Shown one piece after another: positions 1 to 64,000 of a DNA stretch of 64,000 nt; positions within the stretch are counted from its first letter, which is position 1; the number at the start of each line of letters is the position of its first letter. A program made the translations under genes and the position numbers. This DNA is from a bacterium (GTDB lineage Bacteria > Pseudomonadota > Gammaproteobacteria > Burkholderiales > Thiobacillaceae). Location of the stretch: contig WOUQ01000005.1 in the NCBI GenBank assembly GCA_009772925.1, positions 186,001 to 250,000 of the forward strand, read 5' to 3'. The notes below the pieces were generated by a model. The model had not been told where the DNA came from. It was given only the letters and a program-made list of their open reading frames with translations, and ran no database searches.

Positions 1-717
1 CAGGGCCGAGGTGAGCCGCTCGTCGTGCAGGTCCAGGTAGTAGTCGCCCACCTGCTTGGCCAGCAGCATGCCCTTGTAGACCAGAGTGCGGGAAGACAGC
101 GAGGGCAGATAGAAGTGGTCCTTGTCGGCCAGTTTCATGCGCCCGACCTCCAGTTCCACCCGTCGGCGGATGACGAACAGCTTGCGCTCGAAGCTGTCCT
201 GGTCGACGCTGGAGTGGTGACCCGGATCCTCGCCCCGGCCGATGAACACCATGCGCACCGCGGGTTCCTCGGCCTTCGCCGCTTCCGCCAGGCCGGCATT
301 GTCGCGGGGCACGTCGCGCCAGCCCAGAAAGCGCTGGCCTTCCTCGTAAACGATGCGGGCCACGGCGGATTCACAGGCCAGGCGGCCGTTGGCGGACTGC
401 GGCAGGAAGACCATGCCGCAGGCATAGTCGCCGGCGGCGGGCAGGGTCATGCCCAGCTTCGCGGTCTCCTCCCGCAGGAAGGCGTCGGGAATCTGGATGA
501 GGATGCCGGCGCCGTCGCCCAGCAGCGGGTCGTAGCCGGTGGCGCCGCGATGGGTCAGGTTCTCCAGGATGCGCAGACCTTGCCGGACGATGTCGTGGCT
601 TTTCTTGTTCTTGATGTGGGCGACGAAACCGACGCCGCAGGCGTCGTGTTCCAGTGACGGGTCGTACAGGCCCTGCCGGCCGGGAGGGCCTCCCACGGGG
701 GTGTCGCAGTGGTTCAC
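1..717 (-). CDS. gltB: Glutamate synthase large subunit, N-terminal fragment
   Basis: The 239 codons present encode the N-terminal glutaminase (Ntn-amidotransferase) domain of NADPH-type glutamate synthase, which releases ammonia from glutamine for transfer to 2-oxoglutarate. The rest of the gene lies beyond the left edge. The motif EHDACGVGF contains the nucleophile Cys27, which in this family becomes the N-terminus after a short propeptide is removed. The block GLRILENLTHRGATG and the later LFVIRRRVE stretch are typical of GltB. I chose GTG at 717 because a GAGGA sequence lies 7-8 bases upstream. An upstream in-frame GTG at 747 lacks such a site. A terminator at 797-822 separates the gene from the hvf operon behind it. 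Identification is secure; the start is less so. Confidence 0.93.
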   Translation of the reverse strand, partial: MNHCDTPVGGPPGRQGLYDPSLEHDACGVGFVAHIKNKKSHDIVRQGLRILENLTHRGATGYDPLLGDGAGILIQIPDAFLREETAKLGMTLPAAGDYACGMVFLPQSANGRLACESAVARIVYEEGQRFLGWRDVPRDNAGLAEAAKAEEPAVRMVFIGRGEDPGHHSSVDQDSFERKLFVIRRRVELEVGRMKLADKDHFYLPSLSSRTLVYKGMLLAKQVGDYYLDLHDERLTSAL

Positions 718-796
718 GCTTGCATCCTCAAAGTCTGGTCGGTTCACCGGCTGGCCGGATCATTGGGTCAAACAGGGCCGGGGTTTCGGCACGGCC

Positions 797-822
797 AAAA
801 AAAGCCGGTGCACGCACCGGCT
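797..822 (-). terminator. Rho-independent terminator after hvfC
   Basis: A perfect 9-bp stem (803-811 with 814-822) has a two-base loop. On the minus strand it is followed by seven T residues (797-803). It ends transcription of the hvfABC operon before gltB. Confidence 0.8.
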
Positions 823-937
823 GCTGTCGGTTCCAGGGGCGAGGGACAATGTTCCAGGCCCCAATAACGGGCTTGGAATTCTAGCGTGTCAGGGCTACAT
901 AGCCAACTTCCCGGCCATGCACCAAGGTGGAGCGCGT

Positions 938-1687
938 TCAGCACCGGCGGCCGAGGATGGCGCCCTGCTCACGCATTTCCGCCAACAGCGCGGCACCATG
1001 CGCCTGCAAGGCCCCTTCGGCCAAGGCCATTTCAGTCTCCAGCCGGGACACGGCCTGCGCGCCAGTGAGATCCGGCTCTTCCCGCAACAGCCCCAGCAGG
1101 CGGGCGGTGGCCGGATTGACGAGGATGAAGCGGACTTCGTGTTCCGCATCGCGGAAGGCGACAGTGAAGGTCGGCTGTTCGGGCGGTTCGTCCGGCCGGT
1201 AGCGGGGTGACAGGCGATGCACCGGCCAGCGGTAGGCCAGCACTCGCAACACCGGGTTCAGCAGGGGCTGACCGCACATGAGGTCGCCGGCCGCATCGTA
1301 TGCCGGCATTTCCGCGTCCCGGCTGGAGGTGTCCAGTTCCAGTTCCACCCATTCGTAATGCGCCAGTTCAGGCAGGAAGGCCGGATAGTCGGGCACGGGC
1401 ACCCATTCCTCCTGCAGGTATTTCAGGAACTCCTCGGGGATCTGGCGGAAATAGGGAGTATGGCTGGCGTGGTCGCGGAAAAAGGCGCGCACGAGACGGC
1501 CCCAGCGGCGCTTGCCCAGGATCTTGCGGCAGACCGGGAAGCAGGAGAACAGGAAGCCTTCCAGGTTGTTGTAGAGCAGTTCGTTGTAGACCTTCATGCG
1601 CCGCGCCGGGACACCCTTGGGCCGGGCGACGCCGCGGGGATCGCGGATGTGGGCGGTGAAGGCGCGCTGGTAGTACTGGAATTCCAT
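938..1687 (-). CDS. hvfC: HvfC/BufC-type peptide-modification partner protein (DUF2063)
   Basis: This 249-residue protein has the DUF2063 architecture. It starts with a helical N-terminal domain (about residues 1-100) carrying the pattern RRMKVYNELLYNNLEGFL followed by FPVCRKILG, and has a separate C-terminal domain (about 110-245). In characterised copper-peptide (bufferin/HvfA) systems, the DUF2063 partner works with an MNIO-family iron enzyme to present the precursor peptide. It lies five bases after the MNIO gene and is the last gene of the three-gene operon, followed by a terminator. There is no DoxX-like fourth gene as found in some hvf operons. The family assignment is firm; the role here is inferred from homologous systems. 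Confidence 0.88.
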   Translation of the reverse strand: MEFQYYQRAFTAHIRDPRGVARPKGVPARRMKVYNELLYNNLEGFLFSCFPVCRKILGKRRWGRLVRAFFRDHASHTPYFRQIPEEFLKYLQEEWVPVPDYPAFLPELAHYEWVELELDTSSRDAEMPAYDAAGDLMCGQPLLNPVLRVLAYRWPVHRLSPRYRPDEPPEQPTFTVAFRDAEHEVRFILVNPATARLLGLLREEPDLTGAQAVSRLETEMALAEGALQAHGAALLAEMREQGAILGRRC

Positions 1688-1692
1688 ATTCG

Positions 1693-2541
1693 TCAGGCGG
1701 CCCGGACGGAACGCGGGCTATGCACAGCCTGAAGCCGGGCGATGTGTTCCACCTCGGGTAGCAGTTCCGCCAGGGGCGGGATATTGAAGTCCCGCTCCAG
1801 GCAGGTGGGGTGCGTGCCCAGCAACTCGTAGGCGGTGTCCAGCAATTGCCAGACCGGGTCGATCACCTCGGCGCCGTGCGTGTCGATGATGAGGTCCGGC
1901 GCTTCCTGGTAATGCCCGGCCATGTGCATGTAGACGATGCGTTCGGCGGGCATGCGCTTCAGGTATTCGACCGGGTCGAACCCGAAGTTGACGCTGTTGA
2001 CGTAGACGTTGTTGACGTCCAAGTGCAGCCAGCAGTCCGCCTCCTCCAGCACCGCGTTGACGAAGGCGGGCTCGTCCATTTCGTTGATGGGCGCGGCCAC
2101 GTAGTAGCTGGCGTTCTCGATGGCGATGCGCTGTTCCAGGATGTCCTGCACCCGGCGGATGCGGCCTGCCACGTATTGCACCGCCTCCCAGGTAGCGGGA
2201 ATGGGCATGAGGTCGTAGAGATGGCCGTGATCCGAGCAGTAGGAGAGATGCTCGGTGTAGAGCGGCATGCGGTACTCGGCCATGAAGGCCTTGGTCTTGC
2301 ACAGCAGGACTTCATCCAGCGGCGTCATGCCGCCCAGGGACAGGGACAGGCCGTGGCAGACAAAGGTATGCCGTTCCGTGAACTGGCGCAGATCGCGGGC
2401 GTGACGGCCGCCCATGTCGATCCAGTTCTCCGGCGCCAGCTCGAAGAAATCGATGGCGGGTGGGACCCCGGATTTCAGAGCGGGAATGAGGTCGCGCCGA
2501 AATCCGAGCCCCGCGCCATTCAGACGCGGGATGTCAGGCAT
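1693..2541 (-). CDS. hvfB: MNIO-family (DUF692) multinuclear iron oxidative enzyme, HvfB/BufB-like
   Basis: A 282-residue TIM-barrel protein of the DUF692/MNIO family. These enzymes use two or three iron ions to modify cysteine residues of ribosomal peptides, forming oxazolone/thioamide pairs or related heterocycles. Expected metal ligands are visible along the chain: Glu38 in APENW, His63 in CHGLSLSLGG, Glu97/His98 in TEHLSY, Glu142 in IENAS, Asp175 in LDVNNVYVNS, His206 and His210 in HMAGH, Asp220/His222 in DTHG, and Glu249 in LERDFNIP. The gene starts six bases after the stop of the cysteine-repeat precursor hvfA and is followed five bases later by hvfC, so all three are co-transcribed. 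Substrate and product are inferred from the EGKCG precursor next door. Confidence 0.93.
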   Translation of the reverse strand: MPDIPRLNGAGLGFRRDLIPALKSGVPPAIDFFELAPENWIDMGGRHARDLRQFTERHTFVCHGLSLSLGGMTPLDEVLLCKTKAFMAEYRMPLYTEHLSYCSDHGHLYDLMPIPATWEAVQYVAGRIRRVQDILEQRIAIENASYYVAAPINEMDEPAFVNAVLEEADCWLHLDVNNVYVNSVNFGFDPVEYLKRMPAERIVYMHMAGHYQEAPDLIIDTHGAEVIDPVWQLLDTAYELLGTHPTCLERDFNIPPLAELLPEVEHIARLQAVHSPRSVRAA

Positions 2542-2547
2542 GGCCGC

Positions 2548-2937
2548 TTACTTCTTGCCGCCGCACTTGCCCTCGCCGCACTTGCCCTCCTTGAGGTTCT
2601 TGGCGCCGCACTTGCCTTCACCGCACTTGCCTTCCTTCATCATCTTCTTGTTGGCAGCTTCGTCGTCGGTGCTTTTCTTGCCACCGCACTTGCCTTCCTT
2701 GGCCTTGTCGCCGCCGCACTTGCCTTCCTTGGCCTTGGCGCCACCACACTTGCCTTCCTTGGCCTTGGCGCCGCACTTGCCCTCCTTGGCCTTGTCGGCC
2801 TCGGCCACCATGTAGCCCTTGTCCAGGACCTGAGCAGAGAAGGGATTTTCGGCGGCGGAAACCGGCGCCGCGGACAAACCCAGAGTGACGGCGGAACCCA
2901 GAGCCAGGGTCAGGGCGGTACGTTGGTTGGTCTTCAT
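2548..2937 (-). CDS. hvfA: HvfA-like secreted precursor peptide with eight EGKCG motifs
   Basis: A 129-residue protein with a Sec signal peptide (about residues 1-28, cleavage after APVSA), a short conserved ENPFSAQ segment, and a lysine/glycine-rich C-terminal half holding eight copies of EGKCG. These carry eight cysteines and there are no others. Motifs 1-4 recur every 10-11 residues. Motifs 5-6 and 7-8 are back-to-back pairs (KEGKCGEGKCG). In the Haemophilus HvfA system this motif is the site where the MNIO enzyme installs copper-binding oxazolone/thioamide groups. The start at 2937 has an AGAGGAG ribosome binding site six bases upstream; longer in-frame extensions lack one. The product is probably an exported copper-chelating peptide, inferred from the motif and the operon. 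Confidence 0.9.
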   Translation of the reverse strand: MKTNQRTALTLALGSAVTLGLSAAPVSAAENPFSAQVLDKGYMVAEADKAKEGKCGAKAKEGKCGGAKAKEGKCGGDKAKEGKCGGKKSTDDEAANKKMMKEGKCGEGKCGAKNLKEGKCGEGKCGGKK

Positions 2938-3113
2938 GACAGACTCCTCTACAAAGATGCGTTCGTGAAAGTTATGGATGCCTGTGCGGCCTGCGATCCG
3001 TATCGGTGAAACATGAACCGTGCCGTGGGCGATGCGGACTGTAGGAGTGGAAACAACCGGCCGCAAGCAAATTTTTGTTTATAAATTAATAAGATACGCA
3101 TATCCGCTGGGTC

Positions 3114-3141
3114 CTTGATTATGGCGCGGAAAGGTCCATAT
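3114..3141 (+). promoter_or_regulatory. Sigma-32-like heat-shock promoter for the hsp20 gene
   Basis: CTTGATT (3114-3120), 13 bases, then GTCCATAT (3134-3141) resembles the sigma-32 consensus CTTGAAA - spacer - CCCCATNT. It lies about 55-80 bases before the start of a small heat-shock gene. A 7-bp hairpin (3149-3155 with 3159-3165) would sit at the very 5' end of the transcript. Confidence 0.6.
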
Positions 3142-3194
3142 TGAGGGTGAGAGAAGAGTTCTCTCGGGGTTGTCTGGAAAGAAAGGAGGTTCAC

Positions 3195-3629
3195 ATGACA
3201 AACGTCGTCAGGCGCGAACCGAACGCCATCAACACCATGCTGGATGAGCTCTTCAAGGGCTTCCTGGTACGGCCGCTGGGTGATTTCGCGGGCATGCCGG
3301 AAATGCAGATGATCAAGATGGACTTGAAGGAAGGCGAGCGTGAATACACCGTGCACGCCGAACTGCCCGGGGTGAACAAGGAGGACATCCACGTCAGCAT
3401 CGAGGGCAACACGGTGTCCATCGAGGGTGAAGTGAAGAAGACCAGCGAGGAAAAGGAAGGGGACAAGGTGCTGCGCAGCGAACGCTACCACGGCAAGGTT
3501 TCCCGCAGCTTCACGCTGGGCCAGGAGGTGGACGAGGGCGGCGCCAAGGCCCGCTTCGAGAAAGGGGTGCTGGAACTCGTGCTGCCGAAGAAAACGCCGG
3601 CAGCGACGAAAAAACTCACCATTGAATAA
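3195..3629 (+). CDS. Hsp20/alpha-crystallin family small heat-shock protein
   Basis: A 144-residue ATP-independent holdase chaperone. The alpha-crystallin domain spans about residues 45-140, with ELPGVNKEDIHVSIEGN, the SERYHGKVSRSFTL segment and the FEKGVLELVLPK strand. A C-terminal KLTIE offers the I/L-x-I motif used in oligomer assembly. The N-terminal arm (residues 1-40) is short. I chose ATG 3195 for its strong AAGGAGG site six bases upstream, over an in-frame GTG-type start further 5'. Transcription probably comes from the sigma-32-like promoter at 3114-3141 and ends at the terminator at 3648-3670. The gene stands alone between the divergent hvf operon and argB. Confidence 0.93.
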   Translation: MTNVVRREPNAINTMLDELFKGFLVRPLGDFAGMPEMQMIKMDLKEGEREYTVHAELPGVNKEDIHVSIEGNTVSIEGEVKKTSEEKEGDKVLRSERYHGKVSRSFTLGQEVDEGGAKARFEKGVLELVLPKKTPAATKKLTIE

Positions 3630-4598
<969 letters not shown>

Positions 4599-5651
4599 TC
4601 AGTCGGCCGGCGCGGCGCGATCCAGCCAGGCTTCGATCTCCACGCCCGTGGCTTCGCCCAGGCGGGCGTGCAGATCGATGAATTCAGCGCACTGGGCGGA
4701 CCAGCGCGCCTGGCCGGCAGCCGCCACGGCGCCCAGCGTATCGGCGTTTCCGCTTTTCGCCCAGCGCCGATAGGCCGGCGCCAGTTCCGGAAACAGCTTG
4801 CGGCGCATGCCGACGAAGTTGGCGAAGAAGAAATGCAGCGCCGCCGGGTCGTCCCGTTCGAGCAGCCCCGGCAGGGTGGACAGGCAATCGGCGTAGAGGT
4901 CGCGCACCGCGCGGACCACGATCTCGGCGCGGGAACGCATGACGGCCGCCAGCAGCGCGGCCCAGGGTTCGCCCAGCAACGCTCCCACCCGAGCCTCGCC
5001 CAGCTCGTGCAGGATGACCGATTCGGTCTCGGTGCGGGTCATCGCCTCCAGGGCCGCCGCCTCGTCGCGTTCGAAACCGTGGCAGGCCACCGCCCGGCCC
5101 ATGGCTTCGTTGCGCCTGTTCCAGCGCCATTCCTCGTATTTCTCCCACAACCAGCGCTTGAGCGACTCGGTGCGCACGAAAATGCTGTGGTCCAGCATCA
5201 TGCCCGGCGGCGCGTCCAGATCGCGGGCGAATTCGCAGCCCGCCACGAAGATCTGGAAACCCTGCCGGGTCTCCTGCCGCTCCAGGTTGGCGAGGAAGAA
5301 ATGCGGCTTGCAGGAGCGGCCGAAGCCGCCCGAATAGACCAGGCCGTGGGGCGCCAGACGGCGGTTGGCGGCTTCCACCTCGAACGGATCGACATGGGCT
5401 TCCGCCAGCGGGAGCGCCTCGAAAGCGGCGGCTTCCACCGTTTCCCACAGCCGTTCGCGCTCGTTCATCCAGTCGCCCACTTCGCTTTTCGGCATGTCCC
5501 GGGTGAGGGGAATGTCATGCTCCCAGCGATACAGCTCGCGCATCTTCAGGAGGAAGGTGCACAGGGTCAGATCGCCAGCGTACTGGGCATCGGAGATGTG
5601 GCAGTTTTTCTGGACGGCGCTGACAATGGCGCCCACGTTGAGCTCGTTCAT
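4599..5651 (-). CDS. Conserved protein of unknown function (possibly Sfum_1244 family)
   Basis: A 350-residue soluble protein without signal peptide or membrane segments. The N-terminus (MNELNVGAIVSAVQKNCHISDAQYAGD) and the WEHDIPLTRD segment recall a conserved family in sulfur-metabolising and other proteobacteria that I know as Sfum_1244; I cannot verify this by alignment. Cys25 and Cys39 near the N-terminus, and GGFGRSCKPHFF near residue 120, are candidate functional residues. ATG 5651 is chosen because GGGGGA precedes it; a TTG at 5675 is also in frame. No catalytic motif is recognisable. It sits between convergent argB and the divergent EVE-domain gene. Confidence 0.75.
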   Translation of the reverse strand: MNELNVGAIVSAVQKNCHISDAQYAGDLTLCTFLLKMRELYRWEHDIPLTRDMPKSEVGDWMNERERLWETVEAAAFEALPLAEAHVDPFEVEAANRRLAPHGLVYSGGFGRSCKPHFFLANLERQETRQGFQIFVAGCEFARDLDAPPGMMLDHSIFVRTESLKRWLWEKYEEWRWNRRNEAMGRAVACHGFERDEAAALEAMTRTETESVILHELGEARVGALLGEPWAALLAAVMRSRAEIVVRAVRDLYADCLSTLPGLLERDDPAALHFFFANFVGMRRKLFPELAPAYRRWAKSGNADTLGAVAAAGQARWSAQCAEFIDLHARLGEATGVEIEAWLDRAAPAD

Positions 5652-5722
5652 GGCAATCCCCCATTGAATAGCCAAGTGATTTTGTCGGATTATGCGCCGA
5701 CGTCCATTGCCAAGGAACCTGC

Positions 5723-6178
<456 letters not shown>

Positions 6179-6179
6179 G

Positions 6180-6983
6180 GTGGATCTGTTCCTGCTCGCC
6201 TACCTGGCCCTGGGCCTAGTGGCCGGCTTCGTCGCCGGCCTGCTGGGGGTGGGCGGTGGCCTCATCATGGTGCCGGTGCTGACCTGGGCCTATGCGGCCC
6301 AGGGTTTCACTGCCGCCTACAACATCCACCTGGCCCTGGGCACGTCGCTGGCCGTCATCGTGCTGACCTCGGTTTCCAGCCTGCGCGCCCACCACGGCCA
6401 CGGCGCGGTGGACTGGACGACGGTGCGGCGCATGGCGCCGGGCATCGTCGCTGGCACCCTGGCGGGCAGCCTGGCGGCCGCCTGGCTGCCGGATGCGGGG
6501 CTGAAGCTATTCTTCACCGTCTTCCTGTTCTATGCGGCCACCCAGATGCTGCTGGGCTTCAAGCCCAAGCCCGGCCGGGCCATGCCGGGCTGGCCCGGCA
6601 TGAGCCTGGCGGGTGGCGTCATCGGCGTGGTGTCGAGTTGGGTGGGCATCGGTGGCGGCACACTGACGGTGCCTTTCCTGACCTGGTGCAACACCGACCT
6701 GCGCCGGGCCATCGGCACTTCGGCAGCGGTAGGTTTTCCCATCGCCGTGGCGGGGACCCTGGGCTACGTCGCATCGGGGCATGCCGTGGCGGGTTTGCCG
6801 GGGGGCAGTCTGGGCTTCGTCTACCTGCCCGCCCTCGCCGCCATCGCCGCCGGCAGCTGGCTGACCGCGCCCCTAGGCGCGCGCGCCACCCATCGTTGGC
6901 CTGTCGCCGTGATCAAGAAAGTCTTCGCCGGCCTTCTGTACGTGCTCGGCGTACGAATGGCCTATGGTCTTCTGGCCGCCTGA
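6180..6983 (+). CDS. TSUP/TauE-SafE family membrane permease
   Basis: A 267-residue integral membrane protein with about eight hydrophobic segments in two repeated halves. Each half opens with the family signature: GLLGVGGGLIMVPVLTW near residue 18 and SWVGIGGGTLTVPFLTW near residue 155. TSUP proteins export sulfite, sulfoacetate or related organosulfur anions, and sulfite export would suit an organism carrying aprBA, but specificity cannot be read from sequence. The likely start is GTG 6180, immediately after the EVE gene stop, which suggests translational coupling. No strong ribosome binding site is visible. Confidence 0.88.
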   Translation: MDLFLLAYLALGLVAGFVAGLLGVGGGLIMVPVLTWAYAAQGFTAAYNIHLALGTSLAVIVLTSVSSLRAHHGHGAVDWTTVRRMAPGIVAGTLAGSLAAAWLPDAGLKLFFTVFLFYAATQMLLGFKPKPGRAMPGWPGMSLAGGVIGVVSSWVGIGGGTLTVPFLTWCNTDLRRAIGTSAAVGFPIAVAGTLGYVASGHAVAGLPGGSLGFVYLPALAAIAAGSWLTAPLGARATHRWPVAVIKKVFAGLLYVLGVRMAYGLLAA

Positions 6984-7023
6984 AGCCTCATCATTTTTCC
7001 ACCGATTCGAGAGGAGACTCGTC

Positions 7024-7752
7024 ATGCGCAAGTTCGTTCTGGTTCTCACCCTGTTGCTGGCCCTGCCCACCCTGGCCGCCGACTATGCCCGCGAGAAGAA
7101 GTGGGCCGATGAGGTGCTGCCGTCAGTATTGGTCGGTGACCCGGTCTGGCTGGAGTTGGCCAACGGCCGCAAGTACCTTTCCCTGTTCACCGAGGCGTCC
7201 GGCGCCAAGGCCGGTGTGATCGTCCTGCACGGCCTGGGTGTGCATCCGGACTGGGGGCTGATCGCGCCCTTGCGCCAGAACCTGCCCGACGCGGGCTATA
7301 CCACGCTGTCCGTGCAGATGCCCGTGCTGAAGGCCGATGCCAAGGGCGACGACTACCCGCCCACCTTCGACGAGGCTGCCGAGCGCATCCGCGTCGCCGT
7401 CGATTTCCTGCGCGCCAAGGGTTACACGAAGATCGTCGTGGTCAGCCATAGCCTGGGCAGCCGCATGGCCGACCGCTTCTTCGCCAAGCATCCCAAGGCG
7501 CAAGTGGCGGCCTGGGTCAGCATCGGCGCGTCCGCCGCCCTGCCCTACGGCAAGCTGCCCTTCCCGGTACTCGACCTGTACGGCGAATACGATCTGCCCG
7601 GCGTGCTGCAGACCGCCAAGGCGCGCGGACAGAGCCTGGCCGGCAAGGCGAAGTCATCCCAGGTAATGGCGCCCAAGGCCGACCACTTCTTCGAGGGCAA
7701 GGACCAGTTGCTGCTCGGCCTGGTGCGGGACTATCTGGACAAGAACCTGTAG
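7024..7752 (+). CDS. Exported DUF3530/alpha-beta hydrolase-fold protein
   Basis: A 242-residue protein with a signal peptide (residues 1-19, MRKFVLVLTLLLALPTLAA). Features of an alpha/beta-hydrolase fold follow: VIVLHGLGVHPDWG, the VVSHSLGSRMA nucleophile-elbow region (Ser in SHSLG) and a terminal ADHFFEG providing the histidine. This matches the DUF3530 family of periplasmic putative hydrolases. The ribosome binding site GAGAGGAG precedes ATG 7024. It starts 40 bases after the permease gene and converges on pilU. The substrate is unknown. Confidence 0.85.
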   Translation: MRKFVLVLTLLLALPTLAADYAREKKWADEVLPSVLVGDPVWLELANGRKYLSLFTEASGAKAGVIVLHGLGVHPDWGLIAPLRQNLPDAGYTTLSVQMPVLKADAKGDDYPPTFDEAAERIRVAVDFLRAKGYTKIVVVSHSLGSRMADRFFAKHPKAQVAAWVSIGASAALPYGKLPFPVLDLYGEYDLPGVLQTAKARGQSLAGKAKSSQVMAPKADHFFEGKDQLLLGLVRDYLDKNL

Positions 7753-7770
7753 GCCGGCCACCGCCGGGAA

Positions 7771-8898
7771 TCAGACCAGGCCCACCTGATCGAGGCCGCC
7801 GGTGGGGGATTCCCCCTTGTTGTCGCGCAGATGCAGCTTGATTTTCAGGCGCAGGTCGTTGAAGGAATCGGCGTTGCGCAGGGCATCCTCACCGCTGATG
7901 ATGCCGATGCTAAACAGGTCGAACAGGGACTGATCGAAGGTCTGCATGCCGAGGTCGCGCGAGCGCGCCATGATGTCCTTGATCTCGTCCAGGCGGCCCT
8001 GCATGATCAGGTCGCTGATCAGCGGCGAATTCAGCAGGATTTCGGCGGCGGGGATGCGCCCCTTGCCGTCGGTGCGCCGAATCAGGCGCTGCGAGACGAT
8101 GGCGCGCAGATTGAGGGACAAGTCCAGCAGCAATTGGTCGCGCCGTTCCTTGGCGAAGAAGTTGAGGATGCGGTCCAGGGCTTGGTTGGCGTTGTTGGCG
8201 TGGATGGTGGACAGACACAGGTGTCCGGTCTCGGCGTAGGCCATGGCGTATTGCATGGTTTCGCGATCGCGAATCTCGCCGATCAGGATCACGTCCGGCG
8301 CCTGCCGCAGGGTGTTCTTCAGGGCCGACTCCCAGTCGTCGGTGTCGAGGCCCACCTCGCGCTGGGTGATGATGCTCTTGCCGTGGCTGTGCACGAACTC
8401 GATCGGATCCTCCACCGTGATGATGTGATCCTGCGAGTGCATGTTGCGGTGGCCGACCATCGCCGCCAGGGTGGTGGATTTGCCGGAGCCGGTGGCGCCG
8501 ACCATGATCACCAGGCCGCGCGGCATCATGGCGATGTCCTTCAGGCCCGGCGGCAGGTGCAGGTCCTCGACCTTCGGAATGGTGGTGATGATGTGGCGGA
8601 AGACCACGCCGGCACGACCCTGCTGCACGAACGCGTTGACGCGGAAGCGACCGATCTCGGGCTGGAAGAGGGCGAAGTTGGCTTCGTGATGCTTCTCGTA
8701 TTCGGCGTATTGCCGCTCGGTCATCAGCGTCTTGGCGAACAGGGCGGTATCGGTGGGGGTCAGGCTTTGCTTGGCAATCGGGGTGACCTTGCCGTTGAGC
8801 TTGAGCGCCGGCGGAAAACCCGCGGTCAGGAACAGATCGGAGGCCTTCTGGCTGACCATGTAGCGCAGCCACTCGTGAATTTTCGTCAGCGCGTCCAT
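7771..8898 (-). CDS. pilU: Type IV pilus retraction ATPase PilU
   Basis: A 375-residue cytoplasmic secretion ATPase of the PilT/PilU family that assists PilT in depolymerising type IV pili. It has an N-terminal PAS-like domain (about 1-110) and a RecA-like ATPase domain with Walker A GATGSGKST (134-142), Walker B VILIGEIRD, and histidine-box residues in STIHANN. It lacks the AIRNLIRE retraction motif of true PilT, having RIPAAEILLNSPLISDLI instead, and has a longer acidic C-terminal tail, which identifies it as PilU. It follows pilT in the same direction 19 bases downstream. Confidence 0.95.
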   Translation of the reverse strand: MDALTKIHEWLRYMVSQKASDLFLTAGFPPALKLNGKVTPIAKQSLTPTDTALFAKTLMTERQYAEYEKHHEANFALFQPEIGRFRVNAFVQQGRAGVVFRHIITTIPKVEDLHLPPGLKDIAMMPRGLVIMVGATGSGKSTTLAAMVGHRNMHSQDHIITVEDPIEFVHSHGKSIITQREVGLDTDDWESALKNTLRQAPDVILIGEIRDRETMQYAMAYAETGHLCLSTIHANNANQALDRILNFFAKERRDQLLLDLSLNLRAIVSQRLIRRTDGKGRIPAAEILLNSPLISDLIMQGRLDEIKDIMARSRDLGMQTFDQSLFDLFSIGIISGEDALRNADSFNDLRLKIKLHLRDNKGESPTGGLDQVGLV

Positions 8899-8917
8899 AT
8901 TTCCGTCCGCTCTTCGG

Positions 8918-9958
8918 TTACTGGAACATGTCCTTGTTGGCGGCCACCGCGCGCGCGTCGTTGATGTCGATGACGTTCCTGCGCACCATCTCCATCAGGC
9001 CCTGATCCAGGGTCTGCATGCCCAGGGATTGCCCGGTCTGGATGGAGGAATACATCTGCGCCACCTTGGCCTCGCGGATCAGGTTGCGGATGGCCGGCGT
9101 GCCCAGCATGATCTCGTGCACCGCCACGCGGCCACTGCCGTCCTTGCGCTTCAACAGGGTCTGTGAAATGACGGCGCGCAGGGACTCGGACAGCATCGCG
9201 CGCACCATTTCCTTCTCCGCGGCGGGAAACACGTCGATGATCCGGTCGATGGTCTTCGCCGCCGAGGAGGTATGCAGGGTGGCGAACACCAGGTGACCCG
9301 TTTCCGCTGCCGTCAGGGCGAGGCGGATGGTTTCCAGGTCACGCATTTCGCCAACCAGGACGACGTCCGGGTCTTCGCGCAAGGCCGAGCGCAGCGCCTC
9401 GGCGAAGCCGTGGGTATGGGGGCCGACCTCGCGCTGGTTGACCAGACAGCGCTTGCTCTTGTGCACGAATTCGATGGGATCCTCGATGGTGAGGATGTGG
9501 CTGTACTGGTTCTCGTTGACGTAATCCACCATGGCCGCCAGGGTGGTGGACTTGCCGGAACCCGTCGGCCCGGTGACGATGACGATGCCACGCGGGGTGT
9601 CGGAGATCTCCTTGAAGATCTTCGGCGCTTCCAGTTGTTCGAGGGTCAGCACCAGGCTGGGAATGGTCCGGAACACGGCGCCGGCGCCGCGTTCCTGGTT
9701 GAAGGCGTTGACCCGGAAGCGGGCCACGTCGCGCAATTCGAAGGAGAAGTCCAGTTCCAGGTGTTCCTCGTAGCCCTTGCGCTGGGCGTCGCTCATGATG
9801 TCATAGATCATGGCGCGGACTTCCTGGTTGTTCAGGGGCGGGACATTGATGCGGCGGATGTCGCCATGCACCCGGATCATGGGCGGCAGCCCGGCGGACA
9901 GGTGCAGATCGGAGGCCTTGTTCTTGACCGAGAAGGCAAGGAGCTCGGAAATTTCCAT
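8918..9958 (-). CDS. pilT: Type IV pilus retraction ATPase PilT
   Basis: A 346-residue hexameric ATPase driving pilus retraction and twitching motility. It carries Walker A GPTGSGKST (130-138), Walker B DVVLVGEMRD, FATLHTSSAAKTIDR and the diagnostic AIRNLIRE motif in the C-terminal domain. ATG 9958 gives the conserved MEISELLAFSVKNKASDLHLS start; in-frame upstream codons would run into divergent yggS. Only 46 bases separate it from yggS, so the two promoters must overlap or lie inside the neighbouring genes. pilT-pilU divergent from yggS-proC-yggT is a common betaproteobacterial order. Confidence 0.97.
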   Translation of the reverse strand: MEISELLAFSVKNKASDLHLSAGLPPMIRVHGDIRRINVPPLNNQEVRAMIYDIMSDAQRKGYEEHLELDFSFELRDVARFRVNAFNQERGAGAVFRTIPSLVLTLEQLEAPKIFKEISDTPRGIVIVTGPTGSGKSTTLAAMVDYVNENQYSHILTIEDPIEFVHKSKRCLVNQREVGPHTHGFAEALRSALREDPDVVLVGEMRDLETIRLALTAAETGHLVFATLHTSSAAKTIDRIIDVFPAAEKEMVRAMLSESLRAVISQTLLKRKDGSGRVAVHEIMLGTPAIRNLIREAKVAQMYSSIQTGQSLGMQTLDQGLMEMVRRNVIDINDARAVAANKDMFQ

Positions 9959-10004
9959 TATAATTCCCCGAGTTACGTGATTTTCCGAGGGAGCGCGGGG
10001 CATT

Positions 10005-10709
10005 ATGGGCGCAATCGCCGCAGCCTTGCAAGCTTGCGCGACGCGCATCGAAGCCGCCTGTGTCGCCTCGGGTCGTGATGCGCATTGTGCCCGTCTGCTG
10101 GCGGTTAGCAAGACCTTCCCGGCGAACGCCATCCGCGATGCGCATGCAGCCGGACAGCTTGCCTTCGGCGAGAGCTACGTGCAGGAAGCCCTGGCGAAAC
10201 TGGCCGTTCTCGCCGACCTCCCCCTCGAGTGGCACTTCATCGGCCCCCTGCAGAGCAACAAGAGTCGTGCCGTCGCGGAACACTTTGCTTGGGTGCATAG
10301 CCTGGAGACCGAAAGAATCGCGCGCCGCCTTTCGGAACAACGGCCACCCCATCTGCCGGCCCTCAATGTCTGCATCCAGGTCAACGTCAGCGGCGAAGCC
10401 AGCAAGCATGGCGTCGCACCCGACCAGGCCGTGCGCATGGCGAGCACGGTGGCCGCAATGCCCGGCCTTCGCGTGCGCGGGTTCATGACCATCCCTGAAG
10501 CGACACCGGACCTGGCGGTGCAGCGCGCCCGCTTCCGCCAGCTCGCCCGGCTGTACGACCAGGCACGCGCCCTGGGCCTGCCCCTCGACACCCTGTCCAT
10601 GGGCATGTCGGCCGACCTGGAGGCCGCCATCCTGGAAGGTGCGACAATGGTGCGCGTGGGCACGGCGATCTTCGGCGCCCGCGACCTCGGCAAGGAAAGG
10701 ACAGCATGA
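10005..10709 (+). CDS. yggS: YggS-family pyridoxal phosphate homeostasis protein
   Basis: A 234-residue cytoplasmic PLP-binding protein of the alanine-racemase-fold PROSC/YggS family. It buffers vitamin B6 and affects amino-acid pools but has no known catalytic activity. The PLP lysine is Lys36 in LLAVSKTFP; also visible are FGESYVQEA, EWHFIGPLQSNK and the phosphate-binding SMGMSADLEAAI segment. The stop codon overlaps the start of proC (ATGA), so the two are translationally coupled. Confidence 0.96.
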   Translation: MGAIAAALQACATRIEAACVASGRDAHCARLLAVSKTFPANAIRDAHAAGQLAFGESYVQEALAKLAVLADLPLEWHFIGPLQSNKSRAVAEHFAWVHSLETERIARRLSEQRPPHLPALNVCIQVNVSGEASKHGVAPDQAVRMASTVAAMPGLRVRGFMTIPEATPDLAVQRARFRQLARLYDQARALGLPLDTLSMGMSADLEAAILEGATMVRVGTAIFGARDLGKERTA

Positions 10710-11515
10710 ATCTCGGCTTCATCGGTGGCGGCAACATGGCCGCCGCGCTCATTGGCGGCTTGTTGCGCAAGGGCTACTCGGCGGAAACCATGCGCGTCGC
10801 CGAACCGCTCGCTGCGCGGCGCGCATGGCTGGCGTCGGAGTTCGGCGTGGCGGTGGAAGAAAACGCGGCCGAGACCCTCGGCGCCGACGTCATTCTGCTG
10901 GCGGTCAAGCCCCAGCAGATGGCGGCGCTGCTGCGCGCCCTGCCCGCCCCGGCGCCGGCACAGTTGGTGCTGTCCATCGCCGCCGGAGTGCGTGCCGGCG
11001 ACATCGCCCGCTGGCTCGGCGGACACCCCGCGGTGGTGCGCGCCATGCCGAACACGCCGGCCCTGGTGGGCGCCGGCGTCACCGGACTGTACGCCCTGCC
11101 CGGGGTCAGCGCGCCGCAGAAAGACTGGGCAGAAAAAGTCATGTTGGCGGTCGGCGAGGTACTCTGGGTGGACGACGAGGGCCTGATCGACGCCGTCACC
11201 GCGATTTCCGGCAGCGGCCCCGCCTATGTGTTCTATTTCATGGAGGCTCTCGAACAGGCCGCCCTGGCACTGGGACTGCAAGCGGCCGACGCGCGCCGAC
11301 TCAGCCTGCACACCTTTTTCGGCGCCGCTGCCCTGGCCGTTCAGGACGCCTCTTCCCCGGCCGAGCTGCGGGCGAAGGTCACCTCCAAGGGCGGCACCAC
11401 CGAGCGCGGTCTGCGCGCCTTGGAGGAAGCCGGCGTGGCCGACGCCATACTCAGTGCGGCGCGCGCCGCCGCCGCGCGCGCCGGCGAACTGGGCGACCTG
11501 CTGGGACGCGAGTGA
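10706..11515 (+). CDS. proC: Pyrroline-5-carboxylate reductase
   Basis: A 269-residue NAD(P)H-dependent enzyme making the last step of proline synthesis. The N-terminal Rossmann motif is LGFIGGGNMAAALIGGL. The ILLAVKPQQM and VRAMPNTPALVGAGVTGLY segments and the C-terminal VTSKGGTTERGLRALEE are characteristic of ProC. It overlaps yggS upstream by four bases and yggT downstream by one base, within the yggS-proC-yggT-DUF167 operon. Confidence 0.97.
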   Translation: MNLGFIGGGNMAAALIGGLLRKGYSAETMRVAEPLAARRAWLASEFGVAVEENAAETLGADVILLAVKPQQMAALLRALPAPAPAQLVLSIAAGVRAGDIARWLGGHPAVVRAMPNTPALVGAGVTGLYALPGVSAPQKDWAEKVMLAVGEVLWVDDEGLIDAVTAISGSGPAYVFYFMEALEQAALALGLQAADARRLSLHTFFGAAALAVQDASSPAELRAKVTSKGGTTERGLRALEEAGVADAILSAARAAAARAGELGDLLGRE

Positions 11516-12093
11516 TGTTCGCCGACGCCTTCCAGTTCCTCCTGCGCACCGCCTTCGATCTGCTGGCCTGCGCCTTCTTCATGCGCTTCTGGATGCAATG
11601 GGCGCGCGTGCCCTTCCGCAATCCCTTCGCCCAGTTCCTGATCAAGGTGACGGATTTCGCGGTACGTCCGGCGCGCCGTCTCATCCCCGGCCTGTTCGGC
11701 CTGGACCTGGCCAGCCTGTTGCTATTCTTCATGGCCGAATTGCTCATGGTGCTGGGGGTGCACTGGATCACGGGCTACCCCTTCGCCCTCGCCGGGCTTG
11801 ACGTGCTGCCGGGCTTCCTGCTTCTGGCTCTGGCATCCGCCCTGCGTCTGGCCTTCTATCTGCTGATCGGTTTCGTGCTGATCCAGGCGGTGATTTCCTG
11901 GATCAATCCGTTCTCGCCGCTGGCGCCGGTGTTCTATGCCCTGTCGCGCCCGGTCCTGGCGCCTTTCCAGAAGATCATCCCGCCCATCAGCGGCGTCGAC
12001 CTGTCGCCGCTGGCGGCCATCATCCTCATCCAGTTGGTGCTGATCTCGCCGGTTACCGCCCTGGAACAGTACGCCGCCGGCATGGTGCGATGA
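11515..12093 (+). CDS. yggT: YggT family inner-membrane protein
   Basis: A 192-residue protein with four to five hydrophobic helices in two repeats of the YGGT domain. Each repeat has an RFWMQWARVPFRNPFAQF-like or LIQAVISWINPFSPLAPVF element followed by a P-x-L-x-P-F/RR turn (RPARRLIPG and RPVLAPFQKIIPP). Family members are linked to osmotic and potassium tolerance and to cell-division or photosystem assembly; the biochemical role is unresolved. The start overlaps the proC stop (TGATG). Confidence 0.93.
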   Translation: MFADAFQFLLRTAFDLLACAFFMRFWMQWARVPFRNPFAQFLIKVTDFAVRPARRLIPGLFGLDLASLLLFFMAELLMVLGVHWITGYPFALAGLDVLPGFLLLALASALRLAFYLLIGFVLIQAVISWINPFSPLAPVFYALSRPVLAPFQKIIPPISGVDLSPLAAIILIQLVLISPVTALEQYAAGMVR

Positions 12094-12123
12094 TCGGGTG
12101 TCCTTTTCGGCTTGGCGCCGGGC

Positions 12124-12435
12124 ATGATCGCTACTGAAACAGGCTCGAACTGGCTGCGCCCGCTCGCCGACGGCGTGGAAATCATTCTGCACATCCAGCC
12201 TGGAGCCTGCCGCACCGAGATCGTCGGCCCGCGCGGCGACGCCCTCAAGGTTCGCGTCGCCGCGCGGGCGGTGGATGGGGCCGCCAACGAGGCATTGCTG
12301 GATTTCCTCGCGCAGTGTCTTGGCTTGCGCCGGAGAGCGGTTAGAATCCTGCGTGGAGAACTATCCCGCCACAAGGCAATCTGGGCCGCCATCGGCCCAG
12401 ACGTGGCGATACGGCGACTCATGGGGACAACTTGA
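12124..12435 (+). CDS. DUF167 (YggU) family protein
   Basis: A 103-residue small alpha/beta protein of the DUF167/YggU family, usually encoded with yggT. Diagnostic segments are ILHIQPGACRTEIVGPRGDALKVRVAA (the basic/glycine patch) and AVDGAANEALLDFLAQCLG, ending near VRILRGELSRHKAIW. ATG 12124 is preferred over TTG 12112. Its function is unknown; the fold suggests nucleic-acid binding. It overlaps the start of the dynamin-like gene by one base. Confidence 0.9.
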   Translation: MIATETGSNWLRPLADGVEIILHIQPGACRTEIVGPRGDALKVRVAARAVDGAANEALLDFLAQCLGLRRRAVRILRGELSRHKAIWAAIGPDVAIRRLMGTT

Positions 12436-14408
12436 TGAATTATGGTCTGGAAAGCGGCATCACCCGGTTCAAGAACCGGCGTGACCGGCTTGTGAAGGTG
12501 GTCACAGCCTACAAGGAATGGCTGGAGCATCACACCGAGGCTGAGCCGGAACAGTTGCTGCGCCTCTACGACCTGACCGAGAACCTGAAGCGGGACCGGC
12601 TCATGGTGGCCTTCGTCGCCGAGTTCAGCCGCGGCAAGACCGAGCTCATCAACGCCCTCTTCTTCTCCGACTTCAAGCAGCGCCTGCTGCCCTCGGACGC
12701 CGGCCGCACCACCATGTGCCCCACCGAGATTTACTTTGACGCGGGCACCGAACCTTACATCCGCCTGCTGCCCATCGAGACCCGCTTCCGCGACGACAGC
12801 ATCAACGCGCTGAAACGGCTGCCGGTGGAGTGGAGCACCATCAAGCTGGACGTGTCCGACCCCAACGCCATGGTCACCGCCATGCGCAAGCTGGCGGAAA
12901 CCAAAATCGTCTTCAAGGTGGAGGCCCGCGCCCTCGGGTTGTGGGACGAGAACGACCCCAACCTGGGCTACATGGTGAAGGACCAGGATCGCGTCGAGAT
13001 TCCGGCGTGGCGCTACGCCATGATCAACTACCCGCATCCGCTGCTGGAATCGGGCCTGGCCATCCTCGACACGCCGGGCCTCAATGCCATGGGCGCGGAA
13101 CCGGAACTGACCATTTCCGCGATCCCCAACGCCCACGCCCTGCTCTTCCTGCTGGCGACCGACACCGGCGTGACCCAGTCCGACTACGAAATCTGGAACA
13201 AGTGGGTGTCCAAGCACGCCAGCCAGCACTACGCCGTGCTGAACAAGATCGACATGCTGTGGGACGACCTCAAGACCGATGAGGAGATCGGCCGCACCAT
13301 CCAGCGCCAGATCGAGTCCACCGCCACCCAGCTCAACATCACACCGGCCAGCGTCATGGCCATTTCCGCGCAGAAGGCCCTGGTCGGCAAGATCCGCGGC
13401 GACCAGGATCTGCTCAAGCGCTCCGGCATCCAGGCCCTGGAAGTCATGCTGGCGCGGGAAATCATCCCCTCGCGCGAGAAGATCATGCGCGAATCGGTGG
13501 TGCGCGAGGTCGGGCCTCTGCTCAACGAAGCGCGGGAAACCGCGCACAACCGCATCCAGGCCATGCGCCAGAACCTGCTCGACCTGCAGGCGCTGTCCGG
13601 CAAGAACCAGCAGATCGTCGGCCAGATGCGCGAAAAGATGCTGCACGACAAGCAGGTCTACGACGAAACCACGCGCAACTTCAACGTCACCCGCAAGGTG
13701 GTGGCGCAGCAGGGATGGGAATTGCTGGCCCGTCTGGACGACGACCGCATGGACAAGATCATCGAGGAATCGATGATGGCGATCAACGACAGCTGGACCA
13801 CCGCCGGCCTGATCAAGGGCATGCAATTGTTGATCCGTCGCATGGGCGCCGAATTCGACTTCGCCAACCAGCAGTGCGGCGGCATCAAGCAACTGCTCAA
13901 TTCCGCCTATCAGCGCTTCCATGAAGTCCACGGCATGGAACGCATGGATCCGCCCAACCTGGAGCTCTCCCGCTATCGCGCCCGTCTCGACGAGCTCATG
14001 GTGAACACCCAGGAGTTCTGCACCGACCCGCTGAACATCATGCTGGAAAAGCGCTTCATGGTGAAAAAGTTCTACATCGCCCTGGTCACACAGGCCCGCA
14101 TCCTGTTCCAGCAGGTCCGCATCGAGGCGGAAACCTGGCTGCGCCTGACGCTGGATCCGATCGTCGTGCGCATCACCGAACACAAGGCGCAACTCGAGCA
14201 TCGCCTGGAGAACCTCAACAAGGTGCACGCCAATCTGGGTTCCATCCAGGAGCGCAGCACCGCCGTCAGCCGCGACATGGTCAAGATCAAGCTGCAGGTC
14301 GATCAGATCGAGGAAATCGCCAAGGAATTCTCTCTGCTCACGGGCGTGGCCGTGCGTCCCATGGGCGAGCTGCCGGAAACCGGCGCCGCCGCACCCGCTT
14401 CAGCCTGA
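12435..14408 (+). CDS. Dynamin-like large GTPase family protein
   Basis: A 657-residue protein with an N-terminal GTPase domain (about residues 50-330) followed by a long helical region to the end, consistent with a bacterial dynamin-like stalk. The G1 loop at 62-69 reads AEFSRGKT, lacking the first glycine of GxxxxGKS/T. G3 is DTPG at 212-215 and G4 is NKID at 270-273. The C-terminal 300 residues are predicted helical and end in an Ala/Pro tail; no clear transmembrane helix is visible. The start overlaps the DUF167 stop (TGATG), so it belongs to the yggS-proC-yggT operon. It converges on rng. Bacterial dynamins remodel or protect membranes; this role is inferred. Confidence 0.82.
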   Translation: MNYGLESGITRFKNRRDRLVKVVTAYKEWLEHHTEAEPEQLLRLYDLTENLKRDRLMVAFVAEFSRGKTELINALFFSDFKQRLLPSDAGRTTMCPTEIYFDAGTEPYIRLLPIETRFRDDSINALKRLPVEWSTIKLDVSDPNAMVTAMRKLAETKIVFKVEARALGLWDENDPNLGYMVKDQDRVEIPAWRYAMINYPHPLLESGLAILDTPGLNAMGAEPELTISAIPNAHALLFLLATDTGVTQSDYEIWNKWVSKHASQHYAVLNKIDMLWDDLKTDEEIGRTIQRQIESTATQLNITPASVMAISAQKALVGKIRGDQDLLKRSGIQALEVMLAREIIPSREKIMRESVVREVGPLLNEARETAHNRIQAMRQNLLDLQALSGKNQQIVGQMREKMLHDKQVYDETTRNFNVTRKVVAQQGWELLARLDDDRMDKIIEESMMAINDSWTTAGLIKGMQLLIRRMGAEFDFANQQCGGIKQLLNSAYQRFHEVHGMERMDPPNLELSRYRARLDELMVNTQEFCTDPLNIMLEKRFMVKKFYIALVTQARILFQQVRIEAETWLRLTLDPIVVRITEHKAQLEHRLENLNKVHANLGSIQERSTAVSRDMVKIKLQVDQIEEIAKEFSLLTGVAVRPMGELPETGAAAPASA

Positions 14409-14432
14409 CTTAACCTTTCTGCGGGGCCGCGC

Positions 14433-15884
14433 TCAGAGCAGGATGATGTCGTACTGCTCCTGGCTGAACAGACTTTCCACCTGCAGCGACACCGGCTTGG
14501 CGATGAAATCGGAGAGCTGCGCCAGGCTTTGCGACTCCTCGTCGAGGAACAGGTCGATCACGGTCTGTGAAGCCATGATGCGGAACTCGCGCGCATTGAA
14601 CTGACGCGCTTCCCGCATCAGCGCCCGCAAAATTTCATAGCAGATGGTCTGCGCAGTCTTGATCTGACCGCGCCCCTGGCAGGTCGGGCAGGGCTCGCAC
14701 AACACCCGGGTCAGGCTTTCGCGCGTGCGTTTGCGTGTCATCTCCACCAGGCCCAGCGAGGTGAAACCGTTGATGGTCATGCGCGTGCGGTCGCGCGCCA
14801 GGGCCTTGGACAATTCGGCCAGCACGGCCGCCTTGTGCTCCTGGCTGTCCATGTCGATGAAATCCAGGATGATGATGCCTCCCAGGTTCCGCAGCCGCAG
14901 CTGGCGGGCAATGGTCTGCGCCGCCTCCAGGTTGGTCTTGAAGATGGTTTCGTCGAAGGTCCGTCCGCTGGTGAAACTGCCGGTATTGACGTCGATGGTG
15001 GTCAGCGCCTCGGTCTGGTCGACGATCAGGTAGCCGCCCGACTTCAGGTCGACGCGCCTGCCCAGCGCCTTCTCGATTTCCTCCTCGACACCGTAGAGAT
15101 CGAACAGAGGTCGCTCGCCGGAGTAGTGGCTGATCTTGCCGGCAACATTGCGGGTGAACTCCGCGGCGAAGGCGTCCATGCGCAGGAAGGTCTCCCGCGA
15201 GTCGACCAGGATGCGGCTGGTTTCCGAGGTGGAAAAATCCCGCAACACCCGGTGCGCCAAATCCAGTTCCTGGTAGATCAGGACCGGGCCGGAACGATTG
15301 TCCGAACGGGCCTGGATGGCGTCCCACAAAGTGTGCAGATACTCCACGTCGGCCGCCAGTTCGGCGTCCTCCGCCATGTTGGCCATGGTGCGGATGATGA
15401 AGCCGCCGTTGGGCTCCAGCGGCAGCATGCGCGTCAGCCGCTCGCGCAGCATTTCCCGCTCGCTTTCGTCCTCGATGCGCTGGGAGATGCCGATGCGCGT
15501 CTCCTGCGGCAGGAAGACCAGGAAGCGGCCCGCCATGCTGATCTGCGTAGACAGGCGCGCCCCCTTGGCACCGATGGGATCCTTGATCACCTGCACGAGG
15601 ATGCTCTGCCCCTCGTGCAGTACCTTCTCGATGGGACGCGGGCAGTTGTCGCAGCGCGCTTCCAGAATGTCACCGACATGCAGGAAAGCCGCCCGGTCCA
15701 GACCGATATCGATGAAGGCCGACTGCATGCCGGGCAGCACCCTGCTCACCTTGCCCAGATAAACGTTGCCGACCAGGCCGCGCTGGCTGGTGCGCTCGAT
15801 GTGCAGTTCCTGCACAGCGCCCAGAAGAATCAACGCCACGCGGGTCTCCTGGGGAGTCACGTTGATGAGGATTTCCTCGCTCAT
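14433..15884 (-). CDS. rng: Ribonuclease G
   Basis: A 483-residue endoribonuclease of the RNase E/G family that matures the 16S rRNA 5' end and degrades mRNAs. It has an S1 RNA-binding domain near residues 35-130, the 5'-sensor/RNase H-like region, the catalytic LGGIIILDFIDMDSQEH segment (DNase I-like subdomain), and the zinc-link CEPCPTCQGRG near residue 395. The length matches RNase G, not RNase E, since there is no long disordered tail. It overlaps maf by four bases and is the third gene of rlmH-maf-rng. Confidence 0.97.
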   Translation of the reverse strand: MSEEILINVTPQETRVALILLGAVQELHIERTSQRGLVGNVYLGKVSRVLPGMQSAFIDIGLDRAAFLHVGDILEARCDNCPRPIEKVLHEGQSILVQVIKDPIGAKGARLSTQISMAGRFLVFLPQETRIGISQRIEDESEREMLRERLTRMLPLEPNGGFIIRTMANMAEDAELAADVEYLHTLWDAIQARSDNRSGPVLIYQELDLAHRVLRDFSTSETSRILVDSRETFLRMDAFAAEFTRNVAGKISHYSGERPLFDLYGVEEEIEKALGRRVDLKSGGYLIVDQTEALTTIDVNTGSFTSGRTFDETIFKTNLEAAQTIARQLRLRNLGGIIILDFIDMDSQEHKAAVLAELSKALARDRTRMTINGFTSLGLVEMTRKRTRESLTRVLCEPCPTCQGRGQIKTAQTICYEILRALMREARQFNAREFRIMASQTVIDLFLDEESQSLAQLSDFIAKPVSLQVESLFSQEQYDIILL

Positions 15885-16501
15885 AGGATGTCGAAGCCCA
15901 CGGATTTCAGTAATTCGGATGTCTCGTACAGCGGCAGCCCCATGACGCCGGAATAGCTGCCGGAGAGGTGTTCGATGAAGACCGCCGCGCGCCCCTGGAT
16001 GCCATAGCCGCCGGCCTTGTCGTAGACCTCGCGGCTGGCGACATAGGCCTGGATCTCGGCTTCGCTGATGTCCCGGAAGCGCACGTTGCTGACCGACACG
16101 GCCGAGCGCACATAGCCCTCATCGGCCAGGGCCACCGCCGTCAACACCCGATGCGTGCGTCCCGAATAGGCGCGCAGCATCGCGGCGGCTTCATCGACGT
16201 GGGCGGGCTTGCCGAGGATGCGGCGATCGAGGACCACCGTGGTGTCGGCCGCCAATATAGGCCAGGGTGGCAGGTTGCGTCCCAGGCGCGCGCGGTGGCC
16301 CGCCTCCGCCTTCAGCATGGCCAGTCGGGTCACATAGGCGCGCGGACTTTCCCGCGGCAAGGGGGCTTCATCGACATCCAGGCGTCCCTGCGACACGCGC
16401 GTGGGCAATACCGTCGGCTCGACGCCAATCTGGCGCAACAACTCCAGCCTGCGCGGCGACCGCGAGGCCAGGTACAGATGCCTTGTGGAGAAAGGTCTCA
16501 T
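15881..16501 (-). CDS. maf: Maf-like nucleoside triphosphate pyrophosphatase
   Basis: A 206-residue house-cleaning pyrophosphatase that hydrolyses dTTP/UTP and modified nucleotides. Motifs are LASRSPRRLELLRQIG at the N-terminus, ILAADTTVVLDRRILGKP in the centre, and YDKAGGYGIQGRAAVFIEHLSGSYSGVMGLPLYET at the C-terminus. This fits the dTTPase (YhdE) subgroup. It sits between rlmH, with a 64-base gap, and rng, which it overlaps, the usual order in betaproteobacteria. Confidence 0.96.
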   Translation of the reverse strand: MRPFSTRHLYLASRSPRRLELLRQIGVEPTVLPTRVSQGRLDVDEAPLPRESPRAYVTRLAMLKAEAGHRARLGRNLPPWPILAADTTVVLDRRILGKPAHVDEAAAMLRAYSGRTHRVLTAVALADEGYVRSAVSVSNVRFRDISEAEIQAYVASREVYDKAGGYGIQGRAAVFIEHLSGSYSGVMGLPLYETSELLKSVGFDIL

Positions 16502-16565
16502 GACAACGAAGTGTACCCGCTAATGCCACGCAGCCATGCAGGCCGCATCCCCGCCCAGCGAGCGC

Positions 16566-17033
16566 CTACTCGCGGTGGTAGGGGTGGTTCCGCAGCAGGC
16601 TGGCCGCACGATAGAGCTGCTCGGCGAGTAGGACGCGGGCCAGGGCGTGCGGCAAAGTCAGACGGGACAGCGCCAGCGTCGCTTCGGCCCGCTCCAGAAT
16701 CGAGGGCGCAAGACCGTCGGCACCACCGATCATCAGACAGGTATCCCGACCGGAAGCCATCCAGCGCTGCAGCAGATCGGCCAACTCGCGCGTGGAAAGT
16801 TGCGCGCCATGTTCATCCAGCGCTACCAGACGGCTACCTTCCGGCTGCTTCTCCAGCAGGCGCGCGGCCTCCGCCTGTTTGATGGCGGTTGCCGCACGGC
16901 CCGCGCGATTCTCCGGCCGGATCTCCCGCAGATCCACGCGCGCCTCCCTGGGCATGCGCTTGAGGTACTCGGCGGTGGCCGCCTCCGCCCAGGCCGGCAA
17001 ACGGTCACCGACCGCGAGCAGGATCAGGCGCAT
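16566..17033 (-). CDS. rlmH: 23S rRNA pseudouridine-1915 N3-methyltransferase
   Basis: A 155-residue SPOUT methyltransferase that uses SAM to methylate pseudouridine 1915 of 23S rRNA in assembled ribosomes. The knot region is visible as CLMIGGADGLAPSI, LPHALARVLLAEQLYRAASLLRNHPYHRE at the C-terminus, and VALDEHGAQLSTRELA in the middle. ATG 17033 gives the standard length; the in-frame GTG at 17042 is less likely. rsfS and nadD, commonly upstream, are not present; instead the tRNA-Ala gene lies 160 bases away on the other strand. Confidence 0.97.
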   Translation of the reverse strand: MRLILLAVGDRLPAWAEAATAEYLKRMPREARVDLREIRPENRAGRAATAIKQAEAARLLEKQPEGSRLVALDEHGAQLSTRELADLLQRWMASGRDTCLMIGGADGLAPSILERAEATLALSRLTLPHALARVLLAEQLYRAASLLRNHPYHRE

Positions 17034-17196
17034 GGCGCGCACTCCACAAGCCGTGCAAGGCCGGCGGTAAGCCTGTGGGCAGCGCTGCGGAGAAGCGATT
17101 CGATTGACATGCGCCGACTATATCCGCAGCACGAAAAAACTTCGCCCCACTCTTTACAAGCCACGCCTCGATCCCTAGAATGCGCGACTCTCGTGT

Positions 17197-17272
<76 letters not shown>

Positions 17273-17314
17273 CCGATCGAGAAAGCCCGGTTCGCCGGGC
17301 CTTCGGCCTCATAA

Positions 17315-17390
17315 GTCCCTATCGTCTAGAGGCCTAGGACATCGCCCTTTCACGGCGGTAACCGGGGTTCGAATCCCCGTGGGGACGCCA
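17315..17390 (+). tRNA. tRNA-Glu (TTC anticodon)
   Basis: A 76-nt cloverleaf. The acceptor GTCCCTA pairs with the 3' strand of GGGGAC-G-CCA, the anticodon arm CGCCC-TTTCACG carries anticodon TTC, and the T-arm is CGGGG-TTCGAAT-CCCCG. CCA is encoded. It follows tRNA-Ala by 42 bases and precedes a strong terminator. Confidence 0.97.
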
Positions 17391-17404
17391 GAACACGGAC
17401 TGGC

Positions 17405-17440
17405 ACGACAACGGCCCGCACACGCGGGCCGTTGTCGTTT
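17405..17440 (+). terminator. Terminator of the tRNA-Ala/tRNA-Glu unit
   Basis: A perfect 15-bp stem (17405-17419 with 17424-17438) with loop ACAC, followed by a short T-rich run. It lies 15 bases after tRNA-Glu. Confidence 0.85.
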
Positions 17441-17895
17441 GTGTCCCGGATGGATATCCCTTCGACCCGCATCACCCCTGTCCAGGCTCGGCTGCGCTGC
17501 GGAGAGTATTGCGGCCACCATGCCTTGCCGGAGAAATTGTGCCCAGCAACATCACGAGCCACTTATACACAGTCGCGGGGCTTGACCGGAAGCTATCCAT
17601 GGGGCAGGTATCGACTCTCCGCGATGCGGCGGAACTCATTGTTTTATAGGCAGAATAATTCTGCCCATTTTCTAGGCTGACAGCCTAAGTGCGCGATTTT
17701 TCGATTGTTCTCGTGGATGCACGCAGGTTTTTCCACATAGTTATCCACATGCCTGGTGGACAAGCCGAAATCCTTGTTTCGGCTGAAATGATTCCAGGTG
17801 ACTGTTGCCAAACAACTTGAACAAACCACCGTATTCACGCGTTGCTGCGCGACAGTGGATAGGTCTGCGCGGCACTTTGTCAAAGATTTCGCACG
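17441..17895. other. Gene-free region with an AT-rich stretch and a DnaA-box triplet
   Basis: No credible gene is present between the tRNA terminator and the terminator of the OmpA-type gene. The stretch 17638-17715 is AT-rich compared with its surroundings. It is followed by three DnaA-box-like 9-mers: TTTTCCACA (17729-17737), a perfect TTATCCACA (17741-17749), and GTGGACAA (17756-17763) on the opposite strand. A GCCGAAA/TTTCGGC hairpin follows at 17764-17783. The same spacing recurs at 28319-28370. Confidence 0.7.
17729..17780 (+). promoter_or_regulatory. DnaA-box triplet element, copy A
   Basis: Contains the perfect DnaA consensus TTATCCACA at 17741, a TTTTCCACA box 12 bases upstream, an inverted GTGGACAA 15 bases downstream, and CTTGTTTC 32 bases downstream. 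All four offsets are identical in copy B (28319-28370). It could titrate, reactivate or be regulated by DnaA; no function is demonstrated. Confidence 0.6.
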
Positions 17896-17925
17896 AAAAA
17901 AAGCCCCCGACACCGTGCCGGGGGC
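17896..17925 (-). terminator. Terminator of the OmpA-type gene
   Basis: Stem GCCCCCG (17903-17909) with CGGGGGC (17919-17925) and a minus-strand run of seven T residues (17896-17902), 20 bases after the stop codon. Confidence 0.85.
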
Positions 17926-17945
17926 CATGAACGAATTACTCCGCT

Positions 17946-19064
17946 TCAGTTGAGGATGCGCAGTTCCACGCGCCGATTCTGGGCGCGCCCGTCGGCGGTC
18001 GCATTGTCGGCGACGGGCTCCGACTCTCCATATCCCTTGGCGGACAACTGGGCGGCGTCGACGCCCTTGCCGACGAAGTAGTCCATCACCGCCTTGGCGC
18101 GGTTCTCCGACAAGCGCTGGTTGTAGGCATCTGCACCGTTGCTGTCGGTATGGCCCGCCACTTCGACCTTGAGGGCGGGGTAGCGCTTGAGGATGGCCAC
18201 CGCGTCATCGAGGATGGCGGATGCATCCGCACGCAACTGCGCGGTATTGAAGTCGAAGTTGACCCCCTTCAGCACGATGGTCTTGAGCAGGGTGCAGCCC
18301 TGGTTGTCCACCTTGTCGCCAGCCGGGGTGTTGGGGCACTTGTCGAGGGCATCCACCACACCGTCGCCGTCACCGTCGAGTTCACAACCATTCGCATCGA
18401 CCTTGCGTCCGGTGGGCGTGTTCGGGCACTTGTCGAGGCGATCAACGACGCCGTCGCCATCGCTGTCGAGTTCGCAGCCCTCGGCGTTCACCCGCGCGCC
18501 CGCGGGCGTGTTGGGACACTTGTCGAGGGCGTCCACCACACCGTCGCCATCGCTGTCGAGTTCACAGCCCTGGGCATTCACCTTGCGTCCGGCGGGCGTG
18601 GTCGGGCACTTGTCGAGGGCATCCACCACACCGTCGCCGTCACCGTCGAGCTCACAACCATTGGCGTTGACCTTGCGTCCGGCGGGGGTGCCAGGGCACT
18701 TGTCCAGGCGGTCGACAACACCATCGCCATCGCTGTCGAGTTCGCAACCGCGGGCATCGACACGGGCGCCCTTCGGGGTTCCGGGGCAACGGTCGAGGTC
18801 ATCGGTCACACCGTCACCATCACTGTCGAGTGGCTTGGCGGCCGGAGCGGCAGCCTTGGCCGGCGCCGGAACTGGGCAAGGCGCGTCGAGCATGGCCCTG
18901 CCGGGGCAACCGATGGTCTTGTAGAGTTCATGACCGGTGGTCTTGCCCGAGGTGCTGGCGGTATTGGCCGGATTGTAGAAAGGTTCGCTGGCCTGCGCCT
19001 GCACGATGCCGGCGAGAGTCAGTGCGGCACATAGCGCGCCGATGAGTTTGGGGTGTTTACGCAT
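17946..19064 (-). CDS. OmpA-family outer-membrane/peptidoglycan-binding protein with TSP3 repeats
   Basis: A 372-residue exported protein. It has a signal peptide (residues 1-25, ending VQAQA), a short linker with two CP pairs (residues 53-64), and six 30-residue thrombospondin type-3 repeats (79-258). Each repeat holds an acidic DSDGDGVVDxLDKCPxTPxG loop of the kind that binds calcium, plus two cysteines. The C-terminal OmpA/MotB peptidoglycan-binding domain (about 262-372) carries VNFDFNTAQL, VAGHTDSNG, NQRLSENRAKAV and RAQNRRVEL. There is no N-terminal beta-barrel, so it is probably periplasmic and cell-wall-associated. The second of two adjacent ATG codons is chosen because AGGAG lies seven bases upstream. 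Monocistronic, with its own terminator. Confidence 0.92.
   Translation of the reverse strand: MRKHPKLIGALCAALTLAGIVQAQASEPFYNPANTASTSGKTTGHELYKTIGCPGRAMLDAPCPVPAPAKAAAPAAKPLDSDGDGVTDDLDRCPGTPKGARVDARGCELDSDGDGVVDRLDKCPGTPAGRKVNANGCELDGDGDGVVDALDKCPTTPAGRKVNAQGCELDSDGDGVVDALDKCPNTPAGARVNAEGCELDSDGDGVVDRLDKCPNTPTGRKVDANGCELDGDGDGVVDALDKCPNTPAGDKVDNQGCTLLKTIVLKGVNFDFNTAQLRADASAILDDAVAILKRYPALKVEVAGHTDSNGADAYNQRLSENRAKAVMDYFVGKGVDAAQLSAKGYGESEPVADNATADGRAQNRRVELRILN
18291..18830 (-). repeat. Six 90-bp tandem repeats encoding TSP3 units
   Basis: Six in-frame 90-bp units encode LDSDGDGVVDxLDKCPxTPxGxxVxxxGCE. Units 2-6 are nearly identical to each other and unit 1 is most diverged. This makes the locus prone to copy-number change by recombination. 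Confidence 0.9.
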
Positions 19065-19213
19065 CATTGTTCTCCTGCTGTGGGTTATGTGTGTCGCGAA
19101 CCACGCGACCGTGGCTTGCACTGCCTTCCTTCTGATACCTACCAAGATGATCGTCGTGCAGTAAAAAAACTCGCCATCCATGCCCGGGGTATGCCTTCAG
19201 CATAGCGCGAGAC

Positions 19214-19636
19214 TCACTTCTTCAAGGCATCGCGAATCTCGCGCAACAGCAGGACATCTTCCGGGGTGGGCGGAGGCGCCGCCGGCGCTTCCTCCTCGCG
19301 CTTGCGCTGAAGCCGGTTGATGGCCTTCACCGCGACGAAGATGGCCAGGGCGATGATGGTGAAATCCACCATGCTGTTGATGAAGGCGCCGTACTTGATG
19401 AGCGGCGCGCCGGCCTTCTCGGCCGCTTCCATGGTTTCGAAGCTGGTGGCACCCAGATTGAGGTAGAGATGCTTGAAGTCCACCCCGCCCATGAGCGCTC
19501 CCACGGGGGGCATGATCACGTCCTTGACCAGGGAATCGACGATCTTGCCGAAGGCACCGCCGATGACCACGCCGACAGCCAGGTCGATGACGTTGCCACG
19601 CATGGCGAATTCCTTGAATTCCTGCATGAAGCCCAT
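19214..19636 (-). CDS. mscL: Large-conductance mechanosensitive channel
   Basis: A 140-residue inner-membrane protein that forms the homopentameric channel releasing solutes on hypo-osmotic shock. It starts [37 protein letters not shown] (S1 helix and TM1), has a periplasmic loop, a second transmembrane helix near residues 72-95, and the cytoplasmic bundle ending [15 protein letters not shown] 19636 follows a GAGGAG site; an in-frame upstream codon is not supported. Monocistronic, downstream of nadA on the same strand with a 110-base gap. Confidence 0.97.
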
Positions 19637-19746
19637 GTTTGCTCTCCTCGTTGGGTGGGTTGACTCAGACACAGCGGCGATATGAACACAGCACCCGGCC
19701 GGGCACTGTGAAGCATCTCACTTGCACGGATACGTCAAGCGCGCGA

Positions 19747-20850
19747 TCAGTCACCGCTGCGGCCGGCCAGGCCGATGCCCGTGCGTGCGGCAAACTCCAG
19801 CATGCGATGGATCGAGACCTCGGCTCTGGCGCGGACATCCTCCTCGACGTGTATCTTGTTTTCGCCCGTTTCCAGCACCCGACAGAGCTTGCGTAGCCCG
19901 TTCATGGCCATCCAGGGACAATGCGCGCAGGACACGCAGGTGGCACCGCGCCCGCCGGTGGGCGCTTCGAGGAAGGTCTTGCCGGGTGCCGCCAGCCGCA
20001 TCTTGTGGAAAATCCCATTGTCGGTGGCGACGATCAGGGTGGGATGAGGCAGTTCCGCGGCTGCCCGGATCAACTGGGTGGTGGAACCCACCACGTCGGC
20101 GAGGGCGATCACGCCGGCCGGCGATTCCGGATGCACCAGCACCGCGGCCTCGGGATGCAGAGCCATGAGTTCACGGATGCCGTCCTCCTTGAAGCGCTCG
20201 TGCACCACGCAACTGCCCTGCCAGAGCAGCATGTCGGCGCCCGTGGCCTTTTGCACATAGTCGCCCAGGTAGCGGTCCGGCGCCCAGATCAGCTTTTTGC
20301 CCTGCGCGTGCAGGTGGGCCACCACCTTGACGGCGATGCTGGAGGTCACCATCCAGTCGGCGCGCGCCTTCACCGCCGCCGAGGTATTGGCGTACACCAC
20401 CACCTCGCGGTCGGGATGCGCGTCGCAGAAGCGGGCGAAATCCTCCGCGGGGCAGGATAGATCGAGGGAGCACTCGGCGCCCAGGTCGGGCATGAGCACG
20501 CGCTTCTCCGGATTGAGGATCTTCGCGGTTTCCCCCATGAAACGCACGCCCGCCACCACCAGGGTGCGCGCTTTCGCGGCATGCCCGAAGCGCGCCATTT
20601 CCAGGGAATCCGACACGCAACCACCGGTTTCCTCGGCCAGCCGCTGCAGGTCGGCCGAGGTGTAGTAGTGCGCCACCAGCACCGCATCGCGTTCCACCAG
20701 CAGCGACTTGATGCGGGCGATGAGGGACTCGCGCTCGGCGGCTTCGAGTTCTTCCTCCAGCACGGGAGGCACGTCGAGGACCGGTCTGGCCTGGGGAACC
20801 ATGGCGATCGGTTGCGCGAAATTCATCGGCGGGTTGGCTTGGATTGGCAT
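19747..20850 (-). CDS. nadA: Quinolinate synthase A
   Basis: A 367-residue [4Fe-4S] enzyme that condenses iminoaspartate with dihydroxyacetone phosphate to quinolinate for NAD synthesis. Substrate-binding [18 protein letters not shown], the [21 protein letters not shown] and [14 protein letters not shown] cysteine segments (three of these cysteines bind the cluster) and [18 protein letters not shown] are all present. Start choice is uncertain: the 20850 and 20826 ATG codons both lack a clear ribosome binding site. It is divergent from hda with 90 bases between. nadB and nadC are not in the window. Confidence 0.96.
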
Positions 20851-20940
20851 ACGGGATGAGCCGTTGTAGTGGCGGGGTCGGGTGCTGTCAAGTCGGCCCG
20901 CTCAAACGGGTAACTGTCGCGCGACTGATAAAATCGCGCC

Positions 20941-21585
20941 ATGCGCCAATTGATCCTCGACATCCGGCCGGACGCTCCCGCCGACTTCGACAACTACCTG
21001 CCCGGACCCAACGCGGAGGCCTGCGCCACCGTGCGCGCCCACGCCGCCGGCTTGGGCGGCGAACCGCTGCTTTACCTCTGGGGAGAAGCGGGGACCGGCA
21101 AGAGTCATCTGCTGGCGGCTTGGACCCGCTACGTAGGCGCCGTCCTGGCGCCGCCCATGCCGGAACCGCCCGTCTCCTGGCTGGCGGTCGACGACGTGCA
21201 TCGCCTGGATGGCGACGCGCAGATCCGTCTGTTCAGCCTCATCAACGCCGCCCGGGAAGGATCCGGCCGGATTCTGGTCTGTGGTCCCACGCCACCCGGC
21301 CAGCTCGGCCTGCGGCCCGATCTGGCCACACGCCTGGCGCAGGGGCTGGTGTTCCGCCTGTCGCCCTTGAGCGAGGCCGACAAGATCGCGGCCCTGCAGG
21401 TGCGCGCCGAGGCGCATGGCTTGCGGCTGCCCGGTGAAGTCACCCGCCACCTGCTCACCCATTGCCGACGCGATCTGCCCCATCTGCTGGGCATGGTGGA
21501 TGCCCTGGATGCCTATTCCCTGAGCCGTAAACGCCCGGTTTCCCTGCCCCTGCTCAAGGAAGTCCTGCGCCAGCGGGAAGCATGA
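20941..21585 (+). CDS. hda: DnaA regulatory inactivator Hda
   Basis: A 214-residue DnaA-like AAA+ protein that, with the beta clamp, stimulates hydrolysis of DnaA-bound ATP after initiation. The N-terminal MRQLILDIRPDAPADFDNYLPG includes the QL(I)L clamp-binding motif. Walker A is GEAGTGKSH, Walker B is WLAVDDVHRL, and a RDLPHLLGMVDALDAYSL sensor region follows. It lacks the DnaA DNA-binding domain. It overlaps the following glycosyltransferase gene by four bases. Two DnaA-box triplet elements flank it at 17.7 and 28.3 kb. Confidence 0.95.
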   Translation: MRQLILDIRPDAPADFDNYLPGPNAEACATVRAHAAGLGGEPLLYLWGEAGTGKSHLLAAWTRYVGAVLAPPMPEPPVSWLAVDDVHRLDGDAQIRLFSLINAAREGSGRILVCGPTPPGQLGLRPDLATRLAQGLVFRLSPLSEADKIAALQVRAEAHGLRLPGEVTRHLLTHCRRDLPHLLGMVDALDAYSLSRKRPVSLPLLKEVLRQREA

Positions 21586-22649
21586 AGCTGCTGGCGGCGA
21601 TCAGCCACCACGGCCTCGGCCACCTGGCGCAGGCCGCGCCGGTGCTCAACGCCTTGCGCGAAGCCCATCCGGGGATCGCTCTCACGGTATGGTCCGGCCT
21701 TGCGGAATCGGCCTTGCGCGCCCGTCTCCAGCCGCCCTTCCGGCATCGCGCAGAGGCCGCCGACATCGGCTTGCTCATGCGCGATGCGGTGCGCGTCGAC
21801 GTCGACTCCAGCCGCCGGGCCTATCTCGACTTCCATCGCGATTGGTCGGCGCGCGTTGCCAACGAAGCCGCCTGGCTGCGGGCGCAAGCCTTCGACGCGG
21901 TGTTTGCCGATGTCGCCTACCTGCCCCTCGCCGCCGCCGCGCAAGCCGCGATTCCCGCCGCCGCGCTGTGCTCGCTGAACTGGTACGACATCGCCACCGC
22001 CTACCTCGCCGACCATGCCGACATGGAACCGCACTTGCGGCACATGCGGGCTGCATACCAGGCGGCCGCCATGTTCCTGTGTCCGCAACCGTCCATGCCC
22101 ATGCACTGGCTCGACCATCGCCTCGACCTGCCCCCCATCGCGGCGCGTGGCGTTGCGCACCGCCGCGCCCTGGAGCAGGGCGCGCGCGGTGGTCTGCGCG
22201 AACGGCTGGTTTTGGTGGGATTCGGGGGGATCGGCTATCAGGGTGTCGGGCATCTGCCCGAATTGCCGGGAATCACCTGGATCGTCCCGGACGACTGGGC
22301 CACGGGCCGCGACGACGCGATCGCGCTGGGTAGCCTGGACATGCCCTTCCTGGATGTGCTGGCGTCCTGCGACGCGCTGATCACCAAGGTGGGATACGGT
22401 GGTTTCACGGAAGCGGCCGCGCATGGCGTGCCCGTGCTCTACGTGGATCGTCCGGACTGGCCGGAAACCCCTTACCTAAGTGCCTGGCTCGCACAACAAG
22501 GCAACTGCGCGGCGATCGACGAGGGCGAGATGTTCAGTGCGACCCTCGGCTCCCGCCTCGATCGCCTCTGGGCCTTGCCCGAGAAGCCGGTGGTGGTGGC
22601 GGATGGCGCGCACGCCGCCGTCGACCACCTCTTGCGTCTTTTCGGCTAG
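21582..22649 (+). CDS. GT-B-like glycosyltransferase family protein
   Basis: A 355-residue protein with a two-domain GT-B-like organisation. The N-terminal LLAAISHHGLGHLAQAAPVLNAL is the glycine-rich acceptor-side loop seen in MurG/UGT-type enzymes, and the C-terminal CDALITKVGYGGFTEAAAHGVPVLYVDRPDWPE resembles the nucleotide-sugar-binding region. There are no membrane segments. Donor and acceptor are unknown. It is translationally coupled to hda, an association that may only reflect gene packing, and its 3' end overlaps the convergent thioredoxin gene by four bases. Confidence 0.75.
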   Translation: MKLLAAISHHGLGHLAQAAPVLNALREAHPGIALTVWSGLAESALRARLQPPFRHRAEAADIGLLMRDAVRVDVDSSRRAYLDFHRDWSARVANEAAWLRAQAFDAVFADVAYLPLAAAAQAAIPAAALCSLNWYDIATAYLADHADMEPHLRHMRAAYQAAAMFLCPQPSMPMHWLDHRLDLPPIAARGVAHRRALEQGARGGLRERLVLVGFGGIGYQGVGHLPELPGITWIVPDDWATGRDDAIALGSLDMPFLDVLASCDALITKVGYGGFTEAAAHGVPVLYVDRPDWPETPYLSAWLAQQGNCAAIDEGEMFSATLGSRLDRLWALPEKPVVVADGAHAAVDHLLRLFG

Positions 22650-23014
22650 GCCTTGCCCTGTTCCGCCGCGATCTCGGCATGTACCTGGGCCATGTCGATG
22701 GCCTTGGCACGGGCGACCAGATCATCGAACGCGTTGGCAGGCATGGCGCCGGGCTGCGCGTAGATGATGACCTTCTCACGAAAGATGACCAGAGTGGGAA
22801 TGGAGCGGATCTGGAAATGCGCGGCCAGGGCCTGTTGCTCTTCGGTATTCACCTTGGCGAAGACCACCCCCTCGTGCTTCTCCGACGCGGCCTCGTAAAC
22901 CGGCGCGAAGCCCCGGCAGGGCCCGCACCAGGGTGCCCAAAAATCGATGACGACGAAATCGTTGTTGAGGATGGTTTCCTCGAAATTCTGTTCATTGAGT
23001 TCCAGGACTGCCAT
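22646..23014 (-). CDS. Thioredoxin-fold protein (TrxA-like)
   Basis: A 122-residue cytoplasmic thioredoxin with the canonical DFWAPWCGPCRGFAPVY active site (Cys30, Cys33) and the cis-proline in IRSIPTLVIF. The C-terminus is extended by an extra helix of about 15 residues (AKAIDMAQVHAEIAAEQGKA) compared with E. coli TrxA. ATG 23014 follows AGGGGAATCCC. It probably acts as a general disulfide reductase; it is monocistronic, and the terminator of the preceding minus-strand gene lies just upstream. Confidence 0.9.
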   Translation of the reverse strand: MAVLELNEQNFEETILNNDFVVIDFWAPWCGPCRGFAPVYEAASEKHEGVVFAKVNTEEQQALAAHFQIRSIPTLVIFREKVIIYAQPGAMPANAFDDLVARAKAIDMAQVHAEIAAEQGKA

Positions 23015-23039
23015 GGGATTCCCCTGATGTGCGCAGGTT

Positions 23040-23068
23040 AAAAAAAACGGCCGACACAAGGTCGGCCG
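23040..23068 (-). terminator. Terminator after the small unknown gene
   Basis: Stem CGGCCGAC (23048-23055) with GTCGGCCG (23061-23068), then eight T residues on the minus strand. It separates the gene at 23133-23423 from the thioredoxin gene. Confidence 0.85.
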
Positions 23069-23132
23069 AGGCATGTTACCACGCTCAAGGAGGGATTATT
23101 CGCGATCAGTCAGGCGATCTTGACCTGTCGTC

Positions 23133-23423
23133 TCACCCCGCCGTCGCAAGGCGGGGTTGCGGCTCCCCCGGAAAGGGGGCCTCCATCTGACGCACCGGAG
23201 TGTTGCCGGTCCGGCGCCACATGTTGGGGCTGGTCTTGAGACTGGCTTTGACTTCGGCGCGGTTCACCGCGGTGATCAGATCCGTCGCCAGCGCGCGCGC
23301 CTGAGACGGGCTCAGCGCCATTTCGTGCTCGGGCCCTTCGGCCATCTTGATGATTACCCGGTCCGTTGCGTCATCACCCGCCGCCAGGATCACCATTACC
23401 TTGCCCATTTCGTTCGACGTCAT
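23133..23423 (-). CDS. Small protein of unknown function
   Basis: A 96-residue soluble protein starting MTSNEMGKVMVILAAGDD. It has no signal peptide, membrane segment or recognised motif. The first half looks structured (a beta-strand KVMVILAAG, then an SPSQARALATDLITAVNRAEVKA helix), while the tail is proline-rich. AAGGGAG six bases before ATG 23423 supports this start over the in-frame ATG at 23441. A dedicated terminator follows at 23040-23068, which argues that it is a real transcription unit. I do not recognise the family. Confidence 0.6.
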   Translation of the reverse strand: MTSNEMGKVMVILAAGDDATDRVIIKMAEGPEHEMALSPSQARALATDLITAVNRAEVKASLKTSPNMWRRTGNTPVRQMEAPFPGEPQPRLATAG

Positions 23424-23853
23424 CTCTTGCTCCCTTGCCATCCGTCTCTACGCTGGCAGGGACACATGCAGAAAGCATGCCAAAGGCGAGGCAGTCGATG
23501 GAGGATGCCGCTCCCAGTGAAATCAGGAAGATGGGGATGCCGTGCATGGATCCCGCTGCTCCGGCCCGGCAGTGCCTCGACAGAGCTGTCGGAAAATCGA
23601 CACGCGGGCATTGCCATGCCACGAAAACGCGATTTTCCTTGACAAGCTTGTTCACGCATGCAGATGGAATTTTCTAAACCAACATGCGCCGCGCTTGGCC
23701 TCTCTCAATCGGCTCCGTGACTGGCACAAGCTCGCGATCGCAACTCGCACCTCGACCGCGCAAGCACGTAAGCACACACTGATCTACTTCCCCGACCGTA
23801 TCCAAAGTGACTGACTGGCCGGGGCGCTGCCACATGCAGAACCAGGCGGGCAA
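23424..23853. other. Gene-free stretch
   Basis: About 430 bases without a credible coding frame, lying between the promoter side of the small unknown gene and the 3' end of the histone-like gene. Short frames here have no ribosome binding sites and atypical composition. Local GC is lower (about 23590-23800) than in neighbouring genes. No promoter, RNA gene or mobile-element remnant is recognised. Confidence 0.5.
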
Positions 23854-23885
23854 GAAGAAAGGCGGGGCATGCCCCGCCTTTCTTC
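23854..23885 (-). terminator. 32-nt perfect palindrome, probable terminator
   Basis: A fully self-complementary 32-nt sequence centred on GGGGCATGCCCC with GAAGAAAG/CTTTCTTC flanks. It lies 18 bases after the stop of the histone-like gene and on the minus strand ends in a T-rich run, so it can act as a terminator in either direction. Confidence 0.7.
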
Positions 23886-23902
23886 ACCGGACAACAAGCT
23901 TG

Positions 23903-24262
23903 TCAGGCAGTCTTCTTGGCAGCGGCCTTCTTCGCGGGAGCGGCAGCCTTGGGAGCGGCAGCCTTCTTCGCGGGAGCGGCAGCCTTGGGAGCAGCGGCCT
24001 TCTTCGCGGGAGCGGCAGCCTTGGGAGCAGCAGCCTTCTTCGCGGGAGCGGCAGCCTTGGAAGCAGCGGCCTTCTTCGCGGGAGCGGCAGCCTTGGGAGC
24101 AGCGGCCTTCTTCGCGGGAGCGGCAGCCTTGGGAGCAGCGGCCTTCTTCGCGGGAGCGGCCTTCGGAGCAGCGGCCTTCTTCGCCGGAGCAGCAGCCTTC
24201 GGGGCGGCAGCCTTCTTGGCGGTGGTCTTGGTAGTGCTGGTTGCAGTCTTCGCAGCGGGCAT
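23903..24262 (-). CDS. Histone H1-like Ala/Lys/Pro-rich DNA-binding protein
   Basis: A 119-residue highly basic protein made almost entirely of A, K and P. A 15-residue MPAAKTATSTTKTTA leader is followed by about eight tandem PAKKAAAPKAA(A) units and a KKTA end. It resembles the C-terminal tail of eukaryotic histone H1 and bacterial H1-like proteins (AlgR3/Hc1-type) that bind nucleic acid nonspecifically and compact the nucleoid. The strong ribosome binding site GAGGAG lies six bases before ATG. It is its own transcription unit with a terminator. One unit has lost a residue and one has Ser in place of Pro. Confidence 0.85.
   Translation of the reverse strand: MPAAKTATSTTKTTAKKAAAPKAAAPAKKAAAPKAAPAKKAAAPKAAAPAKKAAAPKAAAPAKKAAASKAAAPAKKAAAPKAAAPAKKAAAPKAAAPAKKAAAPKAAAPAKKAAAKKTA
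23925..24215 (-). repeat. 36-bp tandem repeats in the histone-like gene
   Basis: About eight copies of a 36-bp unit encode PAKKAAAPKAAA, one shortened by a codon. The near identity at DNA level marks it as a site of likely slippage or unequal recombination. Confidence 0.85.
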
Positions 24263-24355
24263 TATTGACTCCTCTATTGATGAAGGATAATCGGCCGGAA
24301 AGCCTTATGCCTCAAGCATCTCCACGCGCTCAGAGGCGTGCCCGGATTGTAGAAC

Positions 24356-24388
24356 AAAAAAAAGCGCGCTCCGCAAGAGGGCACGCGC
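24356..24388 (-). terminator. Probable terminator after lysA
   Basis: An imperfect GC hairpin (GCGCG with CGCGC plus a CTC/GAG inner pair) followed by eight T residues on the minus strand, about 30 bases past the lysA stop. Confidence 0.55.
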
Positions 24389-24419
24389 AATTCCCTGAAT
24401 AAATGTTGCACGCATGCGA

Positions 24420-25664
24420 TCAGGGCACGATTCTCTCGTCGGCGAAAAGCGCTTCAACTCGTTCTCTTGCCCTGATTTCACTGGGCTTCGCACCACTCAC
24501 CATGATCTCCGCGGCGCGCGGTCGCGTGTTGTAGTTGGAGCTCATGCTCATGCCATAGGCCCCACTCGAACACACCACCAACAGATCTCCCTCGGCGATC
24601 ACGAGGTCCCGATCGTGTCCGAGAAAGTCGCCGGTCTCGCAGACGGGGCCAACGATGGCATAGCGGCGCGCCTCGCCCTGTCGCTCGATCACCGGCCGGA
24701 TGTCATGCCATGCGTCGTACAGCGCGGGCCGCATCAGATCGTTCATGGCCGCATCGACGATGGCGAAATCCTTCGCCTCGCCATGCTTGAGATACTCCAC
24801 GCGCGTAAGCAGCCAGCCCGCGTTGCCGACCAGCGAGCGGCCCGGTTCCACGACCAGGGTTTCCGCGCGTCCGGTCATGCCGTCGAGCAGCACGCGGGCG
24901 TACTCCTCCACGGCCGGCGGCGTCTCGTCGCGATAGCGGATGCCGACACCACCGCCGATGTCGATGTGGCGCAGGGCGATGCCCAGCGACTGCAGTGCGT
25001 CCGCCAGTTCCAGCACCCGCCGCAGCGCCTCGGCGAAGGGCGCGCTGTCGGTCAGTTGGGAACCGATGTGGCAGTCGATGCCGATCACCTCGAGATGGGA
25101 CATCGATACGGCCTCGCGATAGACGCGAATGGCTTCGTCGTGGGCGATACCGAATTTGTTCTCGCGCAGACCGGTGGAGATGTAGGGATGGGTCTTCGCA
25201 TCCACATTCGGATTGACGCGCAGGCTCACCGGCGCGCGCAAACCCTCCGCGCGCGCGACGCGATCGAGCCGCACCAGCTCGCTTTCGGATTCGACGTTGA
25301 AGCAATGTATGCCCGCGCGCAGGGCGGCGCGCATCTCGTCCGCGCGCTTGCCGACACCGGAAAACACCACCTTGGCGGGATCTCCACCGGCGGCGAGAAC
25401 ACGCGCCAGCTCGCCGCCGGAAACGATGTCGAAGCCCGCACCCAGACGCGCGAAGAGATGCAGGATGGCGATGTTCGGATTGGCCTTGACCGCGTAGCAG
25501 ATCAGGTGCGGGTGCCGCGCGAGGGCCGTGTCATAGGCGCGATAGGCCTCTTCGAGGGCGGCGCGGGAATAGACATAACAGGGTGTGCCGAAGGCTTCGG
25601 CGATGGCCGCGAGGGGCACGTCCTCGACGTGCAACGCCCCGCCGCGAAGGGAAAGGGCGTTCAT
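24420..25664 (-). CDS. lysA: Diaminopimelate decarboxylase
   Basis: A 414-residue PLP enzyme (alanine-racemase fold) converting meso-diaminopimelate to lysine. PLP Lys60 is in CYAVKANPN. Also present are FDIVSGGEL, KFGIAHDEA, GIDCHIGSQ, HIDIGGGVGIRY, VEPGRSLVGNAG, and the C-terminal GPVCETGDFLG with the active-site cysteine contributed to the partner subunit. ATG 25664 overlaps the lptM stop (ATGA), so the two are coupled. The longer in-frame reading through lptM is rejected. Confidence 0.97.
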   Translation of the reverse strand: MNALSLRGGALHVEDVPLAAIAEAFGTPCYVYSRAALEEAYRAYDTALARHPHLICYAVKANPNIAILHLFARLGAGFDIVSGGELARVLAAGGDPAKVVFSGVGKRADEMRAALRAGIHCFNVESESELVRLDRVARAEGLRAPVSLRVNPNVDAKTHPYISTGLRENKFGIAHDEAIRVYREAVSMSHLEVIGIDCHIGSQLTDSAPFAEALRRVLELADALQSLGIALRHIDIGGGVGIRYRDETPPAVEEYARVLLDGMTGRAETLVVEPGRSLVGNAGWLLTRVEYLKHGEAKDFAIVDAAMNDLMRPALYDAWHDIRPVIERQGEARRYAIVGPVCETGDFLGHDRDLVIAEGDLLVVCSSGAYGMSMSSNYNTRPRAAEIMVSGAKPSEIRARERVEALFADERIVP

Positions 25665-25780
25665 TTGCGGGCTGGCTGGCTGGTGTTTTCCTGGCCGGGC
25701 GCATCGGGCAGATAAAGCGCCCCTTTCTTGCCGCAGCCGGCAAGCAGGAGGAGGGAAAATATGAGTACGAGAAATCGCAT
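25661..25780 (-). CDS. lptM: LptM (YifL-like) small lipoprotein
   Basis: A 39-residue gene. It encodes a type II signal peptide with lipobox LAGC (Cys16) followed by GKKGALYLPD, the signature of the LptM/YifL family encoded just upstream of lysA in many proteobacteria. LptM assists oxidative maturation of the LptD/LptE lipopolysaccharide translocon in the outer membrane. An AAGGG site precedes ATG 25780. The stop overlaps the lysA start by four bases. It is divergent from cyaY with 44 bases between. Confidence 0.9.
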   Translation of the reverse strand: MRFLVLIFSLLLLAGCGKKGALYLPDAPGQENTSQPARK

Positions 25781-25824
25781 GACAAACCCTTAGAATCGCG
25801 GCTGAGTCTAGCACGGAGACCCCT

Positions 25825-26109
25825 ATGGATGAACGCGAGTACGAGCGCCTGGCGGACGCTGCCCTGGCCAGGATCGAGGCGGATCTTGAGGACGCCGACA
25901 TCGACTTCGAGATCGTCGCCGGAGGCATCCTGGAGATCGAGTTGGCGGATGGCGCCAAGGTCGTCGTCAACAAGCATTCCGCGGTGCGCGAGATCTGGGT
26001 GGCGGCGCGCAGCGGCGGCTTCCATTACCGCTGGGACGGCGAAGCCTGGCGCGACACCCGCGGCGGCGAGGAACTGCACAGCGCCATGGCACGCCTGACC
26101 CGGAACTGA
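25825..26109 (+). CDS. cyaY: Frataxin-like iron-donor protein CyaY
   Basis: A 94-residue protein with the frataxin fold: an acidic first helix (YERLADAALARIEADLEDAD) that binds iron, then strands ILEIELADGAKVVVNKHSAVREIWVAA, a SGGFHYRWDG strand, and a shortened C-terminal helix. CyaY interacts with IscS and tunes Fe-S cluster assembly. Somewhat shorter than the E. coli protein. The lptM-lysA / cyaY divergent order is typical. Confidence 0.93.
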   Translation: MDEREYERLADAALARIEADLEDADIDFEIVAGGILEIELADGAKVVVNKHSAVREIWVAARSGGFHYRWDGEAWRDTRGGEELHSAMARLTRN

Positions 26110-26147
26110 GCAAAATCGCCGGCGCATTCTAGACTGGGACCATCATC

Positions 26148-26702
26148 ATGAGCGAACAGACACTCTTCTCGCATCTGCCCGAGCTCACCGACCAGCTCGG
26201 CGTAGAGCACATCAAGCCGCTGCTGGACCGCGTCAGCACGCACGAAGTGCCGCAAGGCGTGGTGTTGGTGCGCGACCAGAGCCCCATCGATGCATTCCAT
26301 CTGGTGCTCTCCGGACGCCTGTCTCTCGCCGTGGAGATGGCCGGTCACAGCATCGTCCTCGGCGAGTTGCTGCCCGGCAACTGGTGTGGCGAACTGGCCT
26401 ATTTCAGCGGCGTGCGGCGCGCGTCCAGCACGGTCACCGCCGTCGAGGACACGGTGGTGGCGCGCCTCACCTTCGCCGACTTCGAGGCGTTGATGGCGGA
26501 GGATTCCTTGGCCGTCTGCCGGCTGACCCACGCCTTCATCCAGATGATGATGCGCCGCCTGCACGCGACGGCAAACAATCCCATCATCGATCCGCATGGC
26601 CAGATGCTCATCGTCGGTGACCTCTCGGTGCCCTGGTCGGAACTGGGGCAACCGCAGCACGGCGTGGTCGAGTTCATCAAGAAACTGTTTGGAGCGCGCT
26701 GA
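26148..26702 (+). CDS. Cyclic nucleotide-binding-domain protein without DNA-binding domain (1)
   Basis: A 184-residue soluble protein. Residues about 30-140 form a CNB (Crp-like) beta-roll with VLSGRLSLAVEMAG and the phosphate-binding cassette GELAYFSGVRRASSTVTA, which retains the Arg and Ala/Ser that contact the cyclic-nucleotide phosphate. A C-helix (LAVCRLTHAFIQMMMRRLHAT) follows, but there is no helix-turn-helix. The last 40 residues (IVGDLSVPWSELGQPQHGVVEFIKKLF) match nothing known to me. Its stop overlaps the start of a second CNB protein (TGATG), so they are translationally coupled and may form a heteromeric complex. Confidence 0.75.
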   Translation: MSEQTLFSHLPELTDQLGVEHIKPLLDRVSTHEVPQGVVLVRDQSPIDAFHLVLSGRLSLAVEMAGHSIVLGELLPGNWCGELAYFSGVRRASSTVTAVEDTVVARLTFADFEALMAEDSLAVCRLTHAFIQMMMRRLHATANNPIIDPHGQMLIVGDLSVPWSELGQPQHGVVEFIKKLFGAR

Positions 26703-27184
26703 TGCTGCTGCGAAATTTCCTGCGGTCCCTGGACGGTTTCCAGTACCTCTCCGACAGCGACATCGATCATGTCGCCGCCGCCATGCGCGTGGAGGAATAT
26801 CCCAACCATCACATCTTCATCTACCAGGACAAGCTCAACAAGGAGCTGTTCCTGCTGCTGGACGGCCACATCAAGGTCGGCCATTACGGCTCGACCGGCC
26901 GCTACTACACGCTGAAGACCATCCAGCCCGGCGAGTTGTTCGGCATTCCCTCGCTGTCCGAGGGCAGGCCGGCCACCACCACCTGCCAGGCCGATGGTCC
27001 CGTCACCGTCGCCAGCATGCCGTTCTCCGCCTACCTGCTGCTCTACCAGCCCGATTCCGAAATCGGCTGCCGCTTCCAGTTCGTCATCGCCAACCAGCTG
27101 GCCAAGGACCTGCACGATCGTCATGACGCGCTGCGCCGGCTGCTTGCCCAGGTGTATGGCGAATCTGCGCACGACGAGGCCTGA
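26702..27184 (+). CDS. Cyclic nucleotide-binding-domain protein without DNA-binding domain (2)
   Basis: A 160-residue protein coupled to the previous gene. The CNB fold (about 20-125) shows LLLDGHIKVGHYG and a cassette GELFGIPSLSEGRPATTT that keeps Arg but is otherwise diverged from cAMP-binding consensus. A C-terminal helix QLAKDLHDRHDALRRLLAQVYG ends the protein without an HTH. Pairing of two short CNB proteins without an output domain suggests a sensor module acting on another partner. The ligand is unknown. Confidence 0.72.
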   Translation: MLLRNFLRSLDGFQYLSDSDIDHVAAAMRVEEYPNHHIFIYQDKLNKELFLLLDGHIKVGHYGSTGRYYTLKTIQPGELFGIPSLSEGRPATTTCQADGPVTVASMPFSAYLLLYQPDSEIGCRFQFVIANQLAKDLHDRHDALRRLLAQVYGESAHDEA

Positions 27185-27235
27185 CGGCTCGCGCGCATCC
27201 TTGCCCGCGCGTCCCCCGCGCACGACGGTGTTGGC

Positions 27236-28132
27236 TTGAGCATCGTCCTCGTCATCCTGCCGATCTTCGCCCTGATCCTCCTCGGCGCCGGGCTCAAACG
27301 CTACGCGGGAGTCGCCGAGGAAGGCTGGCGGGGCCTGGAACGGCTCGTCTACTTCGTGTTTTTCCCCGCCCTGCTGTTCCATTCTTTGGCGCGCGCCCAC
27401 ATCGATTTTTCCTCCGCCCTCTCCATGCTGCTGGTCGGCCTGGCGGTCACCCTGTTCGGCATGGCGATGGGATACCTGGGCAAGTACCTGTTCCACGATC
27501 CGCCGCGCGTATTCGCCTCCGCCTTCCAGTGCTCCTTCCGCTTCAACAGCTACGTCGGCCTCGCCGTCGCCGGCGCCCTGCACGGGCAGGCCGGCATCGC
27601 CGCCATCGGCTTGTTGATGGGCTTCATCGTGCCGCTCGCCAACGTTGCTTCAGTCGCCATGCTGGCGCGCCACGGCGAGGCCGGCTGGCTGCGGGAGATC
27701 CTCGGCAACCCGCTCATCCACGCCACTGCCGGCGGCGTCGCCTGCGCCCTGCTGGGCTGGTCTCCGCCGGATCTGGTGATGCAGACCATCGGCCTGCTCG
27801 CCCAGGCCTCCCTGCCCATGGGCCTGCTGGTGGTGGGCGCGGGCCTGCGTCTCGACAGCCTGTCCCACGCGCGCGGCCATCTCTGGTATGGCGTGGCGGT
27901 CAAGCTGCTGGCGCTGCCCGCGCTGGCCTGGTGGCTGGGCGGCATGTTGCGGCTGCCACGCATGCAGTTCGAAGTGGCGCTGCTGTTCGCCGCCCTGCCC
28001 ATGTCCACCGTCGCCTACGTGCTGGCAGTGCGCATGGGCGGGGACGGCCGCATCACGGCCGCACAGGTGGCGGTCACCACCCTGCTGTCCATGCTCACCC
28101 TGCCGCTCTGGCTCGGCCTTGCGCGCGCCTGA
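27236..28132 (+). CDS. AEC (auxin efflux carrier) family transporter
   Basis: A 298-residue membrane protein with about ten hydrophobic helices. The N-terminal LPIFALILLGAGLKR, ERLVYFVFFPALLFHSLA and the central MGLLVVGAGLRLDSL are family features. AEC members in bacteria export or import organic acids such as malate or malonate; specificity is unknown here. The likely start is TTG 27236, with no better ATG nearby. The DnaA-box element copy B follows the gene. Confidence 0.85.
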   Translation: MSIVLVILPIFALILLGAGLKRYAGVAEEGWRGLERLVYFVFFPALLFHSLARAHIDFSSALSMLLVGLAVTLFGMAMGYLGKYLFHDPPRVFASAFQCSFRFNSYVGLAVAGALHGQAGIAAIGLLMGFIVPLANVASVAMLARHGEAGWLREILGNPLIHATAGGVACALLGWSPPDLVMQTIGLLAQASLPMGLLVVGAGLRLDSLSHARGHLWYGVAVKLLALPALAWWLGGMLRLPRMQFEVALLFAALPMSTVAYVLAVRMGGDGRITAAQVAVTTLLSMLTLPLWLGLARA

Positions 28133-28474
28133 ACTCGACCCATGCATGCCCAACTATGCACACCCCGACCCTTGACAACGGTGCCTCCCCGGACTAGCCG
28201 ATCCTTTCCAAGAGCCTTGCTCAAGTTATTGTTTTTACGTACGAAATTGACTGCATAAATATTGAGCCAGAGGTTTAAGCCTGCGATTCTTAAGCTTTTT
28301 TTACCGCTAGCCGAGGACTTGTCCACAAGCTTATCCACATGAGTCGTGGACAATCCACAAAGCTTGTTTCACGAGAAGCGCTTCTCCCTCTCTCCTGCGA
28401 AATCACTTCAAGAAAAGCCTCCAGATGCGTCCCCACGAATTACCTTGCACGCTCTCCCGCGCGCGAATGCAGCG
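28133..28474. other. Gene-free region with an AT-rich stretch and a DnaA-box triplet
   Basis: No credible gene. Bases 28210-28315 are unusually AT-rich, with several runs of T, for this GC-rich chromosome. DnaA-box element copy B follows (28319-28370). The rest precedes the exonuclease/GIY-YIG gene and would hold its promoter, which I cannot pinpoint. Confidence 0.65.
28319..28370 (+). promoter_or_regulatory. DnaA-box triplet element, copy B
   Basis: TTGTCCACA (28319), perfect TTATCCACA (28331), inverted GTGGACAA (28346) and CTTGTTTC (28363), with the same offsets as copy A at 17729-17780. A fourth partial box (ATCCACAA, near 28353-28360) overlaps the third. Confidence 0.6.
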
Positions 28475-29881
28475 ATGATTCCCGAACGCCTCGCCTTCAT
28501 CGACCTGGAAACCACCGGCGCCAATCCCCTGCATGACCGCATCACCGAGATCGGCGTGGTCGAGGTGGATGGCGATCACGTGAACACCTGGAGCACCCTG
28601 GTCAATCCCGAGCGTCCCATCCCGCGCTTCGTCCAGCAGCTCACCGGCATCGACGACGCCATGGTGGCGGGCGCCCCGCGTTTCGCCGAGGTCGCGGAGG
28701 AACTCGCGGAGCGCCTGCGCGGACGCCTGTTCATCGCCCACAACGCGCGCTTCGACTACGGCTTCGTGCGCAACGAATTCCGCCGCCTCGGGCGCGCGTT
28801 CCTCGCCGACGTGTTGTGCACCGTGCGGCTCTCGCGACGGCTGCACCCCGAACATTACAAACACAACCTCGACAGCCTGGTCGCGCGGCATGCCCTGGAC
28901 GCCGGCCCGGATCGCCACCGCGCCCTCACCGACGCCGACCTGATCTGGCAATTCTGGCGGCTACTGCGCCGTGAGAAAGGCGACGAGGCCTTGCTGGAAG
29001 CCGTGCATCACCAGCTCAGGCGGCCCAGCCTGCCGCCTCACCTCGATGCGGACACGCTCGATGACCTGCCCGAATCGCCCGGCGTCTACCTGTTCCACGG
29101 CGAGGGCGACATGCCTCTCTACATAGGCAAGAGCCTCAATCTGCGCCAGCGCGTGCTGGCCCATTTCTCCGCCGATACCCGCGAATACAAGGCCACGCGC
29201 CTGAGCCGCGAAGTCCGCCGCATCGAATGGCGCGGGACCGTCGGCGAACTGGGCGCCCTGTTTCTGGAATCGCGTCTGGTGAAGACTCTGCAGCCCCTAC
29301 ATAACCGACGCCTGCGAGCATCCACTGAGATGTGCGCATGGCGCCTGGAGGAAGTCGCGCCGGGCGATCATCGGCCCCGCCTCGTCCGCGCCGAGGAGGA
29401 AGATTTCGGCCGTTCCGGCGATCTATATGGCCTCTTCTCCAGCCCGCGCGAAGCCATCGCCGCCTTGCGCAAGATCGCCGAGGCGCACGCGCTCTGCCCC
29501 CTCGTGCTCGGCCTGGAACAGGCCGCGAAGCCGGGACGCGCCTGCTTCGCCCGGCAGGTCGGCAAATGCCGTGGCGCCTGCGTCGGCAAGGAAGCCATCG
29601 GCCTGCACAGCGCCCGCCTGATGGCCGCACTCGCCAAGCACAGGCTGCAGGCCTGGCCCTATCCCGGCCCCGTCGGCCTGGTGGAACGGGATGACATCCT
29701 GGACACCGAGGAGATCCACGTCATCGACGCCTGGCGCTATCTGGGCACGGCGAAAGACGATGCCGATGTGCGCGAAATACTCTCGGCGACGCGCCCGGCC
29801 GGCTTCGACCTGGATGTCTACAAGCTGCTCGTGGCGCGAATGAGCAAGGCTTGCGTGCGACCCCTCGCGAGGGGCGACTAA
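28475..29881 (+). CDS. DEDDh 3'-5' exonuclease fused to GIY-YIG (UvrC-like) nuclease
   Basis: A 468-residue fusion. Residues about 1-180 are a DnaQ-type DEDDh exonuclease with DLETTG (Exo I), HNARFDYGFVRNEF (Exo II) and HRALTDADLIW (Exo III). Residues about 205-290 are a GIY-YIG endonuclease domain: PGVYLFHGEGDMPLYIGKSLNLRQRV and the Glu in LESRLVKTLQPLHNR, followed by a UvrC-like region with a CFARQVGKCRGACVG cysteine cluster. Related fusions resemble Cho/UvrC repair endonucleases joined to a proofreading exonuclease. ATG 28475 is chosen because upstream in-frame sequence is low-complexity and lies in the DnaA-box element. It overlaps the convergent permease by four bases. Confidence 0.88.
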   Translation: MIPERLAFIDLETTGANPLHDRITEIGVVEVDGDHVNTWSTLVNPERPIPRFVQQLTGIDDAMVAGAPRFAEVAEELAERLRGRLFIAHNARFDYGFVRNEFRRLGRAFLADVLCTVRLSRRLHPEHYKHNLDSLVARHALDAGPDRHRALTDADLIWQFWRLLRREKGDEALLEAVHHQLRRPSLPPHLDADTLDDLPESPGVYLFHGEGDMPLYIGKSLNLRQRVLAHFSADTREYKATRLSREVRRIEWRGTVGELGALFLESRLVKTLQPLHNRRLRASTEMCAWRLEEVAPGDHRPRLVRAEEEDFGRSGDLYGLFSSPREAIAALRKIAEAHALCPLVLGLEQAAKPGRACFARQVGKCRGACVGKEAIGLHSARLMAALAKHRLQAWPYPGPVGLVERDDILDTEEIHVIDAWRYLGTAKDDADVREILSATRPAGFDLDVYKLLVARMSKACVRPLARGD

Positions 29882-31218
29882 CGCATCAGCCAGAACATGG
29901 CCAGTACATACAGGGCGGACACCAGCAGTTGCACCAGGGTGATCGGCAGGCCGTAGCGCATGAAGCGCATGAAACTGACGCGCTCGCCCTCACGCGCGCA
30001 GATGCCTACGCTGACGATGTTGGCCGAGGCACCGATGAGCGTGGCGTTGCCCCCCAGGGTGGCACCGAACATCATGGCAATGAAGACCGGGATGGTTGCC
30101 GCCGGCCACTCCGCGAAGCCCTCCGCCATGGCGATTTCCGGCACGGCCTCGACCGCCACCAGATAGCCTTTGGTCATGATCAACGATGCCGCCACCACCG
30201 GGATATTGGCGAGCACCGCCGACAACACACCGATACAGGCCAGCAGGGTCAGCGCCACCAGGGCGAATTCCATGCCGAACCAGGCATGCAGCTTGAGCGA
30301 CATGCCCTGCAGCAGGCCGGTCTTGGTGAAGGCCTCCACCAGGCAGAAAATCGCGCCGAGGAACACCAGCGTCTTCCAGTCCACGTCGCGCATGACATTC
30401 TCGACGGGCTCCACGCGCGCCCCATAAAGAACGAGCAACGCCAGGGTGGCCGCGAGAATGGCGACCGCCGGGGGGCCGATCCTGGAAGGCAACTCCTCGC
30501 CGAACAGGAACAGGGTGACCATGATCGCCAGCACCAGCAGCGCCAGGGCGGCGAAGTAAGGCCGCTCGATGGGCGGCAGTGCAGTCTTCGCCGCCACCTC
30601 GACACGGGAATTCCAGACCTCCGGCATCAGTCGGGGCAATAGCGGGATGATCACCAGCACGGCGAGCAGGCCGGCAAGGCTGACACTGCGCAGGTATTCG
30701 CCGAACGTCATGCCGATGGAACTGCCGACCAGAAAGGTCGCGGGATCGCCGACCAGGGTGAGCATGCCCGCCGAATTGCTGATGATCGCCGCGAGGATCA
30801 TCGGCCCGACGAAGCTGACCCGCAGAGCGCGGGCCACGGCAATGATCACCGGCGCCAGCAGGATGACGGTGGTGGCGTTGGGCAGCAGGGCGCAAATCGG
30901 CGCCACCAGGGCCACCATGAGGATCAGGAAGCGCTTGCCGCTGCCGCCGGTGGCACGCAGGAAGAGCGCGCCGAGCCGCTCGAACAGACCGGTCATGGCC
31001 AACATGCGGGCCACCACCATGCCTCCGAAGAGCAGGGCGAGCGGGCCGCTCGCGGTCTGCAGCGCTGAGCGCACGTCCTCCCGTTCGAGGATGCCGAGCA
31101 CCGCCAGGAGCGAGCAGCCGATGAGGACTGCAAGGACCATGTCGATGACATCGAAGGCAATGGCAAGAACCACCGTCGCGAAGACGACAAGGGTGACAAT
31201 GATCTGAAGGTCCGTCAT
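29878..31218 (-). CDS. SLC13/ArsB-type (ion transporter superfamily) permease
   Basis: A 446-residue membrane protein with about 11-12 helices. It contains LLPNATTVILLAPVIIAVA and the repeated-half counterpart SAVLANIPVVAASLI, plus ISNSAGMLTLVGDPATFLVG and LGGNATLIGASANIV. These are signatures of the ion-transporter superfamily that includes CitM, NhaD, ArsB and the human P protein. It may be a Na+/dicarboxylate symporter or anion exporter; the substrate is unresolved. Its start lies 15 bases past the stop of the solute-binding-protein gene on the same strand, which suggests co-transcription. Confidence 0.88.
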   Translation of the reverse strand: MTDLQIIVTLVVFATVVLAIAFDVIDMVLAVLIGCSLLAVLGILEREDVRSALQTASGPLALLFGGMVVARMLAMTGLFERLGALFLRATGGSGKRFLILMVALVAPICALLPNATTVILLAPVIIAVARALRVSFVGPMILAAIISNSAGMLTLVGDPATFLVGSSIGMTFGEYLRSVSLAGLLAVLVIIPLLPRLMPEVWNSRVEVAAKTALPPIERPYFAALALLVLAIMVTLFLFGEELPSRIGPPAVAILAATLALLVLYGARVEPVENVMRDVDWKTLVFLGAIFCLVEAFTKTGLLQGMSLKLHAWFGMEFALVALTLLACIGVLSAVLANIPVVAASLIMTKGYLVAVEAVPEIAMAEGFAEWPAATIPVFIAMMFGATLGGNATLIGASANIVSVGICAREGERVSFMRFMRYGLPITLVQLLVSALYVLAMFWLMR

Positions 31219-31233
31219 GCCGTCATGCCTTCC

Positions 31234-32304
31234 TTACTCCAGGGGCGGCGCGTAATGCAGGCCACCCTGCGTCCATATGCGGTTCGGGCCGCGCTCGATG
31301 CCGAGATCGCTGGCCACGCCGAGGTTGCGCTCGTAGATCTCGCCATAGTTACCCACGGCACGGACCGCCCGCAAAGCCCAGTCGCCAGGCACGCCGAGCG
31401 CCCGCGCGATGCGCGGGTCGTTGCCGCTGATCAGTCCCCAGCTGGTACTGCGCGTCTGCAGTCCGGAGGCATCGACGTTGGCACGGGTGACGCCCACCTC
31501 CTCGGCGCCGACCAGCGCATGGAACACCCAGCGCACCAGCATTTCCCACTCGCGGTCGCCGTCCCGGACCACCGCCGCCAGGGGTTCCTTGGAAATGCGT
31601 TCGGGCAGGATCACATACTCCCGCTTCCCCGTCGGCGCGCGCGCCCGCGTCGCTGCCAGTTGGGAGGCATCCGAGCTATAGGCCTGGCAGCGACCGGCGA
31701 GGAAGGCCGTCGCCACCTCGCTGGCCGAATCGATGACAAGCAGATTCACCGTCATGCCGCGCAGGCGAAAATACTCCTGCAGGCGCCGCTCATGGGTGGT
31801 GCCTTTCTCCACACAGATCGTGGCGCCGGCGAGGTCGGACAGATGCCTGACCACGGAGGACTTGGCGACCATGAAGCCTTGCCCGTCATAGAACAGCACC
31901 GCCGGGAAACGCAGCTTGAGCAAAGCCTCGCGCGTCATCGTCCAACTGGTGTTGCGCAACAGCAGGTCGACCTTCTTCGCCAACAGGGCGGGAAAACGTT
32001 CCGATGCCTTGAGGGGAATGAATTGCACCTTGTCGGGACTGCCCAGCACGGCGGCCGCGACAGCGCGGCAGAAATCCACGTTCATGCCCCGCCAGCGTCC
32101 TGCCGCATCGCGTTCGCTGAATCCGGCAATCCCCTCGCTGACGCCGCAGCGCACGAAATCCCGCTTCTTCAGGGCATCCAGGTCGGACCCGGCATGGGCG
32201 GACCCGGCCAAGATGGCCATGCCGCAGGCGAGCAGCACGCCCTGCATGGCCGCTCCGATATGCCACCGGCGTGGCGCTGGCGCGGCCTTGATTGCGCCAG
32301 GCAT
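31234..32304 (-). CDS. Amino-acid ABC transporter-type periplasmic solute-binding protein
   Basis: A 356-residue protein with an N-terminal export signal (hydrophobic stretch MQGVLLACGMAILAGSAHA, residues about 20-38) and a type II periplasmic binding fold of the general L-amino-acid (AapJ/BztA) class. Characteristic segments are VRCGVSEGIAGFSERDAAGRWRGMNVDFCRAVAAAVLG, NTSWTMTREA and CVEKGTTHERRLQEYF. ATG 32304 follows GAGGG. No cognate ABC permease or ATPase is nearby; instead an SLC13-type permease follows. Either it serves a distant transporter or it has been recruited for sensing. Confidence 0.87.
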   Translation of the reverse strand: MPGAIKAAPAPRRWHIGAAMQGVLLACGMAILAGSAHAGSDLDALKKRDFVRCGVSEGIAGFSERDAAGRWRGMNVDFCRAVAAAVLGSPDKVQFIPLKASERFPALLAKKVDLLLRNTSWTMTREALLKLRFPAVLFYDGQGFMVAKSSVVRHLSDLAGATICVEKGTTHERRLQEYFRLRGMTVNLLVIDSASEVATAFLAGRCQAYSSDASQLAATRARAPTGKREYVILPERISKEPLAAVVRDGDREWEMLVRWVFHALVGAEEVGVTRANVDASGLQTRSTSWGLISGNDPRIARALGVPGDWALRAVRAVGNYGEIYERNLGVASDLGIERGPNRIWTQGGLHYAPPLE

Positions 32305-32465
32305 GGCGGGAACCCTCGTTGGTCGACAGAAGGAACCCACCGCACGGAACAAGACGGTCCGGTTCATAAACAGACTATTTCGGCATGGCATGCTGCATAC
32401 CCCTGCTGCATTCTTCCCTGTCCGTTGGCCGACGCAGCCGCACGGACAGGCGGTGTGCCCACATC

Positions 32466-35400
32466 CTATCCGGGAATCGGGGCCCGGCCAATGCGCATCG
32501 CGTCGCCAGGAGCCTGCCGGTCTTCTTGCAGGTCGCGCACGGAGTATCCGCTTCCCCCTCCGGAACAAGCCTCATCGAGCAGGTCCTGCAACAGGTTCAG
32601 CAATTCTTCGCGCTGCCTGCCGATCCCGCCCAGGTCGGCCAGCGCCTGCTCCCCCCGGCCTTGTTGCTTCAGCGCGATCAGCGCATTGGCCTGTCGATGG
32701 ATGGCCTCATGCAGTTCCAGGATCGAGGCCATGCTGGCATGTGCCGCGTAGCGCGCGGCGCCGTGCTGATCGAGCCAGCGGCCAAAGCGGCATTGGTGAT
32801 GGTCCAGGGGCGGTGGCGGCGCCAGATCGTCGCGCAGATGGCTCGCGAGCTTGGCTACCCAGGCGCGATGGTCGGCCATGGCATAGAGCAGGGGCAACTC
32901 CTCACGCGCGGCACGGGGGCTGTCCAGCCAGGCATGCGTCGGACGCCAGGTCGCCACCCAGTCGGGCAGGTCGCGGGCGGGCATCGGCCGGGCGATGGCG
33001 TAGCCCTGGCCCAGTTCATAACCCAGGCGCAGCAGCATTTCCCCGTGCGCGATGGTCTCCACGCCTTCGGCCAGGGCCTGGCGGCGGAAGGCGGTGGCGA
33101 GGCCGAGGACACCGTCTAGGATGGCCAGGTCGTCCGGGTCGTCCAGCATGTCACGCACGAAGCTCTGGTCGATCTTCAGCAGCTGCGCGGGCAGACGCTT
33201 GAGGTAGGTGAGCGAGGAATAGCCGGTGCCGAAATCGTCCAGGGCGAAGCCCACGCCGATTTCCTGGCAAGCTTCCATGACCCGCGACACCAGGGCGATT
33301 TCCTCCAGGGCGACGGTTTCCAGCACCTCCAGCTCCAACGCCCCCGGTCCCAGGCCGGGGTGGCGGGCAAGCGCGCCGCGCAGGCGGTCGAGGAAGGAGG
33401 GCTGTTGCAGATGGTCGGCATCGATATTGACGCTGACCGGCATGCGCAGGCCGTCGCGCAGCCAGGCGTCCGCCTGGTCCAGGGCAGTGGCGAGCACCCA
33501 TTCGCTGACCTGGATGGACAGGTGGTGGTGTTCGATCACCGGCAGGAACTCGGAGGGAGGCAGCAGGCCGCGTTCCGGATGAAGCCAGCGGATCAGGGCT
33601 TCGACGCCGATGACCCGGCCGCTGCGCATGTTGACCTTGGGCTGGTAGTGCAGCACCAGTTCTCCGCGCAGCAGGGCCTCGCGGACGCGGTCGATGGTCT
33701 CGTGGCGTCCCCTGACCTCGCGGTCATGGTCGGCATCGAACAGGTGGTAACGGTTCCTGCCGGCCTGCTTGGCCTGGTACATGGCCTGATCGGCCTGGCG
33801 CAGCAGCTGGTCGGCATCCACCTTGTCCTCGGCCTGGGGAAAGAAGCTCACTCCCATGCTCGCGGAAACGCGCAGGTCCAGGCCGTCGACGGGGACCGGC
33901 TGGGCCGCCGCCGCCAGCATCCGCTCGACGATGGGCAGGCTGTCGTCCTGGCTCTGCAGGTCCAGCAGCACCGCGACGAACTCGTCGCCTCCCAGGCGGG
34001 CCAGGGTATCGCCCTGCCGCAAAGCGTGCTTCATGCGCTCGGCCAGACCGACCAGAAGCCGGTCGCCCACGTCGTGCCCATGGTTGTCGTTGACCGCCTT
34101 GAAGCCGTCCAGGTCCAGGTAGGCGACCGCCACCAGGGTGTGGTGCCGGCTTGCCTGCGCCATGGCCTGCTTCAGCCGGTCGGCCAGGAGTACCCGGTTG
34201 GGCAGGTGGGTAAGGGCGTCGAAGTGGGCGATGTGCTCCAGTTGCGCCTGTTGTTGCTTGAGGGCGGTGATGTCCGCGAACAGGCTGACGTAATGCTGCA
34301 CCTCGTCCTGTTCCCCCAGCACCGCGCTGATGGTCTCGCGCACGGCGAACAACTCGCCGTCCTTGCGGCGGTTCCACATCTCCCCGGTCCAATAGCGGTT
34401 GCGTTGCAGGTCCTGCCACAGGGCGGTGTAGAAGGACGCATCCTGGCGTCCGGAATTCAGCATGCGCGGATTGCAGCCCAGGGCCTCCTCGCGGCTGTAT
34501 CCGGTGATGCGGGTGAAGGCCTGGTTGACGTCGATGATGGTGCCGCGCGGATCGGTGATCAGGATGCCTTCCTGGGAGTGTTCGAACACGCTGGCGGTCT
34601 GGCGCAGGCGGTGCTCGGCCCGACCACGCATCAATTCCGCGCTGACTGCCTCGACGAACAGGCCAAGCACGCGGTCCGCCAGATCGGGCTGGTGGATGGG
34701 ATGCTCGCCCAACGCCACGAGGATGCCCATGGGCTGTTGCCGCTTGTCGAACAGGGCACTGCCGATATAGGACTCGATGCCCATCTTGACCAGCATGACG
34801 TCTTCCGGAAACAGGGACTGGACATGGCAGGGATGAATTTCGTGGCCGTGTTCGAGGACGTTGGCGCAGGGCGTGTCGGCCAGGGCATAGGCGAACGGCG
34901 TCATGGGCCCGGCCTTGGCCCAGCCGGCGATGACTTCGACGCCGGTGCGGGCGTCGTCGAGTCGGCCGACGAAGGCATAATCCAGCCCCAGGGTCCGGGT
35001 CAGGTGGCCGCAGACCGCCTGATGGAAGGCCACGCCGGAAAGCGGCGCCAGGGTGGTGGCGAGGGTGGTCAGCGCCTCGTGCAGGACATGTTGTTCCGTC
35101 ACGTCCTGGACCGTGCCGGTCGACAGCAATGGCCTGCCATCTTCGGCGTGGCGGGTTTCGCAGCGTTCGCGCACGTGTTTCACGCGCCCGTCCGGGAAGA
35201 GCAGGCGATGGGTGATTTCGTAGGGCTGCCGGGTTTCCAGCGAGCGCTGGTAAGCGGCATCCACCCTGGCCCGGTCCTCGGGGTGGATGGCGTCGAGAAA
35301 GGCCTGGTAGCTGGCGCCGAAGCGGGTCGGATCGATCTCGAAGATGCGGAAGATCTCGTCCGACCAGGTCAGCCGGTTATTGGCCAGATCCAGTTGCCAA

Positions 35401-36515
35401 CTGCCGATGCGGGCGATGCGCTGGGCCTCGTTGAGGCGGTCGGCGCTTTCGCGCAGGGCCGTGATGTCGTGGCCGATGCCGAGCATGCCGATCAGTTCGC
35501 CGTCCGCGTCGAACATCGGCATGCGCGTGATTTCCATCAGCACCCGCTGTCCGCCGTCGGCAAGGGAAATCCAGCGTTCCTCCACCAGGGCGCCGGTTTC
35601 CCGGTCCACCCCTTCTCCAACCGGCAGCAAACTGTCGAGGGTGTGGCCATGGAAATCCCGATCCGTCCTGCCGACGATGTCCTCTTCGCGGGCGCCGATC
35701 AGGCGCTCGAACTGGCGATTGCAGGCCAGATAGACGCCGCGCGTGTCCTGCAGCCAGACCAAGTCCGGCAGGGTATGCACCAGGGTACGCAGGAAACCGC
35801 GCTCGCGTTCGCTGCGGGCCGCCAGATCCTCCACCCTGCTCAGATACGTCCGGGTCTCGGCCTGGGCGCGACCCACCGCGAACAGGACCAGCAGGTAGAC
35901 GATCGCGAACAGGGCCAGGATGGGCAGGGAGTCGCGCCAGAGCCTGCGGTCGTTGAGTTCGACCCATGCGCCGACATCGCGATAGACCTCGAACACGGCC
36001 ATGGTGCCGTCCTCCAGGCGGAAGGGCGCATAGCTGGACACCCGATGGCCGGGCGCCAGGTCGCCGTCGAACGCGCTGACCGCGCCCTGTCGCGTCAGTT
36101 CGTGGCCGTTGCCGCCCGCCCGCGCCGCGAGGAAGCCGGGATTGGCGCTCTGGTCCTGGCCAATCTGGCCAGGATCGGTGGAAAAGACCGTGATGCCGTC
36201 CGCCCGATAGAGCTTGATCTTGGTCACCGGCGTGGCGCGCAAGGTCTCGGCCAGCCGCGCATGCAGGGCGCGCACCTCGGACAAGGCGGCCAGTTCCTGA
36301 GCGGAACGGCCTTGCGCCGCAGCCAGCAGGCGCGCGAATTCCCGCTCCATGGTCCGGCCCAGCACCTGCGCCAGGGCCGTGTTCGCGTCACGCGCCGTGC
36401 GCTCGATCTGGACGAGCCCCTGTTGCCGCGTCAGCCAGAGGATGGAGAGCGCCGCCAGGAGCAGGATGGCCAGCACGGCAAGGGCGAAGCGGGAGCTGAG
36501 AATGGGTTTGTGCAT
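32466..36515 (-). CDS. Membrane-anchored PAS/GAF GGDEF-EAL protein with C-terminal CZB domain
   Basis: A 1349-residue cyclic-di-GMP signalling protein. Order: TM1 (about 10-30), periplasmic sensor domain (30-200), TM2 (about 205-225), PAS (about 250-370), PAS (375-490), GAF (495-640), PAS (645-760), GGDEF (about 770-925, intact LARLGGDEFVAVLL), EAL (about 930-1180, intact VIGVEALIRW, LEVLETVA and DDFGTGYSSLTYLKRLP), and then a CZB zinc-binding domain (about 1210-1280: DHRAWVAKLASH, HHQCRFGRWLDQHG, ELHEAIHRQA). Both catalytic motifs look functional. CZB domains bind zinc and usually regulate chemoreceptors or diguanylate cyclases; here one follows EAL. ATG 36515 is assigned without a strong ribosome binding site. 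It follows the Mut7-C gene by about 90 bases. Confidence 0.93.
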   Translation of the reverse strand: MHKPILSSRFALAVLAILLLAALSILWLTRQQGLVQIERTARDANTALAQVLGRTMEREFARLLAAAQGRSAQELAALSEVRALHARLAETLRATPVTKIKLYRADGITVFSTDPGQIGQDQSANPGFLAARAGGNGHELTRQGAVSAFDGDLAPGHRVSSYAPFRLEDGTMAVFEVYRDVGAWVELNDRRLWRDSLPILALFAIVYLLVLFAVGRAQAETRTYLSRVEDLAARSERERGFLRTLVHTLPDLVWLQDTRGVYLACNRQFERLIGAREEDIVGRTDRDFHGHTLDSLLPVGEGVDRETGALVEERWISLADGGQRVLMEITRMPMFDADGELIGMLGIGHDITALRESADRLNEAQRIARIGSWQLDLANNRLTWSDEIFRIFEIDPTRFGASYQAFLDAIHPEDRARVDAAYQRSLETRQPYEITHRLLFPDGRVKHVRERCETRHAEDGRPLLSTGTVQDVTEQHVLHEALTTLATTLAPLSGVAFHQAVCGHLTRTLGLDYAFVGRLDDARTGVEVIAGWAKAGPMTPFAYALADTPCANVLEHGHEIHPCHVQSLFPEDVMLVKMGIESYIGSALFDKRQQPMGILVALGEHPIHQPDLADRVLGLFVEAVSAELMRGRAEHRLRQTASVFEHSQEGILITDPRGTIIDVNQAFTRITGYSREEALGCNPRMLNSGRQDASFYTALWQDLQRNRYWTGEMWNRRKDGELFAVRETISAVLGEQDEVQHYVSLFADITALKQQQAQLEHIAHFDALTHLPNRVLLADRLKQAMAQASRHHTLVAVAYLDLDGFKAVNDNHGHDVGDRLLVGLAERMKHALRQGDTLARLGGDEFVAVLLDLQSQDDSLPIVERMLAAAAQPVPVDGLDLRVSASMGVSFFPQAEDKVDADQLLRQADQAMYQAKQAGRNRYHLFDADHDREVRGRHETIDRVREALLRGELVLHYQPKVNMRSGRVIGVEALIRWLHPERGLLPPSEFLPVIEHHHLSIQVSEWVLATALDQADAWLRDGLRMPVSVNIDADHLQQPSFLDRLRGALARHPGLGPGALELEVLETVALEEIALVSRVMEACQEIGVGFALDDFGTGYSSLTYLKRLPAQLLKIDQSFVRDMLDDPDDLAILDGVLGLATAFRRQALAEGVETIAHGEMLLRLGYELGQGYAIARPMPARDLPDWVATWRPTHAWLDSPRAAREELPLLYAMADHRAWVAKLASHLRDDLAPPPPLDHHQCRFGRWLDQHGAARYAAHASMASILELHEAIHRQANALIALKQQGRGEQALADLGGIGRQREELLNLLQDLLDEACSGGGSGYSVRDLQEDRQAPGDAMRIGRAPIPG

Positions 36516-36606
36516 GGTGGTTGGCAACTGCCCGGGCGCCGGCCTTGGCCGGCCGGGCATGGATCTGGACGCGCTCGGCGGCACACCTGCGCAACTGCCG
36601 CCTCAT

Positions 36607-37374
36607 TCAAACGTCGTTTCCCTCGGTCTCGCTCCTTTCCAGTCCAGCCGCCGCCAACACCGCCCGCATCGCGCGCCAGTGCGATCCTGCCCAGAACACC
36701 CGCCCGCAGCCATCGCAGGTGGTGAAACACTCGTGCCGCTCGCGTACCCGTTCCGGCAGCCTCTCCAGCACCTCGGCCCGGGCCACCGACCGCAACGGAG
36801 CGTTGCAGGCCAGGCACAGGCTGAAGGGCCTGGCCTGAGCGGCCAGCTCCAGCCGCAAGACTATTTCGGCAAACTGCCGCTCCGGCTTGAGGGCATGCAC
36901 GAAACAGGCGTGGATGAGGGCGCCGCGCTTGAGCAGTTCCCGGTCCCGGCTCAGGACCACGCGGCCTTCGCACAGGGCGATGGCCACCAGGTCGTCATCC
37001 CGGATGCCGTTGTCGTAGCGGGTGTCGAAACCGGCCAGGCGCAGCAAACGAGCCAGGCCGCCGAGATGGGCATCGGCGATGAAACGCGGCGGGCGCGGGA
37101 GCTGCGGACGCAGGCATGCCAAGGGGTGGACATCCGGCAGACCCCGCCGGGGATGGACCTCGACCCGGTCGCCATCCGCCAGCGCATGCTCGAAGCCGAC
37201 CGACGCCCCGTTCACCAGGATGGCCTCCACTTCGGTGTGCGGCACCCCCAGGGCCTCGATCATGTGCTTGGCGCTGGCGGCGCGCGCGAGGGTAGCGGTG
37301 AACTCCGCCCGGCGCCGGAACGGCGCCAGGAAGTCGTTCAGTTCTCCGTGGAAGCGGAAGGTGGCCGTCGCCAT
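36607..37374 (-). CDS. Mut7-C ubiquitin/RNase domain protein
   Basis: A 255-residue protein. An N-terminal ubiquitin-like beta-grasp domain (about 1-85: ATFRFHGELNDFL, VEAILVNGASVGFEHALADGDRVEVHP) is followed by a Mut7-C PIN-like RNase domain (about 95-180: FIADAHLGGLARLLRLAGFDTRYDN, VVLSRDRELL) and a zinc ribbon (CLACNAPL and CDGCGRVFW, two CxxC pairs). Possibly an RNA-degrading enzyme or toxin-like nuclease with no known partner. ATG 37374 is preferred. It lies 37 bases after prpD, on the same strand, and may be co-transcribed with the methylcitrate operon. Confidence 0.9.
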   Translation of the reverse strand: MATATFRFHGELNDFLAPFRRRAEFTATLARAASAKHMIEALGVPHTEVEAILVNGASVGFEHALADGDRVEVHPRRGLPDVHPLACLRPQLPRPPRFIADAHLGGLARLLRLAGFDTRYDNGIRDDDLVAIALCEGRVVLSRDRELLKRGALIHACFVHALKPERQFAEIVLRLELAAQARPFSLCLACNAPLRSVARAEVLERLPERVRERHECFTTCDGCGRVFWAGSHWRAMRAVLAAAGLERSETEGNDV

Positions 37375-37411
37375 GTCCACTCGCCGCGCCGCGCAGCGCG
37401 GCGGTGGGGGA

Positions 37412-38863
37412 TCAAACCACGAACAGGCCCATGAATTCCTGCACCGGCACCGCCTCGAAGCCGGCCTGGTCGGCACACATCGCGTTCAGCGCGGCGCACT
37501 TCTTGGGCGACAACTTGGCGGCGATGGCGGCCTCCCACTTCTTCACCAGGACGGGGATGCCCTCGGCGCGGCGCCGGCGGTGGCCGATGGGGGCGTCGAC
37601 GCTGACCTTTTCCGTGCTGCTGCCGTCCTTGAAGAAGACCTGCACGCTGTTGCCGATGTAGCGCTTGTCGGCTTCCAGGTATTCCTGCGAGAAGCGGGGG
37701 TTTTCCTTGACCGTGGTGAGGGCGCGCAGGTGGTCGATGCGCGGGTCGGCGGCGCCGGCGTCGGTGTAGTCGTCGGCGGTCAGGCTGCCCTTGATCAGGG
37801 GCACGGCCACCATGTACTGGATGCAGTGATCGCGGTCGGCGTAGTTGTTCATGGGGCCGGTCTTGTCGATGATGCGGCAGCCCGCCTCCTGGGTCTCGAT
37901 CTCGATGCGCTCGATCTGGTCGATGCGGTCCTTGACCTGGGGATGCAGGGCCAGGGCGCATTCCACCGCGGTCTGCGCGTGGAACTCGGCGGGGAAGCTG
38001 ATCTTGAACAGGATGTTCTCCATCACGTAGCTGCCGAAGGACTGGCTGAATTTCAACGGATTGCCGCGGAACAGGGCGTCCTGGAAGCCCCAGGTCTTGG
38101 CGGTCAGCGCCGAGGGATAACCCATCTCGCCGGTCAGGCAGATCATGGCCAGGCGCACGCCCCGCGAGCTGGCGTCGCCGGCGGCCCAGGACTTGCGGGA
38201 GCCGGTGTTGGGGGCGTGGCGATAGGTGCGGAGTGAACAGCCGTCGACCCAGGAATGGGAGATGGCGTTGAGCACTTCCTCCCGGCTGCCGCCCAGCATT
38301 TTCGCGGCGACGGCGGTGGAGGCGATGCGCACCAGCATGACGTGGTCCAGGCCGACGCGGTTGAAGGCGTTCTCCAGCGCGGTGACGCCCTGGATCTCGT
38401 GGGCCAGGATCATGGCCTGCAGCACGTCCTTCATCTTCAGGGGCGCCTGGCCTTCCGCCACGCGCTTGCGCGACATCCAGTCGGCGATGCCGAGGATGGC
38501 GCCCAGATTGTCGGAGGGATGGCCCCATTCGGCGGCCAGCCAGGTGTCGTTGAAGTCGAGGAAGCGCACCAGGCAGCCGATGTCCCAGGCCGCCTTGACC
38601 GGGTCCAGTTCATAGCTGGTGCCGGGCACGCGGGTGCCGCCGGGCAGGCTCGCGCCGGGTACCACGGGGCCCAGCAGCTTGGTGCACTCCGGGTAGTCCA
38701 GGGCCATCAGGGCGCAGGCCAGGGAGTCCATCAGGCAGTAGCGCGCGGTTTCCATGGCCAGCTTGGACTGGCTGGCGTCGTAGTCCATGACGTAGTCGGC
38801 CATGGATTGCAGGATGGTGTCGAAGGGGGGGCGCTCGGCGGAGCGGATGTCGTGGGCGGACAT
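37412..38863 (-). CDS. prpD: 2-Methylcitrate dehydratase PrpD
   Basis: A 483-residue iron-sulfur-independent MmgE/PrpD enzyme that dehydrates 2-methylcitrate to 2-methyl-cis-aconitate. Characteristic segments are LMDSLACALMALDYPECTKLLGP, RFLDFNDTWLAAEWGHPSDNLG, SWAAGDASSRGVRLA and NYADRDHCIQYMVAVPLI. The AcnD/PrpF alternative is absent. It is the last of prpE-prpB-prpC-prpD; a palindromic repeat occupies the gap from prpC. The operon lets the cell use propionate or propionyl-CoA from odd-chain or amino-acid degradation. Confidence 0.97.
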   Translation of the reverse strand: MSAHDIRSAERPPFDTILQSMADYVMDYDASQSKLAMETARYCLMDSLACALMALDYPECTKLLGPVVPGASLPGGTRVPGTSYELDPVKAAWDIGCLVRFLDFNDTWLAAEWGHPSDNLGAILGIADWMSRKRVAEGQAPLKMKDVLQAMILAHEIQGVTALENAFNRVGLDHVMLVRIASTAVAAKMLGGSREEVLNAISHSWVDGCSLRTYRHAPNTGSRKSWAAGDASSRGVRLAMICLTGEMGYPSALTAKTWGFQDALFRGNPLKFSQSFGSYVMENILFKISFPAEFHAQTAVECALALHPQVKDRIDQIERIEIETQEAGCRIIDKTGPMNNYADRDHCIQYMVAVPLIKGSLTADDYTDAGAADPRIDHLRALTTVKENPRFSQEYLEADKRYIGNSVQVFFKDGSSTEKVSVDAPIGHRRRRAEGIPVLVKKWEAAIAAKLSPKKCAALNAMCADQAGFEAVPVQEFMGLFVV

Positions 38864-38888
38864 GGGATGAGATTCCTTTCAGGTTTTC

Positions 38889-38990
38889 CCCCTCTCCCGC
38901 CGGGAGAGGGCCGGGGTGAGGGAGCAACGGCTGCCGTAGCGCACGCGTTGCTCCCTCACCCCCAGCCCCTCCCCCGAGGGGGGAGGGGAG
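38889..38990. repeat. Palindromic intergenic repeat 1 (prpC-prpD gap)
   Basis: Two REP-like hairpins, CCCTCTCCC/GGGAGAGGG and CCCCTCCCCC/GGGGGAGGGG, with GGGGTGAGGGAGCAACG (38913-38929) and its perfect complement (38946-38962). Related copies fill the prpB-prpC and prpE-prpB gaps. Confidence 0.85.
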
Positions 38991-38994
38991 TGGG

Positions 38995-40158
38995 TCAGGG
39001 TCTTTGGTCGATGGGCACGAACTTCAAATCCTCGGGCCCGGTGTAGTTCGCCGACGGCCGGATGATCTTGCCATCCAGGCGCTGCTCGATGACGTGGGCG
39101 GCCCAGCCGGTGGTACGGGAGATGATGAACAGCGGCGTGAACATGGCGGTGGGCACGCCCATCATGGCGTAGGACACCGAGCTGAACCAATCCAGGTTGG
39201 GGAACATCTTCTTGATCTCCCACATCACCGCCTCCAGCCGGTCCGCCACGCTGTAGAGCTTGTGGTTGCCGTTGTGGTCGGCCAGGCGCTTGGCCACCGC
39301 CTTGATCACCTTGTTGCGGGGGTCGGCGATGGTGTAGACCGGGTGGCCGAAGCCGATGATGACTTCCTTCTTCTCCAACACGCGGGTGCGGATGTCGGCC
39401 TCGGCCTCGTCCGGGGTGTCGTAGCGGGACTGGATGCCGAAGGCGGCCTCGTTGGCGCCGCCGTGCTTGGGGCCGCGCAGCGCGCCGATGGCGCCGGTGA
39501 TGGCGGAATACATGTCCGAGCCGGTGCCGGCGATGACCCGCCCGGCGAAGGTGGAGGCGTTGAATTCGTGCTCGGCGTAGAGGATCAGGGAGGTGTGCAT
39601 GGCCCGCACCCAGATCTCCGGCGGCGTCTTGCCATGCAGGAGATGCAGGAAGTGGCCACCGATGGAATCGTCGTCGGTTTCCACCTCGATACGGCGGCCG
39701 TTCTGGCTGTAGTGGAACCAGTACACCAGGGCGGAACCCAGGCTGGCGATGAGCCGGTCGGCGATGTGGCGGGCGCCCAGGATGGGCTGTTTCTCCTCCT
39801 CCGGCAGCACACAGCCCAGGGTGGAGACGGCGGTACGCATGACGTCCATGGGATGGGTGGCGGCGGGCAACTGCTCGAGCACGGTCTTCACCACCGTGGG
39901 CAGGCTGCGCAGGCTCTGCAGCTTGGTCTTGTAGGCTTTCAGTTCCTCCCGGTTGGGGAAGTGGCCGTGGATCAAGAGGTGGGCGACTTCCTCGAATTCG
40001 CTGACGTCGGCGATGTCGAGGATGTCATAGCCCCGGTAGTGCAGGTCGTTGCCGGTGCGGCCGACGGTGCAGAGGGCGGTGTTGCCGGCCATGACGCCGG
40101 ACAGGGCCACGGATTTCTTCGGCTTGGGGGCGGCGGGATTGGGTGTCGTTTCACTCAT
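38995..40158 (-). CDS. prpC: 2-Methylcitrate synthase
   Basis: A 387-residue citrate-synthase-family enzyme condensing propionyl-CoA with oxaloacetate. Catalytic residues lie in [27 protein letters not shown] and [16 protein letters not shown] (the Asp). The short N-terminus and [30 protein letters not shown] are typical of PrpC. ATG 40158 follows AAGGAGA; an in-frame extension would cross the palindromic repeat. Second-to-last gene of the prp operon. Confidence 0.96.
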
Positions 40159-40176
40159 GTCGTCTCCTTGGTTTAA

Positions 40177-40275
40177 CTCCCCTCCCCCGCCGGGGGAGGG
40201 GCTGGGGGAGAGGGAAACCGGCCACCGGCCCATATCCCCTCACCCCGGCCCTCTCCCGCCTGCGGGAGAGGGAGA
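40177..40275. repeat. Palindromic intergenic repeat 2 (prpB-prpC gap)
   Basis: CTCCCCTCCCCCG/CGGGGGAGGGG hairpin, a central spacer, and CCCTCTCCCGC/GCGGGAGAGGG hairpin, with the CCCTCACCCCGGCCCTCTCCC core. The order of the two hairpin types is inverted relative to copy 1. Confidence 0.85.
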
Positions 40276-40278
40276 AAA

Positions 40279-41166
40279 TCATTCCTTGCCGGACGCGAAC
40301 AACGCATCCAGCTTCTGCTCGAAGGCGTGGTAGCCCAGGTGCTCGTAGAGCTCCATGCGCGGCTGCATGGCGTCCACCACATTCTTCTGGTGGCGGTCGC
40401 GGCGGATGGCGCCATACACGCCCAATGCCGCTTTCGCCATGGCGCGGAAGGCGGACAGGGGATAGAGCACCAGGCCCACGCCCACCTCGCGCAGTTCGTC
40501 CACGCTGAACAGCGGCGTGGCGCCGAACTCGGTGATGTTGGCGAGGATGGGCACCTTCACCGCCTGCGAGAAGGCCGCGTACTGGTCCAACTGGGTCATG
40601 GCCTCGGGGAAGATCATGTCGGCGCCGGCTTCGACGCAGGCGCAGGCCCGGTCGATGGCGGCCTGCAGGCCTTCGGCTTGCAGGGCATCGGTGCGGGCCA
40701 TGATGACGAAATCGCTATCGATCTTCGCGTCCACCGCCGCCTTCACCCGGTCCACCATTTCCGCTTGCGAGACGATGGCCTTGCCGGGCCGGTGGCCGCA
40801 GCGCTTCTGCATGACCTGGTCCTCGATATGCACCGCCGCGACGCCGGCCCGGGTCAGCGCCCGCACGGCGCGGGCGATGTTGAAGGCGCCGCCCCAGCCG
40901 GTGTCGATGTCCACCAGCAGGGGCAGGCCGGTGACGTCGGTGATGCGGCGGGCGTCCACCAGCACGTCTTCCAGGGTGGTGATGCCCAGGTCGGGAATGC
41001 CGCAGGAACTGGCGGCGACGCCGCCGCCGGACAGGTAGAGCGCCCGGAAGCCGGAATGCTCGGCCAGCAAGGCGGCATAGGCGTTGATGGCGCCGACCAC
41101 CTGGAGGGGCTTCTCGGCGGCGACGGCGGCGCGGAATTTGGCGCCGGCGGAGGCGGGTTGAGACAT
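40279..41166 (-). CDS. prpB: 2-Methylisocitrate lyase
   Basis: A 295-residue PEP-mutase/isocitrate-lyase superfamily enzyme that cleaves 2-methylisocitrate to pyruvate and succinate. The active-site KRCGH loop occurs in [16 protein letters not shown]; metal ligands are in [11 protein letters not shown] and HIEDQ. ATG 41166 is chosen because upstream in-frame sequence lies in the operon gap. It precedes prpC with repeat 2 between them. Confidence 0.97.
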
Positions 41167-41208
41167 GGTGTGTTCCTCGAAAAACCTGAAATAAAGCACC
41201 GGGTATTA

Positions 41209-41313
41209 CCCCCTCTCCCTTCGGGGGAGGGTTGGGGTGAGGGAGCAACGGTTGCGATGACGGATGCCGGGCTCCCTCTCCCCCGGCCCCTCCCCCGAGG
41301 GGGGAGGGGAGGA
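41209..41313. repeat. Palindromic intergenic repeat 3 (prpE-prpB gap)
   Basis: CCCTCTCCCTTCGGGGGAGGG hairpin, then TTGGGGTGAGGGAGCAACGG (shared almost exactly with copy 1), and CCCCTCCCCCGAGGGGGGAGGGG. It lies immediately after the prpE stop, leaving about 40 bases of leader before prpB. Confidence 0.85.
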
Positions 41314-41318
41314 AATGC

Positions 41319-43211
41319 TCACTTGCCCACCGCCCTGCGGATTTCCTCCAGCGCGTTGGGATCGTCCAGCGTCGAAAGATCGCCCGTCTCGCGCCCTTCC
41401 GCCAGCGCCTGGATGGAACGGCGCAGCAGCTTGCCGGAGCGGGTCTTGGGCAGGGCGGTGACGAAGTGCAGCTTGTGCGGCTTGGCGACCGCGCCGAGCA
41501 GTTCCGCCACCTTGGCGATGCAGGATTTTTCCAGTTCGGCGCGCCCTTCCGGGCTGGCGATCAAGGCCGGATCCTTCACTGTGCAGAAGCCCACCGGCAC
41601 CTGGCCCTTGAGCTCATCGGCCAGGCCCACCACCGCCACCTCGGCGATGGCCGGGTGGGCCTGCAGGGCTTCCTCGATCTCGCGGGTGCCCAGGCGGTGG
41701 CCGGCGGTGTTGATGACGTCGTCGGTGCGGCCCAGGATGAAGAAATAGCCGTCCTTGTCGCGCACCGCCCAGTCTGAGGAGGAATACAGCAGTTCCTTGT
41801 CGAACTGGCCGAAGTAACTGTTGATGAAGCGCTGGTCGTCGCCCCACACGGTGGTCAGGCAGCCCGGCGGCAGGGGCGGCACCACGGTGAGCACGCCCTT
41901 CTCGTCGGGGCCGCACTCGGCAACGGTCATCTCGTTCACCACCTTGATGTTGAAGCCGTAGGCGGGGAAGCCGGGGGAGCCGAAGCGGTTGGGCTTGAGT
42001 TCGACGCCGGGCAGATAGCTGAGCATGGCCCAGCCGGTTTCCGTCTGCCAGTAGTGGTCCAGCACCGGCACGCCGAGGCCGTCGGAGATCCAGCGCGAGG
42101 TCGGTTCGTCCAGGGGTTCGCCGGCCAGGAACAGGTAGCGCAGGCTCGACAGGTCGTACTTCTTCAGCCAGGCCGGGTCCTGCTTCTTCAGCACGCGAAT
42201 GGCAGTGGGCGAGGAGAACATGGTGGTGACCTTGTGGTCCTGCACGATCTTCCACCACACGCCGGCATCGGGACGGATGGGCAGGCCCTCGTAGACGATG
42301 GTGGTCATGCCGTGGATCAGGGGCCCGTAGATGATGTAGCTGTGGCCCACCACCCAGCCGATGTCCGAGGTGGTGAACATGGTTTCGCCGGGATTGGCGT
42401 TGTAGACGTACTTCATGGTGGCGGCCAGGGCCACGGCGTAACCGCCCACGTCCCGCTGCACCCCCTTCGGCTTGCCGGTGGTGCCGCTGGTGTAGAGGAT
42501 GTAGCTGGGTTCGTTGGCTTCCAGCCAGGTCACCGGCACCTCGGCGTCCCGGAACTCGTCGCGCAGATCCCAGTAGTCCTCGTCCCGGCCGGCGACGCGG
42601 CGCATGTCCGGGTCCAGGCCGCGATCGACGATGAGCACCTTGGCGGGCGGGAATTTCGCTTCCTTGACGGCCTCGTCCACCAGGTGCTTGTAGGGCACCG
42701 GCTTGCCGCCGCGCATGCCGGCGTCGGCGCAGATCAACAGGCAGGGCTTGGCGTCGTCGATGCGCAGGGCCAGGTTGTGGGCCGCGAAGCCGCCGAACAC
42801 CACGGAGTGGATGGCGCCGAGGCGGGCGCAGGCCAGCACGCAGAAGATGGCCTCGGCGATCATCGGCATGTAGATCACCACCCGCTCGCCCTTCTTCACC
42901 CCCAGGCTTTGCAGCACAGCGGCGGCGCGGTTCACCTCACGATGCAGTTCGGCGTAGGTGTATTGCTTCTCCTCGCCGGTCTCCGTCGACAGGTAGATCA
43001 GCGCCGGCTGCCCGGCGCGGCCGGCCAGGTGCCGGTCCACGGCGTTGTGGCAAAGGTTGGTCTCGCCCCCGACGAACCATTGGCGGAACGGCGGCTTGCT
43101 GTAATCCAGTATTTTTTCCGGCGGGCGGTTCCAGTCGATCAAGGCGGCCTGCTCGCCCCAGAAAGCTTCGGGCGCGTCGATGGAACGGCGGTAAAACGCT
43201 TCATAGTTCAT
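41319..43211 (-). CDS. prpE: Propionate-CoA ligase
   Basis: A 630-residue acyl-CoA synthetase of the acetyl/propionyl class. It activates propionate through an adenylate. AMP-binding motif YTSGTTGKPKG, the DHYWQTETGWAM block, SDWAVRDKDGYFFILGRTDDVINTAGHRLGTREIE, and the C-terminal acylatable lysine in PKTRSGKLLRR are all visible. First gene of the prp operon; a GGAGGAGA site precedes the start. The 300-base region upstream is shared with a divergent GGDEF sensor gene. No prpR-type regulator lies nearby. Confidence 0.96.
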   Translation of the reverse strand: MNYEAFYRRSIDAPEAFWGEQAALIDWNRPPEKILDYSKPPFRQWFVGGETNLCHNAVDRHLAGRAGQPALIYLSTETGEEKQYTYAELHREVNRAAAVLQSLGVKKGERVVIYMPMIAEAIFCVLACARLGAIHSVVFGGFAAHNLALRIDDAKPCLLICADAGMRGGKPVPYKHLVDEAVKEAKFPPAKVLIVDRGLDPDMRRVAGRDEDYWDLRDEFRDAEVPVTWLEANEPSYILYTSGTTGKPKGVQRDVGGYAVALAATMKYVYNANPGETMFTTSDIGWVVGHSYIIYGPLIHGMTTIVYEGLPIRPDAGVWWKIVQDHKVTTMFSSPTAIRVLKKQDPAWLKKYDLSSLRYLFLAGEPLDEPTSRWISDGLGVPVLDHYWQTETGWAMLSYLPGVELKPNRFGSPGFPAYGFNIKVVNEMTVAECGPDEKGVLTVVPPLPPGCLTTVWGDDQRFINSYFGQFDKELLYSSSDWAVRDKDGYFFILGRTDDVINTAGHRLGTREIEEALQAHPAIAEVAVVGLADELKGQVPVGFCTVKDPALIASPEGRAELEKSCIAKVAELLGAVAKPHKLHFVTALPKTRSGKLLRRSIQALAEGRETGDLSTLDDPNALEEIRRAVGK

Positions 43212-43511
43212 CGGTCGTCTCCTCCGGATGGTTCCGGTTTGTAATGAACGCGCATTGTGCGCTGCGGGGTGGATTTTGTAATAGATGTCATGACCAAGAC
43301 ATAAGCTGCATTAAATCTGAGCATTAAAGTTGGGTATTGCCGTCGTCCGCCGGGCGCCACGCAGAGCTATCCGGGCACCGCTCCACGCCGTAATATGCGC
43401 ACAAAACCGCCATGCCCCGAGCAGCCAACCCCGCACCGCCTTTGCGCTGGCGATTTGGCACACAGCTTGTGCACGGAGCAGCATGGCAAGGCCGTTAGCC
43501 TGGGGAGCTTC
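43212..43511. other. Divergent intergenic region, prpE / GGDEF sensor
   Basis: No gene. It must carry the promoters of the prp operon (minus) and the sensor gene (plus). Bases 43230-43330 are comparatively AT-rich. A near sigma-54-like TTGGCAC..TTGT is noted at 43455-43470 but lacks the -12 GC. No REP repeat is present here. Confidence 0.5.
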
Positions 43512-46406
43512 ATGCCGTATCGTTTCATCCGCAGCAGCATCCTGCTGTTCGTCATCGCCGCGAGCCCGCCGCCGCTCCTGGCGGCACCTTCCGCGACCGG
43601 CGCGGCGGACAACCCGGCCGCGGTCATCCGCATCGGCGTGCTCGCCTACCGCGGCCAGGAGTACGCCGTGAAGCACTGGGGCCCGCACGCCGATTACCTC
43701 AACGCGCAGTTGGCGCCGCGCCGCTTCGAGATCGTGCCCATGGCCTACGCCGACCTGACTCGGGCGGTACAGAAGCGCGACATCCAACTGCTCATCACCA
43801 ATACCGGTCACTACACCGAGATGGAAATGGCGGGCAGCGTCAGCCGCATCGCCACACGCCTGATGCGCGGACCCACCGGCCCCCTCGACCGTTTCGGCGG
43901 CACCGTCATCACCCGTGCCGATAACACGCAACTGCGGCGCTACGCCGACCTCAAGGGACTGCGCCTGATGGTGCCGGACAAGTCCAGCCTGGGCGGCTGG
44001 CAGGTGCACCTGCGCGAAGCCCTGGCGCAAGGGGTCAACCTGGAAAAGGATACCCGCGCCATCGTCGAAACCAGGAACCATGAAAAGGTGGTGGAAGGCG
44101 TCCTCGCCGGTACGGCCGACGTAGGTTTCGTGCGCTCCGACCTGGTCGAATCGATGGCCGCGGAAGGCCGCATCCGGCTGGCGGACCTGCACATCGTCAA
44201 TCTCCGGCACGAGCCCGGCTATCCCTATCTGTTGAGCACCCGCCTGTATCCGGAATGGCCCTTGGCACGCATCAACGAGGTTCCCGAAGCACTCGCCCGC
44301 GACGTGCTCATTTCCCTCCTCAACCTGCAACCCGACCACCCCGCCGCCCGCGCCGCCGGCATCCTCGGCTGGACCCTGCCGCAGAACTACCAGAGCGTGC
44401 ACGACCTGTTCCGCGAAGCCCGCCTCGGCCCCTATGCCAACCCGCCGGTGACCCTGACCGACCTCGTCGAACGCCATGGCCGCCTGCTCGCCACCTCGAT
44501 CCTTCTGGCGTTTCTGGCGCTGGGCGGACTGGCCTGGTACATCGGCAACGTCAACCGGCATCTCAAGGCCGAAATACGCCGCCGCATCGAAGCCGAACAC
44601 AGCCTGGAGGAGAGCGACAGCCGCTTCCTGGACATGGCCAACACCCTGCCCAGCCTGATCTGGCTGGCCGGCCCCGACAAGCGTTGCACCTTCTTCAACC
44701 GGGCCTGGCTGGCCTTCACCGGCCGCACCCTGGAGCAGGAGATGGGCGACGGCTGGACCACCGGCGTGCACCCCGACGATTTGCACGACTGCCTGCGGAC
44801 TTACACGGAATCCTTCGACGCCCGCCTGCCCTTCGAGATGAAATACCGCCTGCGCCACGCCAACGGGGAATACCGCTGGATCGTCGATTCCGGCACCCCG
44901 CGCTACGGGCCGGAAGGCGAATTCCGCGGCTACTTCGGTCACTGCCTGGACATCACCGAAATGCAGCGCCTGACCGAGGCCGTGGAGGCAGGCCGCGAAC
45001 GTTACGCCCTGGCCCAGCGCGCCGCCCGCATCGCCAGCCTGGACTGGCACGTGGAGACCAACCGGCCGCAGTGGTCCGACGAAATCGACGCCATGCTCGG
45101 CTACCCCGCCGGCGGTTTCCCGCGCACCCTGGACGCCTATCTGGAGCGCGTTCACCCGGACGACCGCTCCACCGTGCAAAGCTCCATGCAGGCCGCCTTG
45201 CGGCATCAGCGCAACTACGCCATCGAACACCGCATCGTCCTGCCCGACGGCCGCGTGCGCTGGGTGGCAGAAGTGGGCGACGTGGTGCGCGACGAACACA
45301 ACCGCGCGGTACGCATGATCGGCATCGTCCAGGACATCACCGACCGCCGACAAGCCGAGGAAGCCTTGCGCCAGAGCAACGACAAGCTCACGCAATCGCT
45401 CGATGCCCTGCGCCTGCACACGCGCGACCTCACCCGCATCAACGAAATGAACGAACTCCTGCAAAGCTGCCTGCGGGAAGAGGAAATCCACCGCGTCTTC
45501 GGCCAGATGGCGCAAACCCTGGCCCTCGGCAGCGGCGGCATGCTCGCCCTGACACGCCCGCCCGGACGCGGCCTGCAGAGCGTCGCCAGTTGGGGCGACG
45601 CCAGCAGCCTGGAACCCTTGTTCAGCAACGACGATTGCTGGGCCATCCGTCGCGGCCACGCCTACGAACCCAGCCTCGCCGCCGGCGTGCACTGCGCCCA
45701 TTACCACGCCACTGCGGCACTGCGCAGCCTGTGCCAGCCCCTGATCATCCAGGGCGAAACCCTGGGCCTGCTCTGCATCCTCGCCCCCGCCGAAAGCGAC
45801 GAAGCCGACTGGCTGCGCATCCGCCAGCTCAGCGTCACCCTCGCCGAAGCCTTCAAGCTCGCCCTGGCCAACATTCGCCTGCGCGAAGCCCTGCGCGAAC
45901 AGGCCATGCGCGATCCCCTCACCGGCCTGTTCAACCGCCGCTACCTCGACGAAACCCTGCCGCGCGAACTGCATGCCTGCCTGCGCGAGGAGCAGCCCCT
46001 GGCCCTCGCCATCCTCGATCTCGATCACTTCAAGCGCTACAACGACACCTGGGGCCACGAAGCCGGCGACCAGGTGCTCATCGAGGTCTCCCGCATCCTG
46101 CGCGAACACCTGCGCGCCTCCGACATCGCCTGCCGCTACGGCGGCGAGGAACTGGTCGCCGTCATGCCGCGCGCCGAACTGCACGAAGCCCGCGAGCGCC
46201 TGTCGCGCATCGCCCACCTGGTCCGCGACGCGGAGATCCACATCCACGACCGCCCCCTGCCCGCCGTCACCTTCTCCGCCGGCATCGCCCTCGCCCCCCT
46301 GCACGGCGACGACGCCGAAACCCTCATGCGCGCCGCCGACCAGGCCCTCTACGCCGCGAAACAGGCGGGACGCGACCGGCTGTTCACGGTCGGCGAAGGC
46401 GCGTGA
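43512..46406 (+). CDS. PhnD-like periplasmic sensor with PAS, GAF and GGDEF domains
   Basis: A 964-residue transmembrane diguanylate cyclase. Signal peptide (about 1-24), then a PhnD/SsuA-type periplasmic binding domain (about 35-300: RIGVLAYRGQEYAVKHWGPHADYLNAQL, ITNTGHYTEMEM, VEGVLAGTADVGFVRSD), a transmembrane helix (about 320-345), PAS (370-495), PAS (500-625), GAF (about 650-790) and a GGDEF domain (795-960) with an active GGEEL signature in CRYGGEELVAVMP. PhnD-like input domains sense phosphonate, phosphate or small anions, but the ligand is unknown. ATG 43512 has GGGGAG upstream. It is divergent from prpE. Confidence 0.9.
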   Translation: MPYRFIRSSILLFVIAASPPPLLAAPSATGAADNPAAVIRIGVLAYRGQEYAVKHWGPHADYLNAQLAPRRFEIVPMAYADLTRAVQKRDIQLLITNTGHYTEMEMAGSVSRIATRLMRGPTGPLDRFGGTVITRADNTQLRRYADLKGLRLMVPDKSSLGGWQVHLREALAQGVNLEKDTRAIVETRNHEKVVEGVLAGTADVGFVRSDLVESMAAEGRIRLADLHIVNLRHEPGYPYLLSTRLYPEWPLARINEVPEALARDVLISLLNLQPDHPAARAAGILGWTLPQNYQSVHDLFREARLGPYANPPVTLTDLVERHGRLLATSILLAFLALGGLAWYIGNVNRHLKAEIRRRIEAEHSLEESDSRFLDMANTLPSLIWLAGPDKRCTFFNRAWLAFTGRTLEQEMGDGWTTGVHPDDLHDCLRTYTESFDARLPFEMKYRLRHANGEYRWIVDSGTPRYGPEGEFRGYFGHCLDITEMQRLTEAVEAGRERYALAQRAARIASLDWHVETNRPQWSDEIDAMLGYPAGGFPRTLDAYLERVHPDDRSTVQSSMQAALRHQRNYAIEHRIVLPDGRVRWVAEVGDVVRDEHNRAVRMIGIVQDITDRRQAEEALRQSNDKLTQSLDALRLHTRDLTRINEMNELLQSCLREEEIHRVFGQMAQTLALGSGGMLALTRPPGRGLQSVASWGDASSLEPLFSNDDCWAIRRGHAYEPSLAAGVHCAHYHATAALRSLCQPLIIQGETLGLLCILAPAESDEADWLRIRQLSVTLAEAFKLALANIRLREALREQAMRDPLTGLFNRRYLDETLPRELHACLREEQPLALAILDLDHFKRYNDTWGHEAGDQVLIEVSRILREHLRASDIACRYGGEELVAVMPRAELHEARERLSRIAHLVRDAEIHIHDRPLPAVTFSAGIALAPLHGDDAETLMRAADQALYAAKQAGRDRLFTVGEGA

Positions 46407-46567
46407 CTCCGGCCATATCGAGGCCGCCACCGTTTTGTCCGGCCTGAACGGGCCGTCGTGCGCCGCCACCCGCACCTACCGATGCGTCAGTTCATCGCAT
46501 GGGGTTCCTCATGAGCGCGGCCTCATGGACAATTCATGACCTTGACCCATGACAGGAAACCGTCGGC

Positions 46568-47137
46568 ATGCTTTTGATGATCGACAACTACGATTCATTC
46601 ACCTACAACCTGGTGCAGTACTTCGGGGAACTGGGCGAGGACGTGCGGGTGCACCGCAATGACGAGATCACCGTCGGGCAGATCGAGGCCCTGCAACCGG
46701 CGCGCATCGTCATCTCGCCCGGGCCGTGCACGCCGAACGAGGCGGGCGTGTCGGTGCCGGTGATTCATGCCTTTGCCGGCCGCGTGCCGATCCTGGGCGT
46801 CTGCCTGGGCCACCAGAGCATCGGCCAGGCCTTCGGCGGCCGCATCGTGCACGCCAGGGAACTCATGCATGGCAAGACGTCGCCGATCCATCACGCCGAC
46901 CAGGGGGTGTTCCGCGGCCTGCCCAATCCGTTCACGGCGACCCGCTACCACTCCCTGGTGATCGAGCGCGACACCCTGCCCGACTGCCTGGAGATCACCG
47001 CCTGGACCGAGGATGGCGAGATCATGGGGGTGCGCCACAAGTCGCTGGCGGTGGAAGGCGTGCAGTTCCACCCCGAATCCATCCTGACCGAGCACGGCCA
47101 TCAATTGCTGCAGAATTTTCTGGAGGAGTCCCGCTGA
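46568..47137 (+). CDS. trpG: Anthranilate/aminodeoxychorismate synthase glutamine amidotransferase
   Basis: A 189-residue class I glutamine amidotransferase that supplies ammonia to TrpE (and often PabB). Catalytic Cys79 lies in [17 protein letters not shown] and the His/Glu pair in [13 protein letters not shown]. It begins [23 protein letters not shown]. The trpE gene usually found upstream is missing; a GGDEF gene ends 160 bases before. It overlaps trpD by one base. Confidence 0.96.
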
Positions 47138-48165
47138 TGAGCGCCACCCTGAAACCCCAGGACGCCCTGAACCGTATCATCGAGCATCGCGAGATCTTCC
47201 ATGACGAGATGCTCGGCCTGATGCGCCAGATCATGACCGGGGAGATGAGCCCGGTGCTGATCGCCGCGCTCATCACTGGCCTGCGCGTGAAGAAGGAGAC
47301 CATCGGCGAGATCAGCGCCGCCGCCACGGTGATGCGCGAATTCGCCACCAAGGTGCCGGTGCGCGATACCTTCCATCTGGTCGATACCTGCGGCACCGGC
47401 GGCGACGCTGCCCACACCTTCAACATTTCCACCGCCGCCGCCTTCGTGGCGGCCGCGGCCGGCGCACGCGTGGCCAAGCACGGCGGGCGTTCGGTGTCGT
47501 CGAAGTCGGGCAGCGCCGACGTGCTGGAGGCCCTCGGCGTCAACATCAACATGACGCCGGAGCAGGTGGCCCGCTGCATCGAGGACGTCGGCGTGGGCTT
47601 CATGTTCGCCCCGAATTTCCACGGCGCCATGAAGCATGCCGCGCCGGTGCGCCGCGAACTCGGCGTACGCACCCTGTTCAACATCCTCGGGCCGCTCACC
47701 AACCCGGCCGGCGCGCCCAACCAGGTGATGGGGGTGTTCCACCCCGACCTGGTGGGCATCCAGGTGCGCGTGCTGCAGCGCCTGGGCAGCGAGCGTGTGC
47801 TGATCGTGCACGGCCGCGAGGGCCTCGACGAAATCTCGATTTCCGGCGAGACCCTGGTGGGCGAGCTGCGCGACGGCGAAATCCGCGAATACGTGCTGCA
47901 TCCCGCGCAATTCGGCCTGCAAACCCACGACATCGCCAGCCTGCGGGTGGACACCGTGGAGGCATCGAAGGAGCGCGTGCTGCGTGCCCTGGACGACACG
48001 CCGGGGCCGGAACGCGACATCGTCGCCCTCAACGCCGGTGCCGCCATCTACGCGGCGGGCGTGGCGGACAGCCTGACGAACGGGGTGGAACGCGCGCGCA
48101 CCGTGCTGGCTTCCGGCTCCGCCCTGGCCAAGCTGGCGGAACTGGCGGCCTACAAGGTCGAGTAG
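47137..48165 (+). CDS. trpD: Anthranilate phosphoribosyltransferase
   Basis: A 342-residue enzyme transferring PRPP's phosphoribosyl group to anthranilate. Motifs are [74 protein letters not shown] and the glycine-rich C-terminal lobe. ATG 47137 overlaps the trpG stop and follows TGGAGGAG. trpC is not downstream: a tRNA-Arg gene on the opposite strand follows at once, so the trp block is limited to two genes here. Confidence 0.97.
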
Positions 48166-48174
48166 CGGGGAAGC

Positions 48175-48250
48175 TGGCGCCCACGGCAGGAATCGAACCT
48201 GCGACCCTCCCCTTAGGAGGGGGATGCTCTATCCACTGAGCTACGAGGGC
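48175..48250 (-). tRNA. tRNA-Arg (CCT anticodon)
   Basis: A 76-nt cloverleaf on the minus strand. The anticodon arm TCCCC-CTCCTAA-GGGGA carries CCT, the T-arm is GCAGG-TTCGATT-CCTGC, and CCA is encoded. The acceptor stem GCCCTCG / CGTGGGC has a T-T mismatch at positions 5-68, where an A on the 3' side would restore pairing. Confidence 0.93.
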
Positions 48251-48421
48251 GGACGGGCGTGGATTCTACCTCACCGCAAGCCAGGCGCTTCCCGCGCCAA
48301 CGCTTTCAGGGGATCATTGTCGCGGCCCCGGCGCCCTCGAAATATCGCGCGAATCGGCCTTGAACCCGGCCGACCCGGCGCCAATAATGAAATCATGCCT
48401 CCCCGTTCCACCGAGTCCATC

Positions 48422-48820
48422 ATGAGCCATCTCACCGCCAAAGACCGTCTTGCCATTCACGCCGCCCTGGATGCGCAGCGCGCCAAGTTGCTGCATGGCC
48501 TGAAGGCCGCCATGGAGGAGAGCGGCCAGACCCAGTATGCCGCCGTGCTCGGGCGCTCCTCCGGCGACAGCGCCGACGAAGCCCTGGCGGTGACCCTGGG
48601 CAATCTCTCCGCGGCGCGCATGGACCACGAGGTGCGCGCCCTGCAGGCCATGGAGGACGCGGCTGGCCGCCTCGACACAGCCGATTTCGGCATTTGCGAG
48701 GACTGCGGCGCCAACATCCCCGCCGCCCGGCTCATCGCCAACCCCATGGCCACCCGCTGCATCGCCTGCCAGGAGCGGCACGAGCACACCTTCGCGGGCC
48801 AGTTGCACGGGTCGCTGTAA
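48422..48820 (+). CDS. TraR/DksA-type zinc-finger protein
   Basis: A 132-residue protein with an N-terminal helical hairpin and a C-terminal zinc finger CEDCGANIPAARLIANPMATRCIAC (C-x2-C, 17 residues, C-x2-C). Such proteins bind the secondary channel of RNA polymerase. It lacks the full-length DksA arrangement with paired acidic tip residues and is closer to short DksA-like paralogs; the regulatory target is unknown. The start could also be ATG 48395. The tRNA-Arg gene lies just upstream on the other strand. Confidence 0.83.
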   Translation: MSHLTAKDRLAIHAALDAQRAKLLHGLKAAMEESGQTQYAAVLGRSSGDSADEALAVTLGNLSAARMDHEVRALQAMEDAAGRLDTADFGICEDCGANIPAARLIANPMATRCIACQERHEHTFAGQLHGSL

Positions 48821-48845
48821 CTCCGGTTCCTGCTCCTACAATTGC

Positions 48846-48863
48846 GGCCGGGGCAACCCGGCC
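48846..48863 (+). other. GNRA-loop hairpin upstream of uup
   Basis: Perfect 7-bp stem GGCCGGG/CCCGGCC closed by GCAA, 21 bases before the uup start and 26 after the previous stop. No T-run, so it is not a clear terminator; it may affect translation or mRNA stability. Confidence 0.4.
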
Positions 48864-48883
48864 TCGCCTATTGCCGCCGCCGC

Positions 48884-50821
48884 ATGCCCTATCTCACCCT
48901 CGACCGCGTCTGCCTGGCCTTCGGCCACTGGCCCCTGCTCGATGGCGCCAGCCTGGTCATCGACAAGGGCGAACGCATCGGCCTGATCGGCCGCAACGGC
49001 GCAGGCAAATCCAGCCTGCTGAAAATCCTCTCGGGAGAACTCAGCGCCGATGACGGAGTGGTCTGGCGCAAGCCCGGCCTGCGCCTGGCCAGCGTGCCCC
49101 AGGAACCGGCCTTCAACCCCGGTCACACGGTGTTCGAGGCGGTCGCCGAGGGCGCCGGTCCCGCCCGGGGCCTGCTGGCGGCCTACCACGCCGCCGCCCA
49201 TGCCGCCGCCGACGGCGCGCCCGCCGCCCTGGCCGAGCTCGAACGCGTGTCGCACGAACTGGAAGCGGGCGACGTCTGGCGCCTCAACAGCCGGGTGGAG
49301 GAAACCATCGCCCGCCTGGGCCTGGATGCCGACGCGCGGGTGGACACCCTCTCCGGCGGTACCCGCAAACGCGTCGCCCTGGCCCGCGCCCTGGTCTCCG
49401 AGCCGGAGCTGCTGCTGCTGGACGAGCCCACCAACCACCTGGACTTCACCGCCATCGAGTGGCTGGAAAACCTGCTCGCCGAATTCCCCGGCGCGCTACT
49501 GTTCATCACCCACGACCGCGCCTTCCTGGACCGGGTGGCGAATCGCATCGTCGAACTGGACCGGGGCCAACTGCGCCAGTACCAGGGCAACTTCTCCGCC
49601 TACCAGGCCAAGAAGGCGGAGCAACTGGAAGTGGAAGCGGCGCAGAACCGCAAGTTCGACAAGTTCTGGAAGCAGGAGGAAGTCTGGATCCGCAAGGGCA
49701 TCGAGGCCCGTCGCACCCGCAACGAAGGCCGCGTGCGCCGCCTGGAGGCCCTGCGCCGGGAACGCACCGCGCGGCGCGAACGCCTGGGCCAGGTGGGCTT
49801 CGCCCTGGACGCGGGGGAACGCTCCGGCAAGCTGATCGCGGAATTCGACCAGGTCAGCCACGGCTATGGCGGCAAGACCCTCATCCGCGACTTCTCCACG
49901 CGCATCCTGCGCGGTGACAAGCTGGGCCTGATCGGTCCCAACGGCGCCGGCAAGACCACCCTGATCAAGCTCATCCTCGGCGAGGTCGAGCCGGATGCGG
50001 GCCGCATCAAGCGCGGCACCCGCCAGGAGGTGGCCTACTTCGACCAGTTCCGCAACCAGCTCGACGACGACGCCACGCTCATCGACACCATCTCGCCCGG
50101 CTCGGACTACGTCGACATCGGCGGCCAGAAGAAGCACGTCATCGGCTACCTGGAGGAATTCCTCTTCCCCGCCGAGCGCGCCCGCGCCAAGGTCTCGGCC
50201 CTCTCCGGCGGCGAACGCAACCGCCTGCTGCTGGCCCGCCTGTTCGCCCGCCCGGCCAACATCCTGGTGCTGGACGAACCCACCAACGACCTCGACATCG
50301 ATACCCTGGAACTCCTGGAGCAACTGCTGCAGGACTATCCCGGCACGGTCATCCTGGTCTCGCACGACCGGGCTTTCCTCGACAACGTGGTGACCCAGTC
50401 CATCGTCTTCGCCGGGAGTATTGACAACCCCGGCAGGCTGCTGGAAATCCCCGGCGGCTACGCCGATTGGCTGGCCTGGCGCGCTCGCGCCCAGCCCGAG
50501 CCGGTCCCCGCGGTGAAGGCTCCGGCCAAGCCCGCCGTGGCGCCGTCGCCAGCCAAGCCCAAGAATGCCCTGAAGGGCATAAAGTCCGGCCTCAGCTACA
50601 AGGAACAGAAGGAGCTGGAGGCCCTGCCCGGCCGCATCGAGACCCTGGAAAGCGAACAGGCCGATCTCGCCGCCCGCATGGCCGAGCCGGCTGTCTACGC
50701 CGACCACGCGCGCGCCGCCGAGCTGCATGCGCGCTCCGCCGCCATCGAGGAGGAACTGCTGGTCCTGCTGGGGCGCTGGGAGGAACTGGAAGGCAAGGCC
50801 CTGCCGGCAGGCGCGCCGTAA
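48884..50821 (+). CDS. uup: ABC-F family ATPase (Uup-like)
   Basis: A 645-residue cytoplasmic protein with two ABC ATPase domains in one chain. Domain 1 (about 1-250) has Walker A GRNGAGKSS and signature LSGGTRKRVALARAL; domain 2 (about 310-540) has GPNGAGKTT and LSGGERNRLLLARLF. An arm/linker rich in charged residues lies between. The C-terminus (about 590-645) is a coiled coil typical of Uup (ESEQADLAARMAEPAVYADHARAAELHARSAAIEEELL). There are no membrane helices. ABC-F proteins act on ribosomes or, for Uup, on DNA-structure and ribosome-assembly problems. Confidence 0.93.
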   Translation: MPYLTLDRVCLAFGHWPLLDGASLVIDKGERIGLIGRNGAGKSSLLKILSGELSADDGVVWRKPGLRLASVPQEPAFNPGHTVFEAVAEGAGPARGLLAAYHAAAHAAADGAPAALAELERVSHELEAGDVWRLNSRVEETIARLGLDADARVDTLSGGTRKRVALARALVSEPELLLLDEPTNHLDFTAIEWLENLLAEFPGALLFITHDRAFLDRVANRIVELDRGQLRQYQGNFSAYQAKKAEQLEVEAAQNRKFDKFWKQEEVWIRKGIEARRTRNEGRVRRLEALRRERTARRERLGQVGFALDAGERSGKLIAEFDQVSHGYGGKTLIRDFSTRILRGDKLGLIGPNGAGKTTLIKLILGEVEPDAGRIKRGTRQEVAYFDQFRNQLDDDATLIDTISPGSDYVDIGGQKKHVIGYLEEFLFPAERARAKVSALSGGERNRLLLARLFARPANILVLDEPTNDLDIDTLELLEQLLQDYPGTVILVSHDRAFLDNVVTQSIVFAGSIDNPGRLLEIPGGYADWLAWRARAQPEPVPAVKAPAKPAVAPSPAKPKNALKGIKSGLSYKEQKELEALPGRIETLESEQADLAARMAEPAVYADHARAAELHARSAAIEEELLVLLGRWEELEGKALPAGAP

Positions 50822-50934
50822 CCATTCGTTACAAGCCCACACAACTGCGACACGCTTCCCTTACAGACGACTCCTAGAGTGCACAGCACCGGCATCGCCT
50901 GTGTGTGCCGGCAACCTCAAACAAGGAGTCGACC

Positions 50935-51393
50935 ATGAAAACCTCTAGCATTCGCAAGCTTATCGGCCTGGCCGGCCTGGCCTCGCTCACCCTTCTGGCT
51001 ACCGGCGTCCAGGCCGGGCACGGCTATCCCGGCCACCCCGGCCACTACCAAGGTGGTCCCAACGTCGAATACCGGCAGCATTCCGGCCCCGGCCCGCGCT
51101 GGGGGGACATGAACATCGAGCAGCGCCAGCGCCATCTGATGACCCGCGTCGAGCAGGGCTTGCGCAACGGCCGCCTGACCCACTACGAGGCGCGCGAGCT
51201 GTTCCAGGATTTGCGCCGCAGTGAGTTCCTCGAACGCCGCTTCGAGGCGGATGGCCGCCTGAGCCGGGCCGAGTGGTCCGAACTCGACCGCGTGCTGGAC
51301 CGCGTCGCCCGCGACCTGCGTCAGGAACTGCGCGATGACGACCGGCGTGGTAACCGGCCGGGCTGGGGCTACGGTGGCTACGCCTGGCGTTGA
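50935..51393 (+). CDS. Small exported protein of unknown function
   Basis: A 152-residue protein with a signal peptide (about 1-27, ending TGVQA). It continues with a His/Gly/Pro-rich segment (GHGYPGHPGHYQGGP), then a charged helical region QRQRHLMTRVEQGLRNGRLTHYEARELFQDLRRSEFLERRFEADGRLSRAEWSELDRVLDRV, and ends in an arginine/glycine/tyrosine tail. The HGYPGHPGHY stretch could bind metal. A strong AAGGAG site precedes ATG 50935. No family recognised; the helix-with-acidic-loop pattern (FEADGRLSRAEW) recalls small periplasmic EF-hand-like proteins. Confidence 0.75.
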   Translation: MKTSSIRKLIGLAGLASLTLLATGVQAGHGYPGHPGHYQGGPNVEYRQHSGPGPRWGDMNIEQRQRHLMTRVEQGLRNGRLTHYEARELFQDLRRSEFLERRFEADGRLSRAEWSELDRVLDRVARDLRQELRDDDRRGNRPGWGYGGYAWR

Positions 51394-51435
51394 ACCGCGC
51401 CGGCCGCGGAGCGGACAAGCGCCCTCGGCCCGGCT

Positions 51436-52269
51436 TCAGGCCGGTCTGGCGGGCGCGTCTAGGGCTGCGCGGCAGTCCGCGACGCGTTGCAGCAGTTGCG
51501 CCCGCTCGCGGATGTCGCCGTGGCAGTCGCGCAAGGCGGCCTGAAGCGCTCGTGCCTGCGGCGAGGCCAGTGCCGTGTCGACGCGAGGGCCGCCGCAGCG
51601 ATTCAGTTCCGGCCGCGCCAGCCCGCCCGGCATGCGGGTGTCGGCAGCGGTGTCGAGGCCACAGAATCGGGCCAGGCCGGCGGCCACCGCATCGCCGCGT
51701 ACGAACCAGTCCTCGTAATGCACGACGTGGCAGGCCGCTTGTGTGTGCCACAAGGCATCGCAGGTGCGTCGCAACCAGACCGACTCGGCCAGCGGCGCCG
51801 AAGCCTGGTAGGCCCGCATGAACGAGCGCAGGATGTCATCCGGCTCGCGCAGGGCCAGCAGGTAGCGCGGGGCGATCGCTCCGGCAGCGAAGATGCGCTG
51901 CCACAGCGGCAGGAAAGACGCGGTGCGGGGATCCTTGAATCCCCACACGTCGTCCGCTTCACCCAGGCGTTCGCGCAGCAGCGCGCGCAAGGCGATCTCG
52001 GCCGCGGCGGTGGCCGGCGCGTCGAGCCAGTCCGCCGGCAAGGGGTGGTAGGGCCAGGCCCCCAGCGCGCGCATGAGATCGGCCTGGATGCGGACGATGC
52101 CGGCATCCTCGTAGAACCCCTCCGGATTGTCTTCCCGCGCGCCGATCAGTGCGGGCGACACGCGCATGCCCAGCGCGGCGAGGACCTGCATGAGCAGGGA
52201 GGTGCCGCTGCGGCCTGCGCCGAGGACGACGATGACGGGACGCGAGGCGGTGAAGGCGGAGGGTGGCAT
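51436..52269 (-). CDS. PAPS-dependent sulfotransferase family protein
   Basis: A 277-residue sulfotransferase-fold protein. The 5'-phosphosulfate binding loop is VVLGAGRSGTSLLMQVL near residue 15. The later LREPDDILRSFMRAYQ (3'-phosphate binding, with R..S) and the VVHYEDWFVRG segment are the expected partner motifs. It transfers sulfate from PAPS to an acceptor, possibly a sugar or peptide; the acceptor is unknown. It is divergent from the TPP-enzyme/glycosyltransferase/adenylation-enzyme operon, with about 216 bases between, so the four may form one cluster that assembles a sulfated product. Confidence 0.82.
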   Translation of the reverse strand: MPPSAFTASRPVIVVLGAGRSGTSLLMQVLAALGMRVSPALIGAREDNPEGFYEDAGIVRIQADLMRALGAWPYHPLPADWLDAPATAAAEIALRALLRERLGEADDVWGFKDPRTASFLPLWQRIFAAGAIAPRYLLALREPDDILRSFMRAYQASAPLAESVWLRRTCDALWHTQAACHVVHYEDWFVRGDAVAAGLARFCGLDTAADTRMPGGLARPELNRCGGPRVDTALASPQARALQAALRDCHGDIRERAQLLQRVADCRAALDAPARPA

Positions 52270-52485
52270 GGCGGCGCGATTGTATCTCCCGCCCAGGGCG
52301 CGACCTGCAGGGGCGCTCGACGCTCTCCCGCCTCCCGCCCCGCGCGGGCGTGGCAACCGCAGCGCGCGCCCAGGCGGAATGCGGTTTCCATTTACGGTTT
52401 CCGCCCGGGCCCGTCTTGTGCTCAAATCCCCTCCTTTTCCGCGCACCGGTTTGGCGCACGGGGGCGACGCCCCCGGCCTGCCCTT

Positions 52486-54147
52486 ATGCAAGTCACCGTC
52501 AGCGAACTGCTCGTCCGATACCTGGAACGCCTGGGCGTCGAAGTCCTCTTCGGCATGCCGGGCGCCCATGTGCTGCCCATCTACGACCGTCTGCACGGCT
52601 CCAGGGTAAGGAGCGTGCTGGTGAAGCACGAGCAGGGCGCGGCCTTCATGGCCGGTGGCTATGCGCGCGCGTCGCACCGCGTGGCCGCCTGCATCGCCAC
52701 CGCCGGGCCGGGCGCCACCAACCTGGTGACCGGCATCGCCAACGCCTATGCCGACCGCCTGCCGGTGCTGGTGATCACCGGCGAGACCTCCACCTACATC
52801 TTCGGCAAGGGCGGCCTGCAGGAGAGCTCCGGCGAGGGCGGCGCCATCGACCAGTGCGCCCTGTTTGCCGGCATCACGCGTTACCGCAAGCTGGTCGAAC
52901 GCACCGATTACCTGGGCCAGGTGCTGAACCAGGCCACCCGCGCCCTGCTGGGCCCCGATCCGGGCCCGGTGCTGCTGTCGATTCCCTTCAACGTGCAGAA
53001 GGAACTGGTCGACGCGGCCGTGCTGGAGCAGGTGCACCTCCCGCATGCGCAGGCCGCGACCCCCCTCCAGGCCGGCCCGGTGCCCGAACTGGCGCGGCTG
53101 CTGCACGAGGCCCGCCATCCGGTCATCGTCGCCGGCTACGGCTGCATCCGCGCCGGGGCGCGCGGCGAGGTCACCCGTCTGGCCGAGGCGCTGCGCATCC
53201 CCGTCGCCACCAGCCTGAAAGGCAAGGGCGTCATCGCCGAGGGCTCGGAACTCGCCCTCGGCTGCCTGGGCGTCACCTCCAACGGCAACGCCCAGCGTTA
53301 CATCGCCGGACAGGCGGACCTAGTGCTGTTCCTGGGCGCCGGTTTCAACGAGCGCACCAGCCACATGTGGGATGCGCGCCTGCTGGAAGGCAAGCGTGTG
53401 GCGCAGGTGGACCGCGACGCCGCGCAACTGGGCAAGGTGTTCCGTCCCGACCTGGCGGTGCGCGGCGACATCCGCGCGGTGGTGGGCGAACTGCTCGACC
53501 TGCTGGCCGACTGCCCGGCCAAGGACGCGGACCGCCTGGTGGCGCATCGCCAGGCGCTGGCGACGCCCGATCCGGCCGCCCTCGCGCAACGCGCCAGGTT
53601 CGCGCTCATGGAGGCCTTCTTCCGCCGCCTGGTGCAGCGTTTTCCGGGTGAAGCGCTGATCTTCGACGACAACATCGTCTTCGCCCAGAGCTATCTGGAC
53701 GTCTCCCACGCCCACCACTATTTCCCCAATACCGGCATTTCCTCCCTGGGCCACGCGATCCCCGCCGCCATCGGCGCCAAGTTCTTCCTCAAGGAGGCGC
53801 CGGCCTTCGCCATCCTCGGCGACGGCGGCTTCCAGATGTGCGGCATGGAACTGATGACCGCCGTGAATTACGGCATTCCGCTCAACACGGTGCTCATCAA
53901 CAACGGCAGCATGAGCCTGATCCGCAAGAACCAGTTCCAGCTCTATGGCGAGCGCTACATCGACTGCGACTTCGTCAATCCGGACTTCGGCCTGCTGGCG
54001 GCGGCCTTCGGCATGCGGCACTATCGGGTGGAAACGGAGGCCGATCTGGACGCGTTGTTCGTCGAGGCGGACCTGGCCGGCGGCCTCAACCTCATCGAAA
54101 TCCTGTTGGACAAGCATGTCTTCCCCAGCTACCTGTCGGCTCGCTGA
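52486..54147 (+). CDS. Thiamine-pyrophosphate-dependent enzyme (acetolactate synthase-like)
   Basis: A 553-residue three-domain TPP enzyme. The N-terminal PYR domain has the cofactor-activating Glu in VKHEQGAAFMAGGYARA. The central domain lies around 190-340. The C-terminal PP domain has ILGDGGFQMCGMELMTAVNYG...LINN (GDG to NN motif). It resembles catabolic acetolactate synthase, benzoylformate decarboxylase or sulfopyruvate-type enzymes, but the substrate is not readable; ilvN is absent, so it is unlikely to be the branched-chain AHAS. Its C-terminus overlaps the next gene by 32 bases, supporting an operon. Confidence 0.82.
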   Translation: MQVTVSELLVRYLERLGVEVLFGMPGAHVLPIYDRLHGSRVRSVLVKHEQGAAFMAGGYARASHRVAACIATAGPGATNLVTGIANAYADRLPVLVITGETSTYIFGKGGLQESSGEGGAIDQCALFAGITRYRKLVERTDYLGQVLNQATRALLGPDPGPVLLSIPFNVQKELVDAAVLEQVHLPHAQAATPLQAGPVPELARLLHEARHPVIVAGYGCIRAGARGEVTRLAEALRIPVATSLKGKGVIAEGSELALGCLGVTSNGNAQRYIAGQADLVLFLGAGFNERTSHMWDARLLEGKRVAQVDRDAAQLGKVFRPDLAVRGDIRAVVGELLDLLADCPAKDADRLVAHRQALATPDPAALAQRARFALMEAFFRRLVQRFPGEALIFDDNIVFAQSYLDVSHAHHYFPNTGISSLGHAIPAAIGAKFFLKEAPAFAILGDGGFQMCGMELMTAVNYGIPLNTVLINNGSMSLIRKNQFQLYGERYIDCDFVNPDFGLLAAAFGMRHYRVETEADLDALFVEADLAGGLNLIEILLDKHVFPSYLSAR

Positions 54148-55888
54148 GCTCGAAGAACAACTCGCCGCGCAGCGCCAGGCCATCGCCCGCTTCGAGGCCG
54201 CGCTCTGGGAGGGGGGCTTCAACGACAGGCTGCTGGCCTCCTACCAGGCCGCCTGGCGCCGCCTGGAAGCCCTGATCGCCGCCTCTGCCACAGCAGACCG
54301 GCGCCACGGCTTCGTGCTGGTGATCCCCGTCGCCGACAGTCCCCGGCAACTGCAGGCCTGCCTGGCCAGCCTGCTGGAGCTGTGCGCGGCCTACGGCTAC
54401 GGTGGCCGCGACGCCCAGGGCCGCTGGCGCAAGGTATCGGTGTTGCTGGCCGACGATTCCGCCGACCCGGCGGTGCTGGCGGAGAACCGGAGCCTGGCCG
54501 AGACCTTTGCCGCCCGCGGCCTGCGCATCCGCTATTTCGGCCCGGCCGAGCAGACGGCCCTGCTCGACCGCCTGGCCGACCTGGACCTGGCCCCCATCGT
54601 CGGCGTGCACGCCCGTCCCGGCTTCAGCCACAAGGGCCAGGCCATGATGCGCAACATCGCCTACCTGAAGCTGGCCGAGATTTGCGCCGAGGAGGCCGAG
54701 GCCCTGGGCGGCCCGCCGCTGTTCTACACCCTCGACGCGGACCAGACCTTCGAGGTCAAGGTGGCCACGGCGACGGGCGACGCCGAGGTGGCGGCGCTGA
54801 GCTTCTTCCACCGGCTGGACGAGATCTTCCGCGACCCCGGCGTGCGTGTCCTCACCGGCAAGGTGGTAGGCGACCCGCCGGTCTCGCCGGCGGTGATGGC
54901 CGGCAACTTCCTGGATGACGTCATCGGCTTTCTCGCCGAGATGGCGCGCACCGAGCCGGGCCGCCCCTATCCCCGCCACATCGCCAGCACCCGCGGTTCC
55001 GGCGAGGCTGCCTACCACGACATGGCGGACCTGTTCGGCTTCAAGGCCAGCGGCGAGACCTATCGTTTCCGTTGCGGCCTGGCCGGGACGCCGGACAACG
55101 CCGCCTGCTTCGCCGACTTTGCCCGCCGCCTGAACCGCTTCTTCCACGGCGAGCATCCCACCCGGGTGACCTACTACCGCCACGACGGCTCCGGCGTCGT
55201 GCCCGCGCGGACGGTCTACACCGGCAACTACGTGTTCCGGCCCGAGGCCCTGGACTGGTTCATCCCCTATGCCCCCCTGCGCCTGCGCATGTCCGGCCCG
55301 AGCATGGGCCGCCTGCTCAAGGCCGAACTGGGGGCGGGCTTCGTCTCCGCCAACCTGCCCATGCTGCACCGGCGCACGCTGGAGGCTACTGGCCAGTCGG
55401 AATTCCGTCCCGGCGTGGTCGACCGGGATGCCTGGGTGGACCTGTCCGACGAGTTCGAACGCCAGTTCCACGGCGACGTGCTGCTGTTCGCCATGGAACA
55501 CCTCACCGCCCTGGGTTATCCCGCCGCCACGCTCACCGCAGCGGTGGCCGGCGAAGCCCTGGACGTCAGCCGCGAAGACCTGCGCCGGCGCTATGCCGAC
55601 AAGCAGGGCGCCATCCTGGAGCGGCTCGCCCGCCTGGAAAGCCTGCTGGCCGAGCCGGAGCATTGGTGGAACCGGGACGCCGCCGACGCCGCAGCCCTGG
55701 CCTGCTTCCACACCTTCGCCGCCAACATCCGCCGCAATTTCGGTCCGGACTCGCCCTGCCAGGCCCGCCTCGACGACCCCGGCCACCGGGCCGACTGGCG
55801 CCGCCGCCAGGTGGCGGCCATCCTTGGCCTGCTAGCCCAGCGCGGCACCTGGCTGGAGGCGCTAAGCCGGCTGCAAGCCGGGCGATGA
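54116..55888 (+). CDS. Glycosyltransferase family 2-like protein
   Basis: A 590-residue protein. An N-terminal coiled coil (LAELEEQLAAQRQAIARFEAALW) precedes a GT-A-like domain (about residues 60-300): GFVLVIPVADSPRQLQACLASLLE, VSVLLADDSAD (nucleotide-binding DD) and FYTLDADQTFEV (a DxD motif for metal and sugar nucleotide). A further part without recognised domain follows (NRDAADAAALACFHTFAANIRRNFG near the end). No membrane helices. The start overlaps the TPP gene; the first ATG in the frame is used. The next gene starts inside its stop codon. Confidence 0.65.
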   Translation: MSSPATCRLAELEEQLAAQRQAIARFEAALWEGGFNDRLLASYQAAWRRLEALIAASATADRRHGFVLVIPVADSPRQLQACLASLLELCAAYGYGGRDAQGRWRKVSVLLADDSADPAVLAENRSLAETFAARGLRIRYFGPAEQTALLDRLADLDLAPIVGVHARPGFSHKGQAMMRNIAYLKLAEICAEEAEALGGPPLFYTLDADQTFEVKVATATGDAEVAALSFFHRLDEIFRDPGVRVLTGKVVGDPPVSPAVMAGNFLDDVIGFLAEMARTEPGRPYPRHIASTRGSGEAAYHDMADLFGFKASGETYRFRCGLAGTPDNAACFADFARRLNRFFHGEHPTRVTYYRHDGSGVVPARTVYTGNYVFRPEALDWFIPYAPLRLRMSGPSMGRLLKAELGAGFVSANLPMLHRRTLEATGQSEFRPGVVDRDAWVDLSDEFERQFHGDVLLFAMEHLTALGYPAATLTAAVAGEALDVSREDLRRRYADKQGAILERLARLESLLAEPEHWWNRDAADAAALACFHTFAANIRRNFGPDSPCQARLDDPGHRADWRRRQVAAILGLLAQRGTWLEALSRLQAGR

Positions 55889-57174
55889 TTCCCACCCTGC
55901 GCCGCTGGCTGCACCGGCGCCAATACCCGCAATGCTACGCCCAACTGGACCGGCTGCTGGCGAACCAGGCCCTGGACCGGGCCGCATTGCTGGTCAAGCA
56001 GCAAGATGACTTCGCCGCCCTGGTCCGCCATGCCGCCACCCGGGTGCCCTATTACACCCGCAGTCTTGGCGACCTGAATACCTGGGATGGCCGCCCCGAA
56101 TCCCTGCCCATCCTCACCAAGGAGGACGTCCGCCTTCACCTGGACGACCTGCTCGACCGCAACGCCGACCGCGCCCGGGTAGGCCTCGGCCACACCGGCG
56201 GCTCCACCGGCCAGCCCCTGGCCTTCTGGTACGACGAGGCCAAGCACGAACTGATGCGCGCCGGCATGATGCGCGGCTTCATGATGTCCGGCTGGCGGCC
56301 GGGCCAGAAGGTGCTCTACCTCTGGGGCGCCCGCCAGGATGTGGGCAAGGATGGCGTTTTCGGTCAGCGCCTCGCGGATGCCCTGGCCGGCGAGCACACC
56401 GTCGCCGCCCTGGAATATTCGGAAGAACGCCTGGCTGCCTGGGCGGCTCGGATCCGCCGCTGGCGCCCCACCCTGCTCTACGGCTATGCCTCGGCACTGA
56501 CCGAACTGGCCGGCTATGTGGTGGACCGTAACCTGGCCATGCCGGACAGCCTGATCGGCGTCTATTCCACCGCCGAGATGCTGCTGGACGAGTCCCGCAA
56601 CCTGATGACGCGGGCCTTCGCCTGCCAGGTCTTCAACCAGTATGGCTGCCGGGAGGTGCCCAACATCGCCTGGGAATGCCGGCACGGTGGCATGCACGTC
56701 ATGGCCGATCTGGTGCATCTGGAATCCGTGAACGTGGACGGCGAGGACCGCCTGCTGGTCACCTCCCTCAGCAACCGCCTGATGCCCTTCATCCGCTACG
56801 AACTGGGCGACGCCGGCCGGCTGCTGGAAGGTGAATGCCCCTGCGGCTCGCCCTTCCCGCTCATGGCAATGGGGCTATGCAGGAAGAACGACCTGATCCG
56901 CGCGCCTGGCGGCAAGCGCGTCCACCCGGCGGTGTTCAACCGGCTGCTCTACGGCCTCACGCAAATCCGCCAGTACCAGTGGCGGCAGGTGGCGGCGGAC
57001 CGCATGGCCCTGGACCTGGTCTGTCCCGCCCCGCTGGACGCGAACCACCTGGCGCGGCTCGAAGCCGGCCTGCGCGCCGAAGTGGACCCGGCCATGCGGC
57101 TGGAGGTGAACTACCGGGCGGAGATCCCACGCACCGCGTCGGGGAAGCAGCGATACATCATCGGCTTGGAGTGA
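55885..57174 (+). CDS. PaaK/CapK-like adenylate-forming enzyme
   Basis: A 429-residue member of the phenylacetate-CoA ligase/CapK (coenzyme F390 synthetase) family. The ATP-binding P-loop is GLGHTGGSTGQPLAFWYD near residue 110. QYGCREVPNIAWEC corresponds to the acyl/adenine region and LMPFIRYELGDAG is the strongly conserved YxLGD element. The terminal PRTASGKQRYI carries the catalytic lysine. Related proteins in polysaccharide loci modify sugars with acyl or amino acids; here it ends the TPP-enzyme/glycosyltransferase operon. ATG 55885 overlaps the preceding stop (ATGA). Confidence 0.82.
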   Translation: MIPTLRRWLHRRQYPQCYAQLDRLLANQALDRAALLVKQQDDFAALVRHAATRVPYYTRSLGDLNTWDGRPESLPILTKEDVRLHLDDLLDRNADRARVGLGHTGGSTGQPLAFWYDEAKHELMRAGMMRGFMMSGWRPGQKVLYLWGARQDVGKDGVFGQRLADALAGEHTVAALEYSEERLAAWAARIRRWRPTLLYGYASALTELAGYVVDRNLAMPDSLIGVYSTAEMLLDESRNLMTRAFACQVFNQYGCREVPNIAWECRHGGMHVMADLVHLESVNVDGEDRLLVTSLSNRLMPFIRYELGDAGRLLEGECPCGSPFPLMAMGLCRKNDLIRAPGGKRVHPAVFNRLLYGLTQIRQYQWRQVAADRMALDLVCPAPLDANHLARLEAGLRAEVDPAMRLEVNYRAEIPRTASGKQRYIIGLE

Positions 57175-57415
57175 GACTCCGGCCAGCCGGATACGGCAAT
57201 GCGCCTGAGGCAATCATCAGGGCTGCTATTTACTGTCTGGTTGTCGGCCTGAACGGACCGTCAAATTTTCCGACACCGGATGTTCGTGAACGTCAGCTTC
57301 CCAAGTCAGCGCCGGTCGGCACCCGACCCGTTGCCGACATTGAGCATACCGATACAGGGACGGCCGGTTCAGGATGTTGAGCGGTCGCAGAATCTGCCAA
57401 AGCTCACCTCTTCTA

Positions 57416-58330
57416 CTATCCCTGCGCCCAGGGCTTCTGGGCAAAGTAATCGCTGAAGTAGTCAATCAGCGCTTGTACGCGTGCCGGTCTGCGCCGTCCC
57501 GGTGGCGTCACCAGATGCAGCGCGATGGGTTCTACCTGCCAATCCTCCAGGGCCATTTCCAAAGCACCCGACTGGATGTGCTGCCAGGCCAGGAACTCGG
57601 GTTGCAGGGCTAGGCCAAGCCCGGCATGCAAGGTCGGCTCTAGGGCTTCGGCGTTATTGACCCGCAGGGGCGCCTGCATGACCTGGGTGAACTCCCCCTG
57701 CCGGGGATGCGTGAAACGCCAACTGGTACCGCTCGGTGAATGAGCATACTGAAGGGCCCGATGCGTTGCGAGATCGCGCGGATGCTTTGGCTTGCCGTAT
57801 TGCTTGAAATAGCCCGGAGAACCGACCAGCAGAATCCGGACGGCACACAAGCGCCGGGCTAGCAGGCTCGAGTCCGACAGGTTGGAAATGCGAATGGCGA
57901 GATCGAACCGGCCTTGCACCAGATCGACCAGCGCATCACTGAAATCCATGTCCAGGCTGACCTCGGGGAATTTCGCCATGAAACCGGGCAACGAAGGTGC
58001 TACATGAGAAAGGCCAAACGACATCGGCACGGCAACGCGTACCTGACCGCGCACACTAGCGGCTTGTTCCGTCAATTCGGCCTCGACCGCCACTCCCTCC
58101 TCGAGAATCCGGTTGGCGTAATCGAGAGCAATCAATCCGCTCTCGGTCAGCGACATGCTGCGTGAGGTCCGGTGAAACAGCATGCTCTTCACGCGCCCTT
58201 CAAGGCGAGTAATTGCCTTCGATACCGTGCCTTGCGACAGGGCTAACTCCTCCGCCGTTCGCGCAAACGAGCCTGTCTCGGCGACTTTGGCGAAGATCGC
58301 CCAAGCTTCTAGATCGGGAAGATTAGCCAT
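57416..58330 (-). CDS. LysR-family transcriptional regulator
   Basis: A 304-residue regulator with an N-terminal winged helix (about 1-65: LEAWAIFAKVAETGSFARTAEELALSQGTVSKAITRLEGRV) and a substrate-binding domain (about 90-300). Divergent from the pirin gene, with the dyad at 58412-58434 between them. LysR regulators paired with pirin and isochorismatase genes are commonly autoregulated and redox- or quinone-responsive; the inducer here is unknown. ATG 58330 follows GGAGGGGGC. Confidence 0.95.
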   Translation of the reverse strand: MANLPDLEAWAIFAKVAETGSFARTAEELALSQGTVSKAITRLEGRVKSMLFHRTSRSMSLTESGLIALDYANRILEEGVAVEAELTEQAASVRGQVRVAVPMSFGLSHVAPSLPGFMAKFPEVSLDMDFSDALVDLVQGRFDLAIRISNLSDSSLLARRLCAVRILLVGSPGYFKQYGKPKHPRDLATHRALQYAHSPSGTSWRFTHPRQGEFTQVMQAPLRVNNAEALEPTLHAGLGLALQPEFLAWQHIQSGALEMALEDWQVEPIALHLVTPPGRRRPARVQALIDYFSDYFAQKPWAQG

Positions 58331-58411
58331 GCCCCCCTCCAACGTGATTGCTTCATTCGGTGTGTTGCAGGCCGTTGCCGCGCATCGGTGCGGCCGGCCG
58401 ATCAAATCATA

Positions 58412-58434
58412 TTTGGAAAGTATGTTATTCCAAA
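58412..58434. promoter_or_regulatory. Candidate LysR operator dyad
   Basis: TTTGGAA (58412-58418) and its complement TTCCAAA (58428-58434), nine bases apart, lie in an AT-rich stretch midway between the LysR gene and the pirin gene. This is the usual place for a LysR-type binding site controlling both. Confidence 0.6.
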
Positions 58435-58502
58435 GTTTCTATTCTTTATTGTTAGGGCGACTACCATCATGCAGCCATCGCAATCTGCTAACGGAGGCCG
58501 CC

Positions 58503-59207
58503 ATGATCGAACATCGTCCCTTCAACAGCGTTGGCCATGCCGATCACGGCTGGCTGGATGCCCGGCACCATTTCTCGTTCGCCGACTACCACGACCCCGA
58601 GCGCGTGCATTGGGGCGGGCTGAGGGTCTGGAACGACGACACCATTCAGCCCGATAGCGGATTCCCGCCGCATCCGCACGCCAACATGGAGATCATCACC
58701 TACGTGCGCGAAGGGGCGATCAGCCATCAGGACGATCTCGGCAACCGGGGAAGGACGGTCGCCGGAGATGTGCAGGTCATGAGCGCCGGCACAGGAATTC
58801 GTCACTCCGAGTACAACCTTGAGCCAGGCGTGACCCGCATCTTTCAGATCTGGATCGTTCCCGAGCAGCGTGGCGGCCAGCCCTCGTGGGGATCGAAGCC
58901 GTTTCCGAAAGACGATCGTTCCGGGCGATTCATCGTCCTGGCGAGCGGCCTGGCGGATGACACGGAGGCACTGCCGATACGCGCCAACGCGCGGGTTGCC
59001 GGAGCAACGCTGAATCCGGGCGAAACCGTGGAATACCGCTTTGCAGATGCGAGCCGTCTGGGCTACCTGGTCGCCGCACGCGGCCGCGTGATCGTCAACG
59101 GCATCGCGCTGGATGCTCAGGATGGCGCGGCGATTTCCGGCGAACAGTCGATCACCGTGACCGCCGAGGAAGCGGCCGAGCTCGTCCTGGTCGACGTCGC
59201 TGGCTAA
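58503..59207 (+). CDS. Pirin family protein
   Basis: A 234-residue bicupin. The N-terminal cupin carries the metal-binding HPHANMEIITYVREG and HSEYN histidines and Glu of the pirin/YhaK group. The sequence opens with FNSVGHADHGWLDARHHFSFADYHDPERVHWGGLRV, typical of YhaK-type pirins with quercetinase-like fold. First gene of the operon opposite the LysR regulator; followed by the isochorismatase and monooxygenase genes. Role in redox or quinone stress is inferred from the family. Confidence 0.95.
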   Translation: MIEHRPFNSVGHADHGWLDARHHFSFADYHDPERVHWGGLRVWNDDTIQPDSGFPPHPHANMEIITYVREGAISHQDDLGNRGRTVAGDVQVMSAGTGIRHSEYNLEPGVTRIFQIWIVPEQRGGQPSWGSKPFPKDDRSGRFIVLASGLADDTEALPIRANARVAGATLNPGETVEYRFADASRLGYLVAARGRVIVNGIALDAQDGAAISGEQSITVTAEEAAELVLVDVAG

Positions 59208-59289
59208 CACCGCTTCGAACCCTGCGGGGATTTGTGTGGCATCCCCGCAGGCCACTCAGGCAAGCCCCCCCAACCTCAAGGAGAAAACT

Positions 59290-59916
59290 ATGAGCAAGCC
59301 CTACGTCAAGCTCGACAAGAACAATGCCGCCGTCCTGCTGGTCGATCACCAGGCAGGCCTGCTGTCGCTGGTCCGCGACATCGAGCCGGAGCGCTTCACC
59401 AACAACGTTCTGGCGCTGGCCGATGCCGCCAAGTATTTCGGCCTGCCGACCATCCTGACCACGAGTTTCGAGCAAGGCCCCAACGGGCCGCTGATGCCCG
59501 AACTCAAGGCACTCTTCCCGGATGCCCCGTATATCGCCCGCCCGGGACAAATCAACGCCTGGGATAACGAGGACTTCGTCAAGGCTGTCAAGGCCACCGG
59601 CAAGAAGCAACTCATCATCGCCGGCGTCGTCACCGAAGTGTGCGTGGCCTTCCCCGCACTTGACGCCATTGCAGAAGGCTTCGAAGTGTTCGTGATTACC
59701 GACGCTTCTGGCACTTTCAATGAGCTGACACGCGACTCCGCCTGGCACCGCATGACGGCGGCAGGTGCGCAACTCATGACCTGGTTTGGCATGGCCTGCG
59801 AGTTGCATCGTGACTGGCGCAACGATGTCGAGGGTCTGGGTACGCTGTGCGCCAACCACATCCCCGACTACAAGAACCTCATTACCAGCTACAACTCCCT
59901 GAAGGGTATCAAGTAA
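59290..59916 (+). CDS. Isochorismatase family (YcaC-like) hydrolase
   Basis: A 208-residue cysteine hydrolase with the Asp-Lys-Cys triad: Asp in LLVDHQAGLL, Lys in VKATGKKQLIIAG, and Cys in GVVTEVCVAFPALDA. It matches the YcaC subgroup. Substrate unknown. Lies 80 bases after the pirin gene on the same strand and 22 before the monooxygenase gene. Confidence 0.93.
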   Translation: MSKPYVKLDKNNAAVLLVDHQAGLLSLVRDIEPERFTNNVLALADAAKYFGLPTILTTSFEQGPNGPLMPELKALFPDAPYIARPGQINAWDNEDFVKAVKATGKKQLIIAGVVTEVCVAFPALDAIAEGFEVFVITDASGTFNELTRDSAWHRMTAAGAQLMTWFGMACELHRDWRNDVEGLGTLCANHIPDYKNLITSYNSLKGIK

Positions 59917-59938
59917 GCACCGGAGGGCACCTGCAGTC

Positions 59939-60550
59939 ATGCAGGTGCGCTTTCTTGACCACCATTGGCCTGCCATGACCTCCACAGACCACGCAATTGA
60001 CTCCAGCAGACTGGATCAAACCGTCACGGCCATCATCGTGCACCACCCCCGCCGCGACAGCTGGCTCGAATACGAACGTTGGCTGGTGGATGTGGGAGAG
60101 GCTTGCAGACGCTTTGAAGGCTATTTATCCACTGACGTGATCCGCCCCGTGGGCAATCACACCACCTTCACCGTCATCATCCGTTTCGCTGGCATAGAAG
60201 CCTTGCAAACTTGGATGGAGTCTGACGTGCGACGCGAGTTTCTGCATCGTATTGAGCACGCACTTGAAAATGGTGACCGCTACGTGGTGCAGACCGGGCT
60301 AGATTTCTGGTTTACGCCGCCGACGGTCAAGCCTCCGGTCCCATGGAAACAGTTTCTTCTCACCCTGTCTGCAATTTTTCCGCTGACGGTGATCGTGCCA
60401 GCACTGCTTGCACCACTGCTGGGTGCCTGGCAAGGGCTGCCCGCGATGCTCATTTGCAAACTGCTGATGGCAACGTGCATTGTGGGGCTAATGGTGTACG
60501 TGATCATGCCTCGCTACACGCGCTTGGTCGCCACATGGCTTTACCGTTGA
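59939..60550 (+). CDS. Antibiotic biosynthesis monooxygenase-domain membrane protein
   Basis: A 203-residue protein with an ABM ferredoxin-like domain (about 20-115: VTAIIVHHPRRDSWLEYERWLVDVGEACRRFEGYLSTDVI) and two C-terminal transmembrane helices (about 137-160 and 168-190), so the domain is membrane-anchored. ATG 59939 is used; GGAGGG lies 12 bases upstream, and ATG 59975 is an alternative. Third gene of the LysR-controlled cassette. A TTCC-like REP hairpin (60630-60645) follows in the next gap. Confidence 0.82.
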   Translation: MQVRFLDHHWPAMTSTDHAIDSSRLDQTVTAIIVHHPRRDSWLEYERWLVDVGEACRRFEGYLSTDVIRPVGNHTTFTVIIRFAGIEALQTWMESDVRREFLHRIEHALENGDRYVVQTGLDFWFTPPTVKPPVPWKQFLLTLSAIFPLTVIVPALLAPLLGAWQGLPAMLICKLLMATCIVGLMVYVIMPRYTRLVATWLYR

Positions 60551-60664
60551 ATCCAGTCTCCAGCGACATCTCGTTGGCACTTTTGCCGTCCCGCCCCAGC
60601 AAGCGACGATCTGAATTCACAAAACCCGATCCCGCTTTCGCGGGAATCAGGGAGCCGCCTGCCG

Positions 60665-61609
60665 TCAGCCCTCCGACCCGCAGCCGCAATCCCCCGGCTT
60701 GCCGGGTTCGGCGTACTTCTCGTCTTCCCGTTTCTCGCGTTGGGCTTCGTATTCGGCGCGAATCTTTTCTGCCTTGGCCTTGAGGCGTTCCGTGCGCGCC
60801 TCGTAGGCGCCGGGCTGTTCTTCCAGGAAGCGTTCGCCGAACAGGGCGTGCTTGAGGAAGTTGTAGCCGAAGTCGAGCAGGGCCTCGTCGTCGGCCAGCA
60901 GGGTGGCCATGACTTCCATGGGCACGTCGTAGGTTCTGTTGAAGGTTTCGCTGGAGACGAAGGCGCGCAGGCGGTCGACGTCGTAGCTGGCCATGAAGAA
61001 GAGCTGGTTGGAGATGGCGGGCGGCTTGCCGATGGCGGGGCCGGCCGATTTCTTTTTCAACACCAGTTGGCGCCAGCCGCGACCCTTCTCGTCGTAGACG
61101 TCGACGCCCTGTTCCTGGCGGTATTCGTCGATGCTGAGGGAGCGGGGCTCTTTGTGGCCCCAGCAGTGGGGTTCCTGGACCAGGGCGTAGGAGGTGCGGT
61201 CGGTGAATTCATCCTGGTTGCGCATGGACAGCAGCGCCACCGGGTAGTAGCGGCAGGCGGTGGGGCGGTCCTCGTAGACGGCGCAGCCTTCGGGCCGCAT
61301 GAACTGGCAGGCGGTGCCGCCGTCGACGGGTCGGAATTTCACGCCGGGAGTGCCGTCCTGGTCCATCTCGTAGGGCACGGTGTACTGCTTGAGAAAGTCG
61401 CCGGAGGAGAGATTCAGGCGGTTCTTCAGGCGCAGGATGTCATAGGGGGTGAGGGTGATGTCGATGTTGGAGCAGCAGGCGTTCCAGCAGCCGACGTCCT
61501 TGTGGCAGCGGAACTGGATCACCTTGTCGCCCTCCAGCAGGGTGGGCATGACGGGGGAGAGCTCGAAGGGCGCTTCCTCGGCGAGATTCTTGAACTGGCT
61601 GTCGTCCAT
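60665..61609 (-). CDS. YkgJ-family cysteine-cluster protein
   Basis: A 314-residue cytoplasmic protein. The N-terminal half contains a CxnCxnCC cluster, CHKDVGCWNACCSNIDI (about 35-50), and a second set in CQFMRPEGCAVYEDRPTACRYYPV, the YkgJ zinc/iron-sulfur-like signature. The rest is a charged helical C-terminus ending in another cysteine group GDCGCGSEG. ATG 61609 is preferred although the ribosome binding site is weak. It lies downstream of aprA on the same strand, separated by the aprA terminator and a perfect 13-bp inverted repeat. A role in APS/sulfur metabolism or metal handling is inferred only from location. Confidence 0.85.
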   Translation of the reverse strand: MDDSQFKNLAEEAPFELSPVMPTLLEGDKVIQFRCHKDVGCWNACCSNIDITLTPYDILRLKNRLNLSSGDFLKQYTVPYEMDQDGTPGVKFRPVDGGTACQFMRPEGCAVYEDRPTACRYYPVALLSMRNQDEFTDRTSYALVQEPHCWGHKEPRSLSIDEYRQEQGVDVYDEKGRGWRQLVLKKKSAGPAIGKPPAISNQLFFMASYDVDRLRAFVSSETFNRTYDVPMEVMATLLADDEALLDFGYNFLKHALFGERFLEEQPGAYEARTERLKAKAEKIRAEYEAQREKREDEKYAEPGKPGDCGCGSEG

Positions 61610-61660
61610 GATCGACTCGGCTGACTTGTGGAATGAAGCGGTTATATGGGCCTGGAATCC

Positions 61661-61690
61661 CCATGCGCAAGAGACCGCTCTTGCGCATGG
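61661..61690. repeat. Perfect 13-bp inverted repeat upstream of the YkgJ gene
   Basis: CCATGCGCAAGAG (61661-61673) and its exact complement (61678-61690), four bases apart. It lies in the leader of the cysteine-cluster gene, between its start and the aprA terminator. Function unknown. Confidence 0.8.
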
Positions 61691-61702
61691 AGGTTCGCAA
61701 AG

Positions 61703-61734
61703 AAAAAAACCGGGCGCCTTGTGAGCGCCCGGTT
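61703..61734 (-). terminator. Terminator after aprA
   Basis: A 10-bp stem (61708-61717 with 61725-61734) with a seven-base loop, followed on the minus strand by seven T residues. It ends the aprBA transcript before the YkgJ gene. Confidence 0.85.
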
Positions 61735-61751
61735 CGTGAGCCTGCTGATGC

Positions 61752-63779
61752 TTAGTGAGCGGCGGGCTTGAACAGCTTGGACTTGTCCACCAGGTCGACG
61801 TGGCGACGCTTGAAGTTGGTCCACTTCTTGGTGGTCTTGTCGTAGATGGAGTTGCCGAAGACTTTCCAGTTCTCTTCGTCGACGAAGTTCTTGTCGGTCC
61901 GGTAGTAGAAGCCGGGGTAACGGCTTTCTTCACGGAACTGGATGTGCTTCATGTGGGCTTCCGCGGTCAGGATGCGGTGGTAGTTTTCCCAGGCGCGCAG
62001 CAGTTCATGCAGATCCTTGGCGCGCATCTTCATGGCGTCTTCTTTCAGCATTTCCAGCTTCTGCTCGGCGACTTCCAGCATCTTGTCGTTGGTGTTGTAG
62101 TAGGTGGCAACACCGGCAACGTACTCGTCCATGATCTTCTGCAGACGGAACTGCAGCATCTTGGGCGTGATGTAGTTGGGGTTGACGTCGATGGCGGTGG
62201 TGTAGTCCTTGAACTCCAGATAGGTACGCACCGGACGGTAGATGTCCTCGACCAGCTGTTCGACGGAGGTGTCGAGCTCGACCTTGAGGTCCTTGTTGTC
62301 CAGGCAGTACTTGACCATGGCCTTGGCGGCCAGGCGGCCTTCGGTGTGGGAACCGGAAGAGAACTTGTGGCCGGAAGCGCCCACGCCGTCACCGGCGGTG
62401 AACAGGCCCTTGACGGTGGTCATGCCACGGTAGCCCCAGCTCCAGCCCTTGGGCAGGTGAGCGGGAACGCCTTCGATCTCGGGATCGGCGGCGGTGGGAG
62501 CACCGACGTCGGTGGGACCGGAAACCCAGATGCCGCAGCAGCCGGAGTGGCTACCCAGCAGGTAGGGCTCGGTGGGCATCAGCTCGGAGTTCTTCTTCTC
62601 GGGCTCGACGTTCTCGCCAACCCAGATGCCGCACTGGCCGACGCACATGTCGAGGAAGTCTTCCCAGGCTTCGGCTTCCAGGTGCTTCACTTCGCGCGGG
62701 GACAGAGTCTTGGCCAGGTTGCCCAGGGCGGTCACGGTGTCCATCCAGATCGGGCCGCGGCCTTCCTTCATTTCCTTCAGCATGACGTGGTTACGCAGGC
62801 AGGAAGCGGGCACGGCAGCCTGGCCGTACGGGGGGTACTGGTCCAGCATGGCCTTGTTCTTGGTCAGATAGTCCTCGCCGTAGGCGTTGGTGGCGCGGGC
62901 CTTGAACAGCAGGAACCAGGCGCCGACCGGGCCGTAGCCGTCCTTGAAGCGGCAGGGCACGAAGCGGTTTTCCATCATGGTCAGCTCGGCGCCGGCTTCG
63001 GCAGCCATGGCGTAGGTGGAACCGGCGTTCCAGACGGGGTACCAGGCGCGGCCGGTACCTTCGCCCACGGAACGCGGACGGAAGATGTTCACGCAGCCGC
63101 CGGCGGCCAGCAGGATGGTCTTGGCCTTGTACACGTGCAGGGTGTGGTTACGGGTGGAGAAGCCGACAGCACCGGCGATGCGGTTCTTGTCGTTCTTGTC
63201 GTTCACCAGCTTGACGATGAAGATGCGCTCTTCGATGCGGTCCATGCCCAAGGCCTTCTTGGCGGCCTCGGCGACGATCCACTTGTAGGATTCGCCGTTG
63301 ATCATGATCTGCCACTTGCCGGAACGCACGGGCTTGCCGCCGTCCTTCAGGGAGGGCAGGCCTTCGCCGATGGCGGCGGCGCCGTCGTGACGCTCGCCGT
63401 TGGCATCGGTCTTCCAAATGGGCAGGCCCCACTCTTCGAACAGGTGCACGGAGTCGTCGACGTTGCGGCCGACATCGTAGGCCAGGTCGTCACGGGTAAT
63501 GCCCATCAGGTCGTTGGAGACCATGCGGGCGTAGTCGGCGGGATCCTTGTCGTCGCCGATGTAGGTGTTGATGGCGGACAGACCCTGGGCCACGGCGCCG
63601 GAACGATCCATGGCGGCCTTGTCGACCAGCTTGATCTTCAGTTCCACGCCAGCTTCGGCCTTGGCGACCTCGGCCCAGCGCATGACTTCATAGGCGGCGC
63701 CACAGCAGGCCATGCCACCACCAATCATCAGGATGTCGACTTCTTCCTGGATGACGTCGGGATTTCCAAATTCAGCCAT
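61752..63779 (-). CDS. aprA: Adenylylsulfate (APS) reductase alpha subunit
   Basis: A 675-residue flavoprotein that interconverts APS and sulfite/AMP, a central step of dissimilatory sulfur metabolism. FAD-binding VDILMIGGGMACCGAAYEV and the second flavin segment GLFTAGDGVGASGHKFSSGSHTEGRLAAKAM are visible. The substrate-side residues lie in the RSVGEGTGRAWYPVWNAGS and WMDTV regions. It follows aprB on the same strand, 18 bases downstream, and ends at a terminator. Whether it runs in the oxidative or reductive direction cannot be read from sequence; the betaproteobacterial background favours oxidation. AprM or QmoABC genes are not seen in the window. Confidence 0.97.
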   Translation of the reverse strand: MAEFGNPDVIQEEVDILMIGGGMACCGAAYEVMRWAEVAKAEAGVELKIKLVDKAAMDRSGAVAQGLSAINTYIGDDKDPADYARMVSNDLMGITRDDLAYDVGRNVDDSVHLFEEWGLPIWKTDANGERHDGAAAIGEGLPSLKDGGKPVRSGKWQIMINGESYKWIVAEAAKKALGMDRIEERIFIVKLVNDKNDKNRIAGAVGFSTRNHTLHVYKAKTILLAAGGCVNIFRPRSVGEGTGRAWYPVWNAGSTYAMAAEAGAELTMMENRFVPCRFKDGYGPVGAWFLLFKARATNAYGEDYLTKNKAMLDQYPPYGQAAVPASCLRNHVMLKEMKEGRGPIWMDTVTALGNLAKTLSPREVKHLEAEAWEDFLDMCVGQCGIWVGENVEPEKKNSELMPTEPYLLGSHSGCCGIWVSGPTDVGAPTAADPEIEGVPAHLPKGWSWGYRGMTTVKGLFTAGDGVGASGHKFSSGSHTEGRLAAKAMVKYCLDNKDLKVELDTSVEQLVEDIYRPVRTYLEFKDYTTAIDVNPNYITPKMLQFRLQKIMDEYVAGVATYYNTNDKMLEVAEQKLEMLKEDAMKMRAKDLHELLRAWENYHRILTAEAHMKHIQFREESRYPGFYYRTDKNFVDEENWKVFGNSIYDKTTKKWTNFKRRHVDLVDKSKLFKPAAH

Positions 63780-63797
63780 TTCTTTTACCTCTCTCGA

Positions 63798-64000
63798 TTA
63801 CTTGCGGATCAGTTCGGCGGGGTTGCCGGCGCGGAAACCGCCCGTGGTGTCACGGGTGAAGGAACCGACGGCCTCGATGTCGGCCAGCTTGGGCATGGGC
63901 TTGCCGCCGAAGGGATCGATGGAGCCTTCCGGGGTGGTGCGGATCGGGAACTTGAAGCGCTTCAGCACGCCATTGCGGAACTTGATGGTCCACATGATGG
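63798..64000 (-). CDS. aprB: Adenylylsulfate reductase beta subunit, C-terminal fragment
   Basis: About 67 C-terminal codons of the [4Fe-4S] ferredoxin-like beta subunit, ending in the AprB tail that wraps around AprA (IMWTIKFRNGVLKRFKFPIRTTPEGSIDPF). The cluster-binding part lies beyond the right edge. The fragment is immediately upstream of aprA, the universal order. Confidence 0.92.
   Translation of the reverse strand, partial: IMWTIKFRNGVLKRFKFPIRTTPEGSIDPFGGKPMPKLADIEAVGSFTRDTTGGFRAGNPAELIRK

Follow-up and report, generated by a model that had tools for sequence, protein, structure and literature searches.

A compact hvfABC-type operon with an eight-motif EGKCG precursor in a Thiobacillus-like bacterium

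A three-gene operon encoding an EGKCG precursor, an MNIO (DUF692) enzyme and a DUF2063 partner is present in the window, the whole 64,000-nucleotide stretch of DNA that was analysed (Table 1). It is very likely that this is an HvfABC/captophorin operon, in which up to eight 5-thiooxazoles would be formed per peptide and the exported product would sequester Cu(I). The observation is real and the family assignment is correct; the kind of operon is known and its motif count is ordinary, and the window would add a further captophorin operon, from a Thiobacillus-like host, to those described. A literature search for Thiobacillus together with DUF692 found no paper, though one may still exist in print. 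In the portions of the literature available to us, we found no description of the hsp20 and sigma factor context, of the difference in site layout between the window and its nearest relative, or of the orphan precursors found at this locus.

Results and Discussion

The operon and its neighbours

The three genes lie on the minus strand, with only 6 bases between hvfA and hvfB and 5 bases between hvfB and hvfC, which confirms the minimal precursor-MNIO-DUF2063 operon of the preliminary description. Family searches of the host genome found a single MNIO, one precursor and one HvfC, all within this operon. Next on that strand, on the 3' side of hvfC, comes a partial gene for a class-II glutamine amidotransferase (gltB by eye), while on the 5' side of hvfA the opposite strand carries the divergent hsp20, which confirms the heat-shock gene noted earlier, followed by an amino-acid kinase gene (argB by eye). 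No copper gene or regulator was found among the neighbours examined (gltB-like, hsp20, argB-like and the DUF6866 gene), a point against the copper reading. The fourth, DoxX-type gene that had been recorded as lacking is indeed absent, in that none adjoins the operon and the sole PF07681 match in the host genome is on another contig (C22), but this is no novelty, as a precursor-MNIO-DUF2063 operon without DoxX is already published for fontiphorin (PMC12668002). The terminator-like sites in the region scanned numbered 4, against 2.8 expected from shuffled sequence.

Table 1. Positions of the operon, its neighbours and the orphan precursors
Feature	Sequence	Positions	Strand	Remarks
hvfA-type RiPP precursor gene	window	2548..2937	-	129 aa; NF050137 match
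hvfB-type MNIO (DUF692) maturase gene	window	1693..2541	-	282 aa; NF003818 and PF05114
hvfC-type partner gene (DUF2063 plus NGO1945_C)	window	938..1687	-	249 aa; NF050145
hsp20	window	3195..3629	+	divergent from hvfA; Hsp20 family match
Terminator-like stem-loop then T run	window	803..822	-	3' of hvfC, ahead of next gene; weak
Promoter-like element for hvfA, by eye	window	3038..3066	-	TTGCGG, 17 bases, TACAGT
DUF6866 gene (both domains)	window	4599-5675		convergent with argB
Orphan eight-Cys peptide	L153 (G006)	2871-3281		beside argB
Orphan eight-Cys peptide	L154 (G019)	3194-3598		hsp20 between orphan and argB
Orphan eight-Cys peptide	L162 (G016)	625-1026		beside argB
Orphan EGKCG precursor	L036 (G008)	4985-5572		beside hsp20-argB
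Orphan EGKCG precursor	L037 (G009)	570-965		beside hsp20-argB

Family membership and conserved residues

The MNIO scored 414.4 bits against the NCBIfam HvfB model NF003818 (cut-off 360) and the DUF2063 protein 292.5 bits against the HvfC model NF050145 (cut-off 142), with Pfam placing PF09836 and PF22106 on the latter. By sequence, the nearest solved structures are the MNIO 3bww for HvfB (1.7e-75) and the partner protein 3dee for HvfC (6e-15), both of which are named as members of MNIO-partner clusters (PMC12668002). The precursor had no Pfam match but passed the NCBIfam HvfA family model NF050137 (37.5 bits, cut-off 19.5); since it fell below the cut-off of the Haemophilus HvfA equivalog NF050188 (42.8 bits, cut-off 95), it is assigned at the family level only. 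Two other MNIO systems fit less well, the window enzyme scoring 251.8 bits against the NF050167 cut-off of 310 for bufferin Buf1 (a DUF2282 precursor with BufB) and 38 bits against the TIGR04159 (MbnB) cut-off of 325 for methanobactin. Among the best 80 of 171 matches, most of the named HvfB relatives belong to Thiobacillus, Hydrogenophilales and other Betaproteobacteria, so that the DNA probably comes from a Thiobacillus-like betaproteobacterium.

Residue conservation was counted on 97 distinct HvfB sequences, window included, of which 95-97 were aligned at each position. Nine residues, H63, H98, E142, H173, D175, H206, H210, H222 and E249, were conserved in at least 96/97 and are presumed metal ligands. 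Also constant, or almost so, were R15 (96/96), R16 (95/96), D251 (97/97) and F252 (93 F and 4 Y). These four correspond, by position and the local motif ERDF (251/252) rather than by alignment to FonB, to Arg15, Arg16, Asp249 and Phe250, the substrate-selecting and catalytic positions described for FonB (PMC12668002). With all three proteins above curated NCBIfam cut-offs, a chance resemblance can be set aside. The family models, Pfam domains, structures and residues give good support to the HvfABC-type copper-peptide class to which the operon had been assigned.

Among the closest known systems is the captophorin cluster fonABC of Fontimonas thermophila, which has the same minimal precursor-MNIO-DUF2063 operon and whose product fontiphorin is reported to have seven modified EGKCG-type sites against the eight motifs of the window, when the two are set side by side by description; the Arg15/Arg16 and Asp/Phe positions of FonB also match those of the window HvfB (PMC12668002). 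The oxazolin operon hvfABC of Haemophilus influenzae has the exported EGKCG precursor in common (PMC13419390), and its HvfB and HvfC families are those whose cut-offs the window proteins pass. It differs in that Haemophilus HvfA is described as three AEGKCGEGKCG units, whereas the precursor of the window scores too low for the HvfA equivalog, and in having the DoxX-like HvfX that the window operon lacks (PMC13419390). The Microbulbifer operon mmrABC, from a different taxon, is reported to have a core of EGKCG type that contains five to eight cysteines, a range that takes in the window (PMC12538549).

Precursor layout and predicted chemistry

In the precursor the EGKCG motif occurs exactly eight times and accounts for all eight cysteines, and the motif starts are 9, 10, 10, 21, 5, 10 and 5 residues apart, so that four isolated motifs are followed by two abutting pairs. 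Translation and motif positions thus agree with the preliminary description, both in the eight motifs holding all mature cysteines and in the four spaced motifs followed by two tandem pairs. By eye, the N-terminus resembles a signal peptide, with a basic start, a hydrophobic stretch and a VSA-A cleavage-like site, and is followed by an NPFxxxxLxxGYM segment. This NPF...GY leader segment had the same length of 13 residues in 89/90 precursors, which is weak support because the precursor search pattern favoured that motif.

By analogy with the characterised relatives, we propose that the precursor would be synthesised in the cytoplasm and bound by HvfC (RRE/DUF2063 partner), which would present it to HvfB; that HvfC recognises the NPFxxxxLxxGYM segment is a guess. 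HvfB, as a mixed-valent di-iron MNIO, would then remove four hydrogens per EGKCG cysteine and close the Lys-Cys unit into a 5-thiooxazole, up to eight times per peptide. The modified peptide would be exported to the periplasm via Sec, where its thiols may sequester copper(I) and thereby buffer copper stress. Copper binding is reported for the characterised EGKCG products (PMC12668002; also PMC13419390).

The modification expected here differs from the oxazolone/thioamide ligands of the preliminary description, a chemistry that we reject in view of published structural revisions, which give oxazolin, fontiphorin and gonophorin a 5-thiooxazole instead (PMC12668002; PMC13419390). The older structure was the original assignment for oxazolin (PMC13419390) and survives in the names of the NCBIfam precursor models, but alkylation-assisted NMR and UV are reported to exclude it for all three products (PMC12668002), and of the two groups that made the revision, the adoption by the Haemophilus group is documented in PMC13419390. 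With the window HvfB also reaching only 38 bits against MbnB (cut-off 325), it is extremely unlikely that the modification is oxazolone/thioamide.

It is a guess that the isolated motifs are fully modified. In vitro, FonBC is reported to modify a two-repeat substrate and to leave a one-repeat substrate unmodified (PMC12668002), and therefore the four isolated motifs of the window may be modified less well.

Motif number and site layout among relatives

Of 113 loci examined, 108 had HvfB, and removal of 11 duplicates left 97 distinct loci. In seven of these no precursor was found by pattern and they were left out (L075, L101, L108, L112, L113, L125 and L136), although L113 and L125 do have a precursor-like frame that the pattern missed. 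The resulting sample comprised 90 precursors, that of the window among them, each encoded immediately ahead of a different hvfB gene, and is biased to near relatives, being drawn from the best 80 of 171 matches to HvfB and from genomes picked by kinship. Within it, the EGKCG count per precursor ranged from 0 to 12, with eight or more in 13/90, eight or more mature cysteines occurred in 19/90, and at least one isolated xxKCG motif was present in 45/90. These counts lead us to reject eight motifs as unusual; the arrangement that had been called richer than the minimal number needed falls within the usual variation of the family. Elsewhere in the family, five to eight EGKCG cysteines are described for Microbulbifer precursors (PMC12538549) and 58 cysteines for one published member (PMC12452194).

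The window's clade of 12 operons (support 87/81, and 99/91 for a ten-row subset nested in it, in a tree of 96 rows) had a median of 8.5 motifs against 2 in the other 78 precursors. A rank test on motif number is not independent evidence here, because the clade is one lineage. Two types of central block were each found in 5/90 precursors, the DEAANKKMMKEGKCG type, which includes that of the window, and the KAEQGKTxxEK type.

The nearest relative, L062 of genome G020 (VGVT01000013.1), has the gene order gltB-hvfCBA / hsp20-argB, as in the window, and is 97% identical in HvfB, 93% in HvfC and 96-97% in Hsp20. Its precursor also has eight sites (7 EGKCG and 1 DGKCG), but these form four abutting pairs with a different central spacer. 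The two operons therefore constitute a natural experiment, in which near-identical HvfB enzymes face eight sites laid out as isolated motifs plus pairs in one case and as pairs only in the other, and this contrast directly tests the non-modification of a single EGKCG reported in vitro (PMC12668002).

As a separate observation, a simple pattern found EF-hand-like calcium-binding loops in 20/90 HvfA-type precursors, including L059, L073, L077, L103, L109 and L128. In L059, L077 and L103 the KCG motifs flank the loop on both sides, unlike the EF-hand fusions that have been described as C-terminal (PMC12452194).

Orphan precursors

Precursors were also found in genomes with no detectable enzymes. 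NF050137 matches occurred in 27/61 genomes searched, and four of these 27 had no MNIO match (G008, G009, G013 and G023); G006, whose orphan precursor was found by pattern, is a fifth. None of the five had an MNIO or HvfC family match, and an HvfB search at E<=10 found nothing in them, whereas the control genomes G016 and G019 gave matches at 1e-121 or better, located elsewhere than their own orphans. The draft assemblies are 96% (G006), 99% (G008), 84% (G009), 58% (G013) and 99% (G023) complete. In three of the five the orphan is at the argB locus: it adjoins hsp20-argB in G008 and G009, and argB in G006, where hsp20 gave no match.

The orphans of G006, G016 and G019 are mutually similar, with pairwise dN/dS of about 0.12-0.23, which speaks for a maintained function. 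No second maturation enzyme was found beside them. The convergent gene next to the orphan encodes a nuoN-like Proton_antipo_M protein in G016 and G019; on the corresponding side of the G006 orphan, no conserved neighbour was identified. These three peptides share xxKCGGMxxKEGSCGGAK-like repeats and an NPF leader, with no adjacent HvfBC. The G008 and G009 orphans retain a version of the central block seen in the window (ANKKMMEEGKCGEGKCG in G008).

Such orphans raise the possibility that the EGKCG peptide is largely an unmodified Cys-rich periplasmic metal binder, of which HvfBC modifies only a part such as the abutting pairs. The five enzyme-less genomes, and the eight cysteines retained under the above dN/dS by the argB-locus orphans, favour this reading. 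Against this, the five genomes are drafts of 58-99% completeness, the HvfB encoded elsewhere in G016 and G019 could act in trans, and both enzyme genes are intact in the window operon. Furthermore, only 67/2583 complete genomes with Buf_EGKCG are reported to lack an MNIO (PMC12452194), so that the MNIO-less phenomenon is known but rare. On balance we find it very unlikely that the window peptide is of this kind. A broader proposal, in which the peptide is kept at the argB (usually hsp20) locus even without the enzymes as a functional Cys-rich metal binder, MNIO modification is an upgrade gained or lost, and the window's isolated motifs stay unmodified while its pairs are modified, is also unlikely. 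Whether EGKCG peptides work unmodified could be tested in the relatives that have no detectable MNIO.

Gene neighbourhood and regulation

In the 66 named loci whose upstream sequence was long enough, a divergent hsp20 was found at most 2.5 kb from hvfB in 24 (at most 1.2 kb in 9), argB in 33 and both genes in 23, and in the window's clade hsp20 stands back to back with hvfA in 9/12 operons. The pair hsp20-argB also occurs in G003, G035 and G025, where 8-11 kb of sequence contained no precursor-like frame (G017 was left out of this comparison because its contig ends beside hsp20), and some hvfABC operons have no hsp20 match in a 10-kb stretch. This means that the neighbourhood recurs, but Hsp20 as a functional partner is not supported. 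A 9-cysteine frame in G003 was considered as a precursor and dropped as a spurious arginine-rich frame.

A single ECF sigma protein from Thiobacillus was used to search the 83 operons whose upstream sequence was long enough. In 36 of them a co-directional match lies at most 2.5 kb upstream of hvfB, and 18 of the remaining 47 have one in another part of the locus or in the opposite direction. Pfam confirmed one of the upstream ECF sigma proteins and found zf-HC2 in 2/3 candidate anti-sigma proteins. No match was found in any of the 12 operons of the window's clade, and the sigma homologues of the host genome are only 28-29% identical.

These sigma genes bear on the proposal that the main role of the matured peptide would be not to buffer copper but to counter oxidative or thiol stress, as from hypochlorite or reactive sulfur. 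The homologous Haemophilus operon, encoding a DoxX-like protein, a periplasmic protein, a UPF0276/COG3220 protein and a DUF2063 protein, has been studied under a hypochlorite-responsive sigma factor, its genes being measured in hypochlorite-treated cells of the wild type and of an rpoE2 mutant (PMC7907618), and therefore copper need not be the trigger. The upstream ECF sigma genes in 36/83 related operons point the same way, but the window operon has none, the characterised EGKCG products are reported to bind copper (PMC12668002) and bufferins to improve growth under copper stress (PMC12452194). We consider a mainly stress-related role somewhat unlikely, and prefer exported Cu(I) sequestration.

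In the Thiobacillus locus L086, an ECF sigma gene (4754-5326) and a candidate zf-HC2 anti-sigma gene (5326-5580) lie directly ahead of hvfA, a pair with no counterpart in the window's clade. For the promoter comparison, 12 hvfA-hsp20 intergenic regions were aligned from loci with <600 bases between the genes. By eye, eight of the 12 show CTTGC and, 17-18 bases further along, a TA(C/G)A(G/T)T hexamer, which the other four lack, and the corresponding promoter-like element of the window was not reported by a consensus scan. The hsp20 side of the same intergenic region, again by eye, resembles a heat-shock sigma promoter.
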